A program made the translations under genes and the position numbers. From assembly GCA_904830895.1 (NCBI GenBank), contig LR882958.1:3550001-3614000 (forward strand): a stretch of DNA of 64,000 nt. Direction: 5' to 3'. The first letter of the stretch is position 1; the number at the start of each line of letters is the position of its first letter. Origin of the DNA: Planktothrix rubescens CCAP 1459/22 (lineage in GTDB: Bacteria; Cyanobacteriota; Cyanobacteriia; Cyanobacteriales; Microcoleaceae). The notes below the pieces were generated by a model, which did not search any database, had not been told where the DNA came from, and was given only the letters and a program-made list of their open reading frames with translations. Shown piece after piece: positions 1 to 64,000 of the stretch.

Positions 1-2129
1 CCCGCATTATTCCCTAATTTAACCCCAACAATTTGTGCTTGGGAAATCCCACTACGAAATAGATTAGCGCCCTGTAAATCTGCATATAATAAAATCGCAT
101 CTTTGAGATTAGTATGACGAACAATTGCATTTCTTAAAGACGCATAAGTGAAATCAACCTGCATCAAATTAGCTCGAGTTAAATCGGCTTTAGTTAAATC
201 AGCATAACTCAGATTACTTTGGGCTAAATTAGTATCTCTCAGTTGGGAATTGATTAAAATAGCCTGACTTAAATTGGCTTGATTAACCATTGCACCCATG
301 AGATTTACATTAGATAAATTCGTGGATTGTAGGTTAGCTTGAGATAAAATTGCCCGCTCTAAAATAGCATTTTCCAGATTAGCACCTTCGAGATTAGCAC
401 CTTCGAGATTAGCACCTTCGAGATTAGCACTTTTTAAATTAGCCCCTTTTAAATTAGCCCCTTTTAAATTAGCTCCTTTTAAATTAGCTCGATTCAGGTT
501 AGCCCCTTGTAAATTTGATTCTGATAAATCTACTTCAGTTAAATCAGTATTTTCTAAATTCGCTTCTTGTAAATTCGCTTTTGTGATAATTGCTCCCCTT
601 AAATCAGCCCGATTAAAATTAGCGTGTTGTAAATCCGTAGCAGTTAAGTTAGCGTGTTTCAATTCAGCCCGACGAAAATCTGTTTTGATTAAATTAGCCC
701 CGGTCAGATTCGTATAATTAAGATTAGAAATAAAAAATTTAGTTTCTGTAAAAATTCCCTGACTTAAATCCGCATGGCTGAGTTTAGCTAGACTTAAATC
801 TACTCGAATCAGTTTAATAGATTTTAAATCCATATCGCGCAAATCTGCACCGCGTAAATCCTGACCTTTTAACTCAATTTCTTTGAGATTGGTACGGCGT
901 AAATCTGGCCCTTTAAATTGAGAAAATAAACGATAGGTGTCTAATTCTGTTCCCGACTGAGTTCCGGGTTCTAAATCTTTAGTTTTGACTAAAAAATATT
1001 GAATATTTTCTGTAAATAAGGTAAAGACTAAATTAAAAATTTCTAAAAATTGGATTAAACCCTGACACTCGAATTCTGCATGGTCTTGATAGAATTGAAC
1101 CAAATTAGCAATACAAATTTCTAAATAGGTTCGACAGGGACTCCCCAATAATACTAATTTCAGCAGTAAAATCACTAAGGTCAGTTGACTTCCCTGACGA
1201 ATCATTAAGTTAAATAAAAATGAAGGGGGTTTCCCGGGTTCAATTAATAAAAACTCTAGCAGTCGGTTACAACTTCTAATAATCAGAGCCTTATTAACAA
1301 TTTTCTGATCATGGAGACGGTACAGAGATTGCAATTTTTCTTCTATTTTTTCCCTGAGAATATTCGCCGGATATTGCTGACTGACATTAAACATCAAATA
1401 TTGTGGCAAACATTGTTTAAATTTTTGATAATCAAAATCTTGAGTATTTTGTAAAAACAAGTTAGCCTGAGTCCCATAATTAAACACACGCTGGGTAGAA
1501 ATTGTTTGTTTAATTAAATTTATGACTTCATCCCCAAGTTGGGTAGGATTATTCAGTTTGTGATTTTTACCCATTGGAGAGTCTAAACGGGTAATATACA
1601 TCGCCAAATCAAATTTATATTTATCTTTAAGCTGTTTTGCTAAATTACGAGCGACTTCTTTTTGTTCCCTAGAATTGCGAGGATTAAGATATTGAGGAAC
1701 TAATAAATAGGATTGATAACGGCTACTCCAATTATTGCGATCAAAATTCGCACATTGGAGTAAATTTTGATAATCTTCACTGTTTAAAAAGTTGTTCAGC
1801 CATAGAATTAGTCGGCTTTCTTGAATGGATAAACAAGTTTGATAAATATCCGGGGAGTTTGATAATCTTTGGATTAGGTTTTTAATCAACCTTTGCTGAC
1901 GTTTAAGTAACCAATTATTAATCAGAATATAGCAACATCTTTGAATCGTTGAATGAAAGCAAGATTCTCCCGTTTCCACACTCAAAATAGTCTCTAAAGC
2001 TCTTTGCACCTCGGGCTGGCGTGGACACAGCAGGTAGAAAAATAGTTGTTCAAAGCCATCTAAAACGACTTCTGGACTGGAAGTTTGTACCCCATGCAGG
2101 AAAAACTCATAGATCACTTCTGCTGTCAT
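1..2129 (-). CDS. Pentapeptide-repeat protein, C-terminus cut by window edge
   Basis: The minus-strand frame starting at the ATG at 2129 (MTAEVIYEFFLHG...) was spot-checked at several points and stays open to base 1, giving about 709 codons with the end missing. The first ~400 residues are non-repetitive and I do not recognise them. From about position 900 down to 1 the protein becomes A(N/D)LxxA pentapeptide repeats, including runs such as ANLKGANLKGANL encoded by nearly identical 15-nt units at 360-490. Pentapeptide repeats fold as right-handed quadrilateral beta-helices. In cyanobacteria such proteins are abundant and mostly of unknown function. The frame also stays open upstream of the ATG without a better start. 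Family call is firm; function is unknown. Confidence 0.85.
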   Translation of the reverse strand, partial: MTAEVIYEFFLHGVQTSSPEVVLDGFEQLFFYLLCPRQPEVQRALETILSVETGESCFHSTIQRCCYILINNWLLKRQQRLIKNLIQRLSNSPDIYQTCLSIQESRLILWLNNFLNSEDYQNLLQCANFDRNNWSSRYQSYLLVPQYLNPRNSREQKEVARNLAKQLKDKYKFDLAMYITRLDSPMGKNHKLNNPTQLGDEVINLIKQTISTQRVFNYGTQANLFLQNTQDFDYQKFKQCLPQYLMFNVSQQYPANILREKIEEKLQSLYRLHDQKIVNKALIIRSCNRLLEFLLIEPGKPPSFLFNLMIRQGSQLTLVILLLKLVLLGSPCRTYLEICIANLVQFYQDHAEFECQGLIQFLEIFNLVFTLFTENIQYFLVKTKDLEPGTQSGTELDTYRLFSQFKGPDLRRTNLKEIELKGQDLRGADLRDMDLKSIKLIRVDLSLAKLSHADLSQGIFTETKFFISNLNYTNLTGANLIKTDFRRAELKHANLTATDLQHANFNRADLRGAIITKANLQEANLENTDLTEVDLSESNLQGANLNRANLKGANLKGANLKGANLKSANLEGANLEGANLEGANLENAILERAILSQANLQSTNLSNVNLMGAMVNQANLSQAILINSQLRDTNLAQSNLSYADLTKADLTRANLMQVDFTYASLRNAIVRHTNLKDAILLYADLQGANLFRSGISQAQIVGVKLGNNA

Positions 2130-2206
2130 CCCTAAAGAGACAGAAAAGGAGTGACCCGTAGAATGGTCGGAAGTGTGATAAGATTTGCTAATCAATTTTT
2201 TCCTGA

Positions 2207-2461
2207 CCTAATAAACTGTTAGATGCCCGGAGTAAGAATACTCCCGCTAACCCATCCTTAACCCCTGAAAATCTATTAGTGATGTCGAGGGAATGGATTA
2301 TTGCTCTACAAGAATCCTGTCTTCTCTGTGATGAAGAAGAAGTTCTACATTTAGTTCAACAAATTCCCTCGGAACACCAAACTTTATCCACCGGTCTGAG
2401 ATCTTTAGCCCGGGATTTTCAATTTCAACAGATTCGACAGTTAACCTTAGATAATCCTTAA
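2207..2461 (+). pseudogene. Orphan C-terminal remnant of a hybrid sensor histidine kinase
   Basis: An open stretch follows an in-frame stop at 2204-2206 and ends at 2461. It encodes LTPENLLVMSREWIIALQES and then ...LVQQIPSEHQTL...LARDFQFQQIRQLT. This pattern (SPE.L..LP.EWL..L..A...D...L...I.QIP......L..L...F.F..I..LT) is, from memory, the extreme C-terminal tail of large cyanobacterial PAS/GAF hybrid kinases. Nothing upstream encodes kinase or receiver domains; the neighbouring DNA is the start of the divergent pentapeptide gene. The only start codons (GTG 2279, ATG 2282) fall inside the conserved tail. I read it as the surviving 3' end of a deleted gene, although a small stand-alone protein of 59-60 residues cannot be excluded. 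Confidence 0.5.
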
Positions 2462-2472
2462 GCTCAAACCCA

Positions 2473-3771
2473 TTATTTAGACTCGTTAATAGCTAAGGGT
2501 CGATTTCCACCCAGCCCCGCGAGAATAGAAATGGCTTTGGCGTAAAAAGGATCTTGGGGTGTCCCAATTAACTTCGGATCAGTAGCCAATTGTTTTTTCT
2601 GATCATCGGAGATATCCACCTTAACATCGGGGGTAACTCCTTTGTGGCTAATATCAATACCATTGGGCGTGTAATAATGGGCGATTGTCACCGCCAACCC
2701 GGAACCATCGGACAGGGAAAACACCGATTGGACTAAAGCCTTGCCAAAGGTTTGAGTTCCCATCACCACACCCCGTTGATTATCCTTCAATGCTCCGGCT
2801 AAAATTTCACTCGCACTGGCAGAATTACTATCGACTAACACGACAACAGGTAATTTTGTGATCGAGGTGCGGTTATTGCGAATTTCCTGGGTTTTGCCAT
2901 TACGATCAACGGTACTCACAATTGCCCCCGTATCCATCCACATCCGAGCAATATCAATACTGGTACGCAATAATCCCCCAGGATTTCCCCGTAAATCCAG
3001 AACAAAAGCCTGAACATTTTCTTTGGTTAAGGCTTGAATCGCGGCTTGCATTTGTTCGGCTGCATGGGAATTAAATTCTCGCAGTTGAATATAACCAATT
3101 TTGCGATTTCCTTCGTTATTGACACGATAGGTAACGGTTTCTAATTCAATTCGGGCGCGAGTCAGGGTCAAATCAAATTCTTTTTCTCCTTCCCGTCCCA
3201 TGCGTAAATTGACATTTGTGCCAACAGACCCCCGAATTTTATTGGCCGCTTGTTCCACGGTCATACCCGTGGTGGAGACTCCATCAATAGCAAGTACCCG
3301 ATCCCCCGACTGAATTCCCGCCTTGATGGCGGGAGAATTTTTAATCGGTTCGACAACGGTAATGGCTTTGGTTGTTTCATCCAGGGTCAACTGCATTCCC
3401 ACCCCAGAAAGTTCCCCGGCAGTTTGATTCGTCAACGCTTCATACTGTTTAGGATCCATGAAGCGGGTATAGGGATCTTGGAGTTTTTCTAGGGCTTTTC
3501 GCAGGGCTGTATAGGCTTCTTCCCGGGAAGTATAGTTCTTGCTCAGGAGTTCTTCCCTTTGGGCTTGCCAGTTAACTTGGTTAAACTTCCCATCAACAAA
3601 TTCTCGAAAAACAAGCTGCCAAGCCTCATCCAATACGGCTTTAGGGCTATCTTTGAGGGGGGCACTGACGCTACTACTCCAAGCGGGCATGACGAAGGCG
3701 GTAACGGCTGCGATCGCGCCTGTAAATAAGGCCTGACGGAGCGGAGAAAAGCGTTTAACGTTTTGATTCAT
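2473..3771 (-). CDS. Carboxyl-terminal processing protease (S41, PDZ)
   Basis: The 432-residue protein begins with a basic/hydrophobic export signal (residues ~8-32, RQALFTGAIAAVTAFVMPAW). An N-terminal helical region follows, then a PDZ domain (~110-200, GELSGVGMQL ... IQSGDRVLAIDG) and the S41 catalytic domain (~215-400). The Ser/Lys dyad is visible: Ser in DSNSASASEILAGALKDN and Lys in GTQTFGKALVQSVF. Length matches cyanobacterial CtpA/B/C. One of these paralogues, CtpA, trims the D1 precursor of photosystem II in the lumen. The sequence looks nearer to CtpB/CtpC than CtpA, but I cannot assign the paralogue. The stop lies 11 bp from the convergent remnant at 2461. Confidence 0.9.
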   Translation of the reverse strand: MNQNVKRFSPLRQALFTGAIAAVTAFVMPAWSSSVSAPLKDSPKAVLDEAWQLVFREFVDGKFNQVNWQAQREELLSKNYTSREEAYTALRKALEKLQDPYTRFMDPKQYEALTNQTAGELSGVGMQLTLDETTKAITVVEPIKNSPAIKAGIQSGDRVLAIDGVSTTGMTVEQAANKIRGSVGTNVNLRMGREGEKEFDLTLTRARIELETVTYRVNNEGNRKIGYIQLREFNSHAAEQMQAAIQALTKENVQAFVLDLRGNPGGLLRTSIDIARMWMDTGAIVSTVDRNGKTQEIRNNRTSITKLPVVVLVDSNSASASEILAGALKDNQRGVVMGTQTFGKALVQSVFSLSDGSGLAVTIAHYYTPNGIDISHKGVTPDVKVDISDDQKKQLATDPKLIGTPQDPFYAKAISILAGLGGNRPLAINESK

Positions 3772-4188
3772 TGAGTCTCCCTATATCGCTTGATATCCTT
3801 AACTTCTCGTTAGAGTTAGGATTGAAAGCCTAGATTTAATTTTAAAGTGATCTGATTCTGAATTGACTGGCCAAAGGAAAAAACGGGTTAAGATTGGTGA
3901 TCTTTACTGTTTTCCCACGCAATTTTTCCCGATTTAAGAGGGATTGACAACAATCAAGTCATGCCAGATCCCGATCTGACCCATTGCCAAATTTAGGGGA
4001 TGCAAAATCGTTGCCTGAAAAAAACCTCTAGTTGCTCCTTCATGATGGCGTGTCGATTTTCCTGACTAAATTGTTTTAGCTGCTCTGATTATAGCTCGAC
4101 TTAGAATTGGACGGGTAGGGTTACTATTAAATCGGGTCAAAAAATTCATGGTATTATTGCAAAAGCACCAGGAGTTCTAGCAAAAATT
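3772..4188. other. Divergent intergenic region, ctp / hypothetical
   Basis: This 417-bp stretch lies between divergently transcribed genes and must hold both promoters. I see no convincing sigma-70 pair, no RNA gene and no small ORF with good coding character. It is AT-rich with short direct repeats only. Confidence 0.5.
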
Positions 4189-5034
4189 GTGGTTCGTCTT
4201 TTAGTTAAGTCTGCTTTGCCAAAAGGATTATCTTTTCTGATGCCGATGGCGATCGCTGGAATCGCCTTAATCAGTATTATGGGAATACAACTCTATGCTC
4301 CGGGCGGGTTGGAAGTTTCTCGGGTGCAAACGGCACAATTGGATAAGGAAGCTATAATCGCAGCCAAGCAAGAAAAAGAACGGGAGGCGGCGCGGTTAGG
4401 ATTACTTAAAAAATTCCCCACTCTGGGTTATGGGAATTTGGTGGCGGGTTGGACATTTTTAAACTTTCTGCAATATTTTGGGGATAATTTAGCCCGTGAG
4501 CAAACAGATTATGAACTGTTAGATAATTATTTCGAGGTCATCGTGGCTCACGATCCCCTTTGGGTGGAAATGTATAATTTTTTATCGACATCGGTTTCTT
4601 TTTACCAAGCCCGACCTGATTTAACAGTTAAACTGATAGAACAGGGGTTAAAGTCTATTTCTCCAGAAAAGAATCCTCGATCTTGGTTGGTTTGGAGAAC
4701 TAAAGGCATTGATGAATTATTATTAATCGGTGATACTCAGGCTGCAATTAAATCTCATGAAATGGCAGCAAAATGGGCAGAAGAAACACCGGATAAAGAT
4801 TTTGCTCCTCGTTTACGAGAGTTTGCTGAAATTTTAAGAAAAAATCCCGATAATAAATTAATCCGTATTCAATCTTGGTTGATGGTTTATAGTGCGACAC
4901 AAGATAAGCTAGTTAGAAAAAGAGCGATTCAAGAATTAACTAAATTAGGAGTTAAACTGGAAGTTCAGAAAGATGGGGAGTTAAAGTATACTATTCCTGA
5001 TGAATCTCCAAAAGCTGAAATTAAAAAGAAATAA
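4189..5034 (+). CDS. Conserved hypothetical membrane-anchored helical (TPR-like) protein
   Basis: 281 residues. A basic N-terminus and one hydrophobic segment (~10-33, GLSFLMPMAIAGIALISIMG) suggest a membrane anchor or uncleaved signal. The rest is predominantly helical with aromatic-rich TPR-like spacing (LLDNYFEVIVAHDPLWVEMY, LLLIGDTQAAIKSHEMAAKW) and a lysine-rich tail. I recognise the style of a conserved cyanobacterial hypothetical protein but no named family. The GTG at 4189 has an AGGAG about 15 nt upstream, which is long spacing, so a slightly later start is possible. It is convergent with the kinase at 5155. Confidence 0.7.
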   Translation: MVRLLVKSALPKGLSFLMPMAIAGIALISIMGIQLYAPGGLEVSRVQTAQLDKEAIIAAKQEKEREAARLGLLKKFPTLGYGNLVAGWTFLNFLQYFGDNLAREQTDYELLDNYFEVIVAHDPLWVEMYNFLSTSVSFYQARPDLTVKLIEQGLKSISPEKNPRSWLVWRTKGIDELLLIGDTQAAIKSHEMAAKWAEETPDKDFAPRLREFAEILRKNPDNKLIRIQSWLMVYSATQDKLVRKRAIQELTKLGVKLEVQKDGELKYTIPDESPKAEIKKK

Positions 5035-5086
5035 AATAGTTTGGTAGTTAAACTATATATAATCTAGTGAGGAATATTTGATTTCA

Positions 5087-5137
5087 AAACCCGCGTCGGC
5101 GGGTTTCGTCTGTGTAGCGACAGATTTCAATCTGTCG
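5087..5137. terminator. Two consecutive hairpins between convergent genes
   Basis: Hairpin one has an 8-bp perfect stem (AAACCCGC/GCGGGTTT, 5087-5094 with 5099-5106) and the tetraloop GTCG. Hairpin two has an 8-9-bp stem (CGACAGAT/ATCTGTCG, 5118-5137). Neither is followed by a long T-run on the plus strand. They sit in the 120-bp gap between converging stops at 5034 and 5155, so a bidirectional terminator role is likely but inferred from position. Confidence 0.6.
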
Positions 5138-5154
5138 AAATCTGAAAACTATAA

Positions 5155-6903
5155 CTAATTTCTCAACCATCGGAATAGGGGAAGAATTAAATAGTGAGTT
5201 ATCCCCAAACAAAAAGCTGTTGTGCCACTGAGTAACGCCATAAACCCTAAATTGTGCCAAAATTGGGATAGATTAGAGTATTGAATTTGGGTGGGAAACT
5301 GTAACATTCCTTGAGGCAAAATAATATGAAATTGATTAAAACCAAAAAATATGGTAGTAACGGTTAATAAAACAAAAATCCCCTGAAATATTTGATCACT
5401 GCGTAATCCTAAACCTAAAGTTACTAACCCGGCGGCTATTCCGAAAGGGAGTTGATTAAACAATTCTAATTTCCATCCCTGAAGACCTATATTTCCTAAC
5501 TTATTGATCAGTTGTTCACTAGCTCCCCCCACAATATAGCCTAACATTCCCATGATCCCAGCTAACCAATAACGGCGACGTTGACCAAACCCTCCAGCAT
5601 CGGTTAATCCAATTCCGGCTCCTAATCCGGCTAATCCCCAAACTAACACTTCCGCGCCTAAAGTTAGGGGAACTTTAGGCAAAATTCGGGGTAATTCTTG
5701 GGCTAAAATAAGAGTAATTTTTTCTCCCAACCCAGGGAAATAAATTAATATTGATCCAACTACTGTTCCCACAATTGATCCGGTTCCAGCTAAGGCAATT
5801 TCCCAACTGGTTTCCACTAAACCCCGAACAGAATGTATGGTTAGTTTTCCGATTCCAAAAAATAGTTGAATTAAGCCTTTATCCCATTGAATTAAAGTCG
5901 TTGTCAGATTATCAACCAACCGTTGATGGGAAGACATCATCCGTCGAGGATGTTTTTTCTGTCGAATAATTCTAAAAATATCCGTTTGAATTTCTTTAGC
6001 GGTTTGGGGACGTTGACGGGGATCAAGTTGTACCATCCGATCTAATAAATGAGCAAACCCAGGACTCACCTGGGCTTTTTCTCGCCAACGTAATTCCCCG
6101 GTGTAAGCATCATCTAAATCCCCTGGAAATTGACCCGTTAATAAATGAATACAGGTGCGCCCCAAGGCGTAGAAATCCGTGGCTGGCCCAACCATTGCCC
6201 CCATCACCTGTTCCGGGGGACTATATCCGGCGGAAATTAGGCGGGTGCTACTGCGGGGGCTACTTTCGCGATCGCCATGGGGGATAGGGCCAATTTGTTT
6301 TGCACCTCCAAAGTCAATCATCACCAGTTGGGTGTCCGAAACTTGGCCCCCCTTGCCGCCAGATGTCATCCGTAACATCAGGTTTGAGGGTTTGATGTCT
6401 CGATGAATAATTTGATGGCCATGCAATTCCCGTAGGATATCTAAGGCTTGGGAAAGCCAACTGATCACCCAGTCTTCGGGACAGCCTTGGGGATATTGCT
6501 CCAAAATTTCCTGTAGGGTGTGGCCATGAATCTTTTCCATTACCAAACAGGGAAGATGGCCTTCGGAGACGTTACGTTTTTTTAAATAAAAATAGCCATC
6601 TGCTTCGACCCTAGGCACTCCTGGGTGGCGTAATTGGGCTAAAACCTCCGCTTCTTGTTCAAAGAGTTCTAGGGCTTTGGGGGAGGGTTCCAGCAGGACT
6701 TTCAGGACTTTTTCGGTTTGGGTTTTCAGATCCCAGACGGTATAAAGACGGGAAAACCCCCCAGTCCCTAAATTATGTAAGGGAATATAGCGTTGGTTGA
6801 GTTGTAGGGGGGCGCCGCAACTCTGACAAAATTTATTCCCCCAAGGTTGATTTGAGGGATGGGAGCATTGGGGATTAATACAATGGATGGTGGGTGAAGT
6901 CAC
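5155..6903 (-). CDS. Ser/Thr protein kinase with N-terminal zinc ribbon and C-terminal membrane domain
   Basis: 582 residues. A four-cysteine zinc ribbon (C8, C13, C26, C29) precedes a eukaryotic-type (Pkn2/Spk) kinase domain at ~38-310. The glycine loop GTGGFSRLY, ATP lysine in EKVLKVLLE, catalytic loop HRDIKPSNLML and metal loop DFGGAK are all present, so the kinase should be active. After a charged linker with KKHPRR, residues ~345-580 contain several hydrophobic segments, some glycine-rich (VWGLAGLGAGIGLTDAGG), indicating a multi-pass membrane domain. Such kinases phosphorylate Ser/Thr on target proteins; the substrate is not evident. The gene is monocistronic and divergent from rbcL across 551 bp. 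ATG at 6903 is the natural start because it keeps the zinc ribbon intact. Confidence 0.92.
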   Translation of the reverse strand: MTSPTIHCINPQCSHPSNQPWGNKFCQSCGAPLQLNQRYIPLHNLGTGGFSRLYTVWDLKTQTEKVLKVLLEPSPKALELFEQEAEVLAQLRHPGVPRVEADGYFYLKKRNVSEGHLPCLVMEKIHGHTLQEILEQYPQGCPEDWVISWLSQALDILRELHGHQIIHRDIKPSNLMLRMTSGGKGGQVSDTQLVMIDFGGAKQIGPIPHGDRESSPRSSTRLISAGYSPPEQVMGAMVGPATDFYALGRTCIHLLTGQFPGDLDDAYTGELRWREKAQVSPGFAHLLDRMVQLDPRQRPQTAKEIQTDIFRIIRQKKHPRRMMSSHQRLVDNLTTTLIQWDKGLIQLFFGIGKLTIHSVRGLVETSWEIALAGTGSIVGTVVGSILIYFPGLGEKITLILAQELPRILPKVPLTLGAEVLVWGLAGLGAGIGLTDAGGFGQRRRYWLAGIMGMLGYIVGGASEQLINKLGNIGLQGWKLELFNQLPFGIAAGLVTLGLGLRSDQIFQGIFVLLTVTTIFFGFNQFHIILPQGMLQFPTQIQYSNLSQFWHNLGFMALLSGTTAFCLGITHYLILPLFRWLRN

Positions 6904-7454
6904 AATGGGCGGTGAACAGTGATTGGTATTGAGTTAACCACCATCTTAACGAACAGTCTTACGGATCACCCAGTTTTGTTTTAATAGACTTAAATCAATC
7001 ATTAATTAATTTACTATAGACTATAAACTATTCATAAACCTTGAGACTTAAAATCAGGGGTTAAACTATTACCAATCTGAAGTGGACAAGACTCAATTTT
7101 CATAGCCTAACCTTAATTTGAAATACGGAATTACTGATGATGTTCTACTTGACAATAGACTATGATTGTGTAATCTAAATTTGAGAGAATAGTTAAGTAA
7201 AATCACTTATTCTGTTGTCCAGAATTTATTTCATAAGACTTAATATAAAAAAAGTCATTTTGGTGATATGTAAGCGAAAAAATAACAGGGATCTGAGGTA
7301 AATCTGGCAAAACAAGAAGAAATATAAACAAATGTTATAAAAATATTAAAAATATTCAACGTTGCAATGACTCGTTTCTTGATACTATTTTAATCAATTG
7401 CCAATCCGTGCATAAAATAATCGATTCCTAAACAAAGGGAGCTTTAAGGGAGAT
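6904..7454 (+). promoter_or_regulatory. rbcL upstream region, AT-rich leader and promoter
   Basis: 551 bp without a gene, between the divergent kinase and rbcL. A long untranslated leader is usual for cyanobacterial rbcL. A weak promoter candidate is TTGCAA (7362-7367) with TACTAT (7383-7388), spacing 15. Two Shine-Dalgarno-like purine runs occur, at 7434-7441 (AAAGGGAG) and 7446-7452 (AAGGGAG) just before ATG 7455. The start site cannot be placed from sequence alone. Confidence 0.4.
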
Positions 7455-8885
7455 ATGTCTTACTCTCAAACACAAACCAAGTCCAAATCTGGCTATAAAG
7501 CTGGTGTACAGGACTATAAACTGACCTATTACACGCCCGACTATACACCTAAAGATACAGACATTCTGGCTGCCTTTCGGATGAGTCCTCAACCTGGAGT
7601 ACCCCCGGAAGAAGCAGGTGCTGCGGTTGCTGCTGAATCCTCGACCGGAACTTGGACAACGGTGTGGACGGACTTGCTGACTGACCTCGACCGCTATAAA
7701 GGTCGTTGCTATGAAGTCGAACCCGTTCCCGGTGAAGATAACCAATATATCTGCTACGTCGCCTATCCTCTGGATCTGTTTGAAGAAGGTTCTGTCACCA
7801 ACTTACTGACATCTTTAGTCGGTAACGTATTTGGTTTCAAAGCCCTGCGGTCACTGCGTTTAGAAGATTTACGCATCCCCATCGCTTACCTGAAAACCTT
7901 CCAAGGCCCTCCTCACGGGATTACCGTTGAGCGCGATAAATTAAACAAATACGGTCGTCCTCTGCTCGGTTGTACGATTAAACCCAAACTCGGTCTGTCT
8001 GCCAAAAACTATGGCCGCGCCGTTTATGAAGTTCTACGCGGTGGTTTAGACTTCACCAAAGACGACGAAAACATTAACTCCCAGCCCTTCATGCGCTGGC
8101 GCGATCGCTTCCTGTTCGTTCAAGAAGCCATCGAAAAAGCTCAAGCAGAAACCGGGGAAATCAAAGGCCACTACTTAAACGTGACCGCCCCCACCTGCGA
8201 AGAAATGATGGAACGGGCTGAATTCGCTAAAGAAATCAAAACCCCGATCATCATGCACGACTACCTTACAGGTGGTTTCACTGCTAATACCAGCTTGGCC
8301 AAATGGTGTCGTCGCAATGGCGTGTTACTTCACATTCACCGTGCTATGCACGCTGTGATTGACCGTCAGAAAAATCACGGGATTCACTTCCGTGTGTTAG
8401 CCAAATGCTTACGGATGTCTGGTGGTGACCACCTGCACTCGGGAACCGTTGTGGGTAAACTCGAAGGGGAAAAAGGCATCACCATGGGCTTCGTTGACCT
8501 GATGCGTGAAGATCACGTTGAGGTTGATCGCTCTCGTGGGATCTACTTCACCCAAGATTGGGCTTCTATGCCTGGTGTTATGCCCGTGGCTTCCGGTGGG
8601 ATTCACGTTTGGCATATGCCCGCCCTGGTGGAAATCTTCGGCGATGACTCTTGCTTACAGTTCGGTGGTGGAACCCTCGGACATCCCTGGGGTAATGCTC
8701 CTGGTGCTACCGCTAACCGTGTGGCCCTCGAAGCTTGTGTTCAAGCGCGTAACGAAGGTCGTAACCTGATGCGTGAAGGCGGCGACGTCATCCGTGAAGC
8801 TTGCAAATGGTCTCCTGAACTGGCCGTTGCTTGCGAACTCTGGAAAGAAATCAAGTTTGAGTTCGAGTCAATGGATACCGTCTAA
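7455..8885 (+). CDS. rbcL: Rubisco large subunit, form IB
   Basis: 476 residues, the normal cyanobacterial length. It carboxylates or oxygenates ribulose-1,5-bisphosphate in the carboxysome. Diagnostic segments are the N-terminal [16 protein letters not shown], the [15 protein letters not shown] motif carrying the carbamylated lysine, the loop-6 lysine in [10 protein letters not shown], and [13 protein letters not shown] near the phosphate site. Codon use is noticeably more GC-rich and uniform than in the neighbours, as expected for a very highly expressed gene. It is the first gene of rbcL-rbcX-rbcS. The two purine runs before the ATG support this start. Confidence 0.99.
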
Positions 8886-8908
8886 TTGATTCCAGATTGA
8901 AGATTGAG

Positions 8909-8973
8909 GATTTTGGATTGTGGGTCAGACTTGACAAGTCAGGTCGGTTGTGGTTACAACTCAATCCAAAATC
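8909..8973. repeat. Long-stem inverted repeat between rbcL and rbcX
   Basis: GATTTTGGATTG (8909-8920) pairs perfectly with CAATCCAAAATC (8962-8973). A short inner pair GACTT/AAGTC lies in the loop. It could protect or attenuate the transcript and so set the rbcL:rbcXS ratio; that role is inferred from position. Confidence 0.5.
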
Positions 8974-9013
8974 TAAAATCTAAATCCATCATCAAGAGGG
9001 TTAGGGTCAGCCT

Positions 9014-9418
9014 ATGGACATCAAACAAGTTGCGAAAGAAACATCAAAAGTGCTGGCAAGTTACCTGACCTATCAGGCTGTAAGGATTATCACGGATCAA
9101 CTATGGGAAACTAACCCTGGACAAGCGATCTGGCTGAGTGAATTTTCCTCAACCGGGAAGATTCAGGACGGAGAAGCCTATCTACAGGAAATGCTCCAAG
9201 AAAATCAGGAGATGGCGTTTCGGATGATGACGGTACGGGAACATCTCGTGCAGGAAGTAGCCGATTATTTACCGGAAATGGTTCGTGAAAATATTCAAAA
9301 AGCCAATATAGATTATCGGCGCCAGTATTTAGAACGAATTACGCAACTGAGTAGTGTTGAATCTAACCCAGAAATCGAATTACAAACCGATTCAGAACCG
9401 AACCCCGACTTGCGGTGA
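9014..9418 (+). CDS. rbcX: Rubisco assembly chaperone RbcX
   Basis: 134 residues. RbcX dimers bind the C-terminal EIKFEFE-type tail of the large subunit during assembly of the L8 core; the tail [12 protein letters not shown] is present in the rbcL product here. The helical body MDIKQVAKETSKVLASYLTY ... QAVRIITDQLWETNP, the conserved tyrosines and the central DGEAYLQEML ... AFRMMTVREHLV are typical. The last ~25 residues (ESNPEIELQTDSEPNPD) form the usual variable acidic tail. It lies 128 bp after rbcL and 66 bp before the rbcS ATG on the same strand. Confidence 0.97.
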   Translation: MDIKQVAKETSKVLASYLTYQAVRIITDQLWETNPGQAIWLSEFSSTGKIQDGEAYLQEMLQENQEMAFRMMTVREHLVQEVADYLPEMVRENIQKANIDYRRQYLERITQLSSVESNPEIELQTDSEPNPDLR

Positions 9419-9484
9419 GTTTCAAGGATGATGACCACTGCGATCGCCTATTAACCTTTAGTGGATTTAACTTTAGAAACAACA

Positions 9485-9820
9485 ATGCGGACATTACCAA
9501 AAGAACGTCGTTTTGAAACGTTATCCTATCTTCCCCCCTTGACCGATGCTCAAATCGTCAAGCAAGTCCAATATATTCTGGATCAAGGATATATCCCCGG
9601 TGTGGAGTTTAGCGAATCTTCCGAACCCACCCAACATTATTGGACGCTGTGGAAACTGCCTTTATTCAATGCCACTACTTCTCAAGAAGTTTTGAATGAA
9701 GTTCAAGCTTGCCGCCAAGAAAATTCTAAATCCTATATCCGTGTGATGGGTTTTGATAACGTGAAGCAATGCCAAGTGTTAAGCTTCATCGTCCACAAAC
9801 CCAGTAGCTCTTTATACTAA
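9485..9820 (+). CDS. rbcS: Rubisco small subunit
   Basis: 111 residues from ATG 9485 ([19 protein letters not shown]). The family signature [23 protein letters not shown] and the C-terminal [20 protein letters not shown] are intact. A GTG at 9461 would add eight residues (MDLTLETT) absent from the usual MQTLPKERR start, so I prefer the ATG. It is the last gene of the Rubisco operon and is followed by an intrinsic terminator. Confidence 0.97.
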
Positions 9821-9912
9821 GTAGGGTTTGAGATGGAATGAGTTAGGGCGACATGAATCATCCCCTAACTCGCTAATTTCTTAAAACTATTTTAGAACTT
9901 GAGCCAAATTCA

Positions 9913-9937
9913 AGCAGGGGATTTCCCTGCTTTTTTT
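9913..9937 (+). terminator. Intrinsic terminator of the rbcLXS operon
   Basis: Perfect 7-bp stem AGCAGGG/CCCTGCT with a 5-nt loop, followed directly by a run of seven T (9931-9937), about 90 bp after the rbcS stop. This is a textbook rho-independent terminator. Confidence 0.9.
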
Positions 9938-9992
9938 AGTCAGAAGCTTTAAAATTAAATTTTATAAATCCAACTTAATTTAAACAGATTTT

Positions 9993-11606
9993 ATGTGGCG
10001 TCTCTGGAACTTTTTTAAAAGAATTCGTCCTCAAATTCTGAGGTTATTTTTAATAATTGTTATTGTCATTGGTATCGCCTTTCGATTTGTGGCTTTAGAT
10101 GGAAAAATCTATTGGCATGATGAAGTTTATACTACCTTGCGAGCCGCTGGATATACGGGTGAAGAATTTGCTCAGGAATTCTATCAAAATCGTATGGTTT
10201 CCCCCATTGATCTCCTCAAATATCAACAACTTAAACCGGGTAGTACCCCCCTAGATACCCTCAATTCCATAGCTACAGAAGATCCTCAACATTCTCCCTT
10301 TTATTTTTTATTAGCACGGGTTGGGATGTTTTTATTCGGTCATTCCATAATTACTTCTCGCTTTTTACCCGTTTTAATTAGTTTAATTTCCCTGCCTTTT
10401 ATGTATTTATTGGCTTGGGAATTATTTCAATCTCCACAAACCGCTTTACTAGCTACGGCTTTTTTAGCCCTATCTCCCTTTGATATTTTATTTGCTCAAA
10501 CTGCCCGACAATATAGTTTATTCACCTTACTGGTAATTGCCAGTGGTTATGCTTTACTCAAAGCAATTCGTTGGCGACATCCGCTATTTTGGGCGGGTTA
10601 TAGTTTAGCCTGTATTTTTGGACTCTATACCCATGTTTTATTCGGGTTAACCATGATGGGTCATGGGGCTTATATTCTGTTACTGAGTATGGAGTCCTCA
10701 CGATCTTTTGGAAAACGAAAACGCTTTCCTTTTTATCAGTTATTATTGGAATTTTTAGGTGCTATTGTGATCGCTATTTTGGCTTTTAGTCCTTGGTTAA
10801 TTATTTTAATCAATAATTTACAACGGGTGATGGATGTTACTAATTTGTCGAGTTATCCCACCAGTTTACTAAATTTAAGCAAGTTTTGGATTTTGAGTTT
10901 TACTTCTGTATTAGTTGATATAAATTTCGATTTCAACAGTATTCAGATGTATTTACTTAGACTTCCTTTTGTGATATTGATTGTGGTGGCATTATTTAAA
11001 ATTAGTCAAGAAACTAATCGAAAAACTCGCCTATTTATTTGGACATCTATTTTAGTTCCCTTTTTCATGTTAGCCTTACCCGATGTGCTTTTAGGGGGAG
11101 GACGTTCCGGGGTAACTCGCTTTTTAATTTCCTGTTTTCCTGGCGTTCAATTATCCATTGCTTATTTGTTTTCTACTCATATTAAAAATAATAAAAATTC
11201 CTTAATTGATGGAGAAATATTTTGGCGATCGCTACTAGCTATAGTTTTTACATTTAGCTTAATTTCTATTAGTATGAGTGCTAATGCTCAAAGCTGGTGG
11301 CATCAAATTCCCAGTTCTGAAAATCCTCAAATTGTCCAACAATTAAATAAAAATAAATCTGCCACTCTCATTGTTGATCGCGGGAGTGATTATACAAATT
11401 TAGGGAATATTATTTCTCTAAGTTATGAATTAAACCCTGATATTAAACTATTTATGGTCAATGCGGAACCGAATCTATTATTACTTCCTATTGGCCCAAG
11501 GGTTTTTATTCTTAACCCCTCTCAAAAATTGCGCCAAAGGATTGAAAGTCAAAACTATCAATTAGAAAAAGTTGATCAACAATCACAACTCTGGGAACTC
11601 AAGTAA
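9993..11606 (+). CDS. GT39/ArnT-type membrane glycosyltransferase
   Basis: 537 residues with about ten or more hydrophobic helices. After the first helix (~14-32) comes the acidic motif DGKIYWHDEVYT, equivalent to the catalytic Asp/Glu loop of lipid-phosphate-sugar-dependent GT-C enzymes. DPQHSPFYFLLARVGM and SRFLPVLISLISLPFMYLLA match the following loop and helix of the PMT_2/GT39 family. It probably transfers a sugar from a polyprenyl phosphate donor to a cell-surface or lipid acceptor. It stands alone behind the Rubisco terminator. The 5' leader is short and lacks a clear ribosome-binding site. Donor and acceptor cannot be told. Confidence 0.8.
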   Translation: MWRLWNFFKRIRPQILRLFLIIVIVIGIAFRFVALDGKIYWHDEVYTTLRAAGYTGEEFAQEFYQNRMVSPIDLLKYQQLKPGSTPLDTLNSIATEDPQHSPFYFLLARVGMFLFGHSIITSRFLPVLISLISLPFMYLLAWELFQSPQTALLATAFLALSPFDILFAQTARQYSLFTLLVIASGYALLKAIRWRHPLFWAGYSLACIFGLYTHVLFGLTMMGHGAYILLLSMESSRSFGKRKRFPFYQLLLEFLGAIVIAILAFSPWLIILINNLQRVMDVTNLSSYPTSLLNLSKFWILSFTSVLVDINFDFNSIQMYLLRLPFVILIVVALFKISQETNRKTRLFIWTSILVPFFMLALPDVLLGGGRSGVTRFLISCFPGVQLSIAYLFSTHIKNNKNSLIDGEIFWRSLLAIVFTFSLISISMSANAQSWWHQIPSSENPQIVQQLNKNKSATLIVDRGSDYTNLGNIISLSYELNPDIKLFMVNAEPNLLLLPIGPRVFILNPSQKLRQRIESQNYQLEKVDQQSQLWELK

Positions 11607-11667
11607 CAAAATCTTGACTTAAAATAGTGTATAATAAGACTGAATTAGATTATAAAAGGATAGTTAT

Positions 11668-12033
11668 ATGACTGCCAACTTAATTCAAGCGTCATCTCCA
11701 TCTATTGCCAAATTGACTTATCCTGTGTTAATTCAACAACAAAATCAAGAATATATAGTAACAGTATTAGGTTTAGATTGTAAAGCTAAGGGTTCAAGTC
11801 GAGAAGCGGCACTAGAACAATTATTAGAACAAGTTAATGCTATTCTAAAACAAGGTGAAATTGTGCAATTAGAAATTCCTCTACCCAAACCGGAACATCC
11901 TTGGATGAAGTTTGCAGGAATGTTTAAAGATGATCCCTATTTTGACGAGATGCTCAAAGATATTGAAGATTATCGTCGTGAAAGAGATGCTGAAACGGAA
12001 GAATATTATCGTCAACTTGATGGAGAGGAGTAG
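11668..12033 (+). CDS. Antitoxin-like protein paired with PIN toxin
   Basis: 121 residues. The N-terminal part (YPVLIQQQNQEYIVTVLGLD ... SREAALEQLLEQVNAIL) resembles the HicB-like half-RNase-H fold seen in many cyanobacterial antitoxins. The C-terminal part carries the acidic tail PYFDEMLKDIEDYRRE..., which in related pairs wraps the toxin. AAAGGA lies 8 nt before the ATG. It ends 5 nt before the PIN-domain gene, whose ribosome-binding site GGAGAGGAG lies inside this gene's last codons, so the two are co-translated. The antitoxin role is inferred from pairing and tail. Confidence 0.75.
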   Translation: MTANLIQASSPSIAKLTYPVLIQQQNQEYIVTVLGLDCKAKGSSREAALEQLLEQVNAILKQGEIVQLEIPLPKPEHPWMKFAGMFKDDPYFDEMLKDIEDYRRERDAETEEYYRQLDGEE

Positions 12034-12038
12034 AAAAA

Positions 12039-12464
12039 GTGAGTTTTTGGATATTAGATACTGATCATATTTCCTTATTTCAACGACAACATCCTGTTGT
12101 AACACAACGAGTGATGACAGTTAACTCTGAAGAAGTTGCAGTTACTATTGTTACAGTAGAAGAACAGTTTTATGGACGTTTAAACCAAATTAAAAAAGCA
12201 AAATCTGCTGATGAGCTTCTATTTGCTTACGCAAGATTAGAAGAAACTTTAAAGTATTATCAAACTATTAATGTGATAAATTTTGACCAAGAATCTTATC
12301 ATTGTTATTTTGAGTTATTGCGTCAAAAAATTCGGATTGGTACACAAGATTTACGCATCGCGGCTCTTGTCATGGCAAATAATGGAATTTTAGTAACACG
12401 CAATCGACAGGATTTTGAACGAATTCCTGGGTTAAGGTTTGAAGATTGGAGTAAGGAAGTGTAG
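12039..12464 (+). CDS. PIN-domain ribonuclease toxin (VapC-like)
   Basis: 141 residues, normal for VapC. The first acidic ligand is in FWILDTDHISLF. The middle VTIVTVEEQFYGRL gives the conserved glutamate, and RIGTQDLRIAALVMANNGIL plus VTRNRQDFERIPGL gives the C-terminal acidic ligands. These form the Mg-dependent RNase site that cleaves tRNA or other RNA in this family. GTG start at 12039 with a strong Shine-Dalgarno at 12022-12030. Operon partner of the preceding antitoxin. Confidence 0.88.
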   Translation: MSFWILDTDHISLFQRQHPVVTQRVMTVNSEEVAVTIVTVEEQFYGRLNQIKKAKSADELLFAYARLEETLKYYQTINVINFDQESYHCYFELLRQKIRIGTQDLRIAALVMANNGILVTRNRQDFERIPGLRFEDWSKEV

Positions 12465-12568
12465 ATTTTAACGATACCTTTAAAAAAATAAGACACTCAA
12501 AAGATTAGAAAGATCATAAAGGATATTTTATGGCAAAATAAAGACTTATCATCCCAATTTAATCCTCA

Positions 12569-14509
12569 ATGCTGACTCCACGGATTCATCCAGAAACAAT
12601 AGAAGATGTCAAAGAAAGGGCGGATATTTATGATATCGTGTCTGAGAAAGTTTCGTTGAAACGGCGAGGAAAAGATTTTGTGGGTTTGTGCCCTTTTCAT
12701 GATGAAAAAACCCCTAGTTTTACCGTGAGTCCCACTAAACAAATGTTTTATTGTTTTGGATGTGGGGCGGCGGGAAATGCGATTAAATTTATCATGGATT
12801 TGGATAAAAGTTCTTTTAGCGAAGTGGTTTTAGAATTAGCTAAACGGTATCAAGTTCCGGTTAAGACTTTGGAACCTGAAAAACGTCAGGAATTACAGAG
12901 ACAGATTTCTTTACGAGAACAATTATATGAGATTTTAGCGATCGCAACCAGTTTTTATCAATATACTTTAAGACAACCTGAAGGACTGCAAGCTTTAGAT
13001 TATTTAAAATTAAAACGAAATCTTAAAGAAAATACGATTCAATATTTTCAGTTAGGATATGCTCCCCAAGGATGGGAAACTTTATCGGATTATTTGGTAG
13101 AACAAAAACATTTTCCGGCGGAATTAGTCGAACAAGCTGGGTTAATTGTACCTCGAAAAACTGGTAATGGATATTATGATCGGTTTAGAGATCGGTTGAT
13201 GATTCCAATTCATGATAGTCAGGGAAAAATTATTGGATTTGGGGGCAGAAGTTTAGGGGATGAACTGCCAAAATATCTCAATTCTCCTGAAACTGAATTA
13301 TTTGATAAAGGTAAGACTTTATTTGGTTTAGATAAAGCTAAAAATGCTATAAGTAAACAAGATCAGGCGATTGTTGTTGAGGGATATTTTGATGTAATTG
13401 CTTTACATACCGCCGGAATAGAAAATGCTGTGGCTTCTTTAGGGACTGCGTTAAATTTGAATCAAGTTCGGCAGTTAGTTAGATATACGGAATCTAAACA
13501 AATTATTCTCAATTTTGATGCGGATGCTGCCGGGAATAAAGCCGCCGAACGAGCGATTGGAGAAATCGAAGATCTGGCTTATCAAGGTTATATTAATTTA
13601 CGAATTTTAAATATTCCTTCTGGTAAAGATCCCGATGAGTTTTTAACTCATAATTCTGCTGAAGATTATCAAAAATTATTGCTTAATGCTCCATTTTGGA
13701 TTGATTGGCAAATTCAAAGGTTATTAATTGGAAAAAATCTCGAAACCGTTGCCCAGTCGCAGCAAGTCTCAAAACAAATGGTAGAATTATTGAGAAAAAT
13801 CGAGAATGGAATGCAACGCACCCATTATATTCAATACTGTGCTGAACTTCTGAGTCAAGGACAAAATCGGTTAATTTCTTTATTAGCTAAAAATTTACAA
13901 ACTCAAGTCAATAAATATCATTCAGAACCATCGAAAAACAAACAATCTTCTGATACTTTAGTTAACATTAATTCTGAGCGGAGTTTATTAGAAGAAGCAG
14001 AAGTTAAACTCCTCAGAATATATCTCCATTGTCCCGAATATCGTCCAATGATTGTTGATGGGTTAGAAGCAAGAGATTTACAGTTTAGTTTAGCTCATCA
14101 TCGGTTTTTATGGCGAGAAATTGCCCAAATTGAGGCTCGATTTGAAAAGAGTTTAGATCCGGTGGATTTAATTCTGGAATTGCAACAAGTTTGTTTAGAT
14201 AAAAATCAACAAACCAAACAATTTTATCATCTATTTTATCTGGATGAACATACAGAAATTGATATTTGCCGCGCCCAATTAGTTATTCGCAGTTCTATTG
14301 CGTCCATTGAAACCGTTATTTGTCAAAAAAGACGAGATATGGCATTAAAATTATGGGGGGAAACCGATGTTGCTCAACAGCAGAATTTAGCTCAAAAATA
14401 TTATCAACAAATCGACGCAGAAACCAAATGGATGTGGGAATTAAAAAGAATTAGAGATACCCAATTTCATGATTTAATTTCTGTTCCTTTAGGTGGGATG
14501 GGGAATTGA
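12569..14509 (+). CDS. dnaG: DNA primase
   Basis: 646 residues. DnaG makes RNA primers for replication. The N-terminal zinc-binding domain has C41, H44, C62 and C65 (CPFH ... CFGCG). The TOPRIM domain shows [12 protein letters not shown] (catalytic Glu) and [12 protein letters not shown] (acidic metal ligands). The primase-core motif [14 protein letters not shown] and GFGGRSL are intact. The C-terminal ~220 residues correspond to the helicase-binding region. The gene is preceded by about 100 bp of AT-rich DNA after the toxin gene. Its stop is followed 2 bp later by the remnant of rplI. Confidence 0.97.
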
Positions 14510-14511
14510 TT

Positions 14512-14720
14512 ATGGCAAAGCATACTCAAGTAGTTATGACCAAAGATGTGCTGTTACTGAAAAAGAATTAGCAGAATTGATTCAACAAGCAACGGGTCAA
14601 GAAGTTGATCGTCGGGAAATTACTCTCACCAGTATCAGTAAATTAGGAAGCTATAAAGCCAATATTAAGTTACATTCTGACGTGACGGCTGATGTGGAAG
14701 TTGAAGTGGTTTCTCTGTAA
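14512..14720 (+). pseudogene. rplI: Internally deleted, frame-shifted ribosomal protein L9 gene
   Basis: ATG 14512 encodes [13 protein letters not shown], the L9 N-terminus (compare MAKRVQVVLTKDV), but runs into a stop at 14569. In a second frame the same DNA continues as [39 protein letters not shown] and [17 protein letters not shown], ending 14720, which is the end of the L9 C-terminal domain. About 80 residues, including the connecting helix and most of the N-domain, are missing, and the two ends are out of frame. L9 is normally ~150 residues. The neighbouring dnaG reads intact. An apparent 75-residue ORF from 14493 is an artefact of the C-terminal frame reading back into dnaG. An intact rplI presumably exists elsewhere. 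Confidence 0.8.
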
Positions 14721-14749
14721 ATTTCATCAATTTCAAAGGTTTTTTCCCT

Positions 14750-14780
14750 AAGCCCGAACTTGAGTTCGGGGCTTATTTTT
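14750..14780. terminator. Hairpin with T-run between convergent genes
   Basis: AAGCCCGAACT pairs with AGTTCGGGGCTT (one bulged base) and is followed by ATTTTT. It lies between the converging ends at 14720 and 14820, so it is a likely terminator for the dnaG transcript. Confidence 0.75.
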
Positions 14781-14790
14781 GTTCTTGTGC

Positions 14791-14911
14791 TTTGAAATAA
14801 TAATAAAGATTAGCAATCGTTAAATCGGGAACTTTAGACGGTTTTCGAGATCCAGAAACTTTTTCTCTTTGAAAAAATAATAGAGATTAGCAACCGTTAA
14901 ATCAGGAACTT
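14791..14911. repeat. Near-tandem duplication at the 3' end of the 414-residue gene
   Basis: Two 44-bp copies, 14791-14834 and 14868-14911, differ at about 4 positions and are offset by 77 bp. The inner copy encodes VPDLTVANLYYFFK. The outer copy would encode VPDLTIANLYYYFKAQEQK, but is out of frame because 77 is not a multiple of 3. The duplication has therefore replaced the ancestral C-terminus. Confidence 0.8.
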
Positions 14912-16064
14912 CTTTCCAGTTGGTTAAGGCTAATCCTTTAAAATCCAGAGCGATCGCTTTTTGAGTAATATAAGATTCATACTCAAAGCGTAATTCCGGT
15001 TTAAGGATAAATTTAAGTTGATCTTTCAGAGCAACGAAATGTGATTTATTTTTTAATTCTTGATACAGTTCAAATGGGGAGCGTTTTTGTAAAGTGTTAG
15101 ATTCTTGGGATTGATTTAAACTAGCAATATCCGTTACATCTAAATTGGCTAGTTTTTCTTGATCCTCAATTGATAAATTTTGTATAACTTTTAGATTATT
15201 CTTCCAGAAATCAATTAAAAGCATATCGTGATTGATAATAGAGTTAATCCTAGGAAATATAAAGTCAATTTCTTCTTCCGATTGACAGGATTCTGTTAAG
15301 TATAGACAATCTTTGATAATTTTATCTCTGAGGTGATTTAACTGAAAAATACAAGCATCAAAATCATTTTTTAAAATATCAATTAAAGCTAAGGTTTGTT
15401 CAATCGCCCAAGCACATTCTAGTCGCTTTAATTTTCCCGAAATCGAAGGACAAGAAATCAGTTCTTTATTGTTATAAATAGCCAAACAATTTTGTAAATT
15501 ATTCCAAATAAAGTTTAATTTATCATTTCTATCTTTAGAATTTTGTGTGATTAAAGCCGATGGGAGTTGATTATTATGAACTGACTGAAAGATTCCATAA
15601 GCCTTAACAAACTGAACGCGGTGTATTTCTTGTTGGATTTCTTGACCCACTTGATTGATCGTTTTTAAAATCTCATCTCCTTGACTATTAATAATTAATT
15701 TTAAATCTGTGAACCCTTTTTCAAGCCCTAACTGAACTTGATATAATTTTTGATCTAATTTGCGAGTTTGCTGTAAATTTTGTGCGGAAAGTATTCCCAG
15801 TAAAGCCACACCGACTCCTAGAGTTGCCGTTGCCGACTCTAATATACTAGCCTTTTCCTGTAAGCTATCCATGCCCTTTTTCAGATAGTCTAAGTCTCGA
15901 TCAAGATGGTCAGATTCTACCTTACCTTGATAGGCTTTGAACGCGATTTTTGTGATAGTTAATACAATTCCCACATAAGGATTAACAGATGCTAAGAAGG
16001 GAGATGCCATATCTAAAGTAAAACCAATAGACTTTAAAACAGGCACTAAATCTTGAGAGTCCAT
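14820..16064 (-). CDS. Unknown helical protein with central hydrophobic hairpin
   Basis: 414 residues; not recognised. The N-terminus has a weakly hydrophobic helix (FLASVNPYVGIVLTITKIAF). A strongly hydrophobic segment at ~80-100 (ATLGVGVALLGILSA) is followed by a coiled-coil-like stretch (KLDQKLYQVQLGLEKGFTDL ... ILKTINQVGQEIQQEIHRVQ), and then a mostly helical C-terminal 250 residues rich in Leu, Lys and Asn. Membrane hairpin plus coiled coil resembles dynamin-stalk or alpha-helical pore-former layouts, but no GTPase or toxin motif is visible. It is divergent, across a 107-bp shared intergenic region, from an equally unknown coiled-coil protein at 16172. The C-terminus was altered by a local duplication. 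Confidence 0.65.
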   Translation of the reverse strand: MDSQDLVPVLKSIGFTLDMASPFLASVNPYVGIVLTITKIAFKAYQGKVESDHLDRDLDYLKKGMDSLQEKASILESATATLGVGVALLGILSAQNLQQTRKLDQKLYQVQLGLEKGFTDLKLIINSQGDEILKTINQVGQEIQQEIHRVQFVKAYGIFQSVHNNQLPSALITQNSKDRNDKLNFIWNNLQNCLAIYNNKELISCPSISGKLKRLECAWAIEQTLALIDILKNDFDACIFQLNHLRDKIIKDCLYLTESCQSEEEIDFIFPRINSIINHDMLLIDFWKNNLKVIQNLSIEDQEKLANLDVTDIASLNQSQESNTLQKRSPFELYQELKNKSHFVALKDQLKFILKPELRFEYESYITQKAIALDFKGLALTNWKEVPDLTVANLYYFFKEKKFLDLENRLKFPI

Positions 16065-16171
16065 AACTAAGTTAACCTAAGTGTCAGAAGTTAGTATAAT
16101 TAATTATATCAGTGATATCTGTTCAAAGTTGTCTCTGATGGAAAAAAACCTTAATCCAGCAATTAAATGTG

Positions 16172-17188
16172 ATGAATGAATCTCTCAAAGCCTTTCTTGC
16201 TCTTAATCAAGCGGTTACACTAATCCATTCTAATGATGATCAATCCTTAGAGTTAAAACAGTCAGCAACCGATTTAAGCCAATCAATTCAACTCTGTACC
16301 GATGAAATGAGACAGTCTGCTGTTAAATTAGAACAATTACTAAAAAATTGTTATCAGGATTTAGATCAGGCTGAAGAAGTTTGGAATAGTAAAGCTGGAA
16401 TTTTATCTATCCCCAAGGATGAAATTTGGGAACAGATCGCACAAATTAGTAATGCAGATGTACGCATTCGTAATTTAAGAAAAAAATGTCAAATAGAAGT
16501 TCTTAGAGAACTTAAAGAGTCATGGACAAATCGAGTTACAGAACTCAAAAAACAGTGGTTTACTGAAAAAAATACTGGAAAACCTAAACAAGAGGCAGGC
16601 TTATCAGATAAAGAAGGTTTAATCAAGGGTTTAGAAAAAGAATTAATTGATCAAAATCGTCAAATTATTCTAGCGATTAAACATAATATAGAATTCCTAG
16701 ATAAAGAGTTATCTAATTTTAACATCAATCTATTAGAATCTCATATAAGTTATTATCAAATCAAGGACAAGAATAATTTGTTATATAAAATTAGTAATTT
16801 TCGTTATAACCGAAATTTCTTATTTTATGTAAAAGGTAATGTTTCCAAACCTTTGATTGATTCAGTAAAGGCTAGTTGGGATGCCTTTGTACGAGATAGT
16901 TTTTTAGTAATTAAGAGAGAACAATTCAATGTTTTTTCAAGTATTGTTTTATTCTTTATCGAAAGTAGCTTATTGTCAAGGTTAGACGAGTGTTTCGATT
17001 TAGCTATATCAACTCTAATGTTTCATTTGACATTTTATAATGATTTATTAGAAAAACAAAATAGATATGAGCAAGAAATTCCTCAAAAATGGCAAGCTGA
17101 AAAACAATTCTTAGATCAACTGCGTTCACAAATTGATAAAGTTCAGACAGAAATTGATACGATTTTAAATTCTATTTCCACAAGTTAA
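16172..17188 (+). CDS. Unknown coiled-coil protein
   Basis: 338 residues; not recognised. Highly helical with long heptad stretches at the N-terminus (NQAVTLIHS ... LKQSATDLSQSIQLCTDEM, AVKLEQLLKNCYQDL) and at the C-terminus (EKQFLDQLRSQIDKVQTEID). The middle contains hydrophobic segments, notably FSSIVLFFIESSLL. No enzymatic motif is seen. ATG 16172 follows an overlapping GTG at 16169 and no clear ribosome-binding site is present. It is divergent from the 414-residue gene and AT-rich with Asn/Lys/Ile-rich composition, unlike the housekeeping neighbours dnaG and thrB, which suggests an accessory two-gene module. Confidence 0.6.
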   Translation: MNESLKAFLALNQAVTLIHSNDDQSLELKQSATDLSQSIQLCTDEMRQSAVKLEQLLKNCYQDLDQAEEVWNSKAGILSIPKDEIWEQIAQISNADVRIRNLRKKCQIEVLRELKESWTNRVTELKKQWFTEKNTGKPKQEAGLSDKEGLIKGLEKELIDQNRQIILAIKHNIEFLDKELSNFNINLLESHISYYQIKDKNNLLYKISNFRYNRNFLFYVKGNVSKPLIDSVKASWDAFVRDSFLVIKREQFNVFSSIVLFFIESSLLSRLDECFDLAISTLMFHLTFYNDLLEKQNRYEQEIPQKWQAEKQFLDQLRSQIDKVQTEIDTILNSISTS

Positions 17189-17206
17189 GAATAATCAAAT
17201 AGATGG

Positions 17207-17236
17207 AATCCCCGCCCGTTTTACGACGGGGTGGAT
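17207..17236. terminator. GC-rich hairpin, repeat-derived, at convergent ends
   Basis: ATCCCCGCCCG ... CGGGGTGGAT forms an imperfect palindrome in the 49-bp gap between converging genes. A related sequence (CATCCACCCC ... CGTAAAACGGG) recurs after minE at 49142, so this is a dispersed repeat that may serve as a terminator. Confidence 0.45.
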
Positions 17237-17237
17237 G

Positions 17238-18539
17238 TCAATCAGATTGATCTAACCGTTTTTGCCATTCCGCATCAATTTTATCAGAATTTTGTTCCTC
17301 TTGTTCTAATAAATCCGTTTCAGTTGTATAGGCTAAATTATCTTTATTAATCACAGTTTTCTTAGCAAATTGACGAGCATAATTGAGTTTTTCCTGTATA
17401 ATTGAATTGTCATCAGCCAAAATATTAACTCTATTTTTTCGGGTTGTATTGCGAATATTGACTTTTTCATTTTTCCATTGTACCCAGAAATATCTAATTA
17501 AAGGAATGGTCAAAAATCCCACACCGTAAATTAATAAAACTGGATAAATGACATGAACAAATCCTAAAAATCCGGTTAAATATCCAGCAATTTCTGGAGT
17601 TTTTAATAAACTCCCTAACATTAATGCCCCAATCACATTAACCGAACCTAAACCAATTGCCCCCATAATTTGCCCGGAACTAGCCAAACTAAACCGCCAT
17701 TTTTTTTCTTTTAAATAACCAGGAACAGATTGAGATTGAGAGTTTATAGCTGTGGTTTGCAATTCGGGGAAATGATAGATTAACTGTCCCTCTGGACTTA
17801 CCTCCGGTCTACCATCAAATCGAGTTAAAATCGGTAACATATAATCTTCATATTCCTGAGCTACTGAACTCCCAATTTCATCTAAATAGGGGGTAATTTG
17901 TTCGGCAATAATCGCGCCTTTTTGGTTTTGAATCACCCGACCAATGGTTTGCCATCGGCGTTCTTCCAAATTATAATTGGGGTTGCCATCTCCAAAAATA
18001 AACGAAAAAACAGATTCCAAAAAATTCATCGGTTTCTTTTGATCGCTACTTTTAGCATTTTGGCGTTGATAATGGTTATTATCGACCGTGGAAAACCAAC
18101 GAAAATCAGGCATCAACCAAGCGATCCAAAACCAACTCCCACCGCGACTTCCCCCGGAGTTGTTATTATTTTGACTGTTATTAATCACCACTAAAATCGT
18201 AATAATAGCAGCGACAATCAGCAGAATTGAGGCAATTAAAATAATTCCAAAGGAAATTCTAATCAGATAAAATAAAACCTTCCAAATTTTATTCCACCAG
18301 TCTTTTAACTTCAATTGCCAATATTTATTCCGCAAAATAGCCTGAAAATTGCGGGGAAATGCAAAGGCAATTTCGCCCGAATCAGCCACTTGTAAATGAC
18401 CTCCGGCTTCGGATGCCAGGACTAAAAGTTCCCGTTGGGCGATATTAATATCAATTCCGGCTTGAGTTGCCACATCGCCACTGGTGACACGATATCCCAG
18501 TTTTTCAACAGCATTAATAATACTAGGATTAAGAACCAT
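17238..18539 (-). CDS. Conserved membrane protein with N-terminal winged-helix-like domain
   Basis: 433 residues. Residues ~1-65 (VTSGDVATQAGIDINIAQRE ... AGGHLQVADSGEIAFAFP) look like a helix-turn-helix/winged-helix fold. A strong transmembrane segment follows (~85-118, ISFGIILIASILLIVAAIIT). Two or three further hydrophobic segments lie at ~290-360 (IMGAIGLGSVNVIGALMLGS, YPVLLIYGVGFLTIPLIRYF), and the tail is charged. I believe homologues are widespread in cyanobacteria and plant plastids, but no function is established that I can name. The stop of thrB's upstream neighbour is not shared; its ATG is 8 bp from the thrB stop on the same strand, so it is probably cotranscribed downstream of thrB. 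Confidence 0.75.
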   Translation of the reverse strand: MVLNPSIINAVEKLGYRVTSGDVATQAGIDINIAQRELLVLASEAGGHLQVADSGEIAFAFPRNFQAILRNKYWQLKLKDWWNKIWKVLFYLIRISFGIILIASILLIVAAIITILVVINNSQNNNNSGGSRGGSWFWIAWLMPDFRWFSTVDNNHYQRQNAKSSDQKKPMNFLESVFSFIFGDGNPNYNLEERRWQTIGRVIQNQKGAIIAEQITPYLDEIGSSVAQEYEDYMLPILTRFDGRPEVSPEGQLIYHFPELQTTAINSQSQSVPGYLKEKKWRFSLASSGQIMGAIGLGSVNVIGALMLGSLLKTPEIAGYLTGFLGFVHVIYPVLLIYGVGFLTIPLIRYFWVQWKNEKVNIRNTTRKNRVNILADDNSIIQEKLNYARQFAKKTVINKDNLAYTTETDLLEQEEQNSDKIDAEWQKRLDQSD

Positions 18540-18547
18540 TGTTTCTC

Positions 18548-19480
18548 CTATTCAATATTCATTGTCGCCCCTTGAGTATCGAGTTGCAGCACCTTAACCT
18601 CTGGGTTGACGCCCTCTTGTTTCCAGGCGGTCGTCATCGCCACGGCCACCGCAGGGGCTGATATTTCATCGGTTAAAGCCAATAAAGTTGGCCCCGCCCC
18701 ACTAATCACTAATTCAAAGGCTCCGGCTATTAATGCAGCCCTGCGGACGGTTTCAAACCCTTTAATTAAGGATTTACGATAGGGTTGATGAATTTTGTCC
18801 TGGAGTGCCACCCTTAACCAGTCAGGGTTGCGGGTTTCTAAACCCCTAATTAATAATCCCAGATGGGCGGTATTAAAAATCGCATCCGCCCGACTATAGT
18901 TTGGGGGCAAAACCTTTCTAGCTTCTGCGGTGGATAATTCAAAATCAGGAATCGCCAGAACTGGAACTAGATCACAATGCCAGGGAATGGGGCAAATTTC
19001 CCAGCCTATACCATTTTCTCCTCTGGATACGGATAATTGACAATTGCCTAATAAGGCGGGAACCACATTGTCGGGATGTCCCTCGATTTCAATGGCTAAT
19101 TGCAGGATCTCAATTTGGCTCAAGGGATTTCCAGCTAAGGTATTCGCCCCCAACAGTCCCCCGACAATAGCGGTGGCAGAACTCCCTAAACCCCTGGCTA
19201 AAGGAATTCCCAAATCAATCTCGATCTGAACCGGGGGCGGGGTTTGACCGAGGTGCTGATAAACCCGAATAAAGGCTTGATAGGCTAAGTTACTTTCATC
19301 GGTTTGGACGATCGCGGCTTCTGTGCCCTGAACCGTAATGGTTAAAGTCTCATTTGATGTATTTTTTAAATAAGAAAAACGCAGCGTATTGTATAGAGTT
19401 AAGGCGGCTCCAATACAATCAAATCCCGGCCCTAAGTTGGCGGTTGTTGCGGGAATAGTTACAGTAACAGTGTTGGGCAT
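18548..19480 (-). CDS. thrB: Homoserine kinase
   Basis: 310 residues, GHMP kinase family. It phosphorylates homoserine with ATP in threonine synthesis. N-terminal VTIPATTANLGPGFDCIGAA is the substrate-binding start. The ATP-binding motif PLARGLGSSATAIVGGLLGA is intact, and the C-terminal GAFELVISGAGPTLLAL is the third GHMP motif. It lies 8 bp upstream of the membrane-protein gene. Upstream of the ATG is a heptamer repeat array. Confidence 0.96.
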   Translation of the reverse strand: MPNTVTVTIPATTANLGPGFDCIGAALTLYNTLRFSYLKNTSNETLTITVQGTEAAIVQTDESNLAYQAFIRVYQHLGQTPPPVQIEIDLGIPLARGLGSSATAIVGGLLGANTLAGNPLSQIEILQLAIEIEGHPDNVVPALLGNCQLSVSRGENGIGWEICPIPWHCDLVPVLAIPDFELSTAEARKVLPPNYSRADAIFNTAHLGLLIRGLETRNPDWLRVALQDKIHQPYRKSLIKGFETVRRAALIAGAFELVISGAGPTLLALTDEISAPAVAVAMTTAWKQEGVNPEVKVLQLDTQGATMNIE

Positions 19481-19495
19481 GAGATATAAATATAG

Positions 19496-19590
19496 CAGGG
19501 AATGGGGAATTACGAATTACGAATTACGAATGGGTAATACTTCGACTTCCCTCAGTAACAGGGTAATGGGTAATGGGTAATGGGTAGGAG
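19496..19590. repeat. Heptamer repeat array (TACGAAT / GGGTAAT)
   Basis: Tandem TACGAAT copies, then GGGTAAT copies, separated by a spacer ACTTCGACTTCCCTCAGTAA that recurs almost unchanged at 58314. This is a cyanobacterial short tandemly repeated repetitive sequence, here in the thrB / cNMP intergenic region. Confidence 0.85.
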
Positions 19591-19704
19591 TTGGAGTATT
19601 CCTAGTTGTAGGGCGCGATCGCTATATTACCCTGTCTTTCTTTTTCTATTTTGCCCTAGTATTGATCCAATAGAACAGATCAAACTTATTGAGTTAATAA
19701 CACT

Positions 19705-20073
19705 ATGTTACAGCCCATTGAAACCGTAAAACTGTTTGAAAAACAGCCAGAACAACGGTATCTGGCCAATCAAGTGATTTTTGAGGAGGGCCAAACTGGA
19801 GAGGTCTTGTATGGCATTCTCGAAGGGGAAATCGAGTTATGGGTGAATGGGAAAGTGGTGGAAACTCTGACGGCTGGAGATGTTTTTGGGGAGGGTGCTT
19901 TAGTTCAACCCGATCACACACGAGCGTCCACGGCGATCGCTAAAACAGATTGTCTTTTGGCCACAATGGATAAATCTCGATTTCTGTTTGCCGTTCAGGA
20001 AACCCCCATGTTTGCCTTAGAAGTTGTCAAAAGTTATTCCGATCGTTTACGTCGGCTAAAACATTCTATCTGA
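19705..20073 (+). CDS. Cyclic-nucleotide-binding domain protein
   Basis: 122 residues, essentially one cNMP-binding beta-roll. It shows IFEEGQTGEVLYGILEGEIE, the phosphate-binding cassette GDVFGEGALVQPDHTRASTA, and the C-terminal helix FALEVVKSYSDRLRRLKHSI. No DNA-binding domain is attached, so it is not a CRP-type regulator by itself. It may act as a ligand-binding partner. The canonical cassette Arg-Ala (RAS) is present, so cAMP or cGMP binding is possible; the window also carries a CyaC cyclase. It ends 2 bp from the convergent pfkA stop. Confidence 0.9.
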   Translation: MLQPIETVKLFEKQPEQRYLANQVIFEEGQTGEVLYGILEGEIELWVNGKVVETLTAGDVFGEGALVQPDHTRASTAIAKTDCLLATMDKSRFLFAVQETPMFALEVVKSYSDRLRRLKHSI

Positions 20074-20075
20074 AC

Positions 20076-21230
20076 CTAATTAATCTGAGCTATTGTCTCT
20101 AAAGAAAAAGGTTTTAAATTATTGATATTCGGGTTTACCGTAGGAATATTTTCTTGATTAAGTTCTTCTCCGAGATAAATTCCCAGGGATCGGGCCGTTT
20201 CCACCCAAAATCCCTGGGGGTCAACCAGTAGGGGACTATCGGCAAAAACCTGATCTAAGGGAATAGTGGTGACAGCATTATTATGCCAAGCCACCATCAC
20301 CCCGTAGGTTTCCTGGGCGATTAAATCCACCGCCACCTTTCCGAAGGCTGTGCCAATTAATCTATCCAAGGCAGAAGGAGCCCCACCCCGTTGAACATGA
20401 CCCAGGACAGTCACCCGGGCTTCTACCCCCAAATTTTTCTCAATTTCCGCAGCCACATATTCCCCAATTCCCCGCAGTCGGACTTCCCCCAGGGCATCTT
20501 TATAATATCGACTTTCCCCATCGGCGGTTTTTGCCCCTTCAGCGACTACCACAATGGCGAATTTTCGTCCCCAGAGATTGCGTAACTCGCGAATGCGTTT
20601 ACAGAGGGTTTTAATTGAATAGGGAATTTCTGGGATTAAAATGGCATCGGCCCCCCCGACAATTCCCGAATATAGGGCCAGATGTCCGGTTGTCCGTCCC
20701 ATCACCTCCACCACCATTACCCGGTCATGGCTGGCGGCGGTATAACTCAACCGATCTAAACAGTCTAAAATTGTAGTGACGGCGGAGTTAAAACCAACCG
20801 ATAATTCGGTATGGGCGACATCATTATCAATGGTTTTAGGGACAGCGACTAAATTCCAATTGCCTTTTTCGGCAAGTTTCTGCAAAATCGCCAGACTACC
20901 ATCCCCACCAATAGCGATTAAAGCATCAAGTCCTAAATCATAATATCCCTGAATAATTTCGTCGGTATTGCCTTCGGTATCTCCCTTATTAATCGACCCT
21001 AAAATGGTTCCACCCATACTTAATAAGGGATCAATTCCGTGTCGCTCTAAACCATAGGAATTTAATACCACACTTTTTCGTTCAATCAGTCCCTTGGTGG
21101 CATAGGGAATGCCTCGGACTTCCCAGTTATATTCAGATGTGGCATGATTGACAACAGCCCGAATCACGGCATTGAGACCCGGGCAGTCTCCGCCACTGGT
21201 GAGAATGCCAATTCGTTTACGTTTGTTCAT
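20076..21230 (-). CDS. pfkA: 6-phosphofructokinase
   Basis: 384 residues. It phosphorylates fructose 6-phosphate at the committed glycolytic step. GILTSGGDCPGLNAVIRAVV is the nucleotide loop, GGDGSLAILQKL the phosphate donor site and PKTIDNDV the catalytic loop with its Asp. The pair is of mixed type: the glycine of GGDG is typical of ATP-dependent enzymes, while the lysine in PKTIDND is where many PPi-dependent enzymes have Lys and E. coli PfkA has Gly. Cyanobacterial Pfks share this combination, so donor choice is not certain. Divergent from gap1. Confidence 0.93.
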   Translation of the reverse strand: MNKRKRIGILTSGGDCPGLNAVIRAVVNHATSEYNWEVRGIPYATKGLIERKSVVLNSYGLERHGIDPLLSMGGTILGSINKGDTEGNTDEIIQGYYDLGLDALIAIGGDGSLAILQKLAEKGNWNLVAVPKTIDNDVAHTELSVGFNSAVTTILDCLDRLSYTAASHDRVMVVEVMGRTTGHLALYSGIVGGADAILIPEIPYSIKTLCKRIRELRNLWGRKFAIVVVAEGAKTADGESRYYKDALGEVRLRGIGEYVAAEIEKNLGVEARVTVLGHVQRGGAPSALDRLIGTAFGKVAVDLIAQETYGVMVAWHNNAVTTIPLDQVFADSPLLVDPQGFWVETARSLGIYLGEELNQENIPTVNPNINNLKPFSLETIAQIN

Positions 21231-22594
<1,364 letters not shown>

Positions 22595-22596
22595 AT

Positions 22597-22664
22597 TACA
22601 GAAACCGGGTTTCTCAAGATATCTTGATTTCCTACAATGAATCTAATGCAGAAACTCGGTTTCT
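22597..22664. repeat. AGAAACCGGGTTTCT palindrome pair
   Basis: AGAAACCGGGTTTCT and, about 50 bp later, AGAAACTCGGTTTCT form a pair of small palindromes after gap1. The same motif recurs inside the TPR-CHAT gene at ~25860 and in the palindromic elements at 56526 and 63268. Confidence 0.7.
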
Positions 22665-22688
22665 AGGAACAGAATGCAGGTTAACACT

Positions 22689-25600
22689 CTAACGCCAATC
22701 TCCCTGAACTGTAAACGCTCCCCAATAATAGGGAGATTGCCATTCTTCAGACTTCCACATTTCCAATTGTGTCTGTCTCAAAGCATGAATTGGATTTTCT
22801 TCTCCTTGTAACATTTTTTGATAAAACTTCGTCATTAATTCAGAAGTTGAAGCATCATTAACACTCCACAAACTCACAATGACTCGCCGCGCCCCAGCAT
22901 ACATAAATCCCCTAGTCATCCCCACTAAACCTTCGCCTTTCGTGTCTTTCCCTAAGCCCGTTTGACAGGCACTTAATACCACTAATTCCGCAGGTAAATT
23001 TAAGTTAAAAATATCTTGAATACGCAAAAATCCATCCTCAGCTTGTCCTTGTTGATTAAATAGGGATAACACCACTCCCGATAGTTCAGGATTAACAGAA
23101 TCCAGTAAACCATGAGTAGCAAAATGAACTATTTGATATTCAGATAAATTGGGATTTTTGGCTTGTTCAAGTGATGCTTGAAAGTCTAGGGCTTGTAACC
23201 TTTGATTTTCGGGAACTAATGCTATAATTTTCTCGGCTTCGGTGCGGGTATACTCCAGACGGCCATAAGTTTTCGCCCCTTCCCCAATACCTAAATTACG
23301 CGCCGCACGAGTCAGGGCTAAGTTGTTGAGGGTTTGCGGGTTTTGTTGGGGTGCATTTCTAGTAACGCGAGAGTCATTAAGGCTGAAAACGGGGTCGGCT
23401 AATACTGCGACAGTTTTGGCTACCGTGGGGCGATTTTGTAGTTTTTCCCGTTGAATAGCAATAGTTGAAGTTGAGGGAGCGGTAACAATTTCATGCTCTA
23501 CTAAAAGGGGTGTATTCGGTTGAGAAAGGATGGGTAAGGCGGCAAAGGGAATATATTGTAATACCCCATCCCCCACAATTAATAAACGTTTATTTCCCAG
23601 TTGAGAAGCGACGGGTTTTAGTAATATTTCACTGAGGGGGAGTCCGCTTTCTACGGAAGTAGATTCATTCATCTCTCGCCAAGGTTGGGCAATTTCTTCT
23701 ATTTCACTTTGTTTCGGTAAAACATAGCTGGTAATGCTATTTTTAGTCACAGCCCAGAGATAACTGCGTTCTTCCCCCAGGGAATATTGTAATAATAAGG
23801 TATCTTCATCAAGGAGTTGTTGAACTTCTGGCAGATTTAAAGGTTGAGGATATTTCAGTGCAGCATAGCGGGGACTGGTAAGGCGAATTTGGGTTTGTAG
23901 TTGATTGAGTTGATTACTTAAGGCTTGAGATTTGGCTTTGAGTTCATCGATTTGTGTTTCGGTATATTGACCTTGGGTGAGTTGATATCGTTGATATTCT
24001 ACCGTGTTGAGTTGTTGTAGTAAGTTCTGTTCCTGTTCTAAGAGTTTGGGGTCTACCCCTTGACGAATATTAGCACCGGCTTCGGTCAGGAGTTCTACAA
24101 GACTTCTGGCGCGAGAACGTTCGCTGGCGTGAAAAGCTAAAGCATCATATCCTTTTTGGGGGTTTTGTTGATGCAGTTGCATTAATAAATCAATGTAGAA
24201 TTTGTAATAATCCTGAACTGTGGCAAAGAAGGATTGACGAAGCTCTTGGGAACCGATTTTAGTGCGGAGGTCTTCAACAATAGTAATGGCAGTTTCGATG
24301 TCTGTAAGAGCTTCGCTGAGGTTGCCTTGATTACGTTTGAGAATGGCAAAATTAGAGAGAGTAGTGGCTTCCCCCCCTCTATCCCCCACAGCCCGTGATA
24401 GGGGTAAAGCTTGGTTTAAGTAGTCTAGGGCTTGCTGCTTTTCTCCCAGGGAGTCGTACACAGCGCCAATATTGCTGAGAGTAGCAGCTTCCCCCCCTCT
24501 ATCCCCCACTGCCCGTCTTAGGGGTAAAGCTTGGTTGTAGTAGTCTAGGGCTTGCTGCTTTTCTCCCAGGGAGTCGTACACAAGGCCAATATTGTTGAGA
24601 GTAGTGGCTTCCCCCCCTCTATCCCCCACTGCCCGTCTTAGGGGTAAAGCTTGGTTGTAGTAGTCTAGGGCTTGCTGCTTTTCTCCCAGGGAGTCGTACA
24701 CACCGCCAATATTGTTGAGAGTAGTGGCTTCCATCCTTCTATCCCCCACAGCCCGTGATAGGGGTAAAGCTTGGTTGTAGTAGTCTAGGGCTTGCTGCTT
24801 TTCTCCCAGGGAGTCGTACACAAGGCCAATATTGTTGAGAGTAGTGGCTTCCACCCCTCTATCCCCCACAGCCCGTAATAGGGGTAAAGCTTGGTTCAAG
24901 TAGTCTAGGGCTTGCTGCTTTTCTCCCAGGGAGTCGTACACACCGCCAATATTATTGAGAGTAGTGGCTTCCCCCCCTCTATCCCCCACTGCCCGTCTTA
25001 GGGGTAAAGCTTGGTTGTAGTAGTCTAGGGCTGTTTGTTTTTCTCCCAGGGAGTCGTACACATTGCCAATATTGTTGAGAGTAGTGGCTTCGATCCTTCT
25101 ATCCCCCACTGCCCGTAATAGGGGTAAAGCTTGGTTGTAGTAGTCTAGGGCTTGCTGCTTTTCTCCCAGGGAGTCGTACACAAGGCCAATATTGTTGAGA
25201 GTAGTGGCTTCCCCCCCTCTATCCCCCACAGCCCGTAATAGGGGTAAAGCTTGGTTCAAGTAGTCTAGGGCTTGCTGCTTTTCTCCCAGGGAGTCGTACA
25301 CAGCGCCAATATTGTTGAGAGTAGTGGCTTCCATCCTTCTATCCCCCACAGCCCGTAATAGGGGTAAAGCTTGGTTGTAGTAGTCTAGGGCTTGCTGCTT
25401 TTCTCCCAGGGAGTCGTACACACCGCCAATATTGTTGAGAGTATTGGCTTCCCCCCCTCTATCCCCCACAGCCCGTAATAGGGGTAAAGCTTGGTTCAAG
25501 TAGTCTAGGGCTTGCTGCTTTTCTCCCAGGGAGGAGTACACAGCGCCAATATTGTTGAGAGTAGTGGCTTCCTGCCCTCTATCCCCCACTGCCCTGAATA

Positions 25601-26042
25601 GGGGTAAGGCTTGGTTGTAGTAGTCTAGGGCTTGCTGCTTTTCTCCTAATAAGTCATTTATTGTGCCCATACCCAGCAGTGTGACGGCTTCCGTTCCTTT
25701 ATCCCCGGCGGCGTGATAGAGTTGGCGGGCGGCTTCCAACTTTCCTAAAGCGGCTCGTAATGATTCTGCTGTTCCTTGTTGAAATAGTTCTGTTCCCTCT
25801 TGCAACAGTTTATCCGCTTGCGGGTTGCTGCTATTTTGGGCGATGAGGGTTTGTGGTAAGAAACCGGGTTTCTTAAGTTCAGTGGGTTGGTGATTAGATA
25901 TAGTGAGAAGAAACTCTGTTTCTGAGGGTTTGGGTGTTGCCATCCCTGACTCCGATAGCAACGCGACACCGATAATTCCTGATACGGAAACGCCTTTGAG
26001 GAACGCAAAAACTAATTTGTTCTGACTTGTTTTTATTTCCAT
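22689..26042 (-). CDS. Exported TPR-CHAT protease
   Basis: 1117 residues from ATG 26042, preceded by a purine-rich AGGGGAAGGGG. A start at 26069 abuts the doc stop but lacks a ribosome-binding site. An N-terminal signal-like helix (LVFAFLKGVSVSGIIGVALL) suggests export. Then come a divergent TPR, eleven near-identical 40-residue TPRs (GEKQQALDYYNQALPL...), a helical linker, and a C-terminal CHAT domain of ~330 residues. The caspase-like dyad is present: His in YQIVHFATHGLLD and Cys in LVVLSACQTGLGKD. CHAT proteases act in cell-death and anti-phage systems, with TPRs as sensor or partner surface; the substrate here is unknown. It is the last gene of a five-gene same-strand array. Confidence 0.9.
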   Translation of the reverse strand: MEIKTSQNKLVFAFLKGVSVSGIIGVALLSESGMATPKPSETEFLLTISNHQPTELKKPGFLPQTLIAQNSSNPQADKLLQEGTELFQQGTAESLRAALGKLEAARQLYHAAGDKGTEAVTLLGMGTINDLLGEKQQALDYYNQALPLFRAVGDRGQEATTLNNIGAVYSSLGEKQQALDYLNQALPLLRAVGDRGGEANTLNNIGGVYDSLGEKQQALDYYNQALPLLRAVGDRRMEATTLNNIGAVYDSLGEKQQALDYLNQALPLLRAVGDRGGEATTLNNIGLVYDSLGEKQQALDYYNQALPLLRAVGDRRIEATTLNNIGNVYDSLGEKQTALDYYNQALPLRRAVGDRGGEATTLNNIGGVYDSLGEKQQALDYLNQALPLLRAVGDRGVEATTLNNIGLVYDSLGEKQQALDYYNQALPLSRAVGDRRMEATTLNNIGGVYDSLGEKQQALDYYNQALPLRRAVGDRGGEATTLNNIGLVYDSLGEKQQALDYYNQALPLRRAVGDRGGEAATLSNIGAVYDSLGEKQQALDYLNQALPLSRAVGDRGGEATTLSNFAILKRNQGNLSEALTDIETAITIVEDLRTKIGSQELRQSFFATVQDYYKFYIDLLMQLHQQNPQKGYDALAFHASERSRARSLVELLTEAGANIRQGVDPKLLEQEQNLLQQLNTVEYQRYQLTQGQYTETQIDELKAKSQALSNQLNQLQTQIRLTSPRYAALKYPQPLNLPEVQQLLDEDTLLLQYSLGEERSYLWAVTKNSITSYVLPKQSEIEEIAQPWREMNESTSVESGLPLSEILLKPVASQLGNKRLLIVGDGVLQYIPFAALPILSQPNTPLLVEHEIVTAPSTSTIAIQREKLQNRPTVAKTVAVLADPVFSLNDSRVTRNAPQQNPQTLNNLALTRAARNLGIGEGAKTYGRLEYTRTEAEKIIALVPENQRLQALDFQASLEQAKNPNLSEYQIVHFATHGLLDSVNPELSGVVLSLFNQQGQAEDGFLRIQDIFNLNLPAELVVLSACQTGLGKDTKGEGLVGMTRGFMYAGARRVIVSLWSVNDASTSELMTKFYQKMLQGEENPIHALRQTQLEMWKSEEWQSPYYWGAFTVQGDWR
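24327..25646 (-). repeat. Eleven tandem 120-bp TPR-coding repeats
   Basis: Eleven in-frame 120-bp units, each encoding one 40-residue TPR. They are nearly identical at DNA level; variation concentrates at a few codons (Y/L in DYYNQ, the residue before RAVGDR, GG/RM/RI/GV before EATTL, and one residue before VYDSL). Such homogeneity implies recent expansion or gene conversion. Confidence 0.95.
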
Positions 26043-26069
26043 TTTTTTACCCCTTCCCCTGATTTGCAT

Positions 26070-26462
26070 TTACATCAATTCTAATACAGAATTTTTCCTT
26101 AACCATTGGGCTAAAGATTCTTGAGTTTCTTGGTCAGTTGCCAACCCTTCCATGATTTGCACAACCTCGATTTCGGGAACTTCTAATAAATAGCTATTTA
26201 CCAACAAAAAAGTTGCCATTACTGCAAAAGCTGTGCGTTTATTACCATCAATAAATGGATGGTTTTTCGCCAAACCATAACCATAAGCCGCAGCGAGGTC
26301 AAATAAATCAGGTTGACCGTAAGCAAATAAATGTCTTGGTCTAGCTAAACTCGCAGCCAGGAGATTTTCGTCCCTGATACCTAAACTACCACCATGCTGC
26401 TGAATTTGATCCTGATGGATAACTCGAACAATTTCTTCAAAAATCCATAAGGGTTCATTCAC
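26070..26462 (-). CDS. doc: Doc-type (Fic fold) toxin
   Basis: 130 residues. The Fic/Doc motif HPFIDGNKRTAFAVMATFLL is complete, with catalytic His and the Asp of the Doc subfamily (Doc phosphorylates EF-Tu; true Fic enzymes AMPylate). N-terminal EEIVRVIHQDQIQQHGG ... IRDENLLAASLARP is typical of Doc. The start overlaps the antitoxin stop by 4 bp (ATGA), giving translational coupling. The stop is 27 bp from the preferred start of the TPR-CHAT gene. Confidence 0.92.
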   Translation of the reverse strand: MNEPLWIFEEIVRVIHQDQIQQHGGSLGIRDENLLAASLARPRHLFAYGQPDLFDLAAAYGYGLAKNHPFIDGNKRTAFAVMATFLLVNSYLLEVPEIEVVQIMEGLATDQETQESLAQWLRKNSVLELM

Positions 26463-26683
26463 TGGGCTAATTCCCTTAACGCATTTTTATATTTTTCGCT
26501 AATCACTTGATAAGCTGCCATTGCTTTGTCAAATTCAGTTTGATCAATAGTTGAGGAATTATCGGAGTGATTATTCTGTGCTTTCTCTGCGAGAGAATGC
26601 AAAAAGACCAGGGCTTCTGCTAACAGTTCATCAGGTAATTCTCTGGCTAAGGTAACGATTTCTTGACGCATTTCTTGAGTCAT
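26459..26683 (-). CDS. Antitoxin for Doc toxin
   Basis: 74 residues. The N-terminal part (EMRQEIVTLARELPDELLAE ALVFLHSLA is helical) resembles small cyanobacterial antitoxin or DUF2281-like helices rather than the Phd fold. The C-terminal half is a polar, probably disordered toxin-binding segment (FDKAMAAYQVISEKYKNALR). Identified mainly by its size and its 4-bp overlap with doc. The partner may autoregulate the operon, but no operator was located. Confidence 0.75.
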   Translation of the reverse strand: MTQEMRQEIVTLARELPDELLAEALVFLHSLAEKAQNNHSDNSSTIDQTEFDKAMAAYQVISEKYKNALRELAQ

Positions 26684-26770
26684 GGTTATTGCCTATTATA
26701 TTTTAAATGATAACAAAAGACATCTGATCACGGCTTGACCCGGTTTTTTTCTAACATATTAATATTCCTC

Positions 26771-27967
26771 TTAACTTATTAAATGTAAAAGCGTTCCTAC
26801 GGTTACAGTTTGCTCAATCTTTGCCTGCCCTACTAACCCATCACGGGAAATCATTTTCACTTTTCCTGTACTATTAATAGCAGTAAATATTGTTCCCGTT
26901 GTCACCTTTCTTAAGTCAATTCCCGCTAACCATAATTGAGCAGTTTCCCCACTAACTGCCGTTACAACTGCTTGGGCTGGAGATTTGGGAGAATTAATAA
27001 AATAGGGCAGTTGTTGTTGATACCCACTCCCCACTTTAACTTCATAACGGGGAACTTGGTTATATGTTTCAGGAATTTCTGGGAGAATCTTTTGAAATAT
27101 CTGTTTAATATTGTTGTCTTCCTGCCAGAGATAATAAGTTAGTAAATAACTAAATAGACCACATTTAAAGCCATTTATATTTGCTTCCCGTGCCAGTTGG
27201 TTTGGGGCCGTTGCCGCTAATACTACCCCTTTAGCTACCCCGGTTTGATAGCCTTTAACAAATTGTTCAGGAGATAAATTTAATCGCGATAACCACTGTT
27301 GCTGATAGTTTTTTTCATCAGAAGAAACTAAAATATTTTCACCTCCTTCGCGGGAACGCACCCGGACTTCTCGGGTTGCTCCACCGGAAAAACAACTATC
27401 TAAAACCACCGTCACATTTTCGGTTTTCAGGGCTGACATTAATAAAAATAAGGTATGCCCCATAATATCTTGGACAACTCCCCCCACTTCAGGATATCCG
27501 GTAGGTAATTTACTATTAATAGGAACAAAGGTTCCATTCAATCCTTGTCTATCTCCTAATCCGGTTATAATTGGGTCAGGATCAAAAATGCGCGAACCAT
27601 GCCCAGAATAGTGATAAACCACAATATCTCCGGGTTTGGCTTGTTTAATTAAATGTTCTTCAAAAGCGGTTAAAATTCCTGTCCGAGTGGCTTCTGTTTG
27701 GGGTAAAATATAAATATTTTTAGGATTAAATCCGAAGCGATGAATTAACAAATAGCGTTGCAACTCTAAATCATTGACACATCCTTCTAGGGGAGAGGAG
27801 GCATATTGATTAATCCCTACTAATAAAGCTAGTTTGCGGGGCGTACTTTGGGCTAGGACTTTGCCCGCTTGTTCAGCTTTTTGTTGGAATAGGAATTGAT
27901 TAATTCCCAGAGTTGCTAGTGCTGAACTGGCAAATTTGAGGAAATAGCGGCGAGTGTTACGAGTCAT
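26771..27967 (-). CDS. Tat-exported caspase-family protease (orthocaspase/metacaspase-like)
   Basis: 398 residues. The N-terminus TRNTRRYFLKFASSALATLG has the twin-arginine pattern and a hydrophobic core, so Tat export or membrane anchoring is likely. The p20 caspase domain begins at LALLVGINQYASSPLEGCVN. Catalytic His is in VVYHYSGHGSRIFD and Cys in VVLDSCFSGGATREV, both intact, with an acidic residue before the Cys as in Arg/Lys-specific metacaspases. The ~120-residue C-terminal part (GTIFTAINSTGKVKMISRDG) looks like a beta-rich accessory domain. It lies between the DsrE-like gene (61 bp) and the antitoxin gene (87 bp) on the same strand. Confidence 0.9.
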   Translation of the reverse strand: MTRNTRRYFLKFASSALATLGINQFLFQQKAEQAGKVLAQSTPRKLALLVGINQYASSPLEGCVNDLELQRYLLIHRFGFNPKNIYILPQTEATRTGILTAFEEHLIKQAKPGDIVVYHYSGHGSRIFDPDPIITGLGDRQGLNGTFVPINSKLPTGYPEVGGVVQDIMGHTLFLLMSALKTENVTVVLDSCFSGGATREVRVRSREGGENILVSSDEKNYQQQWLSRLNLSPEQFVKGYQTGVAKGVVLAATAPNQLAREANINGFKCGLFSYLLTYYLWQEDNNIKQIFQKILPEIPETYNQVPRYEVKVGSGYQQQLPYFINSPKSPAQAVVTAVSGETAQLWLAGIDLRKVTTGTIFTAINSTGKVKMISRDGLVGQAKIEQTVTVGTLLHLIS

Positions 27968-28028
27968 TTTAACTTACAATGAATCAACTGAATCAATTGT
28001 AGCAATTCAGAGGAGCTAATTTTAGGAA

Positions 28029-28514
28029 TCAATATGAGATCGTTACCGTATTCGGAGCAAAAAGAAGTGGCAATATTCCTCCCTCTTGTCCAAGCACAAC
28101 ACCTTCAATAAGATCCTCCTGAGTTAAGCCGGCTTTGCGAGAGCAATTGGGACAAGCAATCACTGTTCCCCCATCCTCTATAAACTTTTGTAACCTTTGA
28201 TGAATCGTTAAATCACCATTACCTTCTGTTGCTGGAGATCGCCGTTTATCAGCCAGATATACCCCACGAACATTAAGGAAGATGGTGACAGGTTGATGTC
28301 CCATTCGCAAGGCATTGTGGGCAATAGAAATCGCCATACTTGCCGTCCATGTATCATCACTGGTCAAATTGATAAACAGTGCTTTTGATTCTGTCGCCTT
28401 TTCCGTAGTTTGAGCTAATGGGGTTTCTGAGTAAGCTGGTTTTGTAATCACACCCCAATCTAATAACCCAGCCAAGAGTGAAGCAGCAAAAACATAAGGC
28501 AATTTAGATTTCAT
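28029..28514 (-). CDS. Exported DsrE-family protein
   Basis: 161 residues. A signal peptide (KSKLPYVFAASLLAGLLDWG ... cleavage near AYS-ET) precedes a DsrE/DsrF-like fold: LFINLTSDDTWTASMAISIA, ALRMGHQPVTIFLNVRGVYL and LQKFIEDGGTVIACPNCSRK. The CPNC pair is where DsrE-type proteins place a reactive sulfur-carrying or redox cysteine. A periplasmic DsrE could handle sulfane sulfur or act in redox sensing. AGGAG precedes the ATG. It is the first gene of the array with the caspase-like protease. Confidence 0.8.
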   Translation of the reverse strand: MKSKLPYVFAASLLAGLLDWGVITKPAYSETPLAQTTEKATESKALFINLTSDDTWTASMAISIAHNALRMGHQPVTIFLNVRGVYLADKRRSPATEGNGDLTIHQRLQKFIEDGGTVIACPNCSRKAGLTQEDLIEGVVLGQEGGILPLLFAPNTVTISY

Positions 28515-28800
28515 ACAAGCTAGTCTCCTACGAACCCTTGCAAATACAACAAGCTGGACTGATTCAGCACAGCCAGTTGCTAAACAAAAGAAAAAACTTA
28601 ATAGACCCGACCCATTCTCGACCCCCTAGATCAATCCGTCAAAAGACAGTTTGTCAATCTTGAAGTTTCATCTTAAAACCTATTAAGCTGTTCAGCATCT
28701 AAATTGGTCATGCAGAAATCTTGAATCTTATGCAGTGCCAGCGTCCTCGCTCGCTGAAATATATAGTTTAAATGCACAACAGCTTATTAGTCACAACTCA

Positions 28801-29819
28801 ATGAAAGTAACATATCAGTACCAGTTCTATCCCGACACCAATCAAAAGATCAGCTTAAACCAATGGCTGAGAATTTGCCGTTATTGGTACAATCGCCAGT
28901 TGGGAGATCGCTTTGATTGGTGGGAAATGAATCGTACTGCTATCAATGCTTGCCCATTAAAAACTAGCATTGCTGCTCCCAGAGAAAAGCCTAATTACTA
29001 CCATCAAAAACAACAATTGCCAATTCTTAAAAAAGACTTAGTAAAAGTATTTCACAGTGGCGAGTTGTTGGATTTTAAGCAGGTAGATTCAACTGTACTA
29101 CAAGATGTCTCTAAGCGAATAGATAAAGCCTTTGAAAGATTCATTGTCGGTGACGGTAAAGGTACAAAATCGGGCAGACCCCGATTCAAAACTGAAGCCG
29201 ACTACCGAACCATGACTTTTTCAACGGCGGGTAATGATTGGATTAAATTGATTCGTAAGAATTGGGTTTATATTCGATTACCCAAATTAGGAATTGTAAA
29301 AGTTCGGATGCACCGCCCAATTCCTAGTGGGTTTGTTGTTAAGCAAGTAAGTGTCACCAGAAAAGCTGACGGTTGGTTCATTCAGTTAATTCTTGAAGAC
29401 ATTTCTGTACCTCAATTCACACCAGATCAAGTTATTCCCAATCTGCTAAATCGGGACTCAATAAATCCTGGCTAGATGCTGCATTTGGGCAATTTTTTAC
29501 GACGCTGAACTACATAGTAGAAAAAACTGGGGCAGTCGTCATTTCACAAAAACCTGCTTATACTTCAATGGTGCTCAGTTATCGGAATGAGATGATTTTC
29601 ACCGATTGTAGTATCCGAGACTATTGGGATGAGCAAAATTCTTTGATGGTTGATCGTGATATCAATGCTGCGATTAACTTGAAAAGACTGGGGTTGGGCA
29701 TTTTCCCCAGTATAAAACGCCGTAGTGGGAATCTTTCTGTAGTTGGTTCTATGGATAACAGTACCATTAAGGAAATCTTGCATACCCTTCATCGGGCTGC
29801 TAAGAAGCCCACATCATAA
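28801..29819 (+). pseudogene. tnpB: Degraded IS605-type tnpB
   Basis: ATG 28801 (MKVTYQYQFYPDTNQK) opens a TnpB N-terminal part (WLRICRYWYNRQLGDRFDWW, FERFIVGDGKGTKSGRPRFK) that ends after FTPDQVIPNL. A second frame, open from about 29447, continues as AKSGLNKSWLDAAFGQFF and ends with the TnpB C-terminus (MVLSYRNEMIFTDC, LMVDRDINAAINLKRLG) at 29816. The join is out of frame and lacks roughly 100 residues, including RuvC-I (first Asp) and RuvC-II (Glu); the RuvC-III Asp remains. No tnpA is adjacent. This is a dead copy, with a right-end hairpin preserved. Confidence 0.88.
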
Positions 29820-29842
29820 TCTGTACTCAGATTTGATGTGGG
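29808..29842 (+). repeat. Right-end hairpin of the tnpB element
   Basis: CCCACATCA-T-AATCTG ... CAGATT-TGATGTGGG forms a 15-bp stem with one bulged T and a 4-nt loop, overlapping the tnpB stop. Subterminal hairpins of this kind mark IS200/IS605 ends and, in active elements, form part of the omega RNA. The element probably ends a few bases downstream; the left end was not found. Confidence 0.75.
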
Positions 29843-29890
29843 AGTATGTCACTCAATATTGAAGATATTACCTTTGTTAATATTCTATCC

Positions 29891-30589
29891 ATGTCAGACT
29901 CAAACCCAAAAATTAACCCGTCTGAACGGGGATATCTGACGCTTCTCCTCCCCGTCGCAGTCGTTTTGTTTATCCTCCAGAAAGCATTCCCCTTAGCGAT
30001 TTTAACCGTTGGCGGATGGGGGTCTTGGCGGATGTGGAAATATTATCAACAGCGTCAACAAAATCAGTTGGCGACCTTGGATGAGGTATTTTATCGGTTA
30101 ATTCGGGAAAACCAAGGACGAATTACGGCCTTAGATTTGGCCATGCACACCCAACAGTCGGGGACAAAAGTACAGGAATATCTCGACCAACGGGCTACCG
30201 AATTTGCCGCCCAATATGAAATTACCGATGTGGGCGGGATGATTTACTATTTTCCCACCGCCCAACCGTCTCAGATCGTTGTAGACCCTCTCCCGGTTGT
30301 TTCTAAACCAGAAAACCCTAATTCCGTGGTTTTATTCCCCGTCAACCCGGCATCTAGTTCTATTTTACCCGAAACCTTGAATCAGTCGGAACTCGCCCAA
30401 CGGTTAGGGGTACATCCAACGACCCTCAGCAAGTGGAAAACCAAACCGGAATTTTCAGTCTGGAGTTATCAACGTGACCCCGATGCTATCTGTTGGAGTT
30501 ACTCGGCGGAAACGAAACGGTTTTCTTCCCAAAAGTCTCACAAAAAAATTAGCAAAATTAGTGAATTAATGAAGAAAAATAAAGTTTAG
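29891..30589 (+). CDS. Hypothetical protein, N-terminal hydrophobic segment, C-terminal HTH-like motif
   Basis: 232 residues from ATG 29891; an upstream ATG at 29846 lies at the tnpB element boundary and is less likely. A hydrophobic hairpin (LTLLLPVAVVLFILQ ... FPLAILTVGGWGSW) is followed by a winged-helix-like block (LDEVFYRLIRENQGRITALD, YEITDVGGMIYYFP). Near the C-terminus a helix-turn-helix pattern appears (LNQSELAQRLGVHPTTLSKW). The layout is reminiscent of the membrane protein at 17238. No named family recognised. Confidence 0.6.
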   Translation: MSDSNPKINPSERGYLTLLLPVAVVLFILQKAFPLAILTVGGWGSWRMWKYYQQRQQNQLATLDEVFYRLIRENQGRITALDLAMHTQQSGTKVQEYLDQRATEFAAQYEITDVGGMIYYFPTAQPSQIVVDPLPVVSKPENPNSVVLFPVNPASSSILPETLNQSELAQRLGVHPTTLSKWKTKPEFSVWSYQRDPDAICWSYSAETKRFSSQKSHKKISKISELMKKNKV

Positions 30590-30642
30590 GACTTATGCAA
30601 ATTCAATTGTTATAATGATTTCGTAGTTGTACCCAAATTATT

Positions 30643-30969
30643 ATGCGTCCTTTTCGTTCTCAACCCCCTACTTTACCAAAAATTAGTACCATGCCTCGCC
30701 AAAAAACCGAAGCAACCCTCTACCGCAGTTTATATCAATTAGCGGTAGAGAAAAAACGGTTACAAGAGGAGTTAGAAAGTTTAGGACAATGCCTTGAAAC
30801 CGTTACCCAACGTTTAGGACAAATTGAAAATCAAATTCAAGGGTTGGAAACTGATGTTAAACAAATTGCTCAACCTAAACCCCCGGAAACCAAAACGACC
30901 CAACCTCCGACTTCAACTCAGACTAAATCTAAACCTGGTTCTGTTTCAACTTTTACCTTAGACTATTAG
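30643..30969 (+). CDS. gvpV: Gas vesicle protein GvpV (probable)
   Basis: 108 residues. KISTMPRQKTEATLYRSLYQ followed by a coiled coil (LAVEKKRLQEELESLGQCLE ... RLGQIENQIQGLETDVKQIA) and a Pro/Thr/Lys-rich tail. This resembles, from memory, the small accessory proteins called GvpV in cyanobacterial gas-vesicle clusters. The assignment is strengthened by gvpG and gvpF only 80-350 bp away on the opposite strand. The role of GvpV in assembly is unclear. Confidence 0.7.
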   Translation: MRPFRSQPPTLPKISTMPRQKTEATLYRSLYQLAVEKKRLQEELESLGQCLETVTQRLGQIENQIQGLETDVKQIAQPKPPETKTTQPPTSTQTKSKPGSVSTFTLDY

Positions 30970-31049
30970 TGGGATGGAATTTGATCATTTAAGCAAACAC
31001 GAAGACACTAAGACACGAAGGAGGAGAGGAGAGTTTTGATTTGATGCGC

Positions 31050-31307
31050 TTAATCTATTTCATTTTCTTCTTGGTTTGCTTCATCTTCTAAGGCTTGAAT
31101 TTGTAGTAATAATTCCTCTTCTTGAACTTCAAAATCTTCTTCTGGAATATCCCCCATATCAAAAGCCAACTGGAGCGCTAATAACCGCTTTCCTAAGTTT
31201 TCTTTGTCATCAAGTTCGGCTTCCGCCCGTTCTAGGAGTTGTTCACCAATCCAGATTACACCCTCAAAGGGTGCTGTGATCGGAGATAGCAATAATCGTA
31301 ATATCAT
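31050..31307 (-). CDS. gvpG: Gas vesicle protein GvpG
   Basis: 85 residues, the usual GvpG size. The opening LLLSPITAPFEGVIWIGEQL is the family signature. It continues with an acidic helical region (LLERAEAELDDKENLGKRLL, QEEELLLQIQALEDEANQEE). GvpG is an accessory assembly protein found in minor amounts in gas-vesicle synthesis. It starts 11 bp after the gvpF stop, in the same operon. Confidence 0.92.
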   Translation of the reverse strand: MILRLLLSPITAPFEGVIWIGEQLLERAEAELDDKENLGKRLLALQLAFDMGDIPEEDFEVQEEELLLQIQALEDEANQEENEID

Positions 31308-31318
31308 AACGCCTCGGA

Positions 31319-32056
31319 TTAGGGGTTGAGTTGGGCAAAATTAAACGGAGCTGTAAAGTTATTATAGCGAATTCGGAGGCGGTTATTAAAATGGTGATCC
31401 AGTTTTTCTATTTTATCCCCAAATTGGGGTTCTATATCCCAAGGAATTAAATAGGCAGCGTTATAAATCATGGCACTGGTTAAGTTATCATTTTCGACAA
31501 TTTCTTGTGCTAGGGGGTTTAATGTCTGTTGAAATTTATCGATAATTCCCTGTTGACGATCTTGCATCGCCCGTTCAATTTCTTGACCGATACCGATAAT
31601 TTCATCCATACTCAGACGTTTACCTTCTAAGCTATCGCGTTTTTCCCTTAATTCCTGATTTTCTGTCATTAACAGGTTTAATTCTTCGGTTTCTTCCCAA
31701 AATATTTTTACCCCTACTTCCTGTTTTCCTTCTAATTTATGAAACAATTCTTTTAACCGATCTTGATAGGGAATAATTAATTGTGCTTTGACATGATCCC
31801 AATCTTTTACAATTAATCCAAATTGCAAGGGTAAAACGCTTCGATAGCCATGTTGCATCACTTTTTCTAATACGTCTTCATGGCCTAATAGGTTGCGCCG
31901 ACTGGCTAAATAACGTTCCTGTTGAGTCTCGGAATATAAAAAGCTAAACTCATCAACGGGATGGGTTTGTATCGGTTGTTTATCTAACCCATGCAAGGCT
32001 AAAGGTCGGACTCGGTTAGTCGGTAAAATCCCATATAAATATAAACCATTTCCCAT
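31319..32056 (-). CDS. gvpF: Gas vesicle protein GvpF/GvpL family
   Basis: 245 residues from ATG 32056 (MGNGLYLYGILPTNRV). The frame is open 18 codons further upstream, but the family begins with a YLYGI strand near its N-terminus. The domains match the two-part GvpF/L fold: an N-terminal alpha/beta part with VMQHGYRSVLPLQFGLIVKD, and a C-terminal part with VGVKIFWEE, helices, and SAMIYNAAYLIP. GvpF contacts GvpA during nucleation. The IS at 32227 lies about 170 bp upstream and may have displaced its promoter. Confidence 0.9.
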   Translation of the reverse strand: MGNGLYLYGILPTNRVRPLALHGLDKQPIQTHPVDEFSFLYSETQQERYLASRRNLLGHEDVLEKVMQHGYRSVLPLQFGLIVKDWDHVKAQLIIPYQDRLKELFHKLEGKQEVGVKIFWEETEELNLLMTENQELREKRDSLEGKRLSMDEIIGIGQEIERAMQDRQQGIIDKFQQTLNPLAQEIVENDNLTSAMIYNAAYLIPWDIEPQFGDKIEKLDHHFNNRLRIRYNNFTAPFNFAQLNP

Positions 32057-32226
32057 AATTGAACCCCCATTAATTAAACCCTTGGGCTGTGTAAGTGATC
32101 GCACCAACACCTATTATAAACCTTAATGTCAAACTCTCTAATATATAGCAATCCTATTTGAGTTGTGTTTAAAATCCCTGATCAAAAGGGAACACCGGAA
32201 CAGCCCCCCAAACCCCCCGTGCACGG

Positions 32227-33256
32227 CAGGGCTGTTTCATTTTCCAAAATTGGGGACTCAATTTAACTCCCCAATTTTTGCCTCATTCGGCGAAAAAACC
32301 GAGTAATTCTAACTGAATTATCAGGAATATTGCTCAAGGTATCATCTTTCTGATTTTTAAGCAAAAAAAACTTCTCTATATCTTTACCATAGAGGATTTA
32401 TATCTATTTTATTTGGATTTTTGCCGCTGATTTACTCGATTATCTTGAGGATTTCAGGGGAAACAGTTCCGAGATAATAAAAATTTTGTGCCAGTGATCA
32501 GTTAACCACCGTTGTCCTTCTGTTATTGATACAAAACCCCAACTTCTGAAAAGATTGATCACCAGAGTTTTTAGAGTTGAGAAGTTGGTAGCTGCTTGAA
32601 AGTTACGGATTCGGCTTTTATCTTCTTGAAAAATTACATCTTTTACCCAATAGCATTGATTCTCAATCCCCCAATGTCCTTTAATAATTTGAGCTAACGT
32701 TTTCGCCTCGTTGACTGCACTACTGATATAATATACTTTTTCTTTGTAGGGTTTTTTCCCTCTGTTGCCACTTCTTTCTATCTGAATCACAATTTTCAGA
32801 TGTTTCCAGCCTTTGTGAAAGTTGCTATTCACTTGATAAACCGAAACTTTTTTGTTCTCCAACTTTTTCAGGTTTAATACACATCTCATTAAATATCTCG
32901 ATTAAATTTGACCAATCTACCCCCTCTACTACCCTTCTTATTGTTGAGTATGATGGCAGTTTTTCCAGCTTAATTTTTACAACTTGACTGAGTTCTTTTT
33001 GATTAATTTTAGCAAAATTTTCGAGTTCTCTATAACCTAAATTTCTCTGCATCAGCCCCAAGATGACTATTAATAATACTAGCCAGAGCGGATGCCTTGT
33101 TCCTTGGGCTTTTCGGTAATCCTTGACTTTTTTTAGTTTTTCTATTAGAGTTGTTAGCATCTTTATTTTTATAAAAAGTTAGCGACCGCTCTTGATTTTA
33201 TCAGGTAGCGATCGCTATTTCTTTACTCTTTTTCACCCGACTTTGAAACAGCCCTG
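32227..33256 (-). mobile_element. ISAs1-family insertion sequence with 10-bp target duplication
   Basis: Terminal inverted repeats CAGGGCTGTTTCA (32227-32239) and TGAAACAGCCCTG (33244-33256) bound a 1030-bp element. It is flanked on both sides by CCGTGCACGG (32217-32226 and 33257-33266), a 10-bp direct duplication that is itself a palindrome. Beyond it, GGAACAGCCCCCC AAACCCC on the left and its complement on the right form one longer palindromic repeat, so the element inserted in the middle of that repeat. The element is shorter than typical members because its transposase is deleted. Confidence 0.85.
32440..33160 (-). pseudogene. Deleted ISAs1-family transposase
   Basis: ATG 33160 opens an intact N-terminal part (KVKDYRKAQGTRHPLWLVLL, SYSTIRRVVEGVDWSNLIEI) and stops at 32825. 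A second frame, overlapping from 32889 to 32440, carries the C-terminal part (LKIVIQIERSGNRGKKPYKE, VYYISSAVNEA, IKGHWGIENQCYWVKDVIFQ EDKSRIRNFQAATNFS). The central ~120 residues with the IDGKALR-type Asp and the second catalytic Asp are gone, and the halves are out of frame. It cannot transpose by itself but could be mobilised in trans because the ends are intact. Confidence 0.88.
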
Positions 33257-33360
33257 CCGTGCACGGGGGGTTTGGGGGGGCTGTTCCCTGCTATAACTGT
33301 TAGAGACGCGCCAATAGCCTACGGCATCGCTGCGCTCGGACACGCCTCTGATAAATGATT

Positions 33361-34173
33361 TCACATAAATACCCGATGTTGCAGACTCGGCATTTGCCTC
33401 CGAACCTGTTCCAGACGGGCGGGATTAATTTCTGCGATCGCAATTCCTGGCCTATCACCAGCATCCGCTAAAACTGCCCCCCAAGGGTCAAGAATCATCG
33501 CATGACCGTGAGTATACCGACGCCCATAATGACATCCAGTTTGAGCAGGTGCGACCACATAACAGGTATTTTCAATCGCTCTAGCCTTGAGCAGAACTTC
33601 CCAATGATCCTTACCCGTATAAGCAGTAAAAGCTGCTGGAACAAAGAGAATTTCTGCTCCTTTTTCGGATAAATGGCGATAGAGTTCTGGAAATCGGACA
33701 TCGTAACACACCGATAGTCCCAGGTTGCCCAACTCTGGATGATGATAAACCGGAGGTAAAACCGTCCCCGCCATCACCGTATTAGATTCCTGATAAGTAT
33801 TGCCATCGGGCAAATTAACATCGAACAAATGAACTTTTTGATAACGGGCTAATTCTTGACCATTAGCATCAATTAACACCGCCGTATTATAAACTTTGCC
33901 ATCACCCGAAGGAACTGGAAATCCTCCCGCTAATAGAGTAATTTGAAACTTTTGGGTAATGGTTTTAAGAAATTTTTCTGTAGTTTGAGCAATAGTTTCA
34001 GCTTGAGCCATTTTCTCGGCTTCCTCACCCATAAAGGGAAAATTCTCAGGTAAGCTGACTAATTCAGCCCCCTGACGAACTGCTAAATCAATCAATTCTT
34101 CTGCCTCTGCCAGATTTTTTTCTAGCCAAGGGGTACTGGTCATTTGAATAGCCGCAGCAAGATAGGATTTCAT
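33361..34173 (-). CDS. Nitrilase-superfamily amidase (Nit1 / omega-amidase type)
   Basis: 270 residues. The Glu-Lys-Cys triad is visible: Glu in LVSLPENFPFMG, Lys in ARYQKVHLFDVNLP, Cys in LGLSVCYDVRFPELYRHLSE. The family hydrolyses C-N bonds of amides. The motif HLFDV and the VCYDVRFPELYR block are closest to the Nit1 group (deaminated-glutathione amidase, a metabolite-repair enzyme), though omega-amidase is possible. ATG 34173 gives MKSYLAAAIQMTSTP, the standard start. It is separated from psaJ by a repeat-rich region. Confidence 0.9.
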   Translation of the reverse strand: MKSYLAAAIQMTSTPWLEKNLAEAEELIDLAVRQGAELVSLPENFPFMGEEAEKMAQAETIAQTTEKFLKTITQKFQITLLAGGFPVPSGDGKVYNTAVLIDANGQELARYQKVHLFDVNLPDGNTYQESNTVMAGTVLPPVYHHPELGNLGLSVCYDVRFPELYRHLSEKGAEILFVPAAFTAYTGKDHWEVLLKARAIENTCYVVAPAQTGCHYGRRYTHGHAMILDPWGAVLADAGDRPGIAIAEINPARLEQVRRQMPSLQHRVFM

Positions 34174-34252
34174 TGATAACGAATATATTTACAAGTTAAA
34201 AGTAAGGGAGCATGGGGAGCAGGGAGAGCCGGGGGATGCGGGGAGAGGAAGA

Positions 34253-34320
34253 GGAGGTAAACTCTTTACCTATTACCTATTACCCATTACCCATTACCTG
34301 TTCCCCATTCCCTGTTCCCC
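34253..34320. repeat. ATTACC(C/T) heptamer array
   Basis: TACCTATTACCTATTACCCATTACCC-type tandem heptamers followed by TTCCCCATTCCCTGTTCCCC. This is the reverse-complement orientation of the GGGTAAT arrays elsewhere in the window, between the amidase gene and psaJ. Confidence 0.8.
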
Positions 34321-34338
34321 GTTTATATCAAGGTTTGA

Positions 34339-34467
34339 TTAAGAGAGGGGATGGAACAGTAAATCGGGGAAGAAACGATTAAATTCGATTAAAACCCCAG
34401 CCGTAAAAACCATCAAAGCGGCAGCTAAAACGGGTGCTGTTGAAAGATATTTCAAGAAATACTGCAT
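34339..34467 (-). CDS. psaJ: Photosystem I subunit IX (PsaJ)
   Basis: 42 residues: [20 protein letters not shown] followed by a transmembrane continuation ending in [16 protein letters not shown]. This is the usual PsaJ size and sequence: an N-terminal YLSTAPV, a single transmembrane helix, and the lumenal FNRFFPD. It binds chlorophyll at the PSI periphery and stabilises PsaF. It lies downstream of psaF on the same strand in the conserved psaF-psaJ order. It is too short for most gene callers. Confidence 0.96.
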
Positions 34468-34641
34468 GAGTTTTTTTCTCCTAAGTTTGCAAATGTGAAA
34501 AACAATTAATCTGTTAAAAGAAACCAGAATTCACAAAGATTATTAGAACATAAACAAAGTTTGTTTATGGGATAATTAGGGAATATTTAGGTGATTAATT
34601 CAACTGAAATCTTCCCTAATCTCTGTTTAAGAATTCTGTAA

Positions 34642-35133
34642 TTAACGAGGTGAAACGGTGATTTCGTCATCTTTGACGTACAGTTCACCGGTGGTGATTT
34701 CTTTCAACGCTGCTAAGGGCCACAGGAAACCACCGAGCATAAAGGTCAGAGCCACAGGAACATTGATGATAATTTCTTTTTCTGCGGGGTTTTCGCTCTT
34801 TCTTGCATATTGTAAATAAGACCGACCGACCCAACCAATCCATCCGGCAATATACAGGAACAGAACGCCAGGAATTAAGAAATCTCCCGCATGAGATAAG
34901 CTTCCATCCACAATTAAATGGGGTAAGCCATCTTCTTTTCCGCAGAGTTCTTGGGAATAGCGCTCAAAGCGTGCTTTTGCCTGTGCCGGGTTAGCCGCAA
35001 CAGATATAGAGGTTTTTGCCCGTTGCTGAAACACGGAAGATTCAGAGCAAGGAACTAAGTTATAAGCTGAAGCTGCGGGAACAACGGTCATCCACAAGCC
35101 TAGGGCTAGAATAGCAGCTAACAATCGACGCAT
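34642..35133 (-). CDS. psaF: Photosystem I subunit III (PsaF)
   Basis: 163 residues from ATG 35133, with AAAGGAAA about 10 nt upstream. A start at 35163 would add ten residues before the signal peptide. The lumenal signal peptide ([20 protein letters not shown], cleavage after ASA) precedes mature [17 protein letters not shown]. The conserved Cys pair (VPC ... ELCG), the [20 protein letters not shown] transmembrane part and [18 protein letters not shown] follow. It docks plastocyanin/cytochrome c6 less critically in cyanobacteria than in plants. It is divergent from tsaD, a conserved cyanobacterial arrangement. Confidence 0.97.
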
Positions 35134-35255
35134 AGAAGTGTTTCCTTTTGTTACGTTTGTCATTATTAGGTTCAGTTGTTCACTGTACCCAAAAAATCTG
35201 CAATGATAAAGCTATTCAAAGTTAGCTCCGATCATTTCATAAAATTTATCAGTCA

Positions 35256-36302
35256 ATGGCAACAGTTTTAGCAATTGAAACAAGTTGTGACGAAACCGGG
35301 GTCGCAATTGTAAAGAATCGTAAAGTTTTAAGTAATGTTGTGGCTTCTCAAATCCCCATTCATCAACAATATGGCGGGGTTGTCCCCGAAGTTGCCTCCC
35401 GTCATCATTTAGAAATGGTGAATCCTGTCCTTGACCAAGCATTAGAAACCGCAGGTTTAGACTGGTCGGCCATTGATGGGGTGGCTGCCACCTGTGCACC
35501 CGGACTGGTAGGGGCGTTAATAACGGGTATTACCACAGCTAAAACCTTAGCCTTGGTGCATGATAAACCCTTTTTAGGGATTCATCACCTGGAAGGTCAT
35601 ATTTATGCCAGCTATTTAACCGAAACCAGTCTTCAGCCACCGTTTTTATGTCTGTTGGTATCGGGGGGTCATACCAGTTTAATTCATGTTAAAGATTGTG
35701 GGGTCTATCAAATCTTGGGACATACGATGGATGATGCCGCCGGGGAAGCCTTTGATAAAGTATCCCGGTTGTTAAATTTGGGCTATCCTGGGGGGCCAAT
35801 TATTGACCAGTTAGCAACTCAAGGCAACCCCAAAGCCTTTGCCTTACCCGAAGGCAAGATTTCCCTCCCTAATGGGGGTTATCATCCCTATCATTCGAGT
35901 TTTAGCGGGTTAAAAACGGCGGTATTAAGGTTAGTTCAAACCTTAGAAAAAGAAAAAAGTACCTCGTTACCTGTTGCCGATATTGCGGCGAGTTTTCAAG
36001 ATACCGTTGCTAAAATTTTAACAAAAAGGGCGATCGCTTGTGCCTTAGACTTTGGATTAGATACTATTGCTATTGGGGGAGGAGTGGCGGCAAATAGTGG
36101 GTTAAGAAAACATCTGCAAGAGGCGGCTAAAATCCACGATTTGCGGGTATTATTTCCGCCTTTAAAATATTGTACCGATAACGCCGCCATGATTGCTTGT
36201 GCGGCTTCAGACCATCTTAACCGAGGTCATATTTCACCCTTAACTTTAGGGGCGCATTCCCGAATGTCGTTGGAAGATGTGATGCTGTTATATAAAGGGT
36301 AA
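35256..36302 (+). CDS. tsaD: tRNA threonylcarbamoyladenosine synthase subunit TsaD
   Basis: 348 residues, ASKHA fold. TsaD transfers the threonylcarbamoyl group to A37 of ANN-decoding tRNAs with TsaB/TsaE. N-terminal [16 protein letters not shown], the metal-binding histidines in [14 protein letters not shown], the phosphate loop [13 protein letters not shown] and the C-terminal [10 protein letters not shown] are intact. ATG 35256 is the natural start. Divergent from psaF with a 122-bp shared promoter region. Confidence 0.97.
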
Positions 36303-36351
36303 TTATGAATTACGAATTATGAATTGGTGATGATGATGGATTTTTGTGATC

Positions 36352-38613
36352 TTATCCTTTAGAAATAGAGATCGAGGATTTTCCAATAAAAACATCATTT
36401 CCAAAAGATGTAGATTGTGTTTCTTCCTGGGATACTAACAAATCAAACCAGAATGTTGTTCCGATGCCCAACTCACTCATTAAATGAACTTGACTTCGAT
36501 GTTTTTCAATAATATTTTTCACAATAGACAACCCTAAACCCGTTCCTTCTAGGGTATGAACGCGATTTTCTACACGGAAGAAACGAGTAAAAATAGCCTC
36601 TTGGTCTTCTAGTGAAATTCCGGTTCCCGTATCAGAAACTTCAGTTCTAATATAACGATTTTTAGGTCGATTTCCAGCTAAATGTAAATCTACAGGGCGA
36701 GGGGGAGGAGGGGAAATAATCCAGCCTCCTTTTTCAATTTCCTCTACTTCTTGATTTTTCTTGAGATTATCTTCTTCTAATAGATAAACTCTGATAATTA
36801 CCCGGCCCCCCAAAGATGTAAATTTCAGCGCATTTCCGACTAAATTGGTTAAAACTTGCAACAATAAATCATAATTTCCGACAACTAAAGGTAAATCTGG
36901 TTCTATTTCTCGACTAAGTTCAATTCCTTTATCCTTAGCATTCAATTGATAGGTTCTCAAAGTCTGTTCTACCACTTGCGCCATATCAACGGGTTCAAAA
37001 TTGTAGATACGACAGGATTCTAAGCGAGACAAATCTAACACATCATTAACTAAACGAGTTAAACGGTCTGTTTCATGGTTGGCGGTGGCTAAAAATTCCT
37101 GTCGTTCTTCTTCGGTTAAATCTTCTCCATAATCATGGAGGGTTTCAATAAAGGATTTAATATTAAATAACGGCGTTCTTAATTCATGGGAAATATTACT
37201 AATAAACTGACTCTTAGCATCATTTAACTCTACCTCACGAGTAATATCCTGAATGGTCATTGCAATCCCTTTTAAACTTTCCCGATAATTGTCTTCCCCA
37301 GGAGAATTTGACATCGGATTATAGTCATATAAAGTACATTCCTGAACGTTGGGACGTTCTGATAATTCACAAGTATTTTCCGCGTCGTGAATACAGCTAT
37401 GACACAGGGGTTCAGCCCCAGGAGATTTATGTAATAAAACCGTGGTTAATAAAATTCGTAATGTCCGATTTGTGGGTTCTCCCAAGGAACAACGAAACTC
37501 TCCGCCATCTAAAGTTCCACTGGCAATTTTTTGTAAAGGTTCTGATAATTCTTCTGTAACCAAATTGGGTAAAAAGTTGAGAACATTATTACCAATAACC
37601 GTTGTACCTTCCCAGCTAAATAAACGTTTTGCGGTGGGATTAACTAAAATTAAATTCAGTTCAGCATCAATTAAAACGGCTCCATCGGCAATAGTTGAAA
37701 CCAAGGTTTCTAACTTGGCTTTTTCTGCGGTTAGTTCTTCAATATTTTGTTCTTCAAAACTTTCTAGGCGTTCTGCCATTTCATTGAAACTGGAAATTAA
37801 TTCCCCTAATTCTCCTCCAAAGGGTAAATCAACCCGTTGATTAAAATTTCCTACGGCAATATTTTTAACTCCTTGAACTAATTCTTTAATCGGTTGAGTA
37901 ATAGTTAAAGCATTAAATACCGCCCCTAAAATTACCATCACCCATATTGAAACAAATACCGCTAAAGTTACATCCCTGGTTAAATTTGATGATACAACAA
38001 CGGTAGGATTAGGATTAATTCCAATGGCTAAAATCCCTAAATAATTTCCATTGTGCATCATGGGAACAAAAACATCCGTCACCTCTCCAGCTGGAGTTAA
38101 ATGTTGTCTTACCATCGGCAAATCCGCAAAATTTCCTGACTGCACACTGGCTAAAAAATTATCAGGTAACTGCATCCGCCGCCGTAGGGTTAAGGAATTT
38201 TGTACTGCCGAATCGGAAAAGGGTAAACCTAGATAAATTTCCCCCTCTTGATCCGCATATAACATATAACGGACACTAGATGTACTGGTGTAGAATTGAC
38301 GGGAAAACCGTGCGACTTCATCCCTTTTTTCTTCAGCAATTAGGGGGGCGACATTGGCGGCTAATAGTAATCCTAAATCTCGACCGTAACGGGTATCGTT
38401 GATGCGAGCATCTTCTTGAATCGTGTTGACGGCCCAAAATGTTAAACTACTCATCAATAGAGAAACTACCAGGGTCGCCCCCGCCATTAACCGAGTTTGC
38501 AGGGTAAACTCTGACCACCATCTACCAATAATCTCAGCTATTTTTTTGAGGAGTCTCAGCATTTGTTGAGGATTAGGGGGTTGACGGTTGGGTAATTCTG
38601 TGTTCATCGGCAA
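36352..38613 (-). CDS. nblS: Sensor histidine kinase NblS (Hik33/DspA)
   Basis: 753 residues. Order: TM1 (~41-62), an extracytoplasmic sensor domain (~65-210), TM2 (~218-238), HAMP (ITQPIKELVQGVKNIAVGNF), PAS (~300-460), HisKA with phospho-acceptor His in FISNISHELRTPLFNIKSFI, and HATPase with N-box LTNLVGNALKFTS, DTGTGIS and GTGLGLSIV. The HisKA block is the highly conserved NblS form. NblS is a near-essential cyanobacterial sensor controlling high-light, nutrient-stress and phycobilisome-degradation genes via RpaB/NblR-type regulators. Oddity: five cysteines lie within the PAS region (LCHSCIHDAENTCELS ... ECTLYD). It is convergent with tsaD. Confidence 0.93.
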   Translation of the reverse strand: MPMNTELPNRQPPNPQQMLRLLKKIAEIIGRWWSEFTLQTRLMAGATLVVSLLMSSLTFWAVNTIQEDARINDTRYGRDLGLLLAANVAPLIAEEKRDEVARFSRQFYTSTSSVRYMLYADQEGEIYLGLPFSDSAVQNSLTLRRRMQLPDNFLASVQSGNFADLPMVRQHLTPAGEVTDVFVPMMHNGNYLGILAIGINPNPTVVVSSNLTRDVTLAVFVSIWVMVILGAVFNALTITQPIKELVQGVKNIAVGNFNQRVDLPFGGELGELISSFNEMAERLESFEEQNIEELTAEKAKLETLVSTIADGAVLIDAELNLILVNPTAKRLFSWEGTTVIGNNVLNFLPNLVTEELSEPLQKIASGTLDGGEFRCSLGEPTNRTLRILLTTVLLHKSPGAEPLCHSCIHDAENTCELSERPNVQECTLYDYNPMSNSPGEDNYRESLKGIAMTIQDITREVELNDAKSQFISNISHELRTPLFNIKSFIETLHDYGEDLTEEERQEFLATANHETDRLTRLVNDVLDLSRLESCRIYNFEPVDMAQVVEQTLRTYQLNAKDKGIELSREIEPDLPLVVGNYDLLLQVLTNLVGNALKFTSLGGRVIIRVYLLEEDNLKKNQEVEEIEKGGWIISPPPPRPVDLHLAGNRPKNRYIRTEVSDTGTGISLEDQEAIFTRFFRVENRVHTLEGTGLGLSIVKNIIEKHRSQVHLMSELGIGTTFWFDLLVSQEETQSTSFGNDVFIGKSSISISKG

Positions 38614-38855
38614 TACGGTAATGGTTTGATAATTCCTCCATGTACTATATTGGCCTGTAGAGACCCAGAGTTGTGTCTAACAAAAGCGTTAAGTTTTGTT
38701 AACACATACTATACATGGTAACAGGAGATGGGAAAAGCGGGGGAGCAGCAGTACAAGCGTCCTCCCTCGGTGACAATAACAGAACTTATGCAGGCGTAGT
38801 AGCGTCGCCCTGTTTGGGAAATTGCGTTTTGAAGTTTGATAGGAGTCACTTATTT

Positions 38856-38984
38856 TTAAAGATTAAATTGGCAATTAATTAGATTCATTTCGGCAGTGGA
38901 GTCAGCTTTAACAGGTAAGGAAAGCGAAATTAAGGTGGTTAAGAGGGAAAGGGAAAGAAGAAGGCGAGATTTAATAATTGCCAT
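38856..38984 (-). CDS. Possible secreted 42-residue peptide
   Basis: MAIIKSRLLLSLSLLTTLIS continues as LSLPVKADSTAEMNLINCQF and ends NL. It has the full form of a signal peptide (two basic residues, a Leu-rich core, VKA-DS cleavage site) followed by a mature tail of only ~15 residues with one Cys. No clear ribosome-binding site precedes the ATG. It may be a real secreted microprotein or the surviving 5' end of a deleted exported-protein gene. Confidence 0.35.
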   Translation of the reverse strand: MAIIKSRLLLSLSLLTTLISLSLPVKADSTAEMNLINCQFNL

Positions 38985-39091
38985 GGTTTGAGAGTTAATA
39001 ATATTGGCATAAATGATATACTGATATAGCATAATTTACCAAAAAAATCTTAATCTTTTGGTTAACGGCAATATCCCTACAATCTCTAAAA

Positions 39092-39119
39092 AACTGATAA
39101 CTGATAACTGATAACTGAT
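39092..39119. repeat. Four AACTGAT heptamers abutting the proB start
   Basis: Four exact tandem copies of AACTGAT end one base before the proB ATG and occupy the position of the ribosome-binding site. No Shine-Dalgarno sequence is present in or near the array. Confidence 0.9.
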
Positions 39120-39120
39120 T

Positions 39121-40251
39121 ATGTCTCAAACTATTGTTGTTAAAATTGGTACATCGAGTTTAACCCAGTCGGCGACGGGACATTTAGCCCTATCGACTTT
39201 AGCCACATTAGTAGAAACTTTAACCCGACTACAAAAGCAGGGTTATCGAGTGGTTTTAGTGTCTTCGGGTGCGGTAGGAGTGGGATGCGATCGCTTAGGA
39301 TTAACCGAACGTCCCCGCACCATTGCTTTAAAACAGGCCGTAGCCGCCGTCGGTCAAGGTCGTTTGATGCGGGTTTATGATGATTTATTTAGTACCTTAA
39401 AACAACCCATTGCTCAAGTTTTACTCACCAGGGGAGACTTAGTACAACGCAATGGTTATGTGAATGTTTATAATACGTTTCAACAACTTTTAAAATTAGG
39501 AGTAATTCCGATTGTTAATGAAAATGATACTGTTTCTGTCGATGAACTAAAATTCGGGGATAATGATACGCTTTCGGCTTTAGTTGCTAGTTTAGTGGAA
39601 GCGGATTGGTTATTTTTATTAACCGATGTAGATCGATTATATTCGGCCGATCCCCGTGAGAATCCCGATGCTCAACCGATTAGTTTAGTGACTAATATGG
39701 AACAATTAGAACAATTCCAAGTTAAAACGGGAGATTCTCGCAGTGGTTGGGGAACCGGAGGGATGATTACTAAAATTGAAGCCGCCAGAATTGCCACGGG
39801 GTCAGGGGTGAGAACAGTGATAACAGAGGGGAAATTCCCCCAAAATTTAGAAAAAATTCTGCAAGGGACGGAACTCATTGGCACGCAATTTGAACCCCAG
39901 AATAGACCCGTTAATGCTCGAAAACATTGGATTGCAAATGTATTAGTTCCTACGGGAAAAATATATTTAGATGCCGGGGCAATTCGAGCAATTTCTCACG
40001 GAGGAAAATCTCTATTGGCGGCGGGAATTACTCAAGTTGAAGGTGAATTTAATCTTCAGGATTCTGTCCAAATTTGTAATTTAGATGGACAGGAAATTGC
40101 TAGGGGATTAGTGAATTATAGTCAGGGAGAATTGCAAAAAATAAAAGGTTTACATTCGGATAAAATCCCTGAAATTTTGGGTTATGACGGAGCAGATACG
40201 GTAATTCATCGTGATAATTTAGTCGTATCATCTCCATTATCTATAACTTAA
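39121..40251 (+). CDS. proB: Glutamate 5-kinase
   Basis: 376 residues. It phosphorylates glutamate with ATP, the first step of proline synthesis. The amino-acid kinase domain shows [12 protein letters not shown] (ATP lysine), [17 protein letters not shown], the substrate loop [11 protein letters not shown] and the [12 protein letters not shown] motif. The C-terminal ~90 residues ([29 protein letters not shown]) form the PUA domain of full-length ProB. The ATG lies one base after the heptamer array, so initiation does not use a Shine-Dalgarno. Confidence 0.96.
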
Positions 40252-40443
40252 AACCCTGAGTTCAAATTCTCAGGAGGATTACCCGATCCCCGTTCCGATA
40301 GTTGAAGTGATTCATAATAAACTTCAAGACAGCTATCCCCTAAAATCTAATGAACTTACAGATAGCTCACCGGATTTCCAGATTTAGGATAAAATAGTAA
40401 AACCCTTAGCAATTGAAGATTTTTTGACCCCTTAAAACCTTAA

Positions 40444-41568
40444 ATGACCCTAGCAGAATCTTGGACAAATCAGTGGCGTTTCCAACTGGAAAACGATTAC
40501 CCTAACTCCAGTCAAGACAAACGAGAAAGTATCATTAATTGGTTACTGGGAGAGCATTTTACCAGCTTAGATTCCCTCCCTACTAACCAACAGGAACGAA
40601 TCAAATTAGGGTTAAACTTTCGCTATCAAATTCTACAACAGCGCTATTTAGATACGCCTCCTGAAAAAGCCTATCGAAATTTAATGCAGCGATTAGGGAG
40701 TTTAATGATCCTACGCCAAAAGGTTCGTCTTTGGGTGTCAACCAGTCGCGATCGCCAGCGTCAAGTGGTGGATGTTTTACAAGAAGTAGTACAGGAAATG
40801 TTGAATAGCGATCGCTATTTACAACAACAAATTCAATGGATTTCTCAATGTACAAACGATCGCCAATTAAGTAATGCTTTACTATTCACAACATTAGAAG
40901 AATATTGTCTCCGTCCAATTCGGAATCAACCCCTATTAGTTTATAGATTTGTTAATTATTTACGTCGTTCTCAACGGGGCGGATTAACCCAAGTTCCCGC
41001 CGGAGAATGGATTAAACAATTATCCGATGAAATTCTATCCGATGAGACAGATGACACTATTAGTTTATTAGATAATCAAGCCATTTCTCAATACGAAGAC
41101 GACCAATATTTTCAAACCCAACAAAACCAAAGGTTAAAAGTACAAGCAGAATTTGAAGACTATTTAATTAAAAATGTAGATTCAAAGGCGGCGGAATGGT
41201 TGCGACTGTATTTACAAGGATTATCCCAAGAAGCGATCGCTCAAAAGTTAAATTTACCGATTAAACAAATCTATCGACTCCGAGAAAAAGTTAGTTATCA
41301 TGCAATTAAAAACTTTACCTTAAAACAGAATCCAGAATTAGTTACCAGTTGGTTAGGAACCTCTTTATCCGAACATCGTTTAGGATTAAATTCCGAACAA
41401 TGGGAACAATTTTGGCAAAGTTTAAACGATAACCAACGTCAAATCATTGAACGATTAAAAGCCCGAGAAACTTTAGAAACTATTGCTGAAACCCTAAACT
41501 TAAAACTCACCCAAATTCAACAGGAATGGACTACAATCTATTTAATGGCTCAAGATATTAGAAATTAA
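40444..41568 (+). CDS. HTH protein, possibly HetZ-related
   Basis: 374 residues, soluble, Gln-rich and helical. A helix-turn-helix resembling sigma-70 region 4 is clear at ~255-290 (LRLYLQGLSQEAIAQKLNLP IKQIYRLREK). A second HTH-like block lies near the C-terminus (RQIIERLKARETLETIAETL NLKLTQIQ). Cyanobacterial 'HetZ-related' proteins have this type of layout, and I recall similar sequences, but the assignment is from memory only. It probably binds DNA as a regulator. The 192-bp upstream region contains no array. Confidence 0.6.
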   Translation: MTLAESWTNQWRFQLENDYPNSSQDKRESIINWLLGEHFTSLDSLPTNQQERIKLGLNFRYQILQQRYLDTPPEKAYRNLMQRLGSLMILRQKVRLWVSTSRDRQRQVVDVLQEVVQEMLNSDRYLQQQIQWISQCTNDRQLSNALLFTTLEEYCLRPIRNQPLLVYRFVNYLRRSQRGGLTQVPAGEWIKQLSDEILSDETDDTISLLDNQAISQYEDDQYFQTQQNQRLKVQAEFEDYLIKNVDSKAAEWLRLYLQGLSQEAIAQKLNLPIKQIYRLREKVSYHAIKNFTLKQNPELVTSWLGTSLSEHRLGLNSEQWEQFWQSLNDNQRQIIERLKARETLETIAETLNLKLTQIQQEWTTIYLMAQDIRN

Positions 41569-41886
41569 TTACGAATTACGAATTACGAATTGGGAAATAT
41601 CTTCGTAAACAGCAGTCAGAGAACAAGAGAAATTAACACTGGTTAACTCTAGTTCTTGATTTCCTCGATAACTATAAAGCTCCCATCTTCCCTCTGTATT
41701 CCGTCGAAAACAATCAACACGCTGGCGGTTTTGACTAATTAATACATATTCTTGTAAGGTTTCTAATTCTTGATAATCGTTAATCCTAGATGTTGTAGGT
41801 TCATGGTACTGATTATATACTTTTGTTGTAGTCCCAATAACACAAATTGCGTTAAAATAAGATTGAACAATACAGCAACCTCCCAA
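41569..41886 (-). pseudogene. C-terminal remnant of a Uma2-family (DUF820) protein
   Basis: The minus-strand frame contains YQELETLQEYVLISQNRQRV, FRRNTEGRWELYSY, LELTSVNFSCSLTAVYEDIS, which is the C-terminal third of the abundant cyanobacterial Uma2 family (putative PD-(D/E)XK nucleases). The upstream two-thirds with the catalytic acidic residues are missing; the first ~30 residues do not fit the family. The stop is created by the TACGAAT repeat. Confidence 0.7.
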
Positions 41887-41915
41887 AAATTCCCTATTTC
41901 CAGTTTTGAAAACCT

Positions 41916-44900
41916 ATGATTCCCCAAAAACTGACCCTAAAAAATTTCCTGAGTTATCGAGAAGCGACCCTAGATTTTAGTGGATTACATACCGCTTGTA
42001 TTTGCGGTTCCAACGGGTCAGGAAAGTCATCTTTATTAGAAGCAATGGCTTGGGCAATTTGGGGGGAAAGTCGGGCAGAATCGAAGGATGATATTATCTA
42101 TATGGGAGAATTAGAAACCCAGGTCGATTTTATATTTATTAGTCAGGGAAACTTATATCGGGTGATTCGTAACCGCCGCCGTGGTCAATCGGGAACCTTA
42201 GAATTTCAAGTAGCAACCACCGTTTTACAAGAAATTGAAGATTTAGATCAAATTAAGTTTCGCACCCTTACAGAAAAGGGAATAGCCCCCACTCAACAGA
42301 AAATTATAGACTACTTAAAACTAGATTATGATACCTTTACTAATTCCGCCTATTTGCGTCAGGGAAAAGCCGATGAATTTATGATCAAACGTCCCGCCGA
42401 ACGTAAAGAAATTCTGGCTAATTTATTAAAATTAGATCAATATGATGGCTTATCAGATAAAGCCAAAGACTTAGCCAAAAGTTATAAATCCCAAGCGGAA
42501 ATTTTAGAACAAACCTTAACCAGTAATCAAGTCCAAATCGACCAAAAAGGTCAACTGGAACAGGATATTATTCAACTACAAAATACCATTGATCAGCTTC
42601 AGGAAAAACAAGCCCAAGATCGAGATCAATATCAACAACTACAAGCCCAACAACATCATCGTCAATCTTGGGAAAAGTTATTAACAGGACAACAACAACA
42701 GCATCAAACCTTTGCTCAAGATTATCGCAGATTACAACAGGAATTAGTTACTACTCAACAGCAAAGTCAAGAATTAGAAGCAGTATTAAAACAAGAAACG
42801 GAAATTCAAACCGGATATACCCATTTTCAAACCCTACAAACCACAGAAGAAACCCTATCGGCTCAATTCAAAATATATCAAGATTCCCAACAACAACGCC
42901 AACAATTACAGGAACAACAACGCCAACATCTAAACACCTTACAACAGCAAATTCAGGGACTACAAGCCCGTTTGGAAGCCCTAACCCAACAGGAACAAGA
43001 TTACTCACAAATTTTAAGCCAAAAAACTGATATTGAAGCGGGATTAGAACAGTTAAAAACCGCTCGCAATCGTTTAACTCACTTTGATCAATTGCAATTA
43101 GAAGTTACCCCAATTTTACAACAGCGTCAACGCTTACAAACGGAATTAGATCGGGCTCAATCTCGTCAACAAGCCCGCTTAGAAGAATTAAAAACCTCCG
43201 TCGGAAAATTGCAACGAACTCTCAACCAGCATCGCCCCCAATTAGAACAACAATCCCAAAGCATTGCGAGTCAAATTATTGAACTGGATAAGAAAAAAGT
43301 TTATCAATTAAGGGTGAGGGAAAAAGGACAAGAACGTCATGGTTTTATTGACCGCTTGAATACGGTAAAACGGGATTATGAGGAAAAATTAGGGGAACTG
43401 GATCAGAAAATTCAACTGTTATCAAAATCGGAATCTGAAGCACCTGAAACCGAAGAATTACCGTTATTGCAATCGCAGTTTCCCCCCTGTCCATTATGCG
43501 ATCGCCCCCTAGACGAACATCACTGGAATTTAGTTATTTCTAAACAGCAAAACCAACAACAGGAATTCAGAAATGAAATTTGGGTGATCCATGAACAGTT
43601 AGTAGTTGCGGATCGAGAACTTAAAATATTACAGGAAGAATATCGACAAATCCAAGAGGATTTATTACCCTATGAAGAATTGCGAGAACAACGGGGAAAA
43701 ATTCAAGCTCAGTTAGAATCCTTAGATCAAGATGAACAACAATTACAACAATTAATTTTAGAAGAAAAAGCCGTTCAAACTATTTTAGAGACGGGTGACT
43801 ATGCAACGGATTTATATGCAGAATTACGAGATTTAGAGCAGAAATTAAGCCAACTAAATTATAATGAACAAAGCCATGCGTTAGCTAGGAATGAGGAAAA
43901 ACGGTATCGTTGGGCGGAAATTAAATATAGTCAAATTCGAGATGCTCAAGACAAATTAACCAAAATTAATACTCAAAAACCAGAATTAGAAACCAAAATT
44001 CAATCCTTAACCCAAAGTTTAACTGAAGAAAAAAACAACTCTGAAATTCAACAAAAAATTATAATTTTAGAGCAAAAAATCAACCAAATGGGTTATAATG
44101 TTGAGGAGCATAATCGCATCCGTACAGAATTGCGTCAAGCTCAAATTTGGTTAACTCGAACCGAACAATTAAACCAAGCCAAACAACAATATCCTATTCT
44201 GCAAAAACGCCTTCAAGAGTTAGAAACCATTACCCAAGAACGGGTAAAAAACCTACAAGCAATCCAAGGACAAATTGAACTATTACAAGAACAATTAAAA
44301 GAAACTCCCGACCCGACAGAATCATTAAAACAATTAGAGCAATTAATTCAACAACAACGACTAAAATTAGATCATTATTTAGGACAATTTGGCAGTTTAC
44401 AACAACAACAAACTCAATTAGATAATTTAAACGCTCAACAAATCGAAATTAAAACCCAATTAGATACCACCCGCCGTCAATATCGAGTTTACGATGAATT
44501 AGCAAAAGCCTTTGGTAAAAATGGAATTCAAGCCCTAATGATTGAGAATGTTTTACCCCAATTAGAAGCAGAAACCAATCAAATTTTATCTCGATTATCC
44601 TCAAATCAACTCCATGTTCAATTTGTTACCCAACGTACTAGCGGACGGGGTAGTAAATCCTCAAAAAATGCTCCTAAAATGATTGAAACCTTAGAAATTC
44701 TAATCGCAGATGCGCGGGGAACTCGTTCCTATGAAACCTATTCCGGGGGGGAAGCCTTTAGAATTAATTTTGCTATCCGGTTAGCCCTAGCTAAACTATT
44801 AGCACAACGGGCGGGAACTTCTCTACAAATGTTAATTATTGATGAGGGATTTGGAACCCAAGACGCTGAAGGTTGCGATCGGTTAATTGCGGCTATTAAT

Positions 44901-45026
44901 GCGATCGCTTCTGATTTTGCTTGTATTTTGACTGTCACCCATATTCCTAGTTTAAAAGAAGCTTTTCAAGCTAGAATTGAAGTTCATAAAACTAGCCAAG
45001 GTTCTCAAATTTATCTCTCAATTTAA
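41916..45026 (+). CDS. sbcC: Exonuclease subunit SbcC (Rad50-like)
   Basis: 1036 residues. SMC-like ATPase of the SbcCD nuclease, which opens hairpins and processes DNA ends. Walker A is in CICGSNGSGKSSLLEAMAWA. Two very long Gln/Glu/Leu coiled coils flank the zinc hook CPLCDRP at ~525. The ABC signature ETYSGGEAFRINFAIRLAL and Walker B LQMLIIDEGFGTQD are at the C-terminus. The partner sbcD is not in the window. Coiled-coil codons are dominated by CAA (Gln). Confidence 0.95.
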   Translation: MIPQKLTLKNFLSYREATLDFSGLHTACICGSNGSGKSSLLEAMAWAIWGESRAESKDDIIYMGELETQVDFIFISQGNLYRVIRNRRRGQSGTLEFQVATTVLQEIEDLDQIKFRTLTEKGIAPTQQKIIDYLKLDYDTFTNSAYLRQGKADEFMIKRPAERKEILANLLKLDQYDGLSDKAKDLAKSYKSQAEILEQTLTSNQVQIDQKGQLEQDIIQLQNTIDQLQEKQAQDRDQYQQLQAQQHHRQSWEKLLTGQQQQHQTFAQDYRRLQQELVTTQQQSQELEAVLKQETEIQTGYTHFQTLQTTEETLSAQFKIYQDSQQQRQQLQEQQRQHLNTLQQQIQGLQARLEALTQQEQDYSQILSQKTDIEAGLEQLKTARNRLTHFDQLQLEVTPILQQRQRLQTELDRAQSRQQARLEELKTSVGKLQRTLNQHRPQLEQQSQSIASQIIELDKKKVYQLRVREKGQERHGFIDRLNTVKRDYEEKLGELDQKIQLLSKSESEAPETEELPLLQSQFPPCPLCDRPLDEHHWNLVISKQQNQQQEFRNEIWVIHEQLVVADRELKILQEEYRQIQEDLLPYEELREQRGKIQAQLESLDQDEQQLQQLILEEKAVQTILETGDYATDLYAELRDLEQKLSQLNYNEQSHALARNEEKRYRWAEIKYSQIRDAQDKLTKINTQKPELETKIQSLTQSLTEEKNNSEIQQKIIILEQKINQMGYNVEEHNRIRTELRQAQIWLTRTEQLNQAKQQYPILQKRLQELETITQERVKNLQAIQGQIELLQEQLKETPDPTESLKQLEQLIQQQRLKLDHYLGQFGSLQQQQTQLDNLNAQQIEIKTQLDTTRRQYRVYDELAKAFGKNGIQALMIENVLPQLEAETNQILSRLSSNQLHVQFVTQRTSGRGSKSSKNAPKMIETLEILIADARGTRSYETYSGGEAFRINFAIRLALAKLLAQRAGTSLQMLIIDEGFGTQDAEGCDRLIAAINAIASDFACILTVTHIPSLKEAFQARIEVHKTSQGSQIYLSI

Positions 45027-45082
45027 TTACATAACTAGCAAATCCTGAAAAAAGTGCTCAAAAATTTAAGTCAAGAATATGC

Positions 45083-45106
45083 AATTAATTTTGTTTAGGT
45101 ACTTAA
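45083..45106. repeat. Solo repeat end AATTAATTTTGTTTAGGTACTTAA
   Basis: The first 23 of these bases recur in inverse orientation at 53673-53695, at the left end of a MITE-like element. Here it stands alone, 15 bp before the GTPase ATG. Confidence 0.6.
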
Positions 45107-45121
45107 CAAAACGAGGTTTTT

Positions 45122-46534
45122 ATGACTTTAGATGACGAACTTAATACAACCCTACTGAGTTTCACTGACCTACAAGCGGAATTAAATTTACGTCATGCTC
45201 AAGACGCCCTCCGCGATATTGTAGACCATCTTGACTTAACTCCCACGGAAAGAGAAGGTTTAGAACCTGATATTGGGGGTTTGCAAAGAATGATGGATAA
45301 ATTAGACCGTACCTGTGTACAAATTGCGGTATTTGGAATGGTTGGAAGGGGAAAATCTTCGGTATTAAATGCTTTATTAGGTCAAGAAGTATTTATTTCT
45401 GGCCCAATTCATGGTGTTACCCAAACCACTCAAATTCAGCAGTGGGAAATGACCGATAACCAGATATCTAATATTCCTACGGTTTCCTATAGAATTTGTC
45501 AAATTGAACTGATTGATACCCCAGGAATTGACGAGGTAGATGGGGAAACCCGCGAAAAAATTGCTCGTCAGGTAGCGCAACAAGTTGATTTATTATTATT
45601 TGTTATTGCTGGAGATATTACCCAAGTTGAATATGATGCGCTTTCGCAATTACGAGAAGCGGGAAAACCGATGTTATTAGTATTTAATAAAATTGATCAA
45701 TATCCCGAAGCTGATCGACAGGCAATTTATGAAAAAATTAGAGATGAAAGAGTCAAAGAATTGTTGTCTCCCGATGAAATTGTGATGGCGGCGGCTTCTC
45801 CTTTAATCGCTAAAGCTATTCGTCGTCCCGATGGAACTTTAATCGCCGAAATTACTCGAGGAGAACCTCAAATTGAGGAATTAAAGTTAAAAATTTTAGA
45901 GATTTTGGATCGGGAAGGGAAATCATTAGTCGCCTTAAATACGATGTTATATGCCGGGGATATTAATGAAAAATTAGTCCGGCGAAAAATGGAAATTCGA
46001 GAACAAAGTGCTAATCGAGTAATTTGGAATGGGGTGATGACTAAATCAATTGCGATCGCCTTAAACCCAATGATGATGATTGATTTATTGAGTGGGGCGG
46101 TGATCGATGTGGCGTTAATATTAACCTTATCTAAACTTTATGGAATTTCCATGACTCAACAGGGGGCGGTAGAATTATTACAAAAAATTGCCCTAAGTAT
46201 GGGAGGAATTACTGCTAGTGAATTAGTCGCAAATTTTGGTTTAAGTTCTTTAAAAAGTATATTAGGATTAACGGCCACAGCTACCGGGGGATTATCATTA
46301 ATTCCCTATCTATCTGTTGCTATTCCCCAAGCTGCGATCGCCGGGGTTTCTGGTTATGCGATTGGACAGGTAACAAAAGCCTATTTAGCCAATGGTGCAT
46401 CCTGGGGAGAAGAAGGGCCAAAAGCTGTGGTTCAAAATATTTTAGAAACCTTAGATGAAACTTCAATTATGAACCGAATTAAACAGGAATTATGGAAAAA
46501 AATTAATCTTCAAAAAAAAATTAAGGAAATTTAA
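45122..46534 (+). CDS. Membrane-associated GTPase with DUF697-like C-terminus
   Basis: 470 residues. The Era-like G domain shows G1 VFGMVGRGKSSVLNALLG, G3 LIDTPGIDEVDG and G4 LLVFNKIDQYP. The C-terminal ~200 residues have three or four hydrophobic segments (IALNPMMMIDLLSGAVIDVA, GLTATATGGLSLIPYLSVAI), the DUF697/YcjF type. The family is widespread in cyanobacteria, with a suspected role at the membrane, but has no settled function. A copy of a repeat end (45083-45106) lies just upstream. Confidence 0.85.
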   Translation: MTLDDELNTTLLSFTDLQAELNLRHAQDALRDIVDHLDLTPTEREGLEPDIGGLQRMMDKLDRTCVQIAVFGMVGRGKSSVLNALLGQEVFISGPIHGVTQTTQIQQWEMTDNQISNIPTVSYRICQIELIDTPGIDEVDGETREKIARQVAQQVDLLLFVIAGDITQVEYDALSQLREAGKPMLLVFNKIDQYPEADRQAIYEKIRDERVKELLSPDEIVMAAASPLIAKAIRRPDGTLIAEITRGEPQIEELKLKILEILDREGKSLVALNTMLYAGDINEKLVRRKMEIREQSANRVIWNGVMTKSIAIALNPMMMIDLLSGAVIDVALILTLSKLYGISMTQQGAVELLQKIALSMGGITASELVANFGLSSLKSILGLTATATGGLSLIPYLSVAIPQAAIAGVSGYAIGQVTKAYLANGASWGEEGPKAVVQNILETLDETSIMNRIKQELWKKINLQKKIKEI

Positions 46535-46571
46535 TTCTGTTGGGAATTAAAATTATATATTTTAGCATTCT

Positions 46572-46609
46572 CCCCAGTAGAGACGTTGCCTGTAACGTTT
46601 CTACTGGGG
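46572..46609. terminator. 16-bp-stem hairpin after the GTPase gene
   Basis: CCCCAGTAGAGACGTT pairs with AACGTTTCTACTGGGG (one mismatch) around a 6-nt loop. It could terminate the GTPase transcript; the arms resemble dispersed GTAGAGACG-type cyanobacterial repeats, compare 63164. Confidence 0.6.
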
Positions 46610-46727
46610 GGTTAGGGATTGTCCCTGATCGCTTACAATAATTAAAGGATTACGCAGATTAACACAGATTAAAATCCGTGAAATCCGTGAAATCCTCTTA
46701 AATCCGTGATCCCTATTCCCTTCTAAT

Positions 46728-47555
46728 ATGTCTTTGGATACTCCAATCTCTGAACCGATCATAACTGAATCCGAATCTCCTGTAATTTCACCTGAGATTG
46801 ATCCTAATTTACAAGTTCGGTTTAAAACCGAAGCCGGACGATTATTGTTATTTTTACCACCGGAAAACAACCGTGAAGATATCGAGACCAATGCCAACCT
46901 TAATAATACCTGGACAGAACTCTGGCAACAGTTAAAACATCGTCTTAACGGGGGTGAACACGCAGAACAAGATTATACGGAAGTTTATCTAATGGCAGAA
47001 AATCGGTTATTAGATGGGCGTCAACTCCAAGATATTGCCGAGGCGCTAACGGAAGTTCAACTGCAACTGAAACGGGTTAAAACCAGTCGCCGTCAAACCG
47101 CAGTAGCAGCAGCTATGGCGGGCTATAGCGTCGATCAGGATGTGGAACGGGAAACCTTGGCTCAACCCGTGTTAGAGACGACTACAGCCCCCTTAGCAGA
47201 ACCGTTATATTTGAAAATGACCGTGCGCTCTGGTGTGGATATTCGTCACCCAGGAACCATTGTAATTGTCGGGGATGTGAACCCAGGGAGTTCAGTGATT
47301 GCCGATGGCGATATTATTGTTTGGGGACGGTTGCGGGGAAATGCCCACGCCGGGGCTAAAGGGAATCGAAATAGTTCAATTATGGCTTTGCAAATGGAAC
47401 CTAAGTTAATTCGGATTGCGGATCAAGTGGCGCGGGGGCCAGAAACCTCCCCCGAACAGTTTTACCCAGAAGTGGCTTATGTTGATACCACAGGAATTCG
47501 GATTAGTCCGGCGAAGGAAGTTGCTAAGGCTAAAATATTGACCCTGGAGATATAG
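46728..47555 (+). CDS. minC: Septum-site-determining protein MinC
   Basis: 275 residues. MinC inhibits FtsZ polymerisation away from midcell, recruited by MinD. The C-terminal beta-helix domain is clear: RSGVDIRHPGTIVIVGDVNP, GSSVIADGDIIVWGRLRGNA HAGAKGN, SIMALQMEPKLIRIA. The N-terminal ~170 residues contain an acidic leader (PISEPIITESESPVISPEID) that is longer than in enterobacteria. First gene of minCDE; a heptamer array follows before minD. Confidence 0.95.
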   Translation: MSLDTPISEPIITESESPVISPEIDPNLQVRFKTEAGRLLLFLPPENNREDIETNANLNNTWTELWQQLKHRLNGGEHAEQDYTEVYLMAENRLLDGRQLQDIAEALTEVQLQLKRVKTSRRQTAVAAAMAGYSVDQDVERETLAQPVLETTTAPLAEPLYLKMTVRSGVDIRHPGTIVIVGDVNPGSSVIADGDIIVWGRLRGNAHAGAKGNRNSSIMALQMEPKLIRIADQVARGPETSPEQFYPEVAYVDTTGIRISPAKEVAKAKILTLEI

Positions 47556-47607
47556 TGGGTAATGGGGAATGGGGAATTACGAATTACGAATTACGAATTA
47601 CGAATGG
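47556..47607. repeat. Heptamer array between minC and minD
   Basis: GGGTAATGGGGAATGGGGAA followed by four TACGAAT copies. It is the same family as at 19496 and 58259 and lies inside the min operon. Confidence 0.85.
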
Positions 47608-47730
47608 GGAGGAAAGGATTTTAGACTTTGGGTTTGAGTATCGGTTTATTGAAAAGACGCGCCAAATGTGGATGAAATAAGTTATTCTGAACACCGGATC
47701 GATATATTGCCGAACACAAATTTTTAAAAT

Positions 47731-48537
47731 ATGAGTCGTGTTATTGTGATTACCTCTGGAAAAGGAGGGGTGGGAAAAACTACTTGTACCGCTAATGTGG
47801 GTATGAGTTTGGCAAAACGGGGCCACAGTGTTGTGGTAATTGATGCGGATTTTGGTCTGAGAAATTTAGACTTACTCTTGGGTTTAGAAAATCGGATTGT
47901 TTATACAGCAATGGAGGTTTTATCGGGGGAATGTCGCCTGGAACAAGCCTTAGTGAAAGATAAACGAGAATCCCGTTTAGTGTTATTACCTGCGGCTCAA
48001 AATCGGATGAAAGAGGCTGTTACCCCCGATCAAATGAAGCAATTAGTAGCGATGTTGGAAGGCAAATATGATTATATTATCATTGATTGTCCGGCGGGAA
48101 TTGAACAGGGATTTCAAAATGCGATCGCCCCGGCAAAAGAAGCAATTATTGTCACCACTCCCGAAGTTTCAGCCGTTAGAGATGCGGATCGAGTGATTGG
48201 TTTATTAGAGGCAAATTCGGTTAAAAAAATTCGGTTATTAATTAATCGGATTAAGCCTTTAATGGTGGAAGCCAACGATATGATGTCGGTACAGGATGTG
48301 GAAGAAATTCTAGCAATTCCTTTAATTGGGGTGGTTCCCGATGATGAAAATGTGATTGTTTCCACCAATAAAGGAGAACCTTTAGTATTAGCAGAAAATC
48401 CTTCCCAAGCGGCGCAAGCGTTTACGAATGTGGTGCGTCGAATTGAAGGGGAAAAAGTAGCATTCCTTGACCTTAACCCCCGTCAAGAAGGGTTTTTTGC
48501 TAAACTACGTCGTTTGCTTTCCTCTAAAGTTCGCTAA
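47731..48537 (+). CDS. minD: Septum-site-determining ATPase MinD
   Basis: 268 residues. The deviant Walker A VITSGKGGVGKTTCTANVG and VVVIDADFGLRNLDLLLGLE are canonical. The C-terminal amphipathic membrane-targeting helix is GFFAKLRRLLSSKVR. MinD dimerises on the membrane with ATP, recruits MinC and is released by MinE. Middle gene of minCDE. Confidence 0.97.
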   Translation: MSRVIVITSGKGGVGKTTCTANVGMSLAKRGHSVVVIDADFGLRNLDLLLGLENRIVYTAMEVLSGECRLEQALVKDKRESRLVLLPAAQNRMKEAVTPDQMKQLVAMLEGKYDYIIIDCPAGIEQGFQNAIAPAKEAIIVTTPEVSAVRDADRVIGLLEANSVKKIRLLINRIKPLMVEANDMMSVQDVEEILAIPLIGVVPDDENVIVSTNKGEPLVLAENPSQAAQAFTNVVRRIEGEKVAFLDLNPRQEGFFAKLRRLLSSKVR

Positions 48538-48691
48538 AAATATAGCAACCGCCAAGGCAGTTAGGACACTATACGGATCTTAGAACCCAGACGGTGAAGT
48601 ATTTTCCCCCCAGATCCGGCGTTCCCTGTTCCCTGCTATATATCTTGAAATTGTTGATCTGACTGCTTCTGTATTCATCCTCCAAACCCCC

Positions 48692-49141
48692 ATGAAAATT
48701 AATGAACTCATAGAAAGACTTTTTCCTCGAAATCATCAAACCAGTCGAGAGGAAGCTAAACAACGCTTGAAGTTGGTCTTAGCCCATGACCGGGCTGATC
48801 TATCGGCGGAAATGGTGGAAGCCATGCGAAAAGAAATCATGGAAGTGGTATCTCGTTATGTAGAAATAGATACCGATGATTCAGAATTTAACTTAGAAAG
48901 TGATAACCGAGCTACCGCATTAGTGGCTAATTTATTAATTCGTCGGGTTAAACAAAGGGGATTATTCATGGCTGAATCTCCTCCTCCAGAACTTAAAACT
49001 GAATCTCCTAAAGACGAGGAGACTGAGGAAACCTCACCCCAACCGTCCCCAACCCCAACCCCCAAACCATCTACTTCACTTAAATCCGAGTTAAAAGCTC
49101 CTCCTCCTCCACCGGAGAAAAGCACAGAAAATCCAGATTGA
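48692..49141 (+). CDS. minE: MinE with proline-rich C-terminal extension
   Basis: 149 residues, against ~90-100 in most MinE. Residues 1-92 are ordinary MinE: membrane-targeting IERLFPR, MinD-binding EEAKQRLKLVLAHDRADLSA, and the dimerisation strand. The last ~57 residues form an acidic then Pro/Thr-rich tail (SPKDEETEETSPQPSPTPTP, LKAPPPPPEKSTENPD), presumably disordered. MinE stimulates MinD ATPase to drive oscillation. Third gene of the operon; the stop is followed by a dispersed repeat. Confidence 0.93.
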   Translation: MKINELIERLFPRNHQTSREEAKQRLKLVLAHDRADLSAEMVEAMRKEIMEVVSRYVEIDTDDSEFNLESDNRATALVANLLIRRVKQRGLFMAESPPPELKTESPKDEETEETSPQPSPTPTPKPSTSLKSELKAPPPPPEKSTENPD

Positions 49142-49218
49142 CATCCACCCCACCGTAAAACGGGCAACAACCCAGTTTTTGTAATAGGATAGCTTGTATT
49201 AGAGTCCTAAAGGACTCC

Positions 49219-52200
49219 CTACAAATTAGGGGGGAGTTCGGGACTGACCATCAGAGTTAATACTTCGTCCCCAATGCCTTTTAATTTATGGAATTCTTGG
49301 CTGATAATTTCCCCCCGAGGGAGATAGTTAGCCACTTCCGTAGAGACTAAAATACTATTGGGATGGGCAACCTCCTGTAACCTGGCCGCCATATTCACCG
49401 CCGGGCCAATGGCGGTATAATCGGAACGATCTTGAGATCCGAACATCCCGACAACCGCCGTCCCAATATGAATTCCGCACCGGAAACGCACGGGGACAAC
49501 CCCATTTTCCCCGACAATGCCCTGTTCTCGCCAGTGTTGATTTAACTTATCAAGCGATCGCAACATTTGCCTCGCTGAATTCACCGCCTGTTTTACCTGT
49601 TTTTCGGCTGATAACTCCTCCGGGGCGCCATATAAAGCCATCACCGCATCCCCGACAAACTTATCCACCGTCCCCCCATTAGCAAAAATCACCCGGGTCA
49701 TCTCTGCTAAATACTCATTTAACACCACTGCAATTCCCTGGGATTGTAACTGATTCGACATTTGGGTAAATCCGACAATATCACTAAATAAAATCGTAAT
49801 TAACCGAGGTTCGGGACTCAGATCCAGGGATAACTCCCCGGTTGCGGCTTTTTTAACCATGGTTTCGGGTAAAAATCGCTTCAATACTGACTCTGTTAAA
49901 TATCTATTTAACTCAAATATACGCCTCTCATTCTCTTTTAAAGACTGTAAGTTTCTAACTTCTGCCAACAATTCCCGATCATTAAAGGGTTTTGATAAAT
50001 AGGCATCTGCCCCCCGTTCCACCCCTTCTAAACGGGTATCTTCATCGGCTTTAGCCGTTAATAAAATCATCGGGGTTCCCTTCAATTGCGGGTTATTCCG
50101 AATTAACCGAATTAAATCTAACCCTGAGACTAAAGGCATCATTAAATCCGTAATAATCACTTCTGGGTGATATTTTTGGGCAATTTCAAACCCTTCCACC
50201 CCGTTACAAGCTACTACCACATTATAACCCGATTGACGCAGAATTTTGGAGACATAACGGCGTAAATCCGGGTTATCATCCACCACTAAAACTAAATTAG
50301 TCAGGGAACCATTTTCAGGTAAAATCATATTCTCCTGACGGGTTTCTTCCCCATCAAAATCATCTCCATCGGTTACATCCACATCAATATCGGCAAACTC
50401 CACCGATGCCCGACTTGAATTTAATTCAGCCTGAATTTCTAATATTTGTTCCCCTGGTAAATGGGAGGTTCCCTGTTGTAACCAAACCGTAAAAGTTGTG
50501 CCTCTCCCATACACGGATTCTACGGAAATTTGGCCTTTGTGCAGTTCGACTAATTCCTTAACTAAAGCCAACCCTAAACCCGAACCTTCATAGGAACGAT
50601 TAGCCGAGCCTTCCGCTTGTCTAAACCGTTCAAATAAATAGGGAATTTGTTCCGGTTTAATCCCAATTCCAGTATCCGTAACCTGCAAACGACAATGATT
50701 TCCCATCGGTTCCACCCTGAGAGTAATTGTCCCTCCGGCGGGAGTAAACTTCATGGCATTAGACAATAAATTATAGATAATTTTATCAAACCGTTCTAAA
50801 TCCAAATACAACAACGGACAATGGTTTAAATTAGTTTCCAGGTAAATTTCTTTCTTTTGACAATAGAGTTGAAAAGACTCAACGGTACTATGACAAAAAG
50901 CAATCAAATCACAGGGACGAAAACTTGGCTGCATTCGTCCAGCATCAAATCGTTGTAAATCCAATAATTGATTGACTAACCTCAATAGTCGTCGGGAATT
51001 TCTTAAAGCTATTTTTGCCTGTTCCTGGGGTAAATCCTGCTGTTGATTAATCGCCGATTCTAACGGCCCAATCATTAAAGTTAAAGGAGTACGAAACTCA
51101 TGGGAAATATTCTGGAAAAATTCCGTTTTCACCCGGTCGGCTTCTAACAATCGTTGCGCCTGTTGTCGAGTTTTTTGATATAAACGAGCCTGTTGTACCG
51201 CCAGAGCAGCTTGTACGGCCACTACTTGGACTAAATTAATTTCCGACTCCTGCCATTTACGAATCCGATTATTTTGTCGCAGGGAAATACTACCAATAAT
51301 CTGACCTTCTGACTGCAAAGGAACTAACATTAGGGCTTTAGAAGCAGAACGTAGGGGTAATTCAGCAATCTTACATTCCGGTTGCAGATCTAAGTTATCA
51401 ATAACAACGGGTTGGCGGGTGCGTAAAAGTTTTTGTAATACTGGATTTTCTCGAATCGGAACGGCCGACTGAGGTAGGGTTTCTAGGGAGAGCTTAGGGG
51501 CGGGAGTAGACGCTTCCGATGACCATTCATCACTAACCATCGAAGCCTGTCGAGTTGCATCATACAACCCCACACACTGAACATATTCATCATCCCTTGT
51601 CCAGAGGGATAAGGCACAGCCATCCACCTGTAGGGCTTCTCCCAATTGTTGGGTAATGGCGCCGAAAATTGTGCGCGGATCGAGACTCGAACGAATGGCC
51701 GATGTAATGGTATTAACTAGGGCCTCCCGTTTCGCCAGTTCCCGCACCTGTTCATAGGCCCGAGCTTGGGAAAGGGCGAGAGCCGCTTGGTCAGAAACCG
51801 TAATCACTAACTGCACTTCATGGTCAAGCCAGATATGGGGTTCTTGGCAGTGATGCAGGGCTAAAACCGCCATTAAGTCCAGTTTGTAGAATAGGGGGAC
51901 GACTAAACTCGACCGAATTTGAGTTTGATCGTAGGCCTGTTGACGTTCTGTTACCGATAAAATCCGTTCATCGCTAACTGCATCCTGAATCACTTCGACG
52001 TCTGTGGTTTCCCAGACTAATAATTGTAATAAATTCTTGGAAGGCTTTTGACTATCGGGGGTTTCTGTGGCATCTAGCCGTCCCGACTGATACATAAACC
52101 ATTCATCCACCATTTGCCCGTCTTGAAACGGCCGCAGCAGGCAATAGCGGGCTTCAAACATTTGGCCAACGGTTTCCACGATCCGTTGCAGCATTTCCCG

Positions 52201-52683
52201 ATAGTTGGGGGCGGAGCGAATGGTATTGGTAACGGCGTAGAGGAGGGATTCTTGTTGGAGGGCGCGTCGTAATTCTTCGGTACGGGATTTGAGAACCCCA
52301 TGGGTTTCTAAGGCCTGTTTAACGATGGCTTTGACTTCTTCCGCATCCCAAGGTTTGGTAACGTATTTAAAAACTTTACCGGAGTTAATTGCTTCGACTA
52401 AATCCTCGACGTCGGTATAACCGGTGAGGATAATTCTAATAATATCGGGATATTGGGCCGCGGTTAAACTCAGAAATTCCGTCCCGCTCATTTGCGGCAT
52501 TCTTTGGTCGGAAATAATCACCGCCACGTCAGTCTCGGACGCTAAAATCTTTAGCGCCTCTGGCCCACCATCTGCTCGCAACACCCGGTATTCCCGATGA
52601 AAGGTGCGATACAGCAAATCTAGGTTATCGGGTTCGTCATCGACAACCAAGATCGTCGGCTTAGATTTTTTCTGGGAACTCAT
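49219..52683 (-). CDS. cyaC: CyaC-type hybrid adenylate cyclase (REC-GAF-GAF-HK-REC-cyclase)
   Basis: 1154 residues from ATG 52683. REC1 (~5-125, TILVVDDEPDNLDLL; phospho-Asp in VIISDQRMPQMSG), two GAF-like domains (~160-520), HisKA (FFQNISHEFRTPLTLMIGPL) with HATPase (DTGIGIKPEQ, GSGLGLALV), REC2 (VLVVDDNPDLRRYV; ITDLMMPLVSGLD), then a class III cyclase (~925-1140). The metal Asp is in ILFSDIVGFTQMSN. Lys in VDKFVGDAVMAL favours adenylate rather than guanylate specificity. This is the domain order of Spirulina and Anabaena CyaC, a red/far-red-linked cAMP-forming enzyme. It is divergent from the acetyltransferase. Confidence 0.93.
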   Translation of the reverse strand: MSSQKKSKPTILVVDDEPDNLDLLYRTFHREYRVLRADGGPEALKILASETDVAVIISDQRMPQMSGTEFLSLTAAQYPDIIRIILTGYTDVEDLVEAINSGKVFKYVTKPWDAEEVKAIVKQALETHGVLKSRTEELRRALQQESLLYAVTNTIRSAPNYREMLQRIVETVGQMFEARYCLLRPFQDGQMVDEWFMYQSGRLDATETPDSQKPSKNLLQLLVWETTDVEVIQDAVSDERILSVTERQQAYDQTQIRSSLVVPLFYKLDLMAVLALHHCQEPHIWLDHEVQLVITVSDQAALALSQARAYEQVRELAKREALVNTITSAIRSSLDPRTIFGAITQQLGEALQVDGCALSLWTRDDEYVQCVGLYDATRQASMVSDEWSSEASTPAPKLSLETLPQSAVPIRENPVLQKLLRTRQPVVIDNLDLQPECKIAELPLRSASKALMLVPLQSEGQIIGSISLRQNNRIRKWQESEINLVQVVAVQAALAVQQARLYQKTRQQAQRLLEADRVKTEFFQNISHEFRTPLTLMIGPLESAINQQQDLPQEQAKIALRNSRRLLRLVNQLLDLQRFDAGRMQPSFRPCDLIAFCHSTVESFQLYCQKKEIYLETNLNHCPLLYLDLERFDKIIYNLLSNAMKFTPAGGTITLRVEPMGNHCRLQVTDTGIGIKPEQIPYLFERFRQAEGSANRSYEGSGLGLALVKELVELHKGQISVESVYGRGTTFTVWLQQGTSHLPGEQILEIQAELNSSRASVEFADIDVDVTDGDDFDGEETRQENMILPENGSLTNLVLVVDDNPDLRRYVSKILRQSGYNVVVACNGVEGFEIAQKYHPEVIITDLMMPLVSGLDLIRLIRNNPQLKGTPMILLTAKADEDTRLEGVERGADAYLSKPFNDRELLAEVRNLQSLKENERRIFELNRYLTESVLKRFLPETMVKKAATGELSLDLSPEPRLITILFSDIVGFTQMSNQLQSQGIAVVLNEYLAEMTRVIFANGGTVDKFVGDAVMALYGAPEELSAEKQVKQAVNSARQMLRSLDKLNQHWREQGIVGENGVVPVRFRCGIHIGTAVVGMFGSQDRSDYTAIGPAVNMAARLQEVAHPNSILVSTEVANYLPRGEIISQEFHKLKGIGDEVLTLMVSPELPPNL

Positions 52684-52923
52684 GCACCGGACTCCTGCTG
52701 CAAGGGATGTAGGGGGCAATGATCTGTAGAATTTACCAATTGGATGTTAACTCGGAGCCCCTATCTAATACGGGTTAAACCACAATCAGGGTATTGATGC
52801 ACAATATTTATTGTACCCCTATACTTCTGGGCGCGGAATTCCCGTATTCTTTCAGAAAGTATAAAACTGTCACGATTACCCAAAAAAGGGGGATCGGAAT
52901 TAATATTGCACTATTGATAAACT

Positions 52924-53595
52924 GTGAATCAATTGTTTTCCACTTCGAGATCTAACACATTTTTCTGGGGTTACGGAAATGGCATGGGTTCAAAAAACCT
53001 GCCCGAACAGGAAAATTCGCTACAAAAAGGGAGTTCTGTGGATTTTTCTAGTTTACAAATTCGGCCAGCAACCTCTGAGGACTTAACGGGATTAACGGAT
53101 GTTTTGGCCGAGAGTTTTCATTCCCAGGAGGGACTTTTGGGCTGGATTTATCCGATTTTACGGTTAGGAATTTATGAGGATTCCCGTTATCGTTTATTGG
53201 CAAATACAGATCAATATTTGTGTTTAGTAGCTGTGGTTTCAGGGGTCAGGTCGTCTCAACCTTCGATTTTAGGAACCATAGAAATCGGTTTGCGATCGCG
53301 TTATCCTTGGCAATTATCTTTAACCTCTCGCTATTTGTATATTTCTAATTTAGCCGTTCATCCCCAATATCGCAAGCTAGGAATTGCCCAAAAATTACTC
53401 GCAAGTTGTGAACAAACAGCCCAACATTGGGGATTTTCTAATATTTATCTTCATGTCTTAGAAAATAATCATCAAGCCCGAGGTTTATATTATAAAATGG
53501 GTTATAGATTAATTGAGATTGATTCGGGTTGGAATTGCACATTATTAGGGCAGCCTCGACGTTTGTTTTTACAAAAACCGATTGGTAATGGGTAA
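52924..53595 (+). CDS. GNAT-family N-acetyltransferase
   Basis: 223 residues from GTG 52924, or 203 from ATG 52984; the GNAT domain begins only at LQIRPATSEDLTGLTDVLAE, so the later start is equally plausible. The acetyl-CoA loop is LYISNLAVHPQYRKLGIAQK LL, and the C-terminal LENNHQARGLYYKMGYRLIE completes the fold. The substrate is not evident. The last codons (PIGNG-stop) come from the GGTAATGGGTAA repeat that follows, so the natural C-terminus may have been replaced. Confidence 0.85.
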   Translation: MNQLFSTSRSNTFFWGYGNGMGSKNLPEQENSLQKGSSVDFSSLQIRPATSEDLTGLTDVLAESFHSQEGLLGWIYPILRLGIYEDSRYRLLANTDQYLCLVAVVSGVRSSQPSILGTIEIGLRSRYPWQLSLTSRYLYISNLAVHPQYRKLGIAQKLLASCEQTAQHWGFSNIYLHVLENNHQARGLYYKMGYRLIEIDSGWNCTLLGQPRRLFLQKPIGNG

Positions 53596-53669
53596 TAGGT
53601 AATAGGTAATAGGTAATGGGTAATGGGGAATGGGGAATAGGTAATAGGTAATAGGTTTTGGGTTTTGGG
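53581..53669. repeat. GGTAAT(A/G)G heptamer array
   Basis: Tandem GGTAATGG/GGTAATAG copies, grading into GGTTTTGGGTTTTGGGTAAT. It starts within the last codons of the acetyltransferase gene. Confidence 0.85.
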
Positions 53670-53672
53670 TAA

Positions 53673-53807
53673 TAAGTACCTAAACAAAATTAATTACACA
53701 TCTTCCACCCTGTTCCCTCCCCCCTAGCCCCCCGTAAACGGGGGTTTGGGGGGGCTGTTCCGGTGTTCCCTCTCTCAACTAGGTAATTTATTTTGTGTAA
53801 CTACTTA
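53673..53807. mobile_element. MITE-like element with ~24-bp imperfect terminal repeats
   Basis: TAAGTACCTAAACAAAATTA ATTAC on the left and GTAATTTATTTTGTGTAACT ACTTA on the right match as inverted repeats at about 20 of 24 positions, bounding ~135 bp with no ORF. The interior contains a GC-rich palindrome at 53726-53770. One terminal sequence also occurs alone at 45083. Confidence 0.5.
53726..53770. repeat. GC-rich palindromic repeat, same family as the IS target
   Basis: AGCCCCCCGTAAACGGGGG then TTTGGGGGGGCTGTTCCGGTGTTCCC. The right part is the complement of GGGAACACCGGAACAGCCCC on the left flank of the ISAs1-type element at 32227, so both are copies of one dispersed palindrome. Confidence 0.8.
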
Positions 53808-53822
53808 ATAGGGAACCCTTGG

Positions 53823-54608
53823 TTAAGGCTCAATTTTGCGTTTTAAGCGTTCTCCTAATCTTAAAATTTGACAGGCTAAAATTGCCGCCCCAAACCCATT
53901 ATCAATATTCACCACTCCTACCCCGGTGGCGCAGGAATTCAACATGGTTAATAAGGGGGCTAACCCGTTAAAATTGGCTCCATAACCGACGCTGGTGGGA
54001 ACTGCAATCACCGGACAATCGGCTAATCCTCCAACTACAGTCGGTAAGGCTCCTTCCATTCCAGCGACGGCAATTAACACATCCGCATCGGCAATCATCG
54101 GCCAATTACTTAGTAACCGATGAATTCCGGCAACTCCTACATCCGATAACCGTTTTACCTCAAAACCAGATAAGGTAGCGGTGATGGCAGCTTCTTCGGC
54201 GACGGGTAAATCGGCGGTTCCGGCGGTTAAAATCGTGATTATTCCTGTAGAATTAGATCGGGGAATTTCATCCGGGTGAATAGCACAAATTTTAGCGATT
54301 TCGTAATATCTTAAATCGGGGATTTGGGCTTGTAATTGTTGATAAACATGGGGTTCAATTCGAGTTGCCATCACCACCGGATTTCGCTGACGCATTACCT
54401 CGATAATCTTAATAATTTGTTCCGGGGTTTTATTTAATCCCCAAATTACTTCGGGAAATCCGGTTCTTAATTTTCGATGATGGTCAATGCGGGCAAAATC
54501 TCCGACGGGTTCAAAATCAAAGTATTTGATTTTATCTAAGGCATCAGTCGGGGTAATTTGACCGGATGCAACGGATTCAAGTAACTGTTGTAAAGCTTCA
54601 GGATTCAT
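53823..54608 (-). CDS. larB: Nickel-pincer cofactor biosynthesis protein LarB
   Basis: 261 residues. LarB carboxylates nicotinic acid adenine dinucleotide to the pyridinium-3,5-biscarboxylate mononucleotide. The C-terminal half is the PurE-like domain: ITILTAGTADLPVAEEAAIT, SDVGVAGIHRLLS, DVLIAVAGMEGALPTVVGGL, CPVIAVPTSVGYGANFNGLA. LarC and LarE are not in the window. Only 15 bp separate it from the stop... of the upstream transport gene (start 54608, neighbour end 54624), so the two are cotranscribed. Confidence 0.93.
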   Translation of the reverse strand: MNPEALQQLLESVASGQITPTDALDKIKYFDFEPVGDFARIDHHRKLRTGFPEVIWGLNKTPEQIIKIIEVMRQRNPVVMATRIEPHVYQQLQAQIPDLRYYEIAKICAIHPDEIPRSNSTGIITILTAGTADLPVAEEAAITATLSGFEVKRLSDVGVAGIHRLLSNWPMIADADVLIAVAGMEGALPTVVGGLADCPVIAVPTSVGYGANFNGLAPLLTMLNSCATGVGVVNIDNGFGAAILACQILRLGERLKRKIEP

Positions 54609-54623
54609 CAGAATTTAAACAGA

Positions 54624-56390
54624 TTATTCGGCAATTTTGAGTTCATACAAATTCCAAAATCCTCCCCCTAATGGTGTGTATTCAACGCCTTCAACCCGAT
54701 CTCGGATGGCTTCAAAGGCGAGGGGATTTACCATATATAATAGGGGCAATTCTTCGGAAATAATTTTTTGGGCTTTTCCATAGAGTTCTTTACGTTTTTT
54801 CGGATCAAATTCCTGGGAAGCCTTCACAAATAAATCATCTATTTGTTGTTCCCAATCGGAAACTTGCCAATCGGTAATCCCGGTTTCTCCGGGTTGGGGC
54901 CCCTGATTAAATGTGTGTAACCGTCCCTGCACTGACCAAATATTATAACCCCCGTGAGGTTCAATTCCTCCTCCACTGAATCCCCCTAAATAGGCATCCC
55001 AATTCCGAGAACTGGAAAGACGTTCGACTAAGGTATTAAAGCTGAGAAATAATAAATCAACTTGAATCCCTATTTTACCCAGGTCTTGGTTAATTTGGGT
55101 AGCCATTTGTTCCCGAATTTTTTTCCCAGCACTGGTTAAGAGGGTAAAACGAACCTGATTACCTTCACTATCAATTAACTGATCTTTATCATTATACTTA
55201 AACCCCGCATCAATTAGCATTTGTCTAGCTTTTTCGGGATTGTGTGTATAGGTTTTTAATCCTGCTTCTGGGGATAGATAAAAGGGGCTTTGGACTGGAA
55301 TGGGAGAATGTTGCAGTTCTCCTAATCCTAAATAGAGATTATTTTTCATCACTTCCCGATTAATGGCATAATAAACCGCCTGTCGGAAGGCTTTATTATT
55401 AAACCATTTAGACTTAATTGGATCAACAAAGGGTTTCCCTTGAGCATTTTTTCCCCGATTCATATTCAATGACATGAACACGGTTCCCATATCGGGGCCA
55501 GAATTATAAATAGTATATTTCCCTCGTTTTTCTTCGGGTTTTAATAAGGGAAATGTTTCCGTTTGTATGGTTAAAGTATCTAAGGAACCGGAACGAAAAT
55601 CCAATAATTGAGTATCGGTACTTTCAATAATTTGCCAGACAATTTCTTCAATATAGGGTTGGGGATTTCCCTGTTCGTCTTTTCGCCAATAATAGGGATT
55701 TCTTTCTAAAATTACCCGTTGATAAGGAGTATAACTTTTGATCCGATATTGACCATTACCAACAATATCTTGAGGGTTGGTATCGGTTCCCCAAGTAGTT
55801 AAAAATTTGGGGTTTCCCTCACTATCTGTTTCGGTAATTGAATCTTTTAAAATGTGGGCTGGTAAAATACTTAATCCGGCTACATATTGTAAAAAAGGTG
55901 CAAAGGGTTCAGCAACGGCAAACTCCACCCGACGATTATCTAATTTTTTGACCGTGGGAAAGCTGCGACTTTTTCCCACTCGTAAAATATCTTTAAAACT
56001 GCTGGGAATTTTATCGTTTAAATAAATATCGTTATAGGTAAAAATAATATCATCGACGGTTAAGGGTTTTCCATCTGACCACTTCAACCCGTCTTTTAAA
56101 GTAATAATAATTTTTTGTTTATCATCAGAAATTTCCCACCCTTGGGCTAACCCCGATTTCGGCATTAATTCTCCGGTTACGGGGTCGTCCTGAATTAACG
56201 GGTCATACAAATAACCAAAGACGGTATAGGCCGATTGACTCAAGGGCGGATTAAAGGTGGCTGGGCCGCTGGGCGTGGCGACCACCAACCGAGACGGAAT
56301 TTGGGATTGAGCGGTACTACAGGCACTCATAACCAGGGCTAAGAGGATGAATAAAGTCTTTTGGAACCAATAAGGTTTGAATAGAATCAT
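54624..56390 (-). CDS. Peptide/nickel-type ABC transporter substrate-binding lipoprotein
   Basis: 588 residues, SBP family 5. The lipobox VMSAC gives a lipidated C24 after a hydrophobic signal. Conserved family motifs are SGPATFNPPLSQSAYTVFGY, LYDPLIQDDPVTGEL, ITLKDGLKWSDGKPLTVDDI and FRQAVYYAINREVM. Such proteins deliver oligopeptides or, in some subgroups, nickel; the adjacency to larB, a nickel-cofactor gene, makes nickel an attractive but unproven ligand. Permease and ATPase genes are absent here, which is common in cyanobacteria. Confidence 0.9.
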   Translation of the reverse strand: MILFKPYWFQKTLFILLALVMSACSTAQSQIPSRLVVATPSGPATFNPPLSQSAYTVFGYLYDPLIQDDPVTGELMPKSGLAQGWEISDDKQKIIITLKDGLKWSDGKPLTVDDIIFTYNDIYLNDKIPSSFKDILRVGKSRSFPTVKKLDNRRVEFAVAEPFAPFLQYVAGLSILPAHILKDSITETDSEGNPKFLTTWGTDTNPQDIVGNGQYRIKSYTPYQRVILERNPYYWRKDEQGNPQPYIEEIVWQIIESTDTQLLDFRSGSLDTLTIQTETFPLLKPEEKRGKYTIYNSGPDMGTVFMSLNMNRGKNAQGKPFVDPIKSKWFNNKAFRQAVYYAINREVMKNNLYLGLGELQHSPIPVQSPFYLSPEAGLKTYTHNPEKARQMLIDAGFKYNDKDQLIDSEGNQVRFTLLTSAGKKIREQMATQINQDLGKIGIQVDLLFLSFNTLVERLSSSRNWDAYLGGFSGGGIEPHGGYNIWSVQGRLHTFNQGPQPGETGITDWQVSDWEQQIDDLFVKASQEFDPKKRKELYGKAQKIISEELPLLYMVNPLAFEAIRDRVEGVEYTPLGGGFWNLYELKIAE

Positions 56391-56504
56391 GTTACAAAAA
56401 CTAGCTAATTTCTATAGCAATCTTAAATCATTCTGTTTAAAAGCTTAGTATGCCTAAAATCGCCTCCACCTCCTGTCCCCTGCTATAACGGGTGAATTCT
56501 ATAG

Positions 56505-56614
56505 TAGGACTTACGCATGGGGCCGAGAAACCGGGTTTTTTAGAACATAAGTGGGTTACAACGCAGTATTTTCGTAAAAAAACCCGGTTTCTTTGGCTGG
56601 GTGCGTAAGTCCTG
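56505..56614. mobile_element. Palindromic MITE-like element with TATAG duplication
   Basis: TAGGACTTACGCA (56505-56517) and TGCGTAAGTCCTG (56602-56614) are terminal inverted repeats with 12 of 13 matching. An inner pair, GAGAAACCGGGTTTTTT and AAAAAACCCGGTTTCTT, makes the element nearly self-complementary. TATAG flanks it on both sides (56500-56504 and 56615-56619). A 43-bp half copy lies at 63246-63288. Confidence 0.8.
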
Positions 56615-56640
56615 TATAGAAAATTTTGGTAATTTATGCA

Positions 56641-56655
56641 CGATAATGATTATCA
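56641..56655. promoter_or_regulatory. Zur-type operator 1
   Basis: CGATAATGATTATCA matches the 7-1-7 palindrome TGATAATNATTATCA, which I recall as the cyanobacterial Zur box, at 14 of 15 positions. It ends 9 bp before ATG 56665, so repression would block the promoter or initiation. Fur boxes are similar; gene content argues for Zur. Confidence 0.8.
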
Positions 56656-56664
56656 TTATATTCT

Positions 56665-57447
56665 ATGAATCAACCTGTAATCATGGCCGTAGCGGGCCGG
56701 GCCGGAGTCGGCAAAACCACCTGGATTCGACAGCAAATAGCGACAGAATCCTTGCCAGTATTATATTTCAGCCCCGGAACAGGCTCAGTCCCCATAGACC
56801 AAACCTGTATCTCTGCTGAATTTCCCCAAGTGAAAACCCTAAGTGACGCCCAAAAATCCTTACTCACCAAACACTTAATAGATGGTGGCGTAGCCTACAT
56901 TGAATTGGGGTATTACCTGCAACTTGATGCCCTCAACAGCTTGCTAGAGGCTTTTCCCAGTCGCCGCGTCTGCATAGTACCGCCGAATACAAAAGACAGC
57001 GAGTGGCAAAATTGGGCCGATGAAACTGTCGAGGGAGTATCAATCAATCAGCAAGGGGAACAACTATCAATTTGGCGATTACCCCTGCAAGGAAATGTCA
57101 TTGACCCCGGAAGTCTCGATGTTTTTTGGTATCAAGAAATGACCGAAGGAGCCTATGGCAAAATTCACAGAGCCAAAGGCATTTTTGACATCGCTGATGG
57201 GCGCTCTTTTTACTTAGATTTCGTTGCTGAACTTGCAGAAACCAAATATGAAGAATTGAATCTCCCCCTCTGGCTAGAAGGCAAACCCCAACGCTTCAGC
57301 GGGATCGAAATTATCGGCGAAAACTTAGATGAAACCTCATTGCTGCAAACTTTAGAAGACTCCTGTTTGTCAGAAGCAGTAATCTTATATTACCAGCAAC
57401 AAGTTAAAGATTCAATGTCATTATCAGCAGAGGAAGAAACAACATGA
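56665..57447 (+). CDS. Reduced COG0523/CobW-like P-loop protein
   Basis: 260 residues. Walker A is VAGRAGVGKTTWIRQQIA. The middle is shorter than in COG0523 GTPases and lacks the CxCC metal motif and the NEFG segment. The C-terminal ~95 residues (IHRAKGIFDIADGRSFYLDF ... EIIGENLDETSLLQTLEDS) fit the CobW C-terminal domain. COG0523 proteins deliver zinc or other metals to client enzymes; this reduced form may be a partner or regulator. There is no Shine-Dalgarno before ATG 56665, which lies directly behind the operator; ATG 56683 (MAVAGRAGVG) is an alternative. Its end overlaps the phosphoesterase start by 4 bp. Confidence 0.75.
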   Translation: MNQPVIMAVAGRAGVGKTTWIRQQIATESLPVLYFSPGTGSVPIDQTCISAEFPQVKTLSDAQKSLLTKHLIDGGVAYIELGYYLQLDALNSLLEAFPSRRVCIVPPNTKDSEWQNWADETVEGVSINQQGEQLSIWRLPLQGNVIDPGSLDVFWYQEMTEGAYGKIHRAKGIFDIADGRSFYLDFVAELAETKYEELNLPLWLEGKPQRFSGIEIIGENLDETSLLQTLEDSCLSEAVILYYQQQVKDSMSLSAEEETT

Positions 57448-58259
57448 AAATTGCAGTTATGTCTTGCATTCATGGTAACTATGAAGCCTTGAATGCAGTT
57501 TTGACAGATATTGACCAACAGAAAGCTGATAGCATATTTTGTCTGGGAGATTTAGTTGGTTATGGCCCCCATCCTCACGCAGTTGTTGAGCAAATTCGCT
57601 CCTTAGATATTCCCACTTGTGCGGGATGTTGGGATGAAGATATTGTCGAAGGCTTAAACTCCTGTGAATGTAGTTATCCCTCAGTGTTAGCAGAAAAACG
57701 GGGCCAATTAGCTCACGAATGGACTAACCAGAATATCTACCCTGAAACGCGGGAATATTTAGCACAATTGCCCCATAGTTTAAAGAAAAATAACCTTTGT
57801 TTTGTTCATGGTAGCCCCCATACAGCCCATGAGTATTTATTGCCCGAATTAGATGCTTTCATCGCCTTAGAAAGAGTCTTATCTACTGGTGCTGATGTAC
57901 TATTTTGCGGTCACACTCATGTGCCTTATGTCCGCACTTTAGATAGCGGTCAATTGCAGGTAAAAGTAACCGATGCTGACGGAAAAATAGATAATGTTTT
58001 GAGTTTTAATGCGCCTGTTTTAAAGATTGTTAATGTCGGTTCGGTTGGAGAACCCCGACATGGAAGACCAAATGCTACTTACGTTATTTACGATGAAGAT
58101 ACACAAAATGTGACATTAAGAGAGGTTGAATATGATTATCAAAAAACCTGTGCTGCGATTATCGAAAAAGGTTTACCTCCTATTTTTGCATGGCGTTTAG
58201 CCAGGGGTTTAGAGTTTGCAGAAAGAGCCGACGATCCTACTCATGTTTGTGCAAGATAG
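57444..58259 (+). CDS. Calcineurin-like phosphoesterase with Cys-substituted metal site
   Basis: 271 residues. The metallophosphoesterase fold is clear: motif I MKIAVMSCIHGNYEALNAVL, motif II FCLGDLVGYGPHP, motif III region CAGCWDEDIVE, motif IV FVHGSPHTA, motif V LFCGHTHVPYV. Two substitutions stand out. Motif I has Cys where the bridging-site Asp of SDIHGN is expected, and motif III has GCWDE where GNHD is expected; further Cys lie in NSCECSY. The site could bind a thiophilic metal such as zinc. Start overlaps the previous gene (ATGA), so they are translationally coupled under Zur operator 1. Substrate unknown. Confidence 0.88.
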   Translation: MKIAVMSCIHGNYEALNAVLTDIDQQKADSIFCLGDLVGYGPHPHAVVEQIRSLDIPTCAGCWDEDIVEGLNSCECSYPSVLAEKRGQLAHEWTNQNIYPETREYLAQLPHSLKKNNLCFVHGSPHTAHEYLLPELDAFIALERVLSTGADVLFCGHTHVPYVRTLDSGQLQVKVTDADGKIDNVLSFNAPVLKIVNVGSVGEPRHGRPNATYVIYDEDTQNVTLREVEYDYQKTCAAIIEKGLPPIFAWRLARGLEFAERADDPTHVCAR

Positions 58260-58385
58260 GTAATGGGTAATGGGTAATGGGTAATGGGTAATGGGTAATG
58301 GGTAATGGGTAATACTTCGACTTCGCTCAGTAACAGGGTAATGGGTAATGGGTAATGGGTAATGGGTAATAGGTAATTGATAATG
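58259..58385. repeat. Longest GGGTAAT heptamer array
   Basis: About seven GGGTAAT copies, the spacer ACTTCGACTTCGCTCAGTAA, then at least five more copies with drift to GGCTAAT. The array separates the two phosphoesterase-like genes and begins in the stop codon of the first. Confidence 0.9.
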
Positions 58386-58402
58386 GCTAATGGCTAAACT
58401 TG

Positions 58403-58463
58403 TAGGGTGCGTCAGACCTAAGTTTCTTGCTATAAACTTGCGTTTTGCTACTAACGCACCCTA
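58403..58463. repeat. TAGGGTGCGT ... ACGCACCCTA inverted repeat
   Basis: Perfect 10-bp terminal repeats at 58403-58412 and 58454-58463 bound a 61-bp palindromic element. A TTG start at 58445 for the next gene would lie inside it, which favours the later ATG. Confidence 0.8.
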
Positions 58464-58498
58464 ATAATACTACAAATTTCACTAAAAAGCAAATCGAA

Positions 58499-59230
58499 AT
58501 GTGGGCAATTTTAAGCGGAATTGAAGGAAATCTAAAAGCTTACGAAGCTGTACTTGATGATATTAAGCGGCAACGAGTTAGAGTCGAACAACTGTATATT
58601 CTTGGTGACTTAGTTGGGATTAATCCCGACTGCGACAAATTAGTAGAGCGTTTACAAAAACCGCGTCAAGGTGAGTTATTCCCTCAAGTTTGTACGGGAT
58701 GGTGGGAGGAACAATGCTTCATTTTACACGCTATTGGTGCTACTAGCGAACCGACTGAGTTAATTGAGCAATATGATCAAAATACAGTTAAGTTACTTTG
58801 GGATTCTGTCTCACGCAAATCTGTAGAATGGCTGAGGTCTTTGAATTTTGGTTTTCACGAACTTGACTGCTTGTTAATTCATGGTAGTACGGCCGGTGCG
58901 GCGGATAAATTAACTCCAGAAACCCCGGCTTTTGTGATGCTAGATCGCCTAATTCGCGCTGATGTGAATAACTTGTTTTGTGGTCGATCTGGTTTAACTT
59001 TCCAGTATCAATTACAAGGGGGTTCGATTAATAATACTGTGCAAACTCTTGATTCTCAAAACTCTCCTCAAACTGTTACTGTCACGGCACGTCAAGTTAT
59101 TGGAGTTGGTAATGTTGGTCGCAAACCCGGAGTTGCAACCTACACTTTATATAATCCTGAGTGCGATCGCGTTCAATTTAAGACAGTGCATTATGGAGCA
59201 AAAAAGGGCTTTCAATTATCAGCCCTGTAA
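58499..59230 (+). CDS. Degenerate calcineurin-like phosphoesterase paralogue
   Basis: 243 residues from ATG 58499. It aligns along its length with the preceding gene: MWAILSGIEGNLKAYEAVLD, LYILGDLVGINPDCDKLVER, CTGWWEEQCF, LLIHGSTAGAADKLTPETPA, LFCGRSGLTFQYQ. Almost all metal ligands are lost: motif I SDIHGN reads SGIEGN, GNHD reads GWWEE and GHTH reads GRSG; only GDLVG and HGS remain. It is therefore probably not a conventional phosphatase and may be a binding or regulatory partner of its neighbour. Same strand, separated by repeat arrays; followed 22 bp later by Zur operator 2. Confidence 0.75.
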   Translation: MWAILSGIEGNLKAYEAVLDDIKRQRVRVEQLYILGDLVGINPDCDKLVERLQKPRQGELFPQVCTGWWEEQCFILHAIGATSEPTELIEQYDQNTVKLLWDSVSRKSVEWLRSLNFGFHELDCLLIHGSTAGAADKLTPETPAFVMLDRLIRADVNNLFCGRSGLTFQYQLQGGSINNTVQTLDSQNSPQTVTVTARQVIGVGNVGRKPGVATYTLYNPECDRVQFKTVHYGAKKGFQLSAL

Positions 59231-59252
59231 GTATTTCCCGATCGTGTTAAAA

Positions 59253-59267
59253 TGATAATGATTATCA
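59253..59267. promoter_or_regulatory. Zur-type operator 2 (perfect palindrome)
   Basis: TGATAATGATTATCA matches the 7-1-7 consensus at every position. It ends directly before an ATG at 59268 and 12 bp before the ATG at 59280, which supports the later one as the thrS start. Confidence 0.85.
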
Positions 59268-59279
59268 ATGCTAAAATTT

Positions 59280-61151
59280 ATGGTCAGATCGCCAGCCCAG
59301 TCACAAACCGCTCTCAGCCAGATCCCAAAAGACCCCCAAGCCTTGCAGCGCCTTCGCCACACCAGTGCTCACATTTTGGCAATGGCAGTGCAAACTCTGT
59401 TTCCAGAGACAAAAGTGACGATCGGGCCAACTACAGATAACGGATTTTACTACGACTTTGATAGAAAACAACCATTTACTCCCGAAGATTTGAGCAAAAT
59501 TGAGGCAGAAATGCGGCGGATTATTCAAGCTAATCTGCCCGTAATTTGCGAAGTTGTAGAGCGCGAACAAATTAGGGATGAAATAGCACAATTAGGGGAA
59601 CCTTACAAACTAGAAATTCTCAACAGCATCCCAGAAGGGGAGACAATTACTCGTTACTTTATTGGCAGTCCCGATGCGGGAAAATTGTCAGATGATCCGA
59701 TAAATTCAGAACCTTCTTTAATTGAGCCAGTTACCCTGCCTCCGAGCAAATATTGGTGGGATTTATGTGCGGGGCCGCACCTTAACTTTACAGGGGAAAT
59801 CAATCCCGATGCTTTGGCTTTAGAAAGTGTAGCTGGAGCTTATTGGCGCGGCGATGAAAAGAAACCAATGTTGCAACGCATCTACGGTACTGCTTGGGAA
59901 ACACCGGAACAATTGCAAGCTTATTTGGAGCAAAAAGCAGCAGCCAAATTGCGCGATCACCGTCAAATAGGTCAAGAGTTAAAACTATTTAGTATTCAAG
60001 AAGATGCTGGCGGCGGTTTAGTATTCTGGCATCCTCGTGGAGCAGCAATTCGCTATGTGATTGAGGATTATTGGAGAAAAGCTCACTTAAATTCTGGTTA
60101 TGAACTGCTTTATACACCGCATTTAGCAAATCTCGATCTCTGGAAAACATCAGGTCACTTTGACTTCTATAAAGAGAATATGTTCGACTCGATGGATGTT
60201 GAACAACAGGCTTATCAAATTAAGCCGATGAACTGCCCGTTTCACGTTTTGACTTATAAGCATGAACTCCATTCTTATCGAGAATTGCCCCTGAGATGGG
60301 CGGAATTAGGGACTGTTTACCGTTACGAGCGATCGGGAGTTTTGCACGGTTTGATGCGGGTTCGCGGATTTACTCAAGATGATGCTCATATTTTCTGTTT
60401 GCCAGACCAAATTGCTGATGAAATTCTGGGAGTTTTGAATCTAACAGAGCAAATTTTATCGGACTTTGGCTTTAAGAATTATGAGGTGAATTTGTCCACT
60501 CGTCCCCCTAAGTCTGTGGGAACTGATCAGGTTTGGGATTTGGCGACAGCAGCTTTAATTGAAGCTTTGGATGCTAAAGGTTGGGATTATGTTACAGATG
60601 AGGGTGGGGGCGCTTTTTATGGGCCGAAGATTGATATTAAGATTGAAGATGCGATCGGCAGATTGTGGCAATGTTCTACTATTCAGGTAGATTTTAATTT
60701 ACCTGAAAGGTTTGATATGCAATATGTCGCCGCTGACGGAACCAGACAGCGACCAATTATGATTCACCGGGCGATATTTGGTTCCCTAGAGCGTTTCTTT
60801 GGAATTTTGATCGAAAACTATGCCGGGGATTTTCCTCTGTGGTTAGCACCTATACAGGTGCGAATTTTGCCTGTTAGTAATGACCAAACAGAATATGCTA
60901 AGTCTGTTGCTGATTCCTTAAAGAAAGCCGGATTTAGAGTTGAGATCGATTGCAGTTCCGAACGTTTGGGTAAGCAAATTCGCAATGCAGAATTAGAGAA
61001 AATTCCGGTTGTGATTGTAGTAGGAAAAAAAGAAGTAGCAGAACAATCTTTGAGTGTGCGGACAAGGAAACAGGGAGATGTCGGTATGTTAACTATGCCA
61101 GATTTGCAAAGTCGGCTACAGTTAGCTGTTGAGGAAAAAGTGACGATTTAG
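59280..61151 (+). CDS. thrS: Threonyl-tRNA synthetase (zinc-regulated copy)
   Basis: 623 residues from ATG 59280 (MVRSPAQSQTALSQI). The TGS domain is absent, as in other cyanobacterial ThrRS. The editing domain shows RHTSAHILAMAV and DLCAGPHLNFTGE. The class II core includes motif 2 (YRYERSGVLHGLMRVRGFTQ DDAHIFC) and motif 3 (HRAIFGSLERFFGILIENYA). The zinc-ligand Cys in KPMNCPFHV and the final His are retained, so it is not evidently zinc-independent. The C-terminal anticodon-binding domain is complete. The perfect Zur box makes it the counterpart of Zur-controlled ThrS2 copies; a second, constitutive thrS should exist elsewhere. Confidence 0.93.
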   Translation: MVRSPAQSQTALSQIPKDPQALQRLRHTSAHILAMAVQTLFPETKVTIGPTTDNGFYYDFDRKQPFTPEDLSKIEAEMRRIIQANLPVICEVVEREQIRDEIAQLGEPYKLEILNSIPEGETITRYFIGSPDAGKLSDDPINSEPSLIEPVTLPPSKYWWDLCAGPHLNFTGEINPDALALESVAGAYWRGDEKKPMLQRIYGTAWETPEQLQAYLEQKAAAKLRDHRQIGQELKLFSIQEDAGGGLVFWHPRGAAIRYVIEDYWRKAHLNSGYELLYTPHLANLDLWKTSGHFDFYKENMFDSMDVEQQAYQIKPMNCPFHVLTYKHELHSYRELPLRWAELGTVYRYERSGVLHGLMRVRGFTQDDAHIFCLPDQIADEILGVLNLTEQILSDFGFKNYEVNLSTRPPKSVGTDQVWDLATAALIEALDAKGWDYVTDEGGGAFYGPKIDIKIEDAIGRLWQCSTIQVDFNLPERFDMQYVAADGTRQRPIMIHRAIFGSLERFFGILIENYAGDFPLWLAPIQVRILPVSNDQTEYAKSVADSLKKAGFRVEIDCSSERLGKQIRNAELEKIPVVIVVGKKEVAEQSLSVRTRKQGDVGMLTMPDLQSRLQLAVEEKVTI

Positions 61152-61308
61152 GGGAATTTGATTAGCCTTTTAATTGAAATTATTTGATGGGATTTTATTT
61201 GCGATCGCTATTAGTTCCACGAGGATTTGTTGATCGGCGATCGCCCATAAGTCCTGTAAAAATTTTTGTGGGCTAGGACTTGCGCTTCAGGAAACTTTTG
61301 GGGTACAA

Positions 61309-61323
61309 TGAGAATGATTATCA
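61309..61323. promoter_or_regulatory. Zur-type operator 3
   Basis: TGAGAATGATTATCA matches the 7-1-7 consensus at 14 of 15 positions, 91 bp upstream of the COG0523 gene's ATG. It lies in the same spacing class as classical promoter operators. Confidence 0.78.
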
Positions 61324-61414
61324 TATTCAATCAGATGCGATCGTCTGTATCGCAGCTGTCTTTGAGTTATGGGGTGCGGATAGCAACACCTCTACAATTA
61401 ACCAATGAGGAACC

Positions 61415-62455
61415 ATGGCCAATCTCGATGTAGAAACCCCAGATTTTGTATTAAATATTCCCAAAAGAGGAATGCCCGTAACTATAATTACAGGCTTTCT
61501 TGGCAGTGGCAAAACTACCTTGCTCAATCAAATTCTCAAAAATAAGCAAGACTTAAAAATTGCAGTTTTAGTTAATGAATTTGGGGATATTAACATTGAT
61601 TCTCAATTACTTATTTCTACCGACGATGACATGGTAGAATTGAGTAACGGCTGTATTTGCTGCACAATTAATGATGGATTGCTTGATGCAGTTTACAGAG
61701 TCTTAGAGCGAGAAGACCGCATTGATTATATGGTGATTGAAACCACTGGAGTTGCCGATCCCCTACCGATTATTTTAACATTTGTCGGTACGGAGTTGCG
61801 GGAATTGACTAACTTAGATTCTGTTCTCACAGTCATTGATGCTGAAGCCTTTACTCCCGAACATTTCGACAGTGAAGCCGCTTTTAAACAAATAGTATTT
61901 GGCGATATTATTCTGCTCAACAAAACTGATTTGGCTACCCCAGAAAAAGTCAAAGAATTAGAAGATTATATTCGCACAGTCAAAGATGGGGCGAGGATTC
62001 TGCACTCTGAACATGGTGAAGTTCCTTTACCGTTAATTTTGGGGTTAGGATTAGCAGAAATAGATCTTTATATTAACAGATTGAATGAGGATAAACATGA
62101 CCACAAGCATGACCACAAACATGACCACGAACATGATCACAAACATGAACATCATCACTCCAAACACTTAGAAAATGATGGATTTATTTCGTTTTCTTTC
62201 CAAAGCGATCGCCCTTTTTCCATTAATAAATTCCAAGAATTTTTAACGGAGAAGTTGCCTAACGATGTATTTAGAGCTAAAGGCATTCTCTGGTTTGTTG
62301 AAAGCGATTTACGACATCTATTTCAACTCAGTGGAAAACGATTTAGCTTGGATGCTGACGAATGGGGTAAATCCCCCAGTAATCAGATAGTCTTCATCGG
62401 TCGTAACTTAGATTTGGCAAAATTACAGCAACAAATTGCTGAATGTATTGCTTAA
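61415..62455 (+). CDS. COG0523 zinc-metallochaperone GTPase with His-rich loop
   Basis: 346 residues. Walker A is ITGFLGSGKTTLLNQILK; NEFGDINID and the CxCC metal motif in LSNGCICCTINDGLLD follow. G-domain motifs ETTGVADPLP and LLNKTDLATPEK are intact. A zinc-binding His/Asp run lies at ~227-248 (DKHDHKHDHKHDHEHDHKHE), followed by the CobW C-terminal domain (GILWFVESDLRHLFQLSGKR). Members of this subfamily use GTP to insert zinc into client enzymes under starvation. It is behind Zur operator 3 and 52 bp before folE, its probable operon partner and possible client. Confidence 0.93.
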   Translation: MANLDVETPDFVLNIPKRGMPVTIITGFLGSGKTTLLNQILKNKQDLKIAVLVNEFGDINIDSQLLISTDDDMVELSNGCICCTINDGLLDAVYRVLEREDRIDYMVIETTGVADPLPIILTFVGTELRELTNLDSVLTVIDAEAFTPEHFDSEAAFKQIVFGDIILLNKTDLATPEKVKELEDYIRTVKDGARILHSEHGEVPLPLILGLGLAEIDLYINRLNEDKHDHKHDHKHDHEHDHKHEHHHSKHLENDGFISFSFQSDRPFSINKFQEFLTEKLPNDVFRAKGILWFVESDLRHLFQLSGKRFSLDADEWGKSPSNQIVFIGRNLDLAKLQQQIAECIA

Positions 62456-62507
62456 AAAATAATCTCCAAAAAACAAACACACCCGAACTACTTTCACGGA
62501 AACAACC

Positions 62508-63146
62508 ATGACTTCAGAACTGACATTTCCATTTATAGACTCTAGCATTTCTGTCAAAACTCAAGGAGAACCAGTAGTTTCTGAAGCTGAAATGATCCAA
62601 GCTGTAAGAACGTTATTACTAGGTTTAGGAGAAAACCCAGATCGCGAAGGATTACTGGATACGCCGAAGCGAGTTGTCAAAGCGTTGAAGTTCTTAACTC
62701 AAGGCTATAATCAATCTTTAGATGAACTTCTAAATGGGGCAGTATTCACCGAAAATACTGACGAAATGGTATTAGTTCGGGATATTGACATTTTCAGTTC
62801 TTGCGAACATCATATCTTGCCAATCATCGGTCGTGCCCATGTTGCTTACATTCCTAATGGCAAAGTAATTGGTTTGTCTAAAATTGCCAGAATTTGCGAA
62901 ATGTATGGACGACGTTTACAAGTTCAGGAACGGTTGACAGCACAAATTGCTGATGCACTTCAAGGACTATTAAAACCCCAAGGAGTTGCCGTTGTAATTG
63001 AAGCAACTCATATGTGCATGGTGATGCGTGGTGTACAAAAACCTGGATCTTGGACAGTGACAAGTGCGATGCGCGGTGCATTCTCAGAAGATCCTAAAAC
63101 TCGCCAGGAATTTATGAGTTTAATCCAACATAAATCTAATTTTTAG
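62508..63146 (+). CDS. folE: GTP cyclohydrolase I, type IA
   Basis: 212 residues. It converts GTP to dihydroneopterin triphosphate, the first step of folate and pterin synthesis. Zinc ligands are the Cys and His of [16 protein letters not shown] and Cys of [16 protein letters not shown], all retained. [23 protein letters not shown] is the core signature. This is thus a zinc-dependent IA enzyme, not the metal-promiscuous IB type. Its place behind the COG0523 gene suggests that the chaperone supplies its zinc. A second folE elsewhere is likely. Confidence 0.94.
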
Positions 63147-63163
63147 GGGGTCAATTTTCCCCG

Positions 63164-63191
63164 GTAGAGACTAAGCATGGCTAGTCTCTAC
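63164..63191. terminator. 10-bp perfect hairpin after folE
   Basis: GTAGAGACTA and TAGTCTCTAC form a perfect stem around an 8-nt loop 18 bp after the folE stop. No T-run follows, and it resembles the dispersed repeat at 46572, so terminator function is by position. Confidence 0.6.
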
Positions 63192-63245
63192 AGAGGGGTT
63201 AGAAAATTCCGAGAATTTCAGTTTTCTGGCTGACTTTAAACTTTA

Positions 63246-63288
63246 ACAGGACTTACGCACCCAACCAAAGAAACCGGGTTTTTTTACG
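63246..63288. repeat. Half copy of the MITE-like element at 56505
   Basis: ACAGGACTTACGCACCCAAC then CAAAGAAACCGGGTTTTTTTACG. It matches the complement of 56573-56615 at about 42 of 43 positions. The other terminal repeat is missing. Confidence 0.8.
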
Positions 63289-63346
63289 AATTAGTATTTC
63301 TTTGTTTGTCATTGAAATTCCCACGATATAACTATTCCCAGGAATT

Positions 63347-63829
63347 TTAATTCACTTTTTCTAATAAGGCTACTGCATAAGCCGCAATTCCTTCTTCTCG
63401 ACCCACCGGGCCTAATTTTTCATTGGTGGTGGCTTTGACACCAATTTGATCGGAATTTAGGTTTAAGGTGGTGGCAAGGCGATCGCAGATTGCGCTAATA
63501 TGGGGTTTTAATTTCGGACGTTCTGCGACAATTACAGAATCAATATTTCCGATTTTCCAACCTCGATCTAATATTAGTTGATTCACCTGTTTTAAGAGGA
63601 CTAAACTATCCGCCCCCGCCCATTTTTCATCGGTTGGGGGGAAATAATGCCCAATATCTCCTAAACTTAACGCCCCTAACATCGCATCCATAATGGCATG
63701 GGTTAAGACATCCGCATCACTATGTCCTAATAGTCCGAATTCATGATCAATTTTAATCCCACCTAAAATTAATGCCCGTCCGGGGACTAATTTATGAATA
63801 TCATAACCATTACCAATGCGAATATTCAT
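63347..63829 (-). CDS. ispF: 2-C-methyl-D-erythritol 2,4-cyclodiphosphate synthase
   Basis: 160 residues. It cyclises CDP-ME-2-phosphate in the MEP isoprenoid pathway, feeding carotenoid, phytol and quinone synthesis. Zinc ligands are Asp and His in [14 protein letters not shown] and His in [20 protein letters not shown]. The substrate-binding [20 protein letters not shown] closes the family signature. ATG 63829 is the normal start. It is convergent with folE, across a repeat-containing 200-bp gap. Confidence 0.96.
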
Positions 63830-64000
63830 GGATCTTTTTTCTAATTGAAATCAACACAGTTTTTTATTATAGGGTAAGTCTAAATAGATTTAACAAATTG
63901 AATAGACTTAACAGACTTAACAGAAACATGAGGAGATTGAGAAGCCGCGACGCAAAAAAAAGTAAATAAAATTAAAAATATACTAAGTACATAACCTAGA

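Follow-up and report, generated by a model that had tools for sequence, protein, structure and literature searches.

How does a run of zinc-related genes come to stand behind Zur-type operators in a Planktothrix genome in which no zur gene was found? We analyzed a window of 64,000 nt (the whole stretch of DNA examined), in which an initial annotation had described a zinc-starvation island. We consider it reasonably probable that this locus is a zinc-economy island of ~6.6 kb, acquired horizontally in place of two unrelated genes and carrying Zur-type operators and a zinc-holder trio, and that zur was lost, leaving the operators orphaned. The features are listed below by window position.

56505..56614, no strand: 110-bp element resembling a MITE, marking the left edge (repeat analysis)
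56641..56655, plus strand: Zur-type operator 1, CGATAATGATTATCA (motif scan; identical 15 bp precede an ORF1 relative in G129, a member of another genus)
56665..57447, plus strand: ORF1, 260 aa, COG0523-like P-loop protein with a CobW_C domain and no CxCC (Pfam, alignment, model)
57444..58259, plus strand: ORF2, 271 aa, phosphoesterase fold of the calcineurin-like type in which Cys8 and Cys62 occupy metal-ligand positions (Metallophos, model, alignment)
58499..59230, plus strand: ORF3, 243 aa, ligand-poor ORF2 paralogue (pseudo-phosphoesterase; alignment)
59253..59267, plus strand: Zur-type operator 2, TGATAATGATTATCA, a perfect match (motif scan of window and genome)
59268..61151, plus strand: thrS2, a second threonyl-tRNA synthetase gene that retains the zinc ligand motifs
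61309..61323, plus strand: Zur-type operator 3, TGAGAATGATTATCA (motif scan; the same 15 bp form the znuA site C1:4142794)
61415..62455, plus strand: COG0523 GTPase with CxCC (CICC) and a His-rich loop (cobW and CobW_C domains)
62508..63146, plus strand: folE paralogue encoding a GTP cyclohydrolase I that belongs to PF01227 (258.5 bits)
63247..63290, no strand: 44 bp at the right edge that repeat a portion of the left element in inverted orientation (97.7%; sequence comparison)
63304..63331, no strand: 28-base stretch that aligns with a sensor-kinase gene of the congener G292, at that gene's 3' end (alignment)

The layout agreed with the initial annotation: six genes on one strand (the CobW_C protein, the Metallophos protein, the third ORF, thrS, COG0523 and folE) in three units, each preceded by one operator. 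The three 15-bp sites differ by 1, 0 and 1 mismatches, respectively, from TGATAATNATTATCA, taken as the Zur consensus, and they are the only places in the 64-kb window with at most one mismatch. They end 9, 0 and 91 bases before the start codons used. For thrS, a second ATG follows 12 bases further on. At up to three mismatches, the window holds 18 matches compared to a shuffle mean of 7.24, and none of 100 shuffles reached 18. Predicted promoters (12 vs. 16.5 in shuffles) and terminators (7 vs. 6.0) were not enriched.

A scan of the whole 5.70-Mb genome, which the initial annotation had proposed, returned 14 places with at most one mismatch. Nine lie inside reading frames, one is intergenic with no visible zinc link, and four precede zinc genes, namely the three island operators and a site before znuACB-COG0523. 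The 13-bp core occurs at 11 places, four of which are these zinc units. With as many as two mismatches allowed, no genome-wide enrichment was seen (156 matches per strand vs. 165 for the reversed pattern), and thus only the near-perfect sites carry information. The Zur-type nature of the sites is borne out by the letters that operator 3 shares with the znuACB-COG0523 site, by the 13-bp core and by sites before ORF1 relatives elsewhere. In keeping with a cyanobacterial Zur regulon, 15-bp palindromes of this type stand at promoters, and the genes behind them encode zinc uptake proteins, a chaperone and paralogues of zinc enzymes.

Second copies of thrS (C1:3526347-3528092, 53–54% identical to the island copy) and folE (C1:2035099-2035629), anticipated by the initial annotation, were found. 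Relative to the other copy, island thrS carries a 27-residue insertion before the WWDLCAGPH stretch. Both thrS and both folE copies keep their zinc-ligand motifs; the idea of zinc-free substitute enzymes was rejected on these grounds. The zinc-independent type IB enzyme is FolE2 (COG1469), and the island folE is not a member of that group: it matches PF01227 (258.5 bits) and keeps CEHH and the second Cys. The protein encoded at 61415..62455 has the cobW domain, CobW_C and CxCC expected of a COG0523 metallochaperone, and shares with YjiA, YciC/ZigA and CobW the P-loop, CxCC, NKTD, His-rich loop and CobW_C.

ORF1 shares with these metallochaperones the P-loop, in which G11, G14, G16 and K17 are invariant in 28/28 sequences, and CobW_C (24.1 bits, cut-off 22). 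It differs from them in lacking CxCC and NKxD, and is 86 residues shorter than the island COG0523 protein. Its structural model yielded 1440 PDB matches at E ≤ 10, among which only three YjiA entries reached E ≤ 1e-3.

ORF2 begins within the end of ORF1, the two reading frames sharing 4 bp. The canonical ligand and catalytic set of metallophosphoesterases is DxH / GD / GNH[DE] / H / GHxH. ORF2 has the calcineurin-like fold and keeps GD, H and GHTH, but has CxH and GCWD in place of the remaining motifs; compared to 3rqz, DVH has become CIH, and GNHD has become GCWD. Relative to metallophosphoesterases of the 3rqz/SapH (Ap4A hydrolase) type, Asp is replaced by Cys8, Asn by Cys62 and His by Trp63, where we take positions 8 and 62 to be metal ligands and position 63 to be that of the family's catalytic His. 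Cys62, Trp63, Cys74, Cys76, His267 and Cys269 are found in 80/80 ORF2 sequences (79 from named loci plus that of the window) and Cys8 in 78/80, the remaining two keeping Asp. The ORF2 model has moderate confidence (mean pLDDT 75.9); its segments 65–80 and 254–271, which contain the extra Cys and His residues, are poorly modeled. In ORF3 most of the phosphoesterase metal ligands are gone, and no Pfam family was matched at E ≤ 1e-3.

The initial annotation had noted the COG0523-like and phosphoesterase-like genes, which are indeed present, but had missed that the first three island genes are a conserved cyanobacterial trio. ORF1 matches were found in 72/291 genomes, the present one included. The ORF1-ORF2 pair occurs in 77/80 loci and the full trio in 70/80, from filamentous cyanobacteria to Prochlorococcus. 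A zinc-type neighbor, defined as a relative (≥45% identity) of znuA/B/C, either COG0523 gene, folE, thrS or the FAD oxidoreductase, lies within at most 7 kb in 53/80 named cyanobacterial loci; the other 27 have none of these in the available DNA, some of their contigs being short. Among upstream regions of at least 150 bases, a site with at most two mismatches precedes ORF1 relatives in 40/77 cases, internal ORF2 in 3/80 and internal ORF3 in 3/75. The other 37 ORF1 regions have no such site, and just some of the genes concerned can be seen to follow folE, COG0523, znu or FAD-oxidoreductase genes. No description of the trio was found in the literature searched, mostly papers outside subscription. 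We propose, from its residues and neighbors, that the trio serves as a zinc-holding and delivery device. This widely conserved trio, whose makeup suggests zinc holding, accounts for half of the island.

The clustering of zinc genes in the initial annotation stood; their probable origin had escaped it. The left element has inverted arms (56506-56541 and 56578-56613) that are 72% complementary, the inner 16 bp perfectly so. Similarity to G129 starts directly behind it, at 56615. On the right, collinearity with G292 resumes at the 28 bases at 63304..63331, a probable relic of a replaced gene. At the same position G292, the one congener read at this locus, has two unrelated genes, and ORF2 was detected in 0/8 congeners. 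The DNA of ORF1-3 is 94% identical to that of G129, whereas for the flanking DNA next to the island the identity is 85%, to the congener read at the locus. The island GC content (41.3%) hardly differs from that of the window (40.4%), and therefore composition lends no support to transfer. Taken together, the alternative genes in G292, absence from congeners, foreign similarity and flanking repeats make the island look derived, seemingly borrowed from another genus.

No zur gene was found by family and protein searches of this assembly (five contigs), in which all candidates (10/10 and 7/7, respectively) were scored. SynZur ligands are D77, H79, C95 and H115 plus two CxxC (PMC9337993). The genome encodes three FUR-family proteins, none with cyanobacterial Zur ligands. 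The divergent third one (C1:268112), for which PDB matches alone gave no class, was rejected as a Zur because it has neither CxxC pair. In NCBIfam, 0/4 FUR proteins reached a cut-off, a congener Zur being among the four. zur is present in 7/7 near-complete congeners. The zur block present in G296 and G293 is absent here at the matching place, an internal, continuous part of the 5.46-Mb main contig. Assembly completeness is given as 100%. The zur neighborhood is rearranged in this genome, and G296 also has an inversion. In the DNA search for this neighborhood 40/208 candidates were scored (simple repeats), and therefore loss is claimed for zur only and not for its neighbors. The repressor gene, absent from the assembly, has most likely been lost, which would probably leave the operators orphaned. 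Thus, the Zur-type zinc-economy gene set of the initial annotation is well supported, but Zur control in this organism is not, and we speak of a Zur-box island rather than one that is Zur-regulated in this strain.

An ordinary Zur-regulated island, with a zur gene that exists and was left out of the assembly on a small contig or in a dropped block, would make the initial annotation right in full. We find this possible but doubtful: four near-perfect sites are kept before zinc genes, congeners regularly have zur and its rearranged neighborhood is a spot where assemblies can fail, but the stated completeness, the single large contig, the continuity at the matching place and the fully scored candidate lists all speak against it. 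Alternatively, a different FUR-family protein, either Fur or the divergent third member, could now read the operators and tie the island to iron or redox instead of zinc. Three FUR-family genes do remain, and in Bacillus the classical Fur motif likewise has the 7-1-7 form; as all four sites mark zinc genes, we judge this quite unlikely.

Chance matches in a random neighborhood are compatible with the lack of genome-wide enrichment at two mismatches. They are made very improbable by sites and a gene order that recur throughout the phylum, by the 15 bp shared between operator 3 and the znu operon and by the clustering (Poisson P ~8e-7 for ≥3 of the 14 near-perfect places in one 7-kb stretch, assuming a uniform rate and with the stretch picked after the fact); we rejected chance sites on this clustering and the upstream counts for ORF1 relatives. 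It is also unlikely that ORF2 and ORF3, instead of holding zinc, act as functional nucleotide phosphohydrolases (Ap4A-type, like SapH) that remove a stress nucleotide produced when zinc is limiting, given that in ORF2 two of the ligand positions and that of the catalytic His are changed, with positions 62 and 63 uniform in all sequences, and that ORF3 has lost most ligands.

Under the preferred reading of a zinc-economy island with orphaned operators, Zur carrying zinc would occupy the operators that overlie the promoters in hosts that have it, and zinc loss would free them. The island proteins would then allow steps that need zinc to proceed when little of it is available. ORF2 may hold zinc in its Cys-substituted two-metal site and Cys/His tail, with loading or release driven by the ORF1 P-loop NTPase and ORF3 as a structural partner; COG0523 would be a fellow deliverer, and ThrRS2 and FolE2 the clients. 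In this genome, island and znuACB would probably be expressed without zinc control. If true, near-perfect operators in a strain without zur offer a natural experiment on a metal regulon losing its sensor. More tentatively, and with rather low confidence, we suggest that the trio is a new zinc-handling machine, found also in marine picocyanobacteria: a COG0523-derived NTPase lacking the metal site, a translationally coupled, Cys-rebuilt zinc holder of phosphoesterase fold and a dead paralogue, which would be the helper charging ThrRS2 and FolE2 at low zinc, traveling as a cassette that includes its operators, and running without Zur here.

The thrS2 operon of Anabaena sp. PCC 7120 starts at all4725. 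The island resembles this thrS2/COG0523 operon of the Zur regulon, and the Zur control in Anabaena to which the initial annotation referred is in print for thrS2, COG0523 and folE2 genes, folE2 being named among the Zur targets (PMC4787780, PMC6103462). Unlike that operon, the island has three operators, ORF1-3 in front, signs of transfer and no zur found in the genome. ThrRS2 is reported to depend on zinc without a comparatively high affinity for it, and its interaction with the COG0523 neighbor could not be demonstrated, which leaves open how it stays active at low zinc (PMC4787780). The ORF1-3 trio is a concrete candidate for the missing ThrRS2 helper. The Zur cluster on pAQ7 of Synechococcus sp. 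PCC 7002 (hemB-II, folE-II, G0131, G0132) likewise comprises a GTPase-like protein, together with an FAD oxidoreductase and an annotated phosphoesterase; unlike in the island, no thrS is named in the excerpts of the source, by which the annotated phosphoesterase gene G0129 was not raised in a zur mutant (PMC4628125), a point against the preferred reading should this gene be the ORF2 orthologue. An FAD oxidoreductase gene adjoins znuA in the present genome, and its relatives occur in 26/80 trio loci.

The three 15-bp Zur-type palindromes proposed in the initial annotation, at 56641, 59253 and 61309 (sites 1, 2 and 3), were confirmed with 1, 0 and 1 mismatches, respectively, and every further site in the window had at least two. 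In a genome-wide scan (5,698,378 bases, five contigs, the window spanning C1:3550001-3614000), suggested there as a check, 14 places had at most one mismatch: four were zinc sites, nine fell in reading frames and one was intergenic without a visible zinc link. Eleven of the 14 lay outside the window, nine of these within reading frames of at least 90 aa (three sharing one frame on contig C4). The intergenic place, C1:4471383, precedes the gene without a visible zinc link. The site at C1:4142794, in the gap that separates znuA from a divergently oriented FAD oxidoreductase gene, is letter-identical to site 3 and heads znuA-znuC-znuB-COG0523 (named by Pfam). The 13-bp core occurred at 11 genomic places: four zinc sites, six in reading frames and one intergenic, preceding an ABC-transporter-like gene (named by eye). 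The signal was lost genome-wide once two mismatches were permitted. The sites and the zinc programme are well supported, and their kind is known.

One two-mismatch site, TGATAATGATTATGT, occurred at no fewer than four places (C1:436581, 1037713, 1129458 and 1156240). At the one place read (stretch L049), it lies upstream of a DDE transposase gene and thus probably travels with an insertion sequence. TGATAATGATTATAA was present three times with 27-bp spacing at C4:24986-25054 of the same genome (G000, stretch L048); this contig is 48 kb long, and the three copies fall within one reading frame of 1015 aa.

The six-gene content of the island also held. In order from the left edge, the genes are ORF1, whose sole Pfam match is CobW_C; ORF2, a Metallophos protein; ORF3, to which Pfam assigned no family at E ≤ 1e-3; and then thrS, COG0523 and folE. 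Second copies of thrS (53–54% identity) and folE, for which the annotation had advised a search, were both located elsewhere on the chromosome. The zinc ligand motifs are retained in both copies of each gene, which makes the island enzymes unlikely substitutes that work without zinc. The island ThrRS carries a 27-residue insertion in its editing half. We read this as the probable counterpart of the insertion in the editing half of Anabaena ThrRS2 (T2), which PMC4787780 describes as zinc-requiring and editing-impaired.

Sequence comparison shows ORF1-ORF2-ORF3 (the trio) to be a new conserved module, linked to Zur-type sites and with a putatively rebuilt metal site. Among 291 genomes of the phylum, 72 (this one counted) had ORF1 matches and 131 had ORF3 matches, many of the latter being weak matches to other phosphoesterases. 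The ORF2 profile search returned at least 561 relatives, and the best 80 loci were retained. These bore cyanobacterial titles throughout, from Microcoleus, Nostoc, Anabaena and Okeania to Synechococcus and Prochlorococcus, with Microcoleus and other Oscillatoriales as the first named matches (own-genome records may be omitted). ORF1 and ORF2 were adjacent in 77 of the best 80 loci, the ORF2 start overlapping or abutting the ORF1 end in 59 of these 77 pairs, and the full trio was present in 70. A zinc-type neighbour, defined as a relative (≥45% identity) of znuA/B/C, either COG0523 gene, folE, thrS or the FAD oxidoreductase, was found in the fetched DNA of 53 of the 80 loci; 27 had none. When sites with up to two mismatches were sought between -300 and +60 relative to the gene starts, they preceded ORF1 in 40/77 cases, and the internal controls ORF2 and ORF3 in 3/80 and 3/75. 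The corresponding counts were 17/24 for the FAD oxidoreductase, 5/8 for thrS, 10/31 for COG0523, 3/8 for znuA and 1/18 for folE; the low folE and COG0523 counts may reflect in-operon position. The Lys/Orn monooxygenase-like FAD oxidoreductase divergent from znuA at C1:4142794 (stretch L040) has relatives in 26 of the 80 trio loci.

Relative to the solved phosphoesterase 3rqz, ORF2 has CIH in place of DVH and GCWD in place of GNHD. Across 80 aligned ORF2 sequences (that of the window and 79 taken from the loci), Cys62, Trp63, Cys74, Cys76, His122, Cys155, His157, His159, His267 and Cys269 were invariant; Cys8 was present in 78, with Asp in the remaining two. By the residue roles (metal ligands, catalytic His) of the phosphoesterase family, these swaps and the conservation of Cys8, Cys62 and Trp63 would place one Cys in each of both metal sites and leave the catalytic His absent. 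ORF3 has lost DxH, GNH and GHxH. ORF1 retains the P-loop, with no CxCC and no obvious NKxD in its sequence; its model (pLDDT 90.2) matched only entries of the COG0523 protein YjiA at E ≤ 1e-3. The ORF2 model was weaker (pLDDT 75.9), its best matches being 3rqz, two Pyrococcus proteins and the Ap4A hydrolase SapH. ORF2 may be a phosphoesterase turned zinc-holding protein, and ORF1 its putative nucleotide-driven partner.

PMC4628125 reports hemB-II, folE-II, a GTPase-like protein and an FAD oxidoreductase as up in a Synechococcus 7002 zur mutant, and the phosphoesterase of the Zur cluster as not raised. The latter would count against our reading of the trio, unless that gene is not an ORF2 orthologue. 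For Synechococcus WH8102, PMC9337993 places two uncharacterised znuA-adjoining genes under Zur control.

The trio appears to have been transferred into the lineage of this genome, which is also a new proposal. ORF2 was found in none of the eight congeners. In one of them, G292, the left (window 53813–56432) and right (63304–63868) neighbours are conserved at 85% identity each, and the island's place between them is taken by genes for a solute-binding protein and for a sensor kinase of 1180 aa; further left of 53813, identity is 76–84%. About 28 bases at the right island edge align to the 3' end of the G292 sensor-kinase gene; older DNA was therefore probably displaced by the island. Both edges are marked by an inverted repeat of 44 bp (97.7%), the left copy of which lies within a 110-bp element; within 297 kb of own-genome sequence (overlaps counted twice), it occurred at these edges only. 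GC content of the island gave no sign of transfer. G129, from another genus of the same family, has the order ORF1-ORF2-ORF3-COG0523 with an identical operator 1, at a locus without thrS and folE. DNA identity is 93.9% and 93.7% for the trio and 92.2% and 87.5% for two COG0523 pieces; the sole other match in the G129 DNA compared comprised two FAD oxidoreductase gene pieces (74–76%). Similarity to G129 is interrupted at 58313–58466, and a TAATGGG heptamer array between ORF2 and ORF3 (58260–58380) thus seems to have been inserted later. At G129:C7:1060116 and 1060467 (stretch L373), 351 bp from each other, two Zur-type sites precede two divergent genes, the FAD oxidoreductase gene and an ORF of 98 aa whose end is rich in Cys.

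A further new observation is that zur appears to be missing from this strain with Zur-type sites. In a family search, its genome yielded three FUR genes, which by their residues we read as Fur-like, PerR-like and one without either CxxC pair. Each of the seven near-complete congeners has four FUR genes, and the eighth (73% complete) has three. The fourth gene, in the seven congeners and five other relatives, has the ligand pattern of the described cyanobacterial Zur, SynZur (D77, H79, C95, H115, two CxxC); two other genes that were read showed the PerR type. When the own genome was queried with a congener's Zur, only the three known FUR genes came back, at 24–27% identity. At the place of zur in the congeners G296 and G293, the own chromosome is continuous but different. 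ORF2 and zur are both present in G300, G172, G008 and G002; the trio and Zur can therefore coexist in one genome.

The divergent FUR protein without either CxxC pair is encoded at C1:268112-268462 (stretch L051), and in congeners there are matches with an equal score over an equal stretch of the profile. Congeners differ by rearrangement in the region around zur (G296:C112 and G293:C19 against C1:4878000-4912000), G296 being inverted relative to the own genome and G293.
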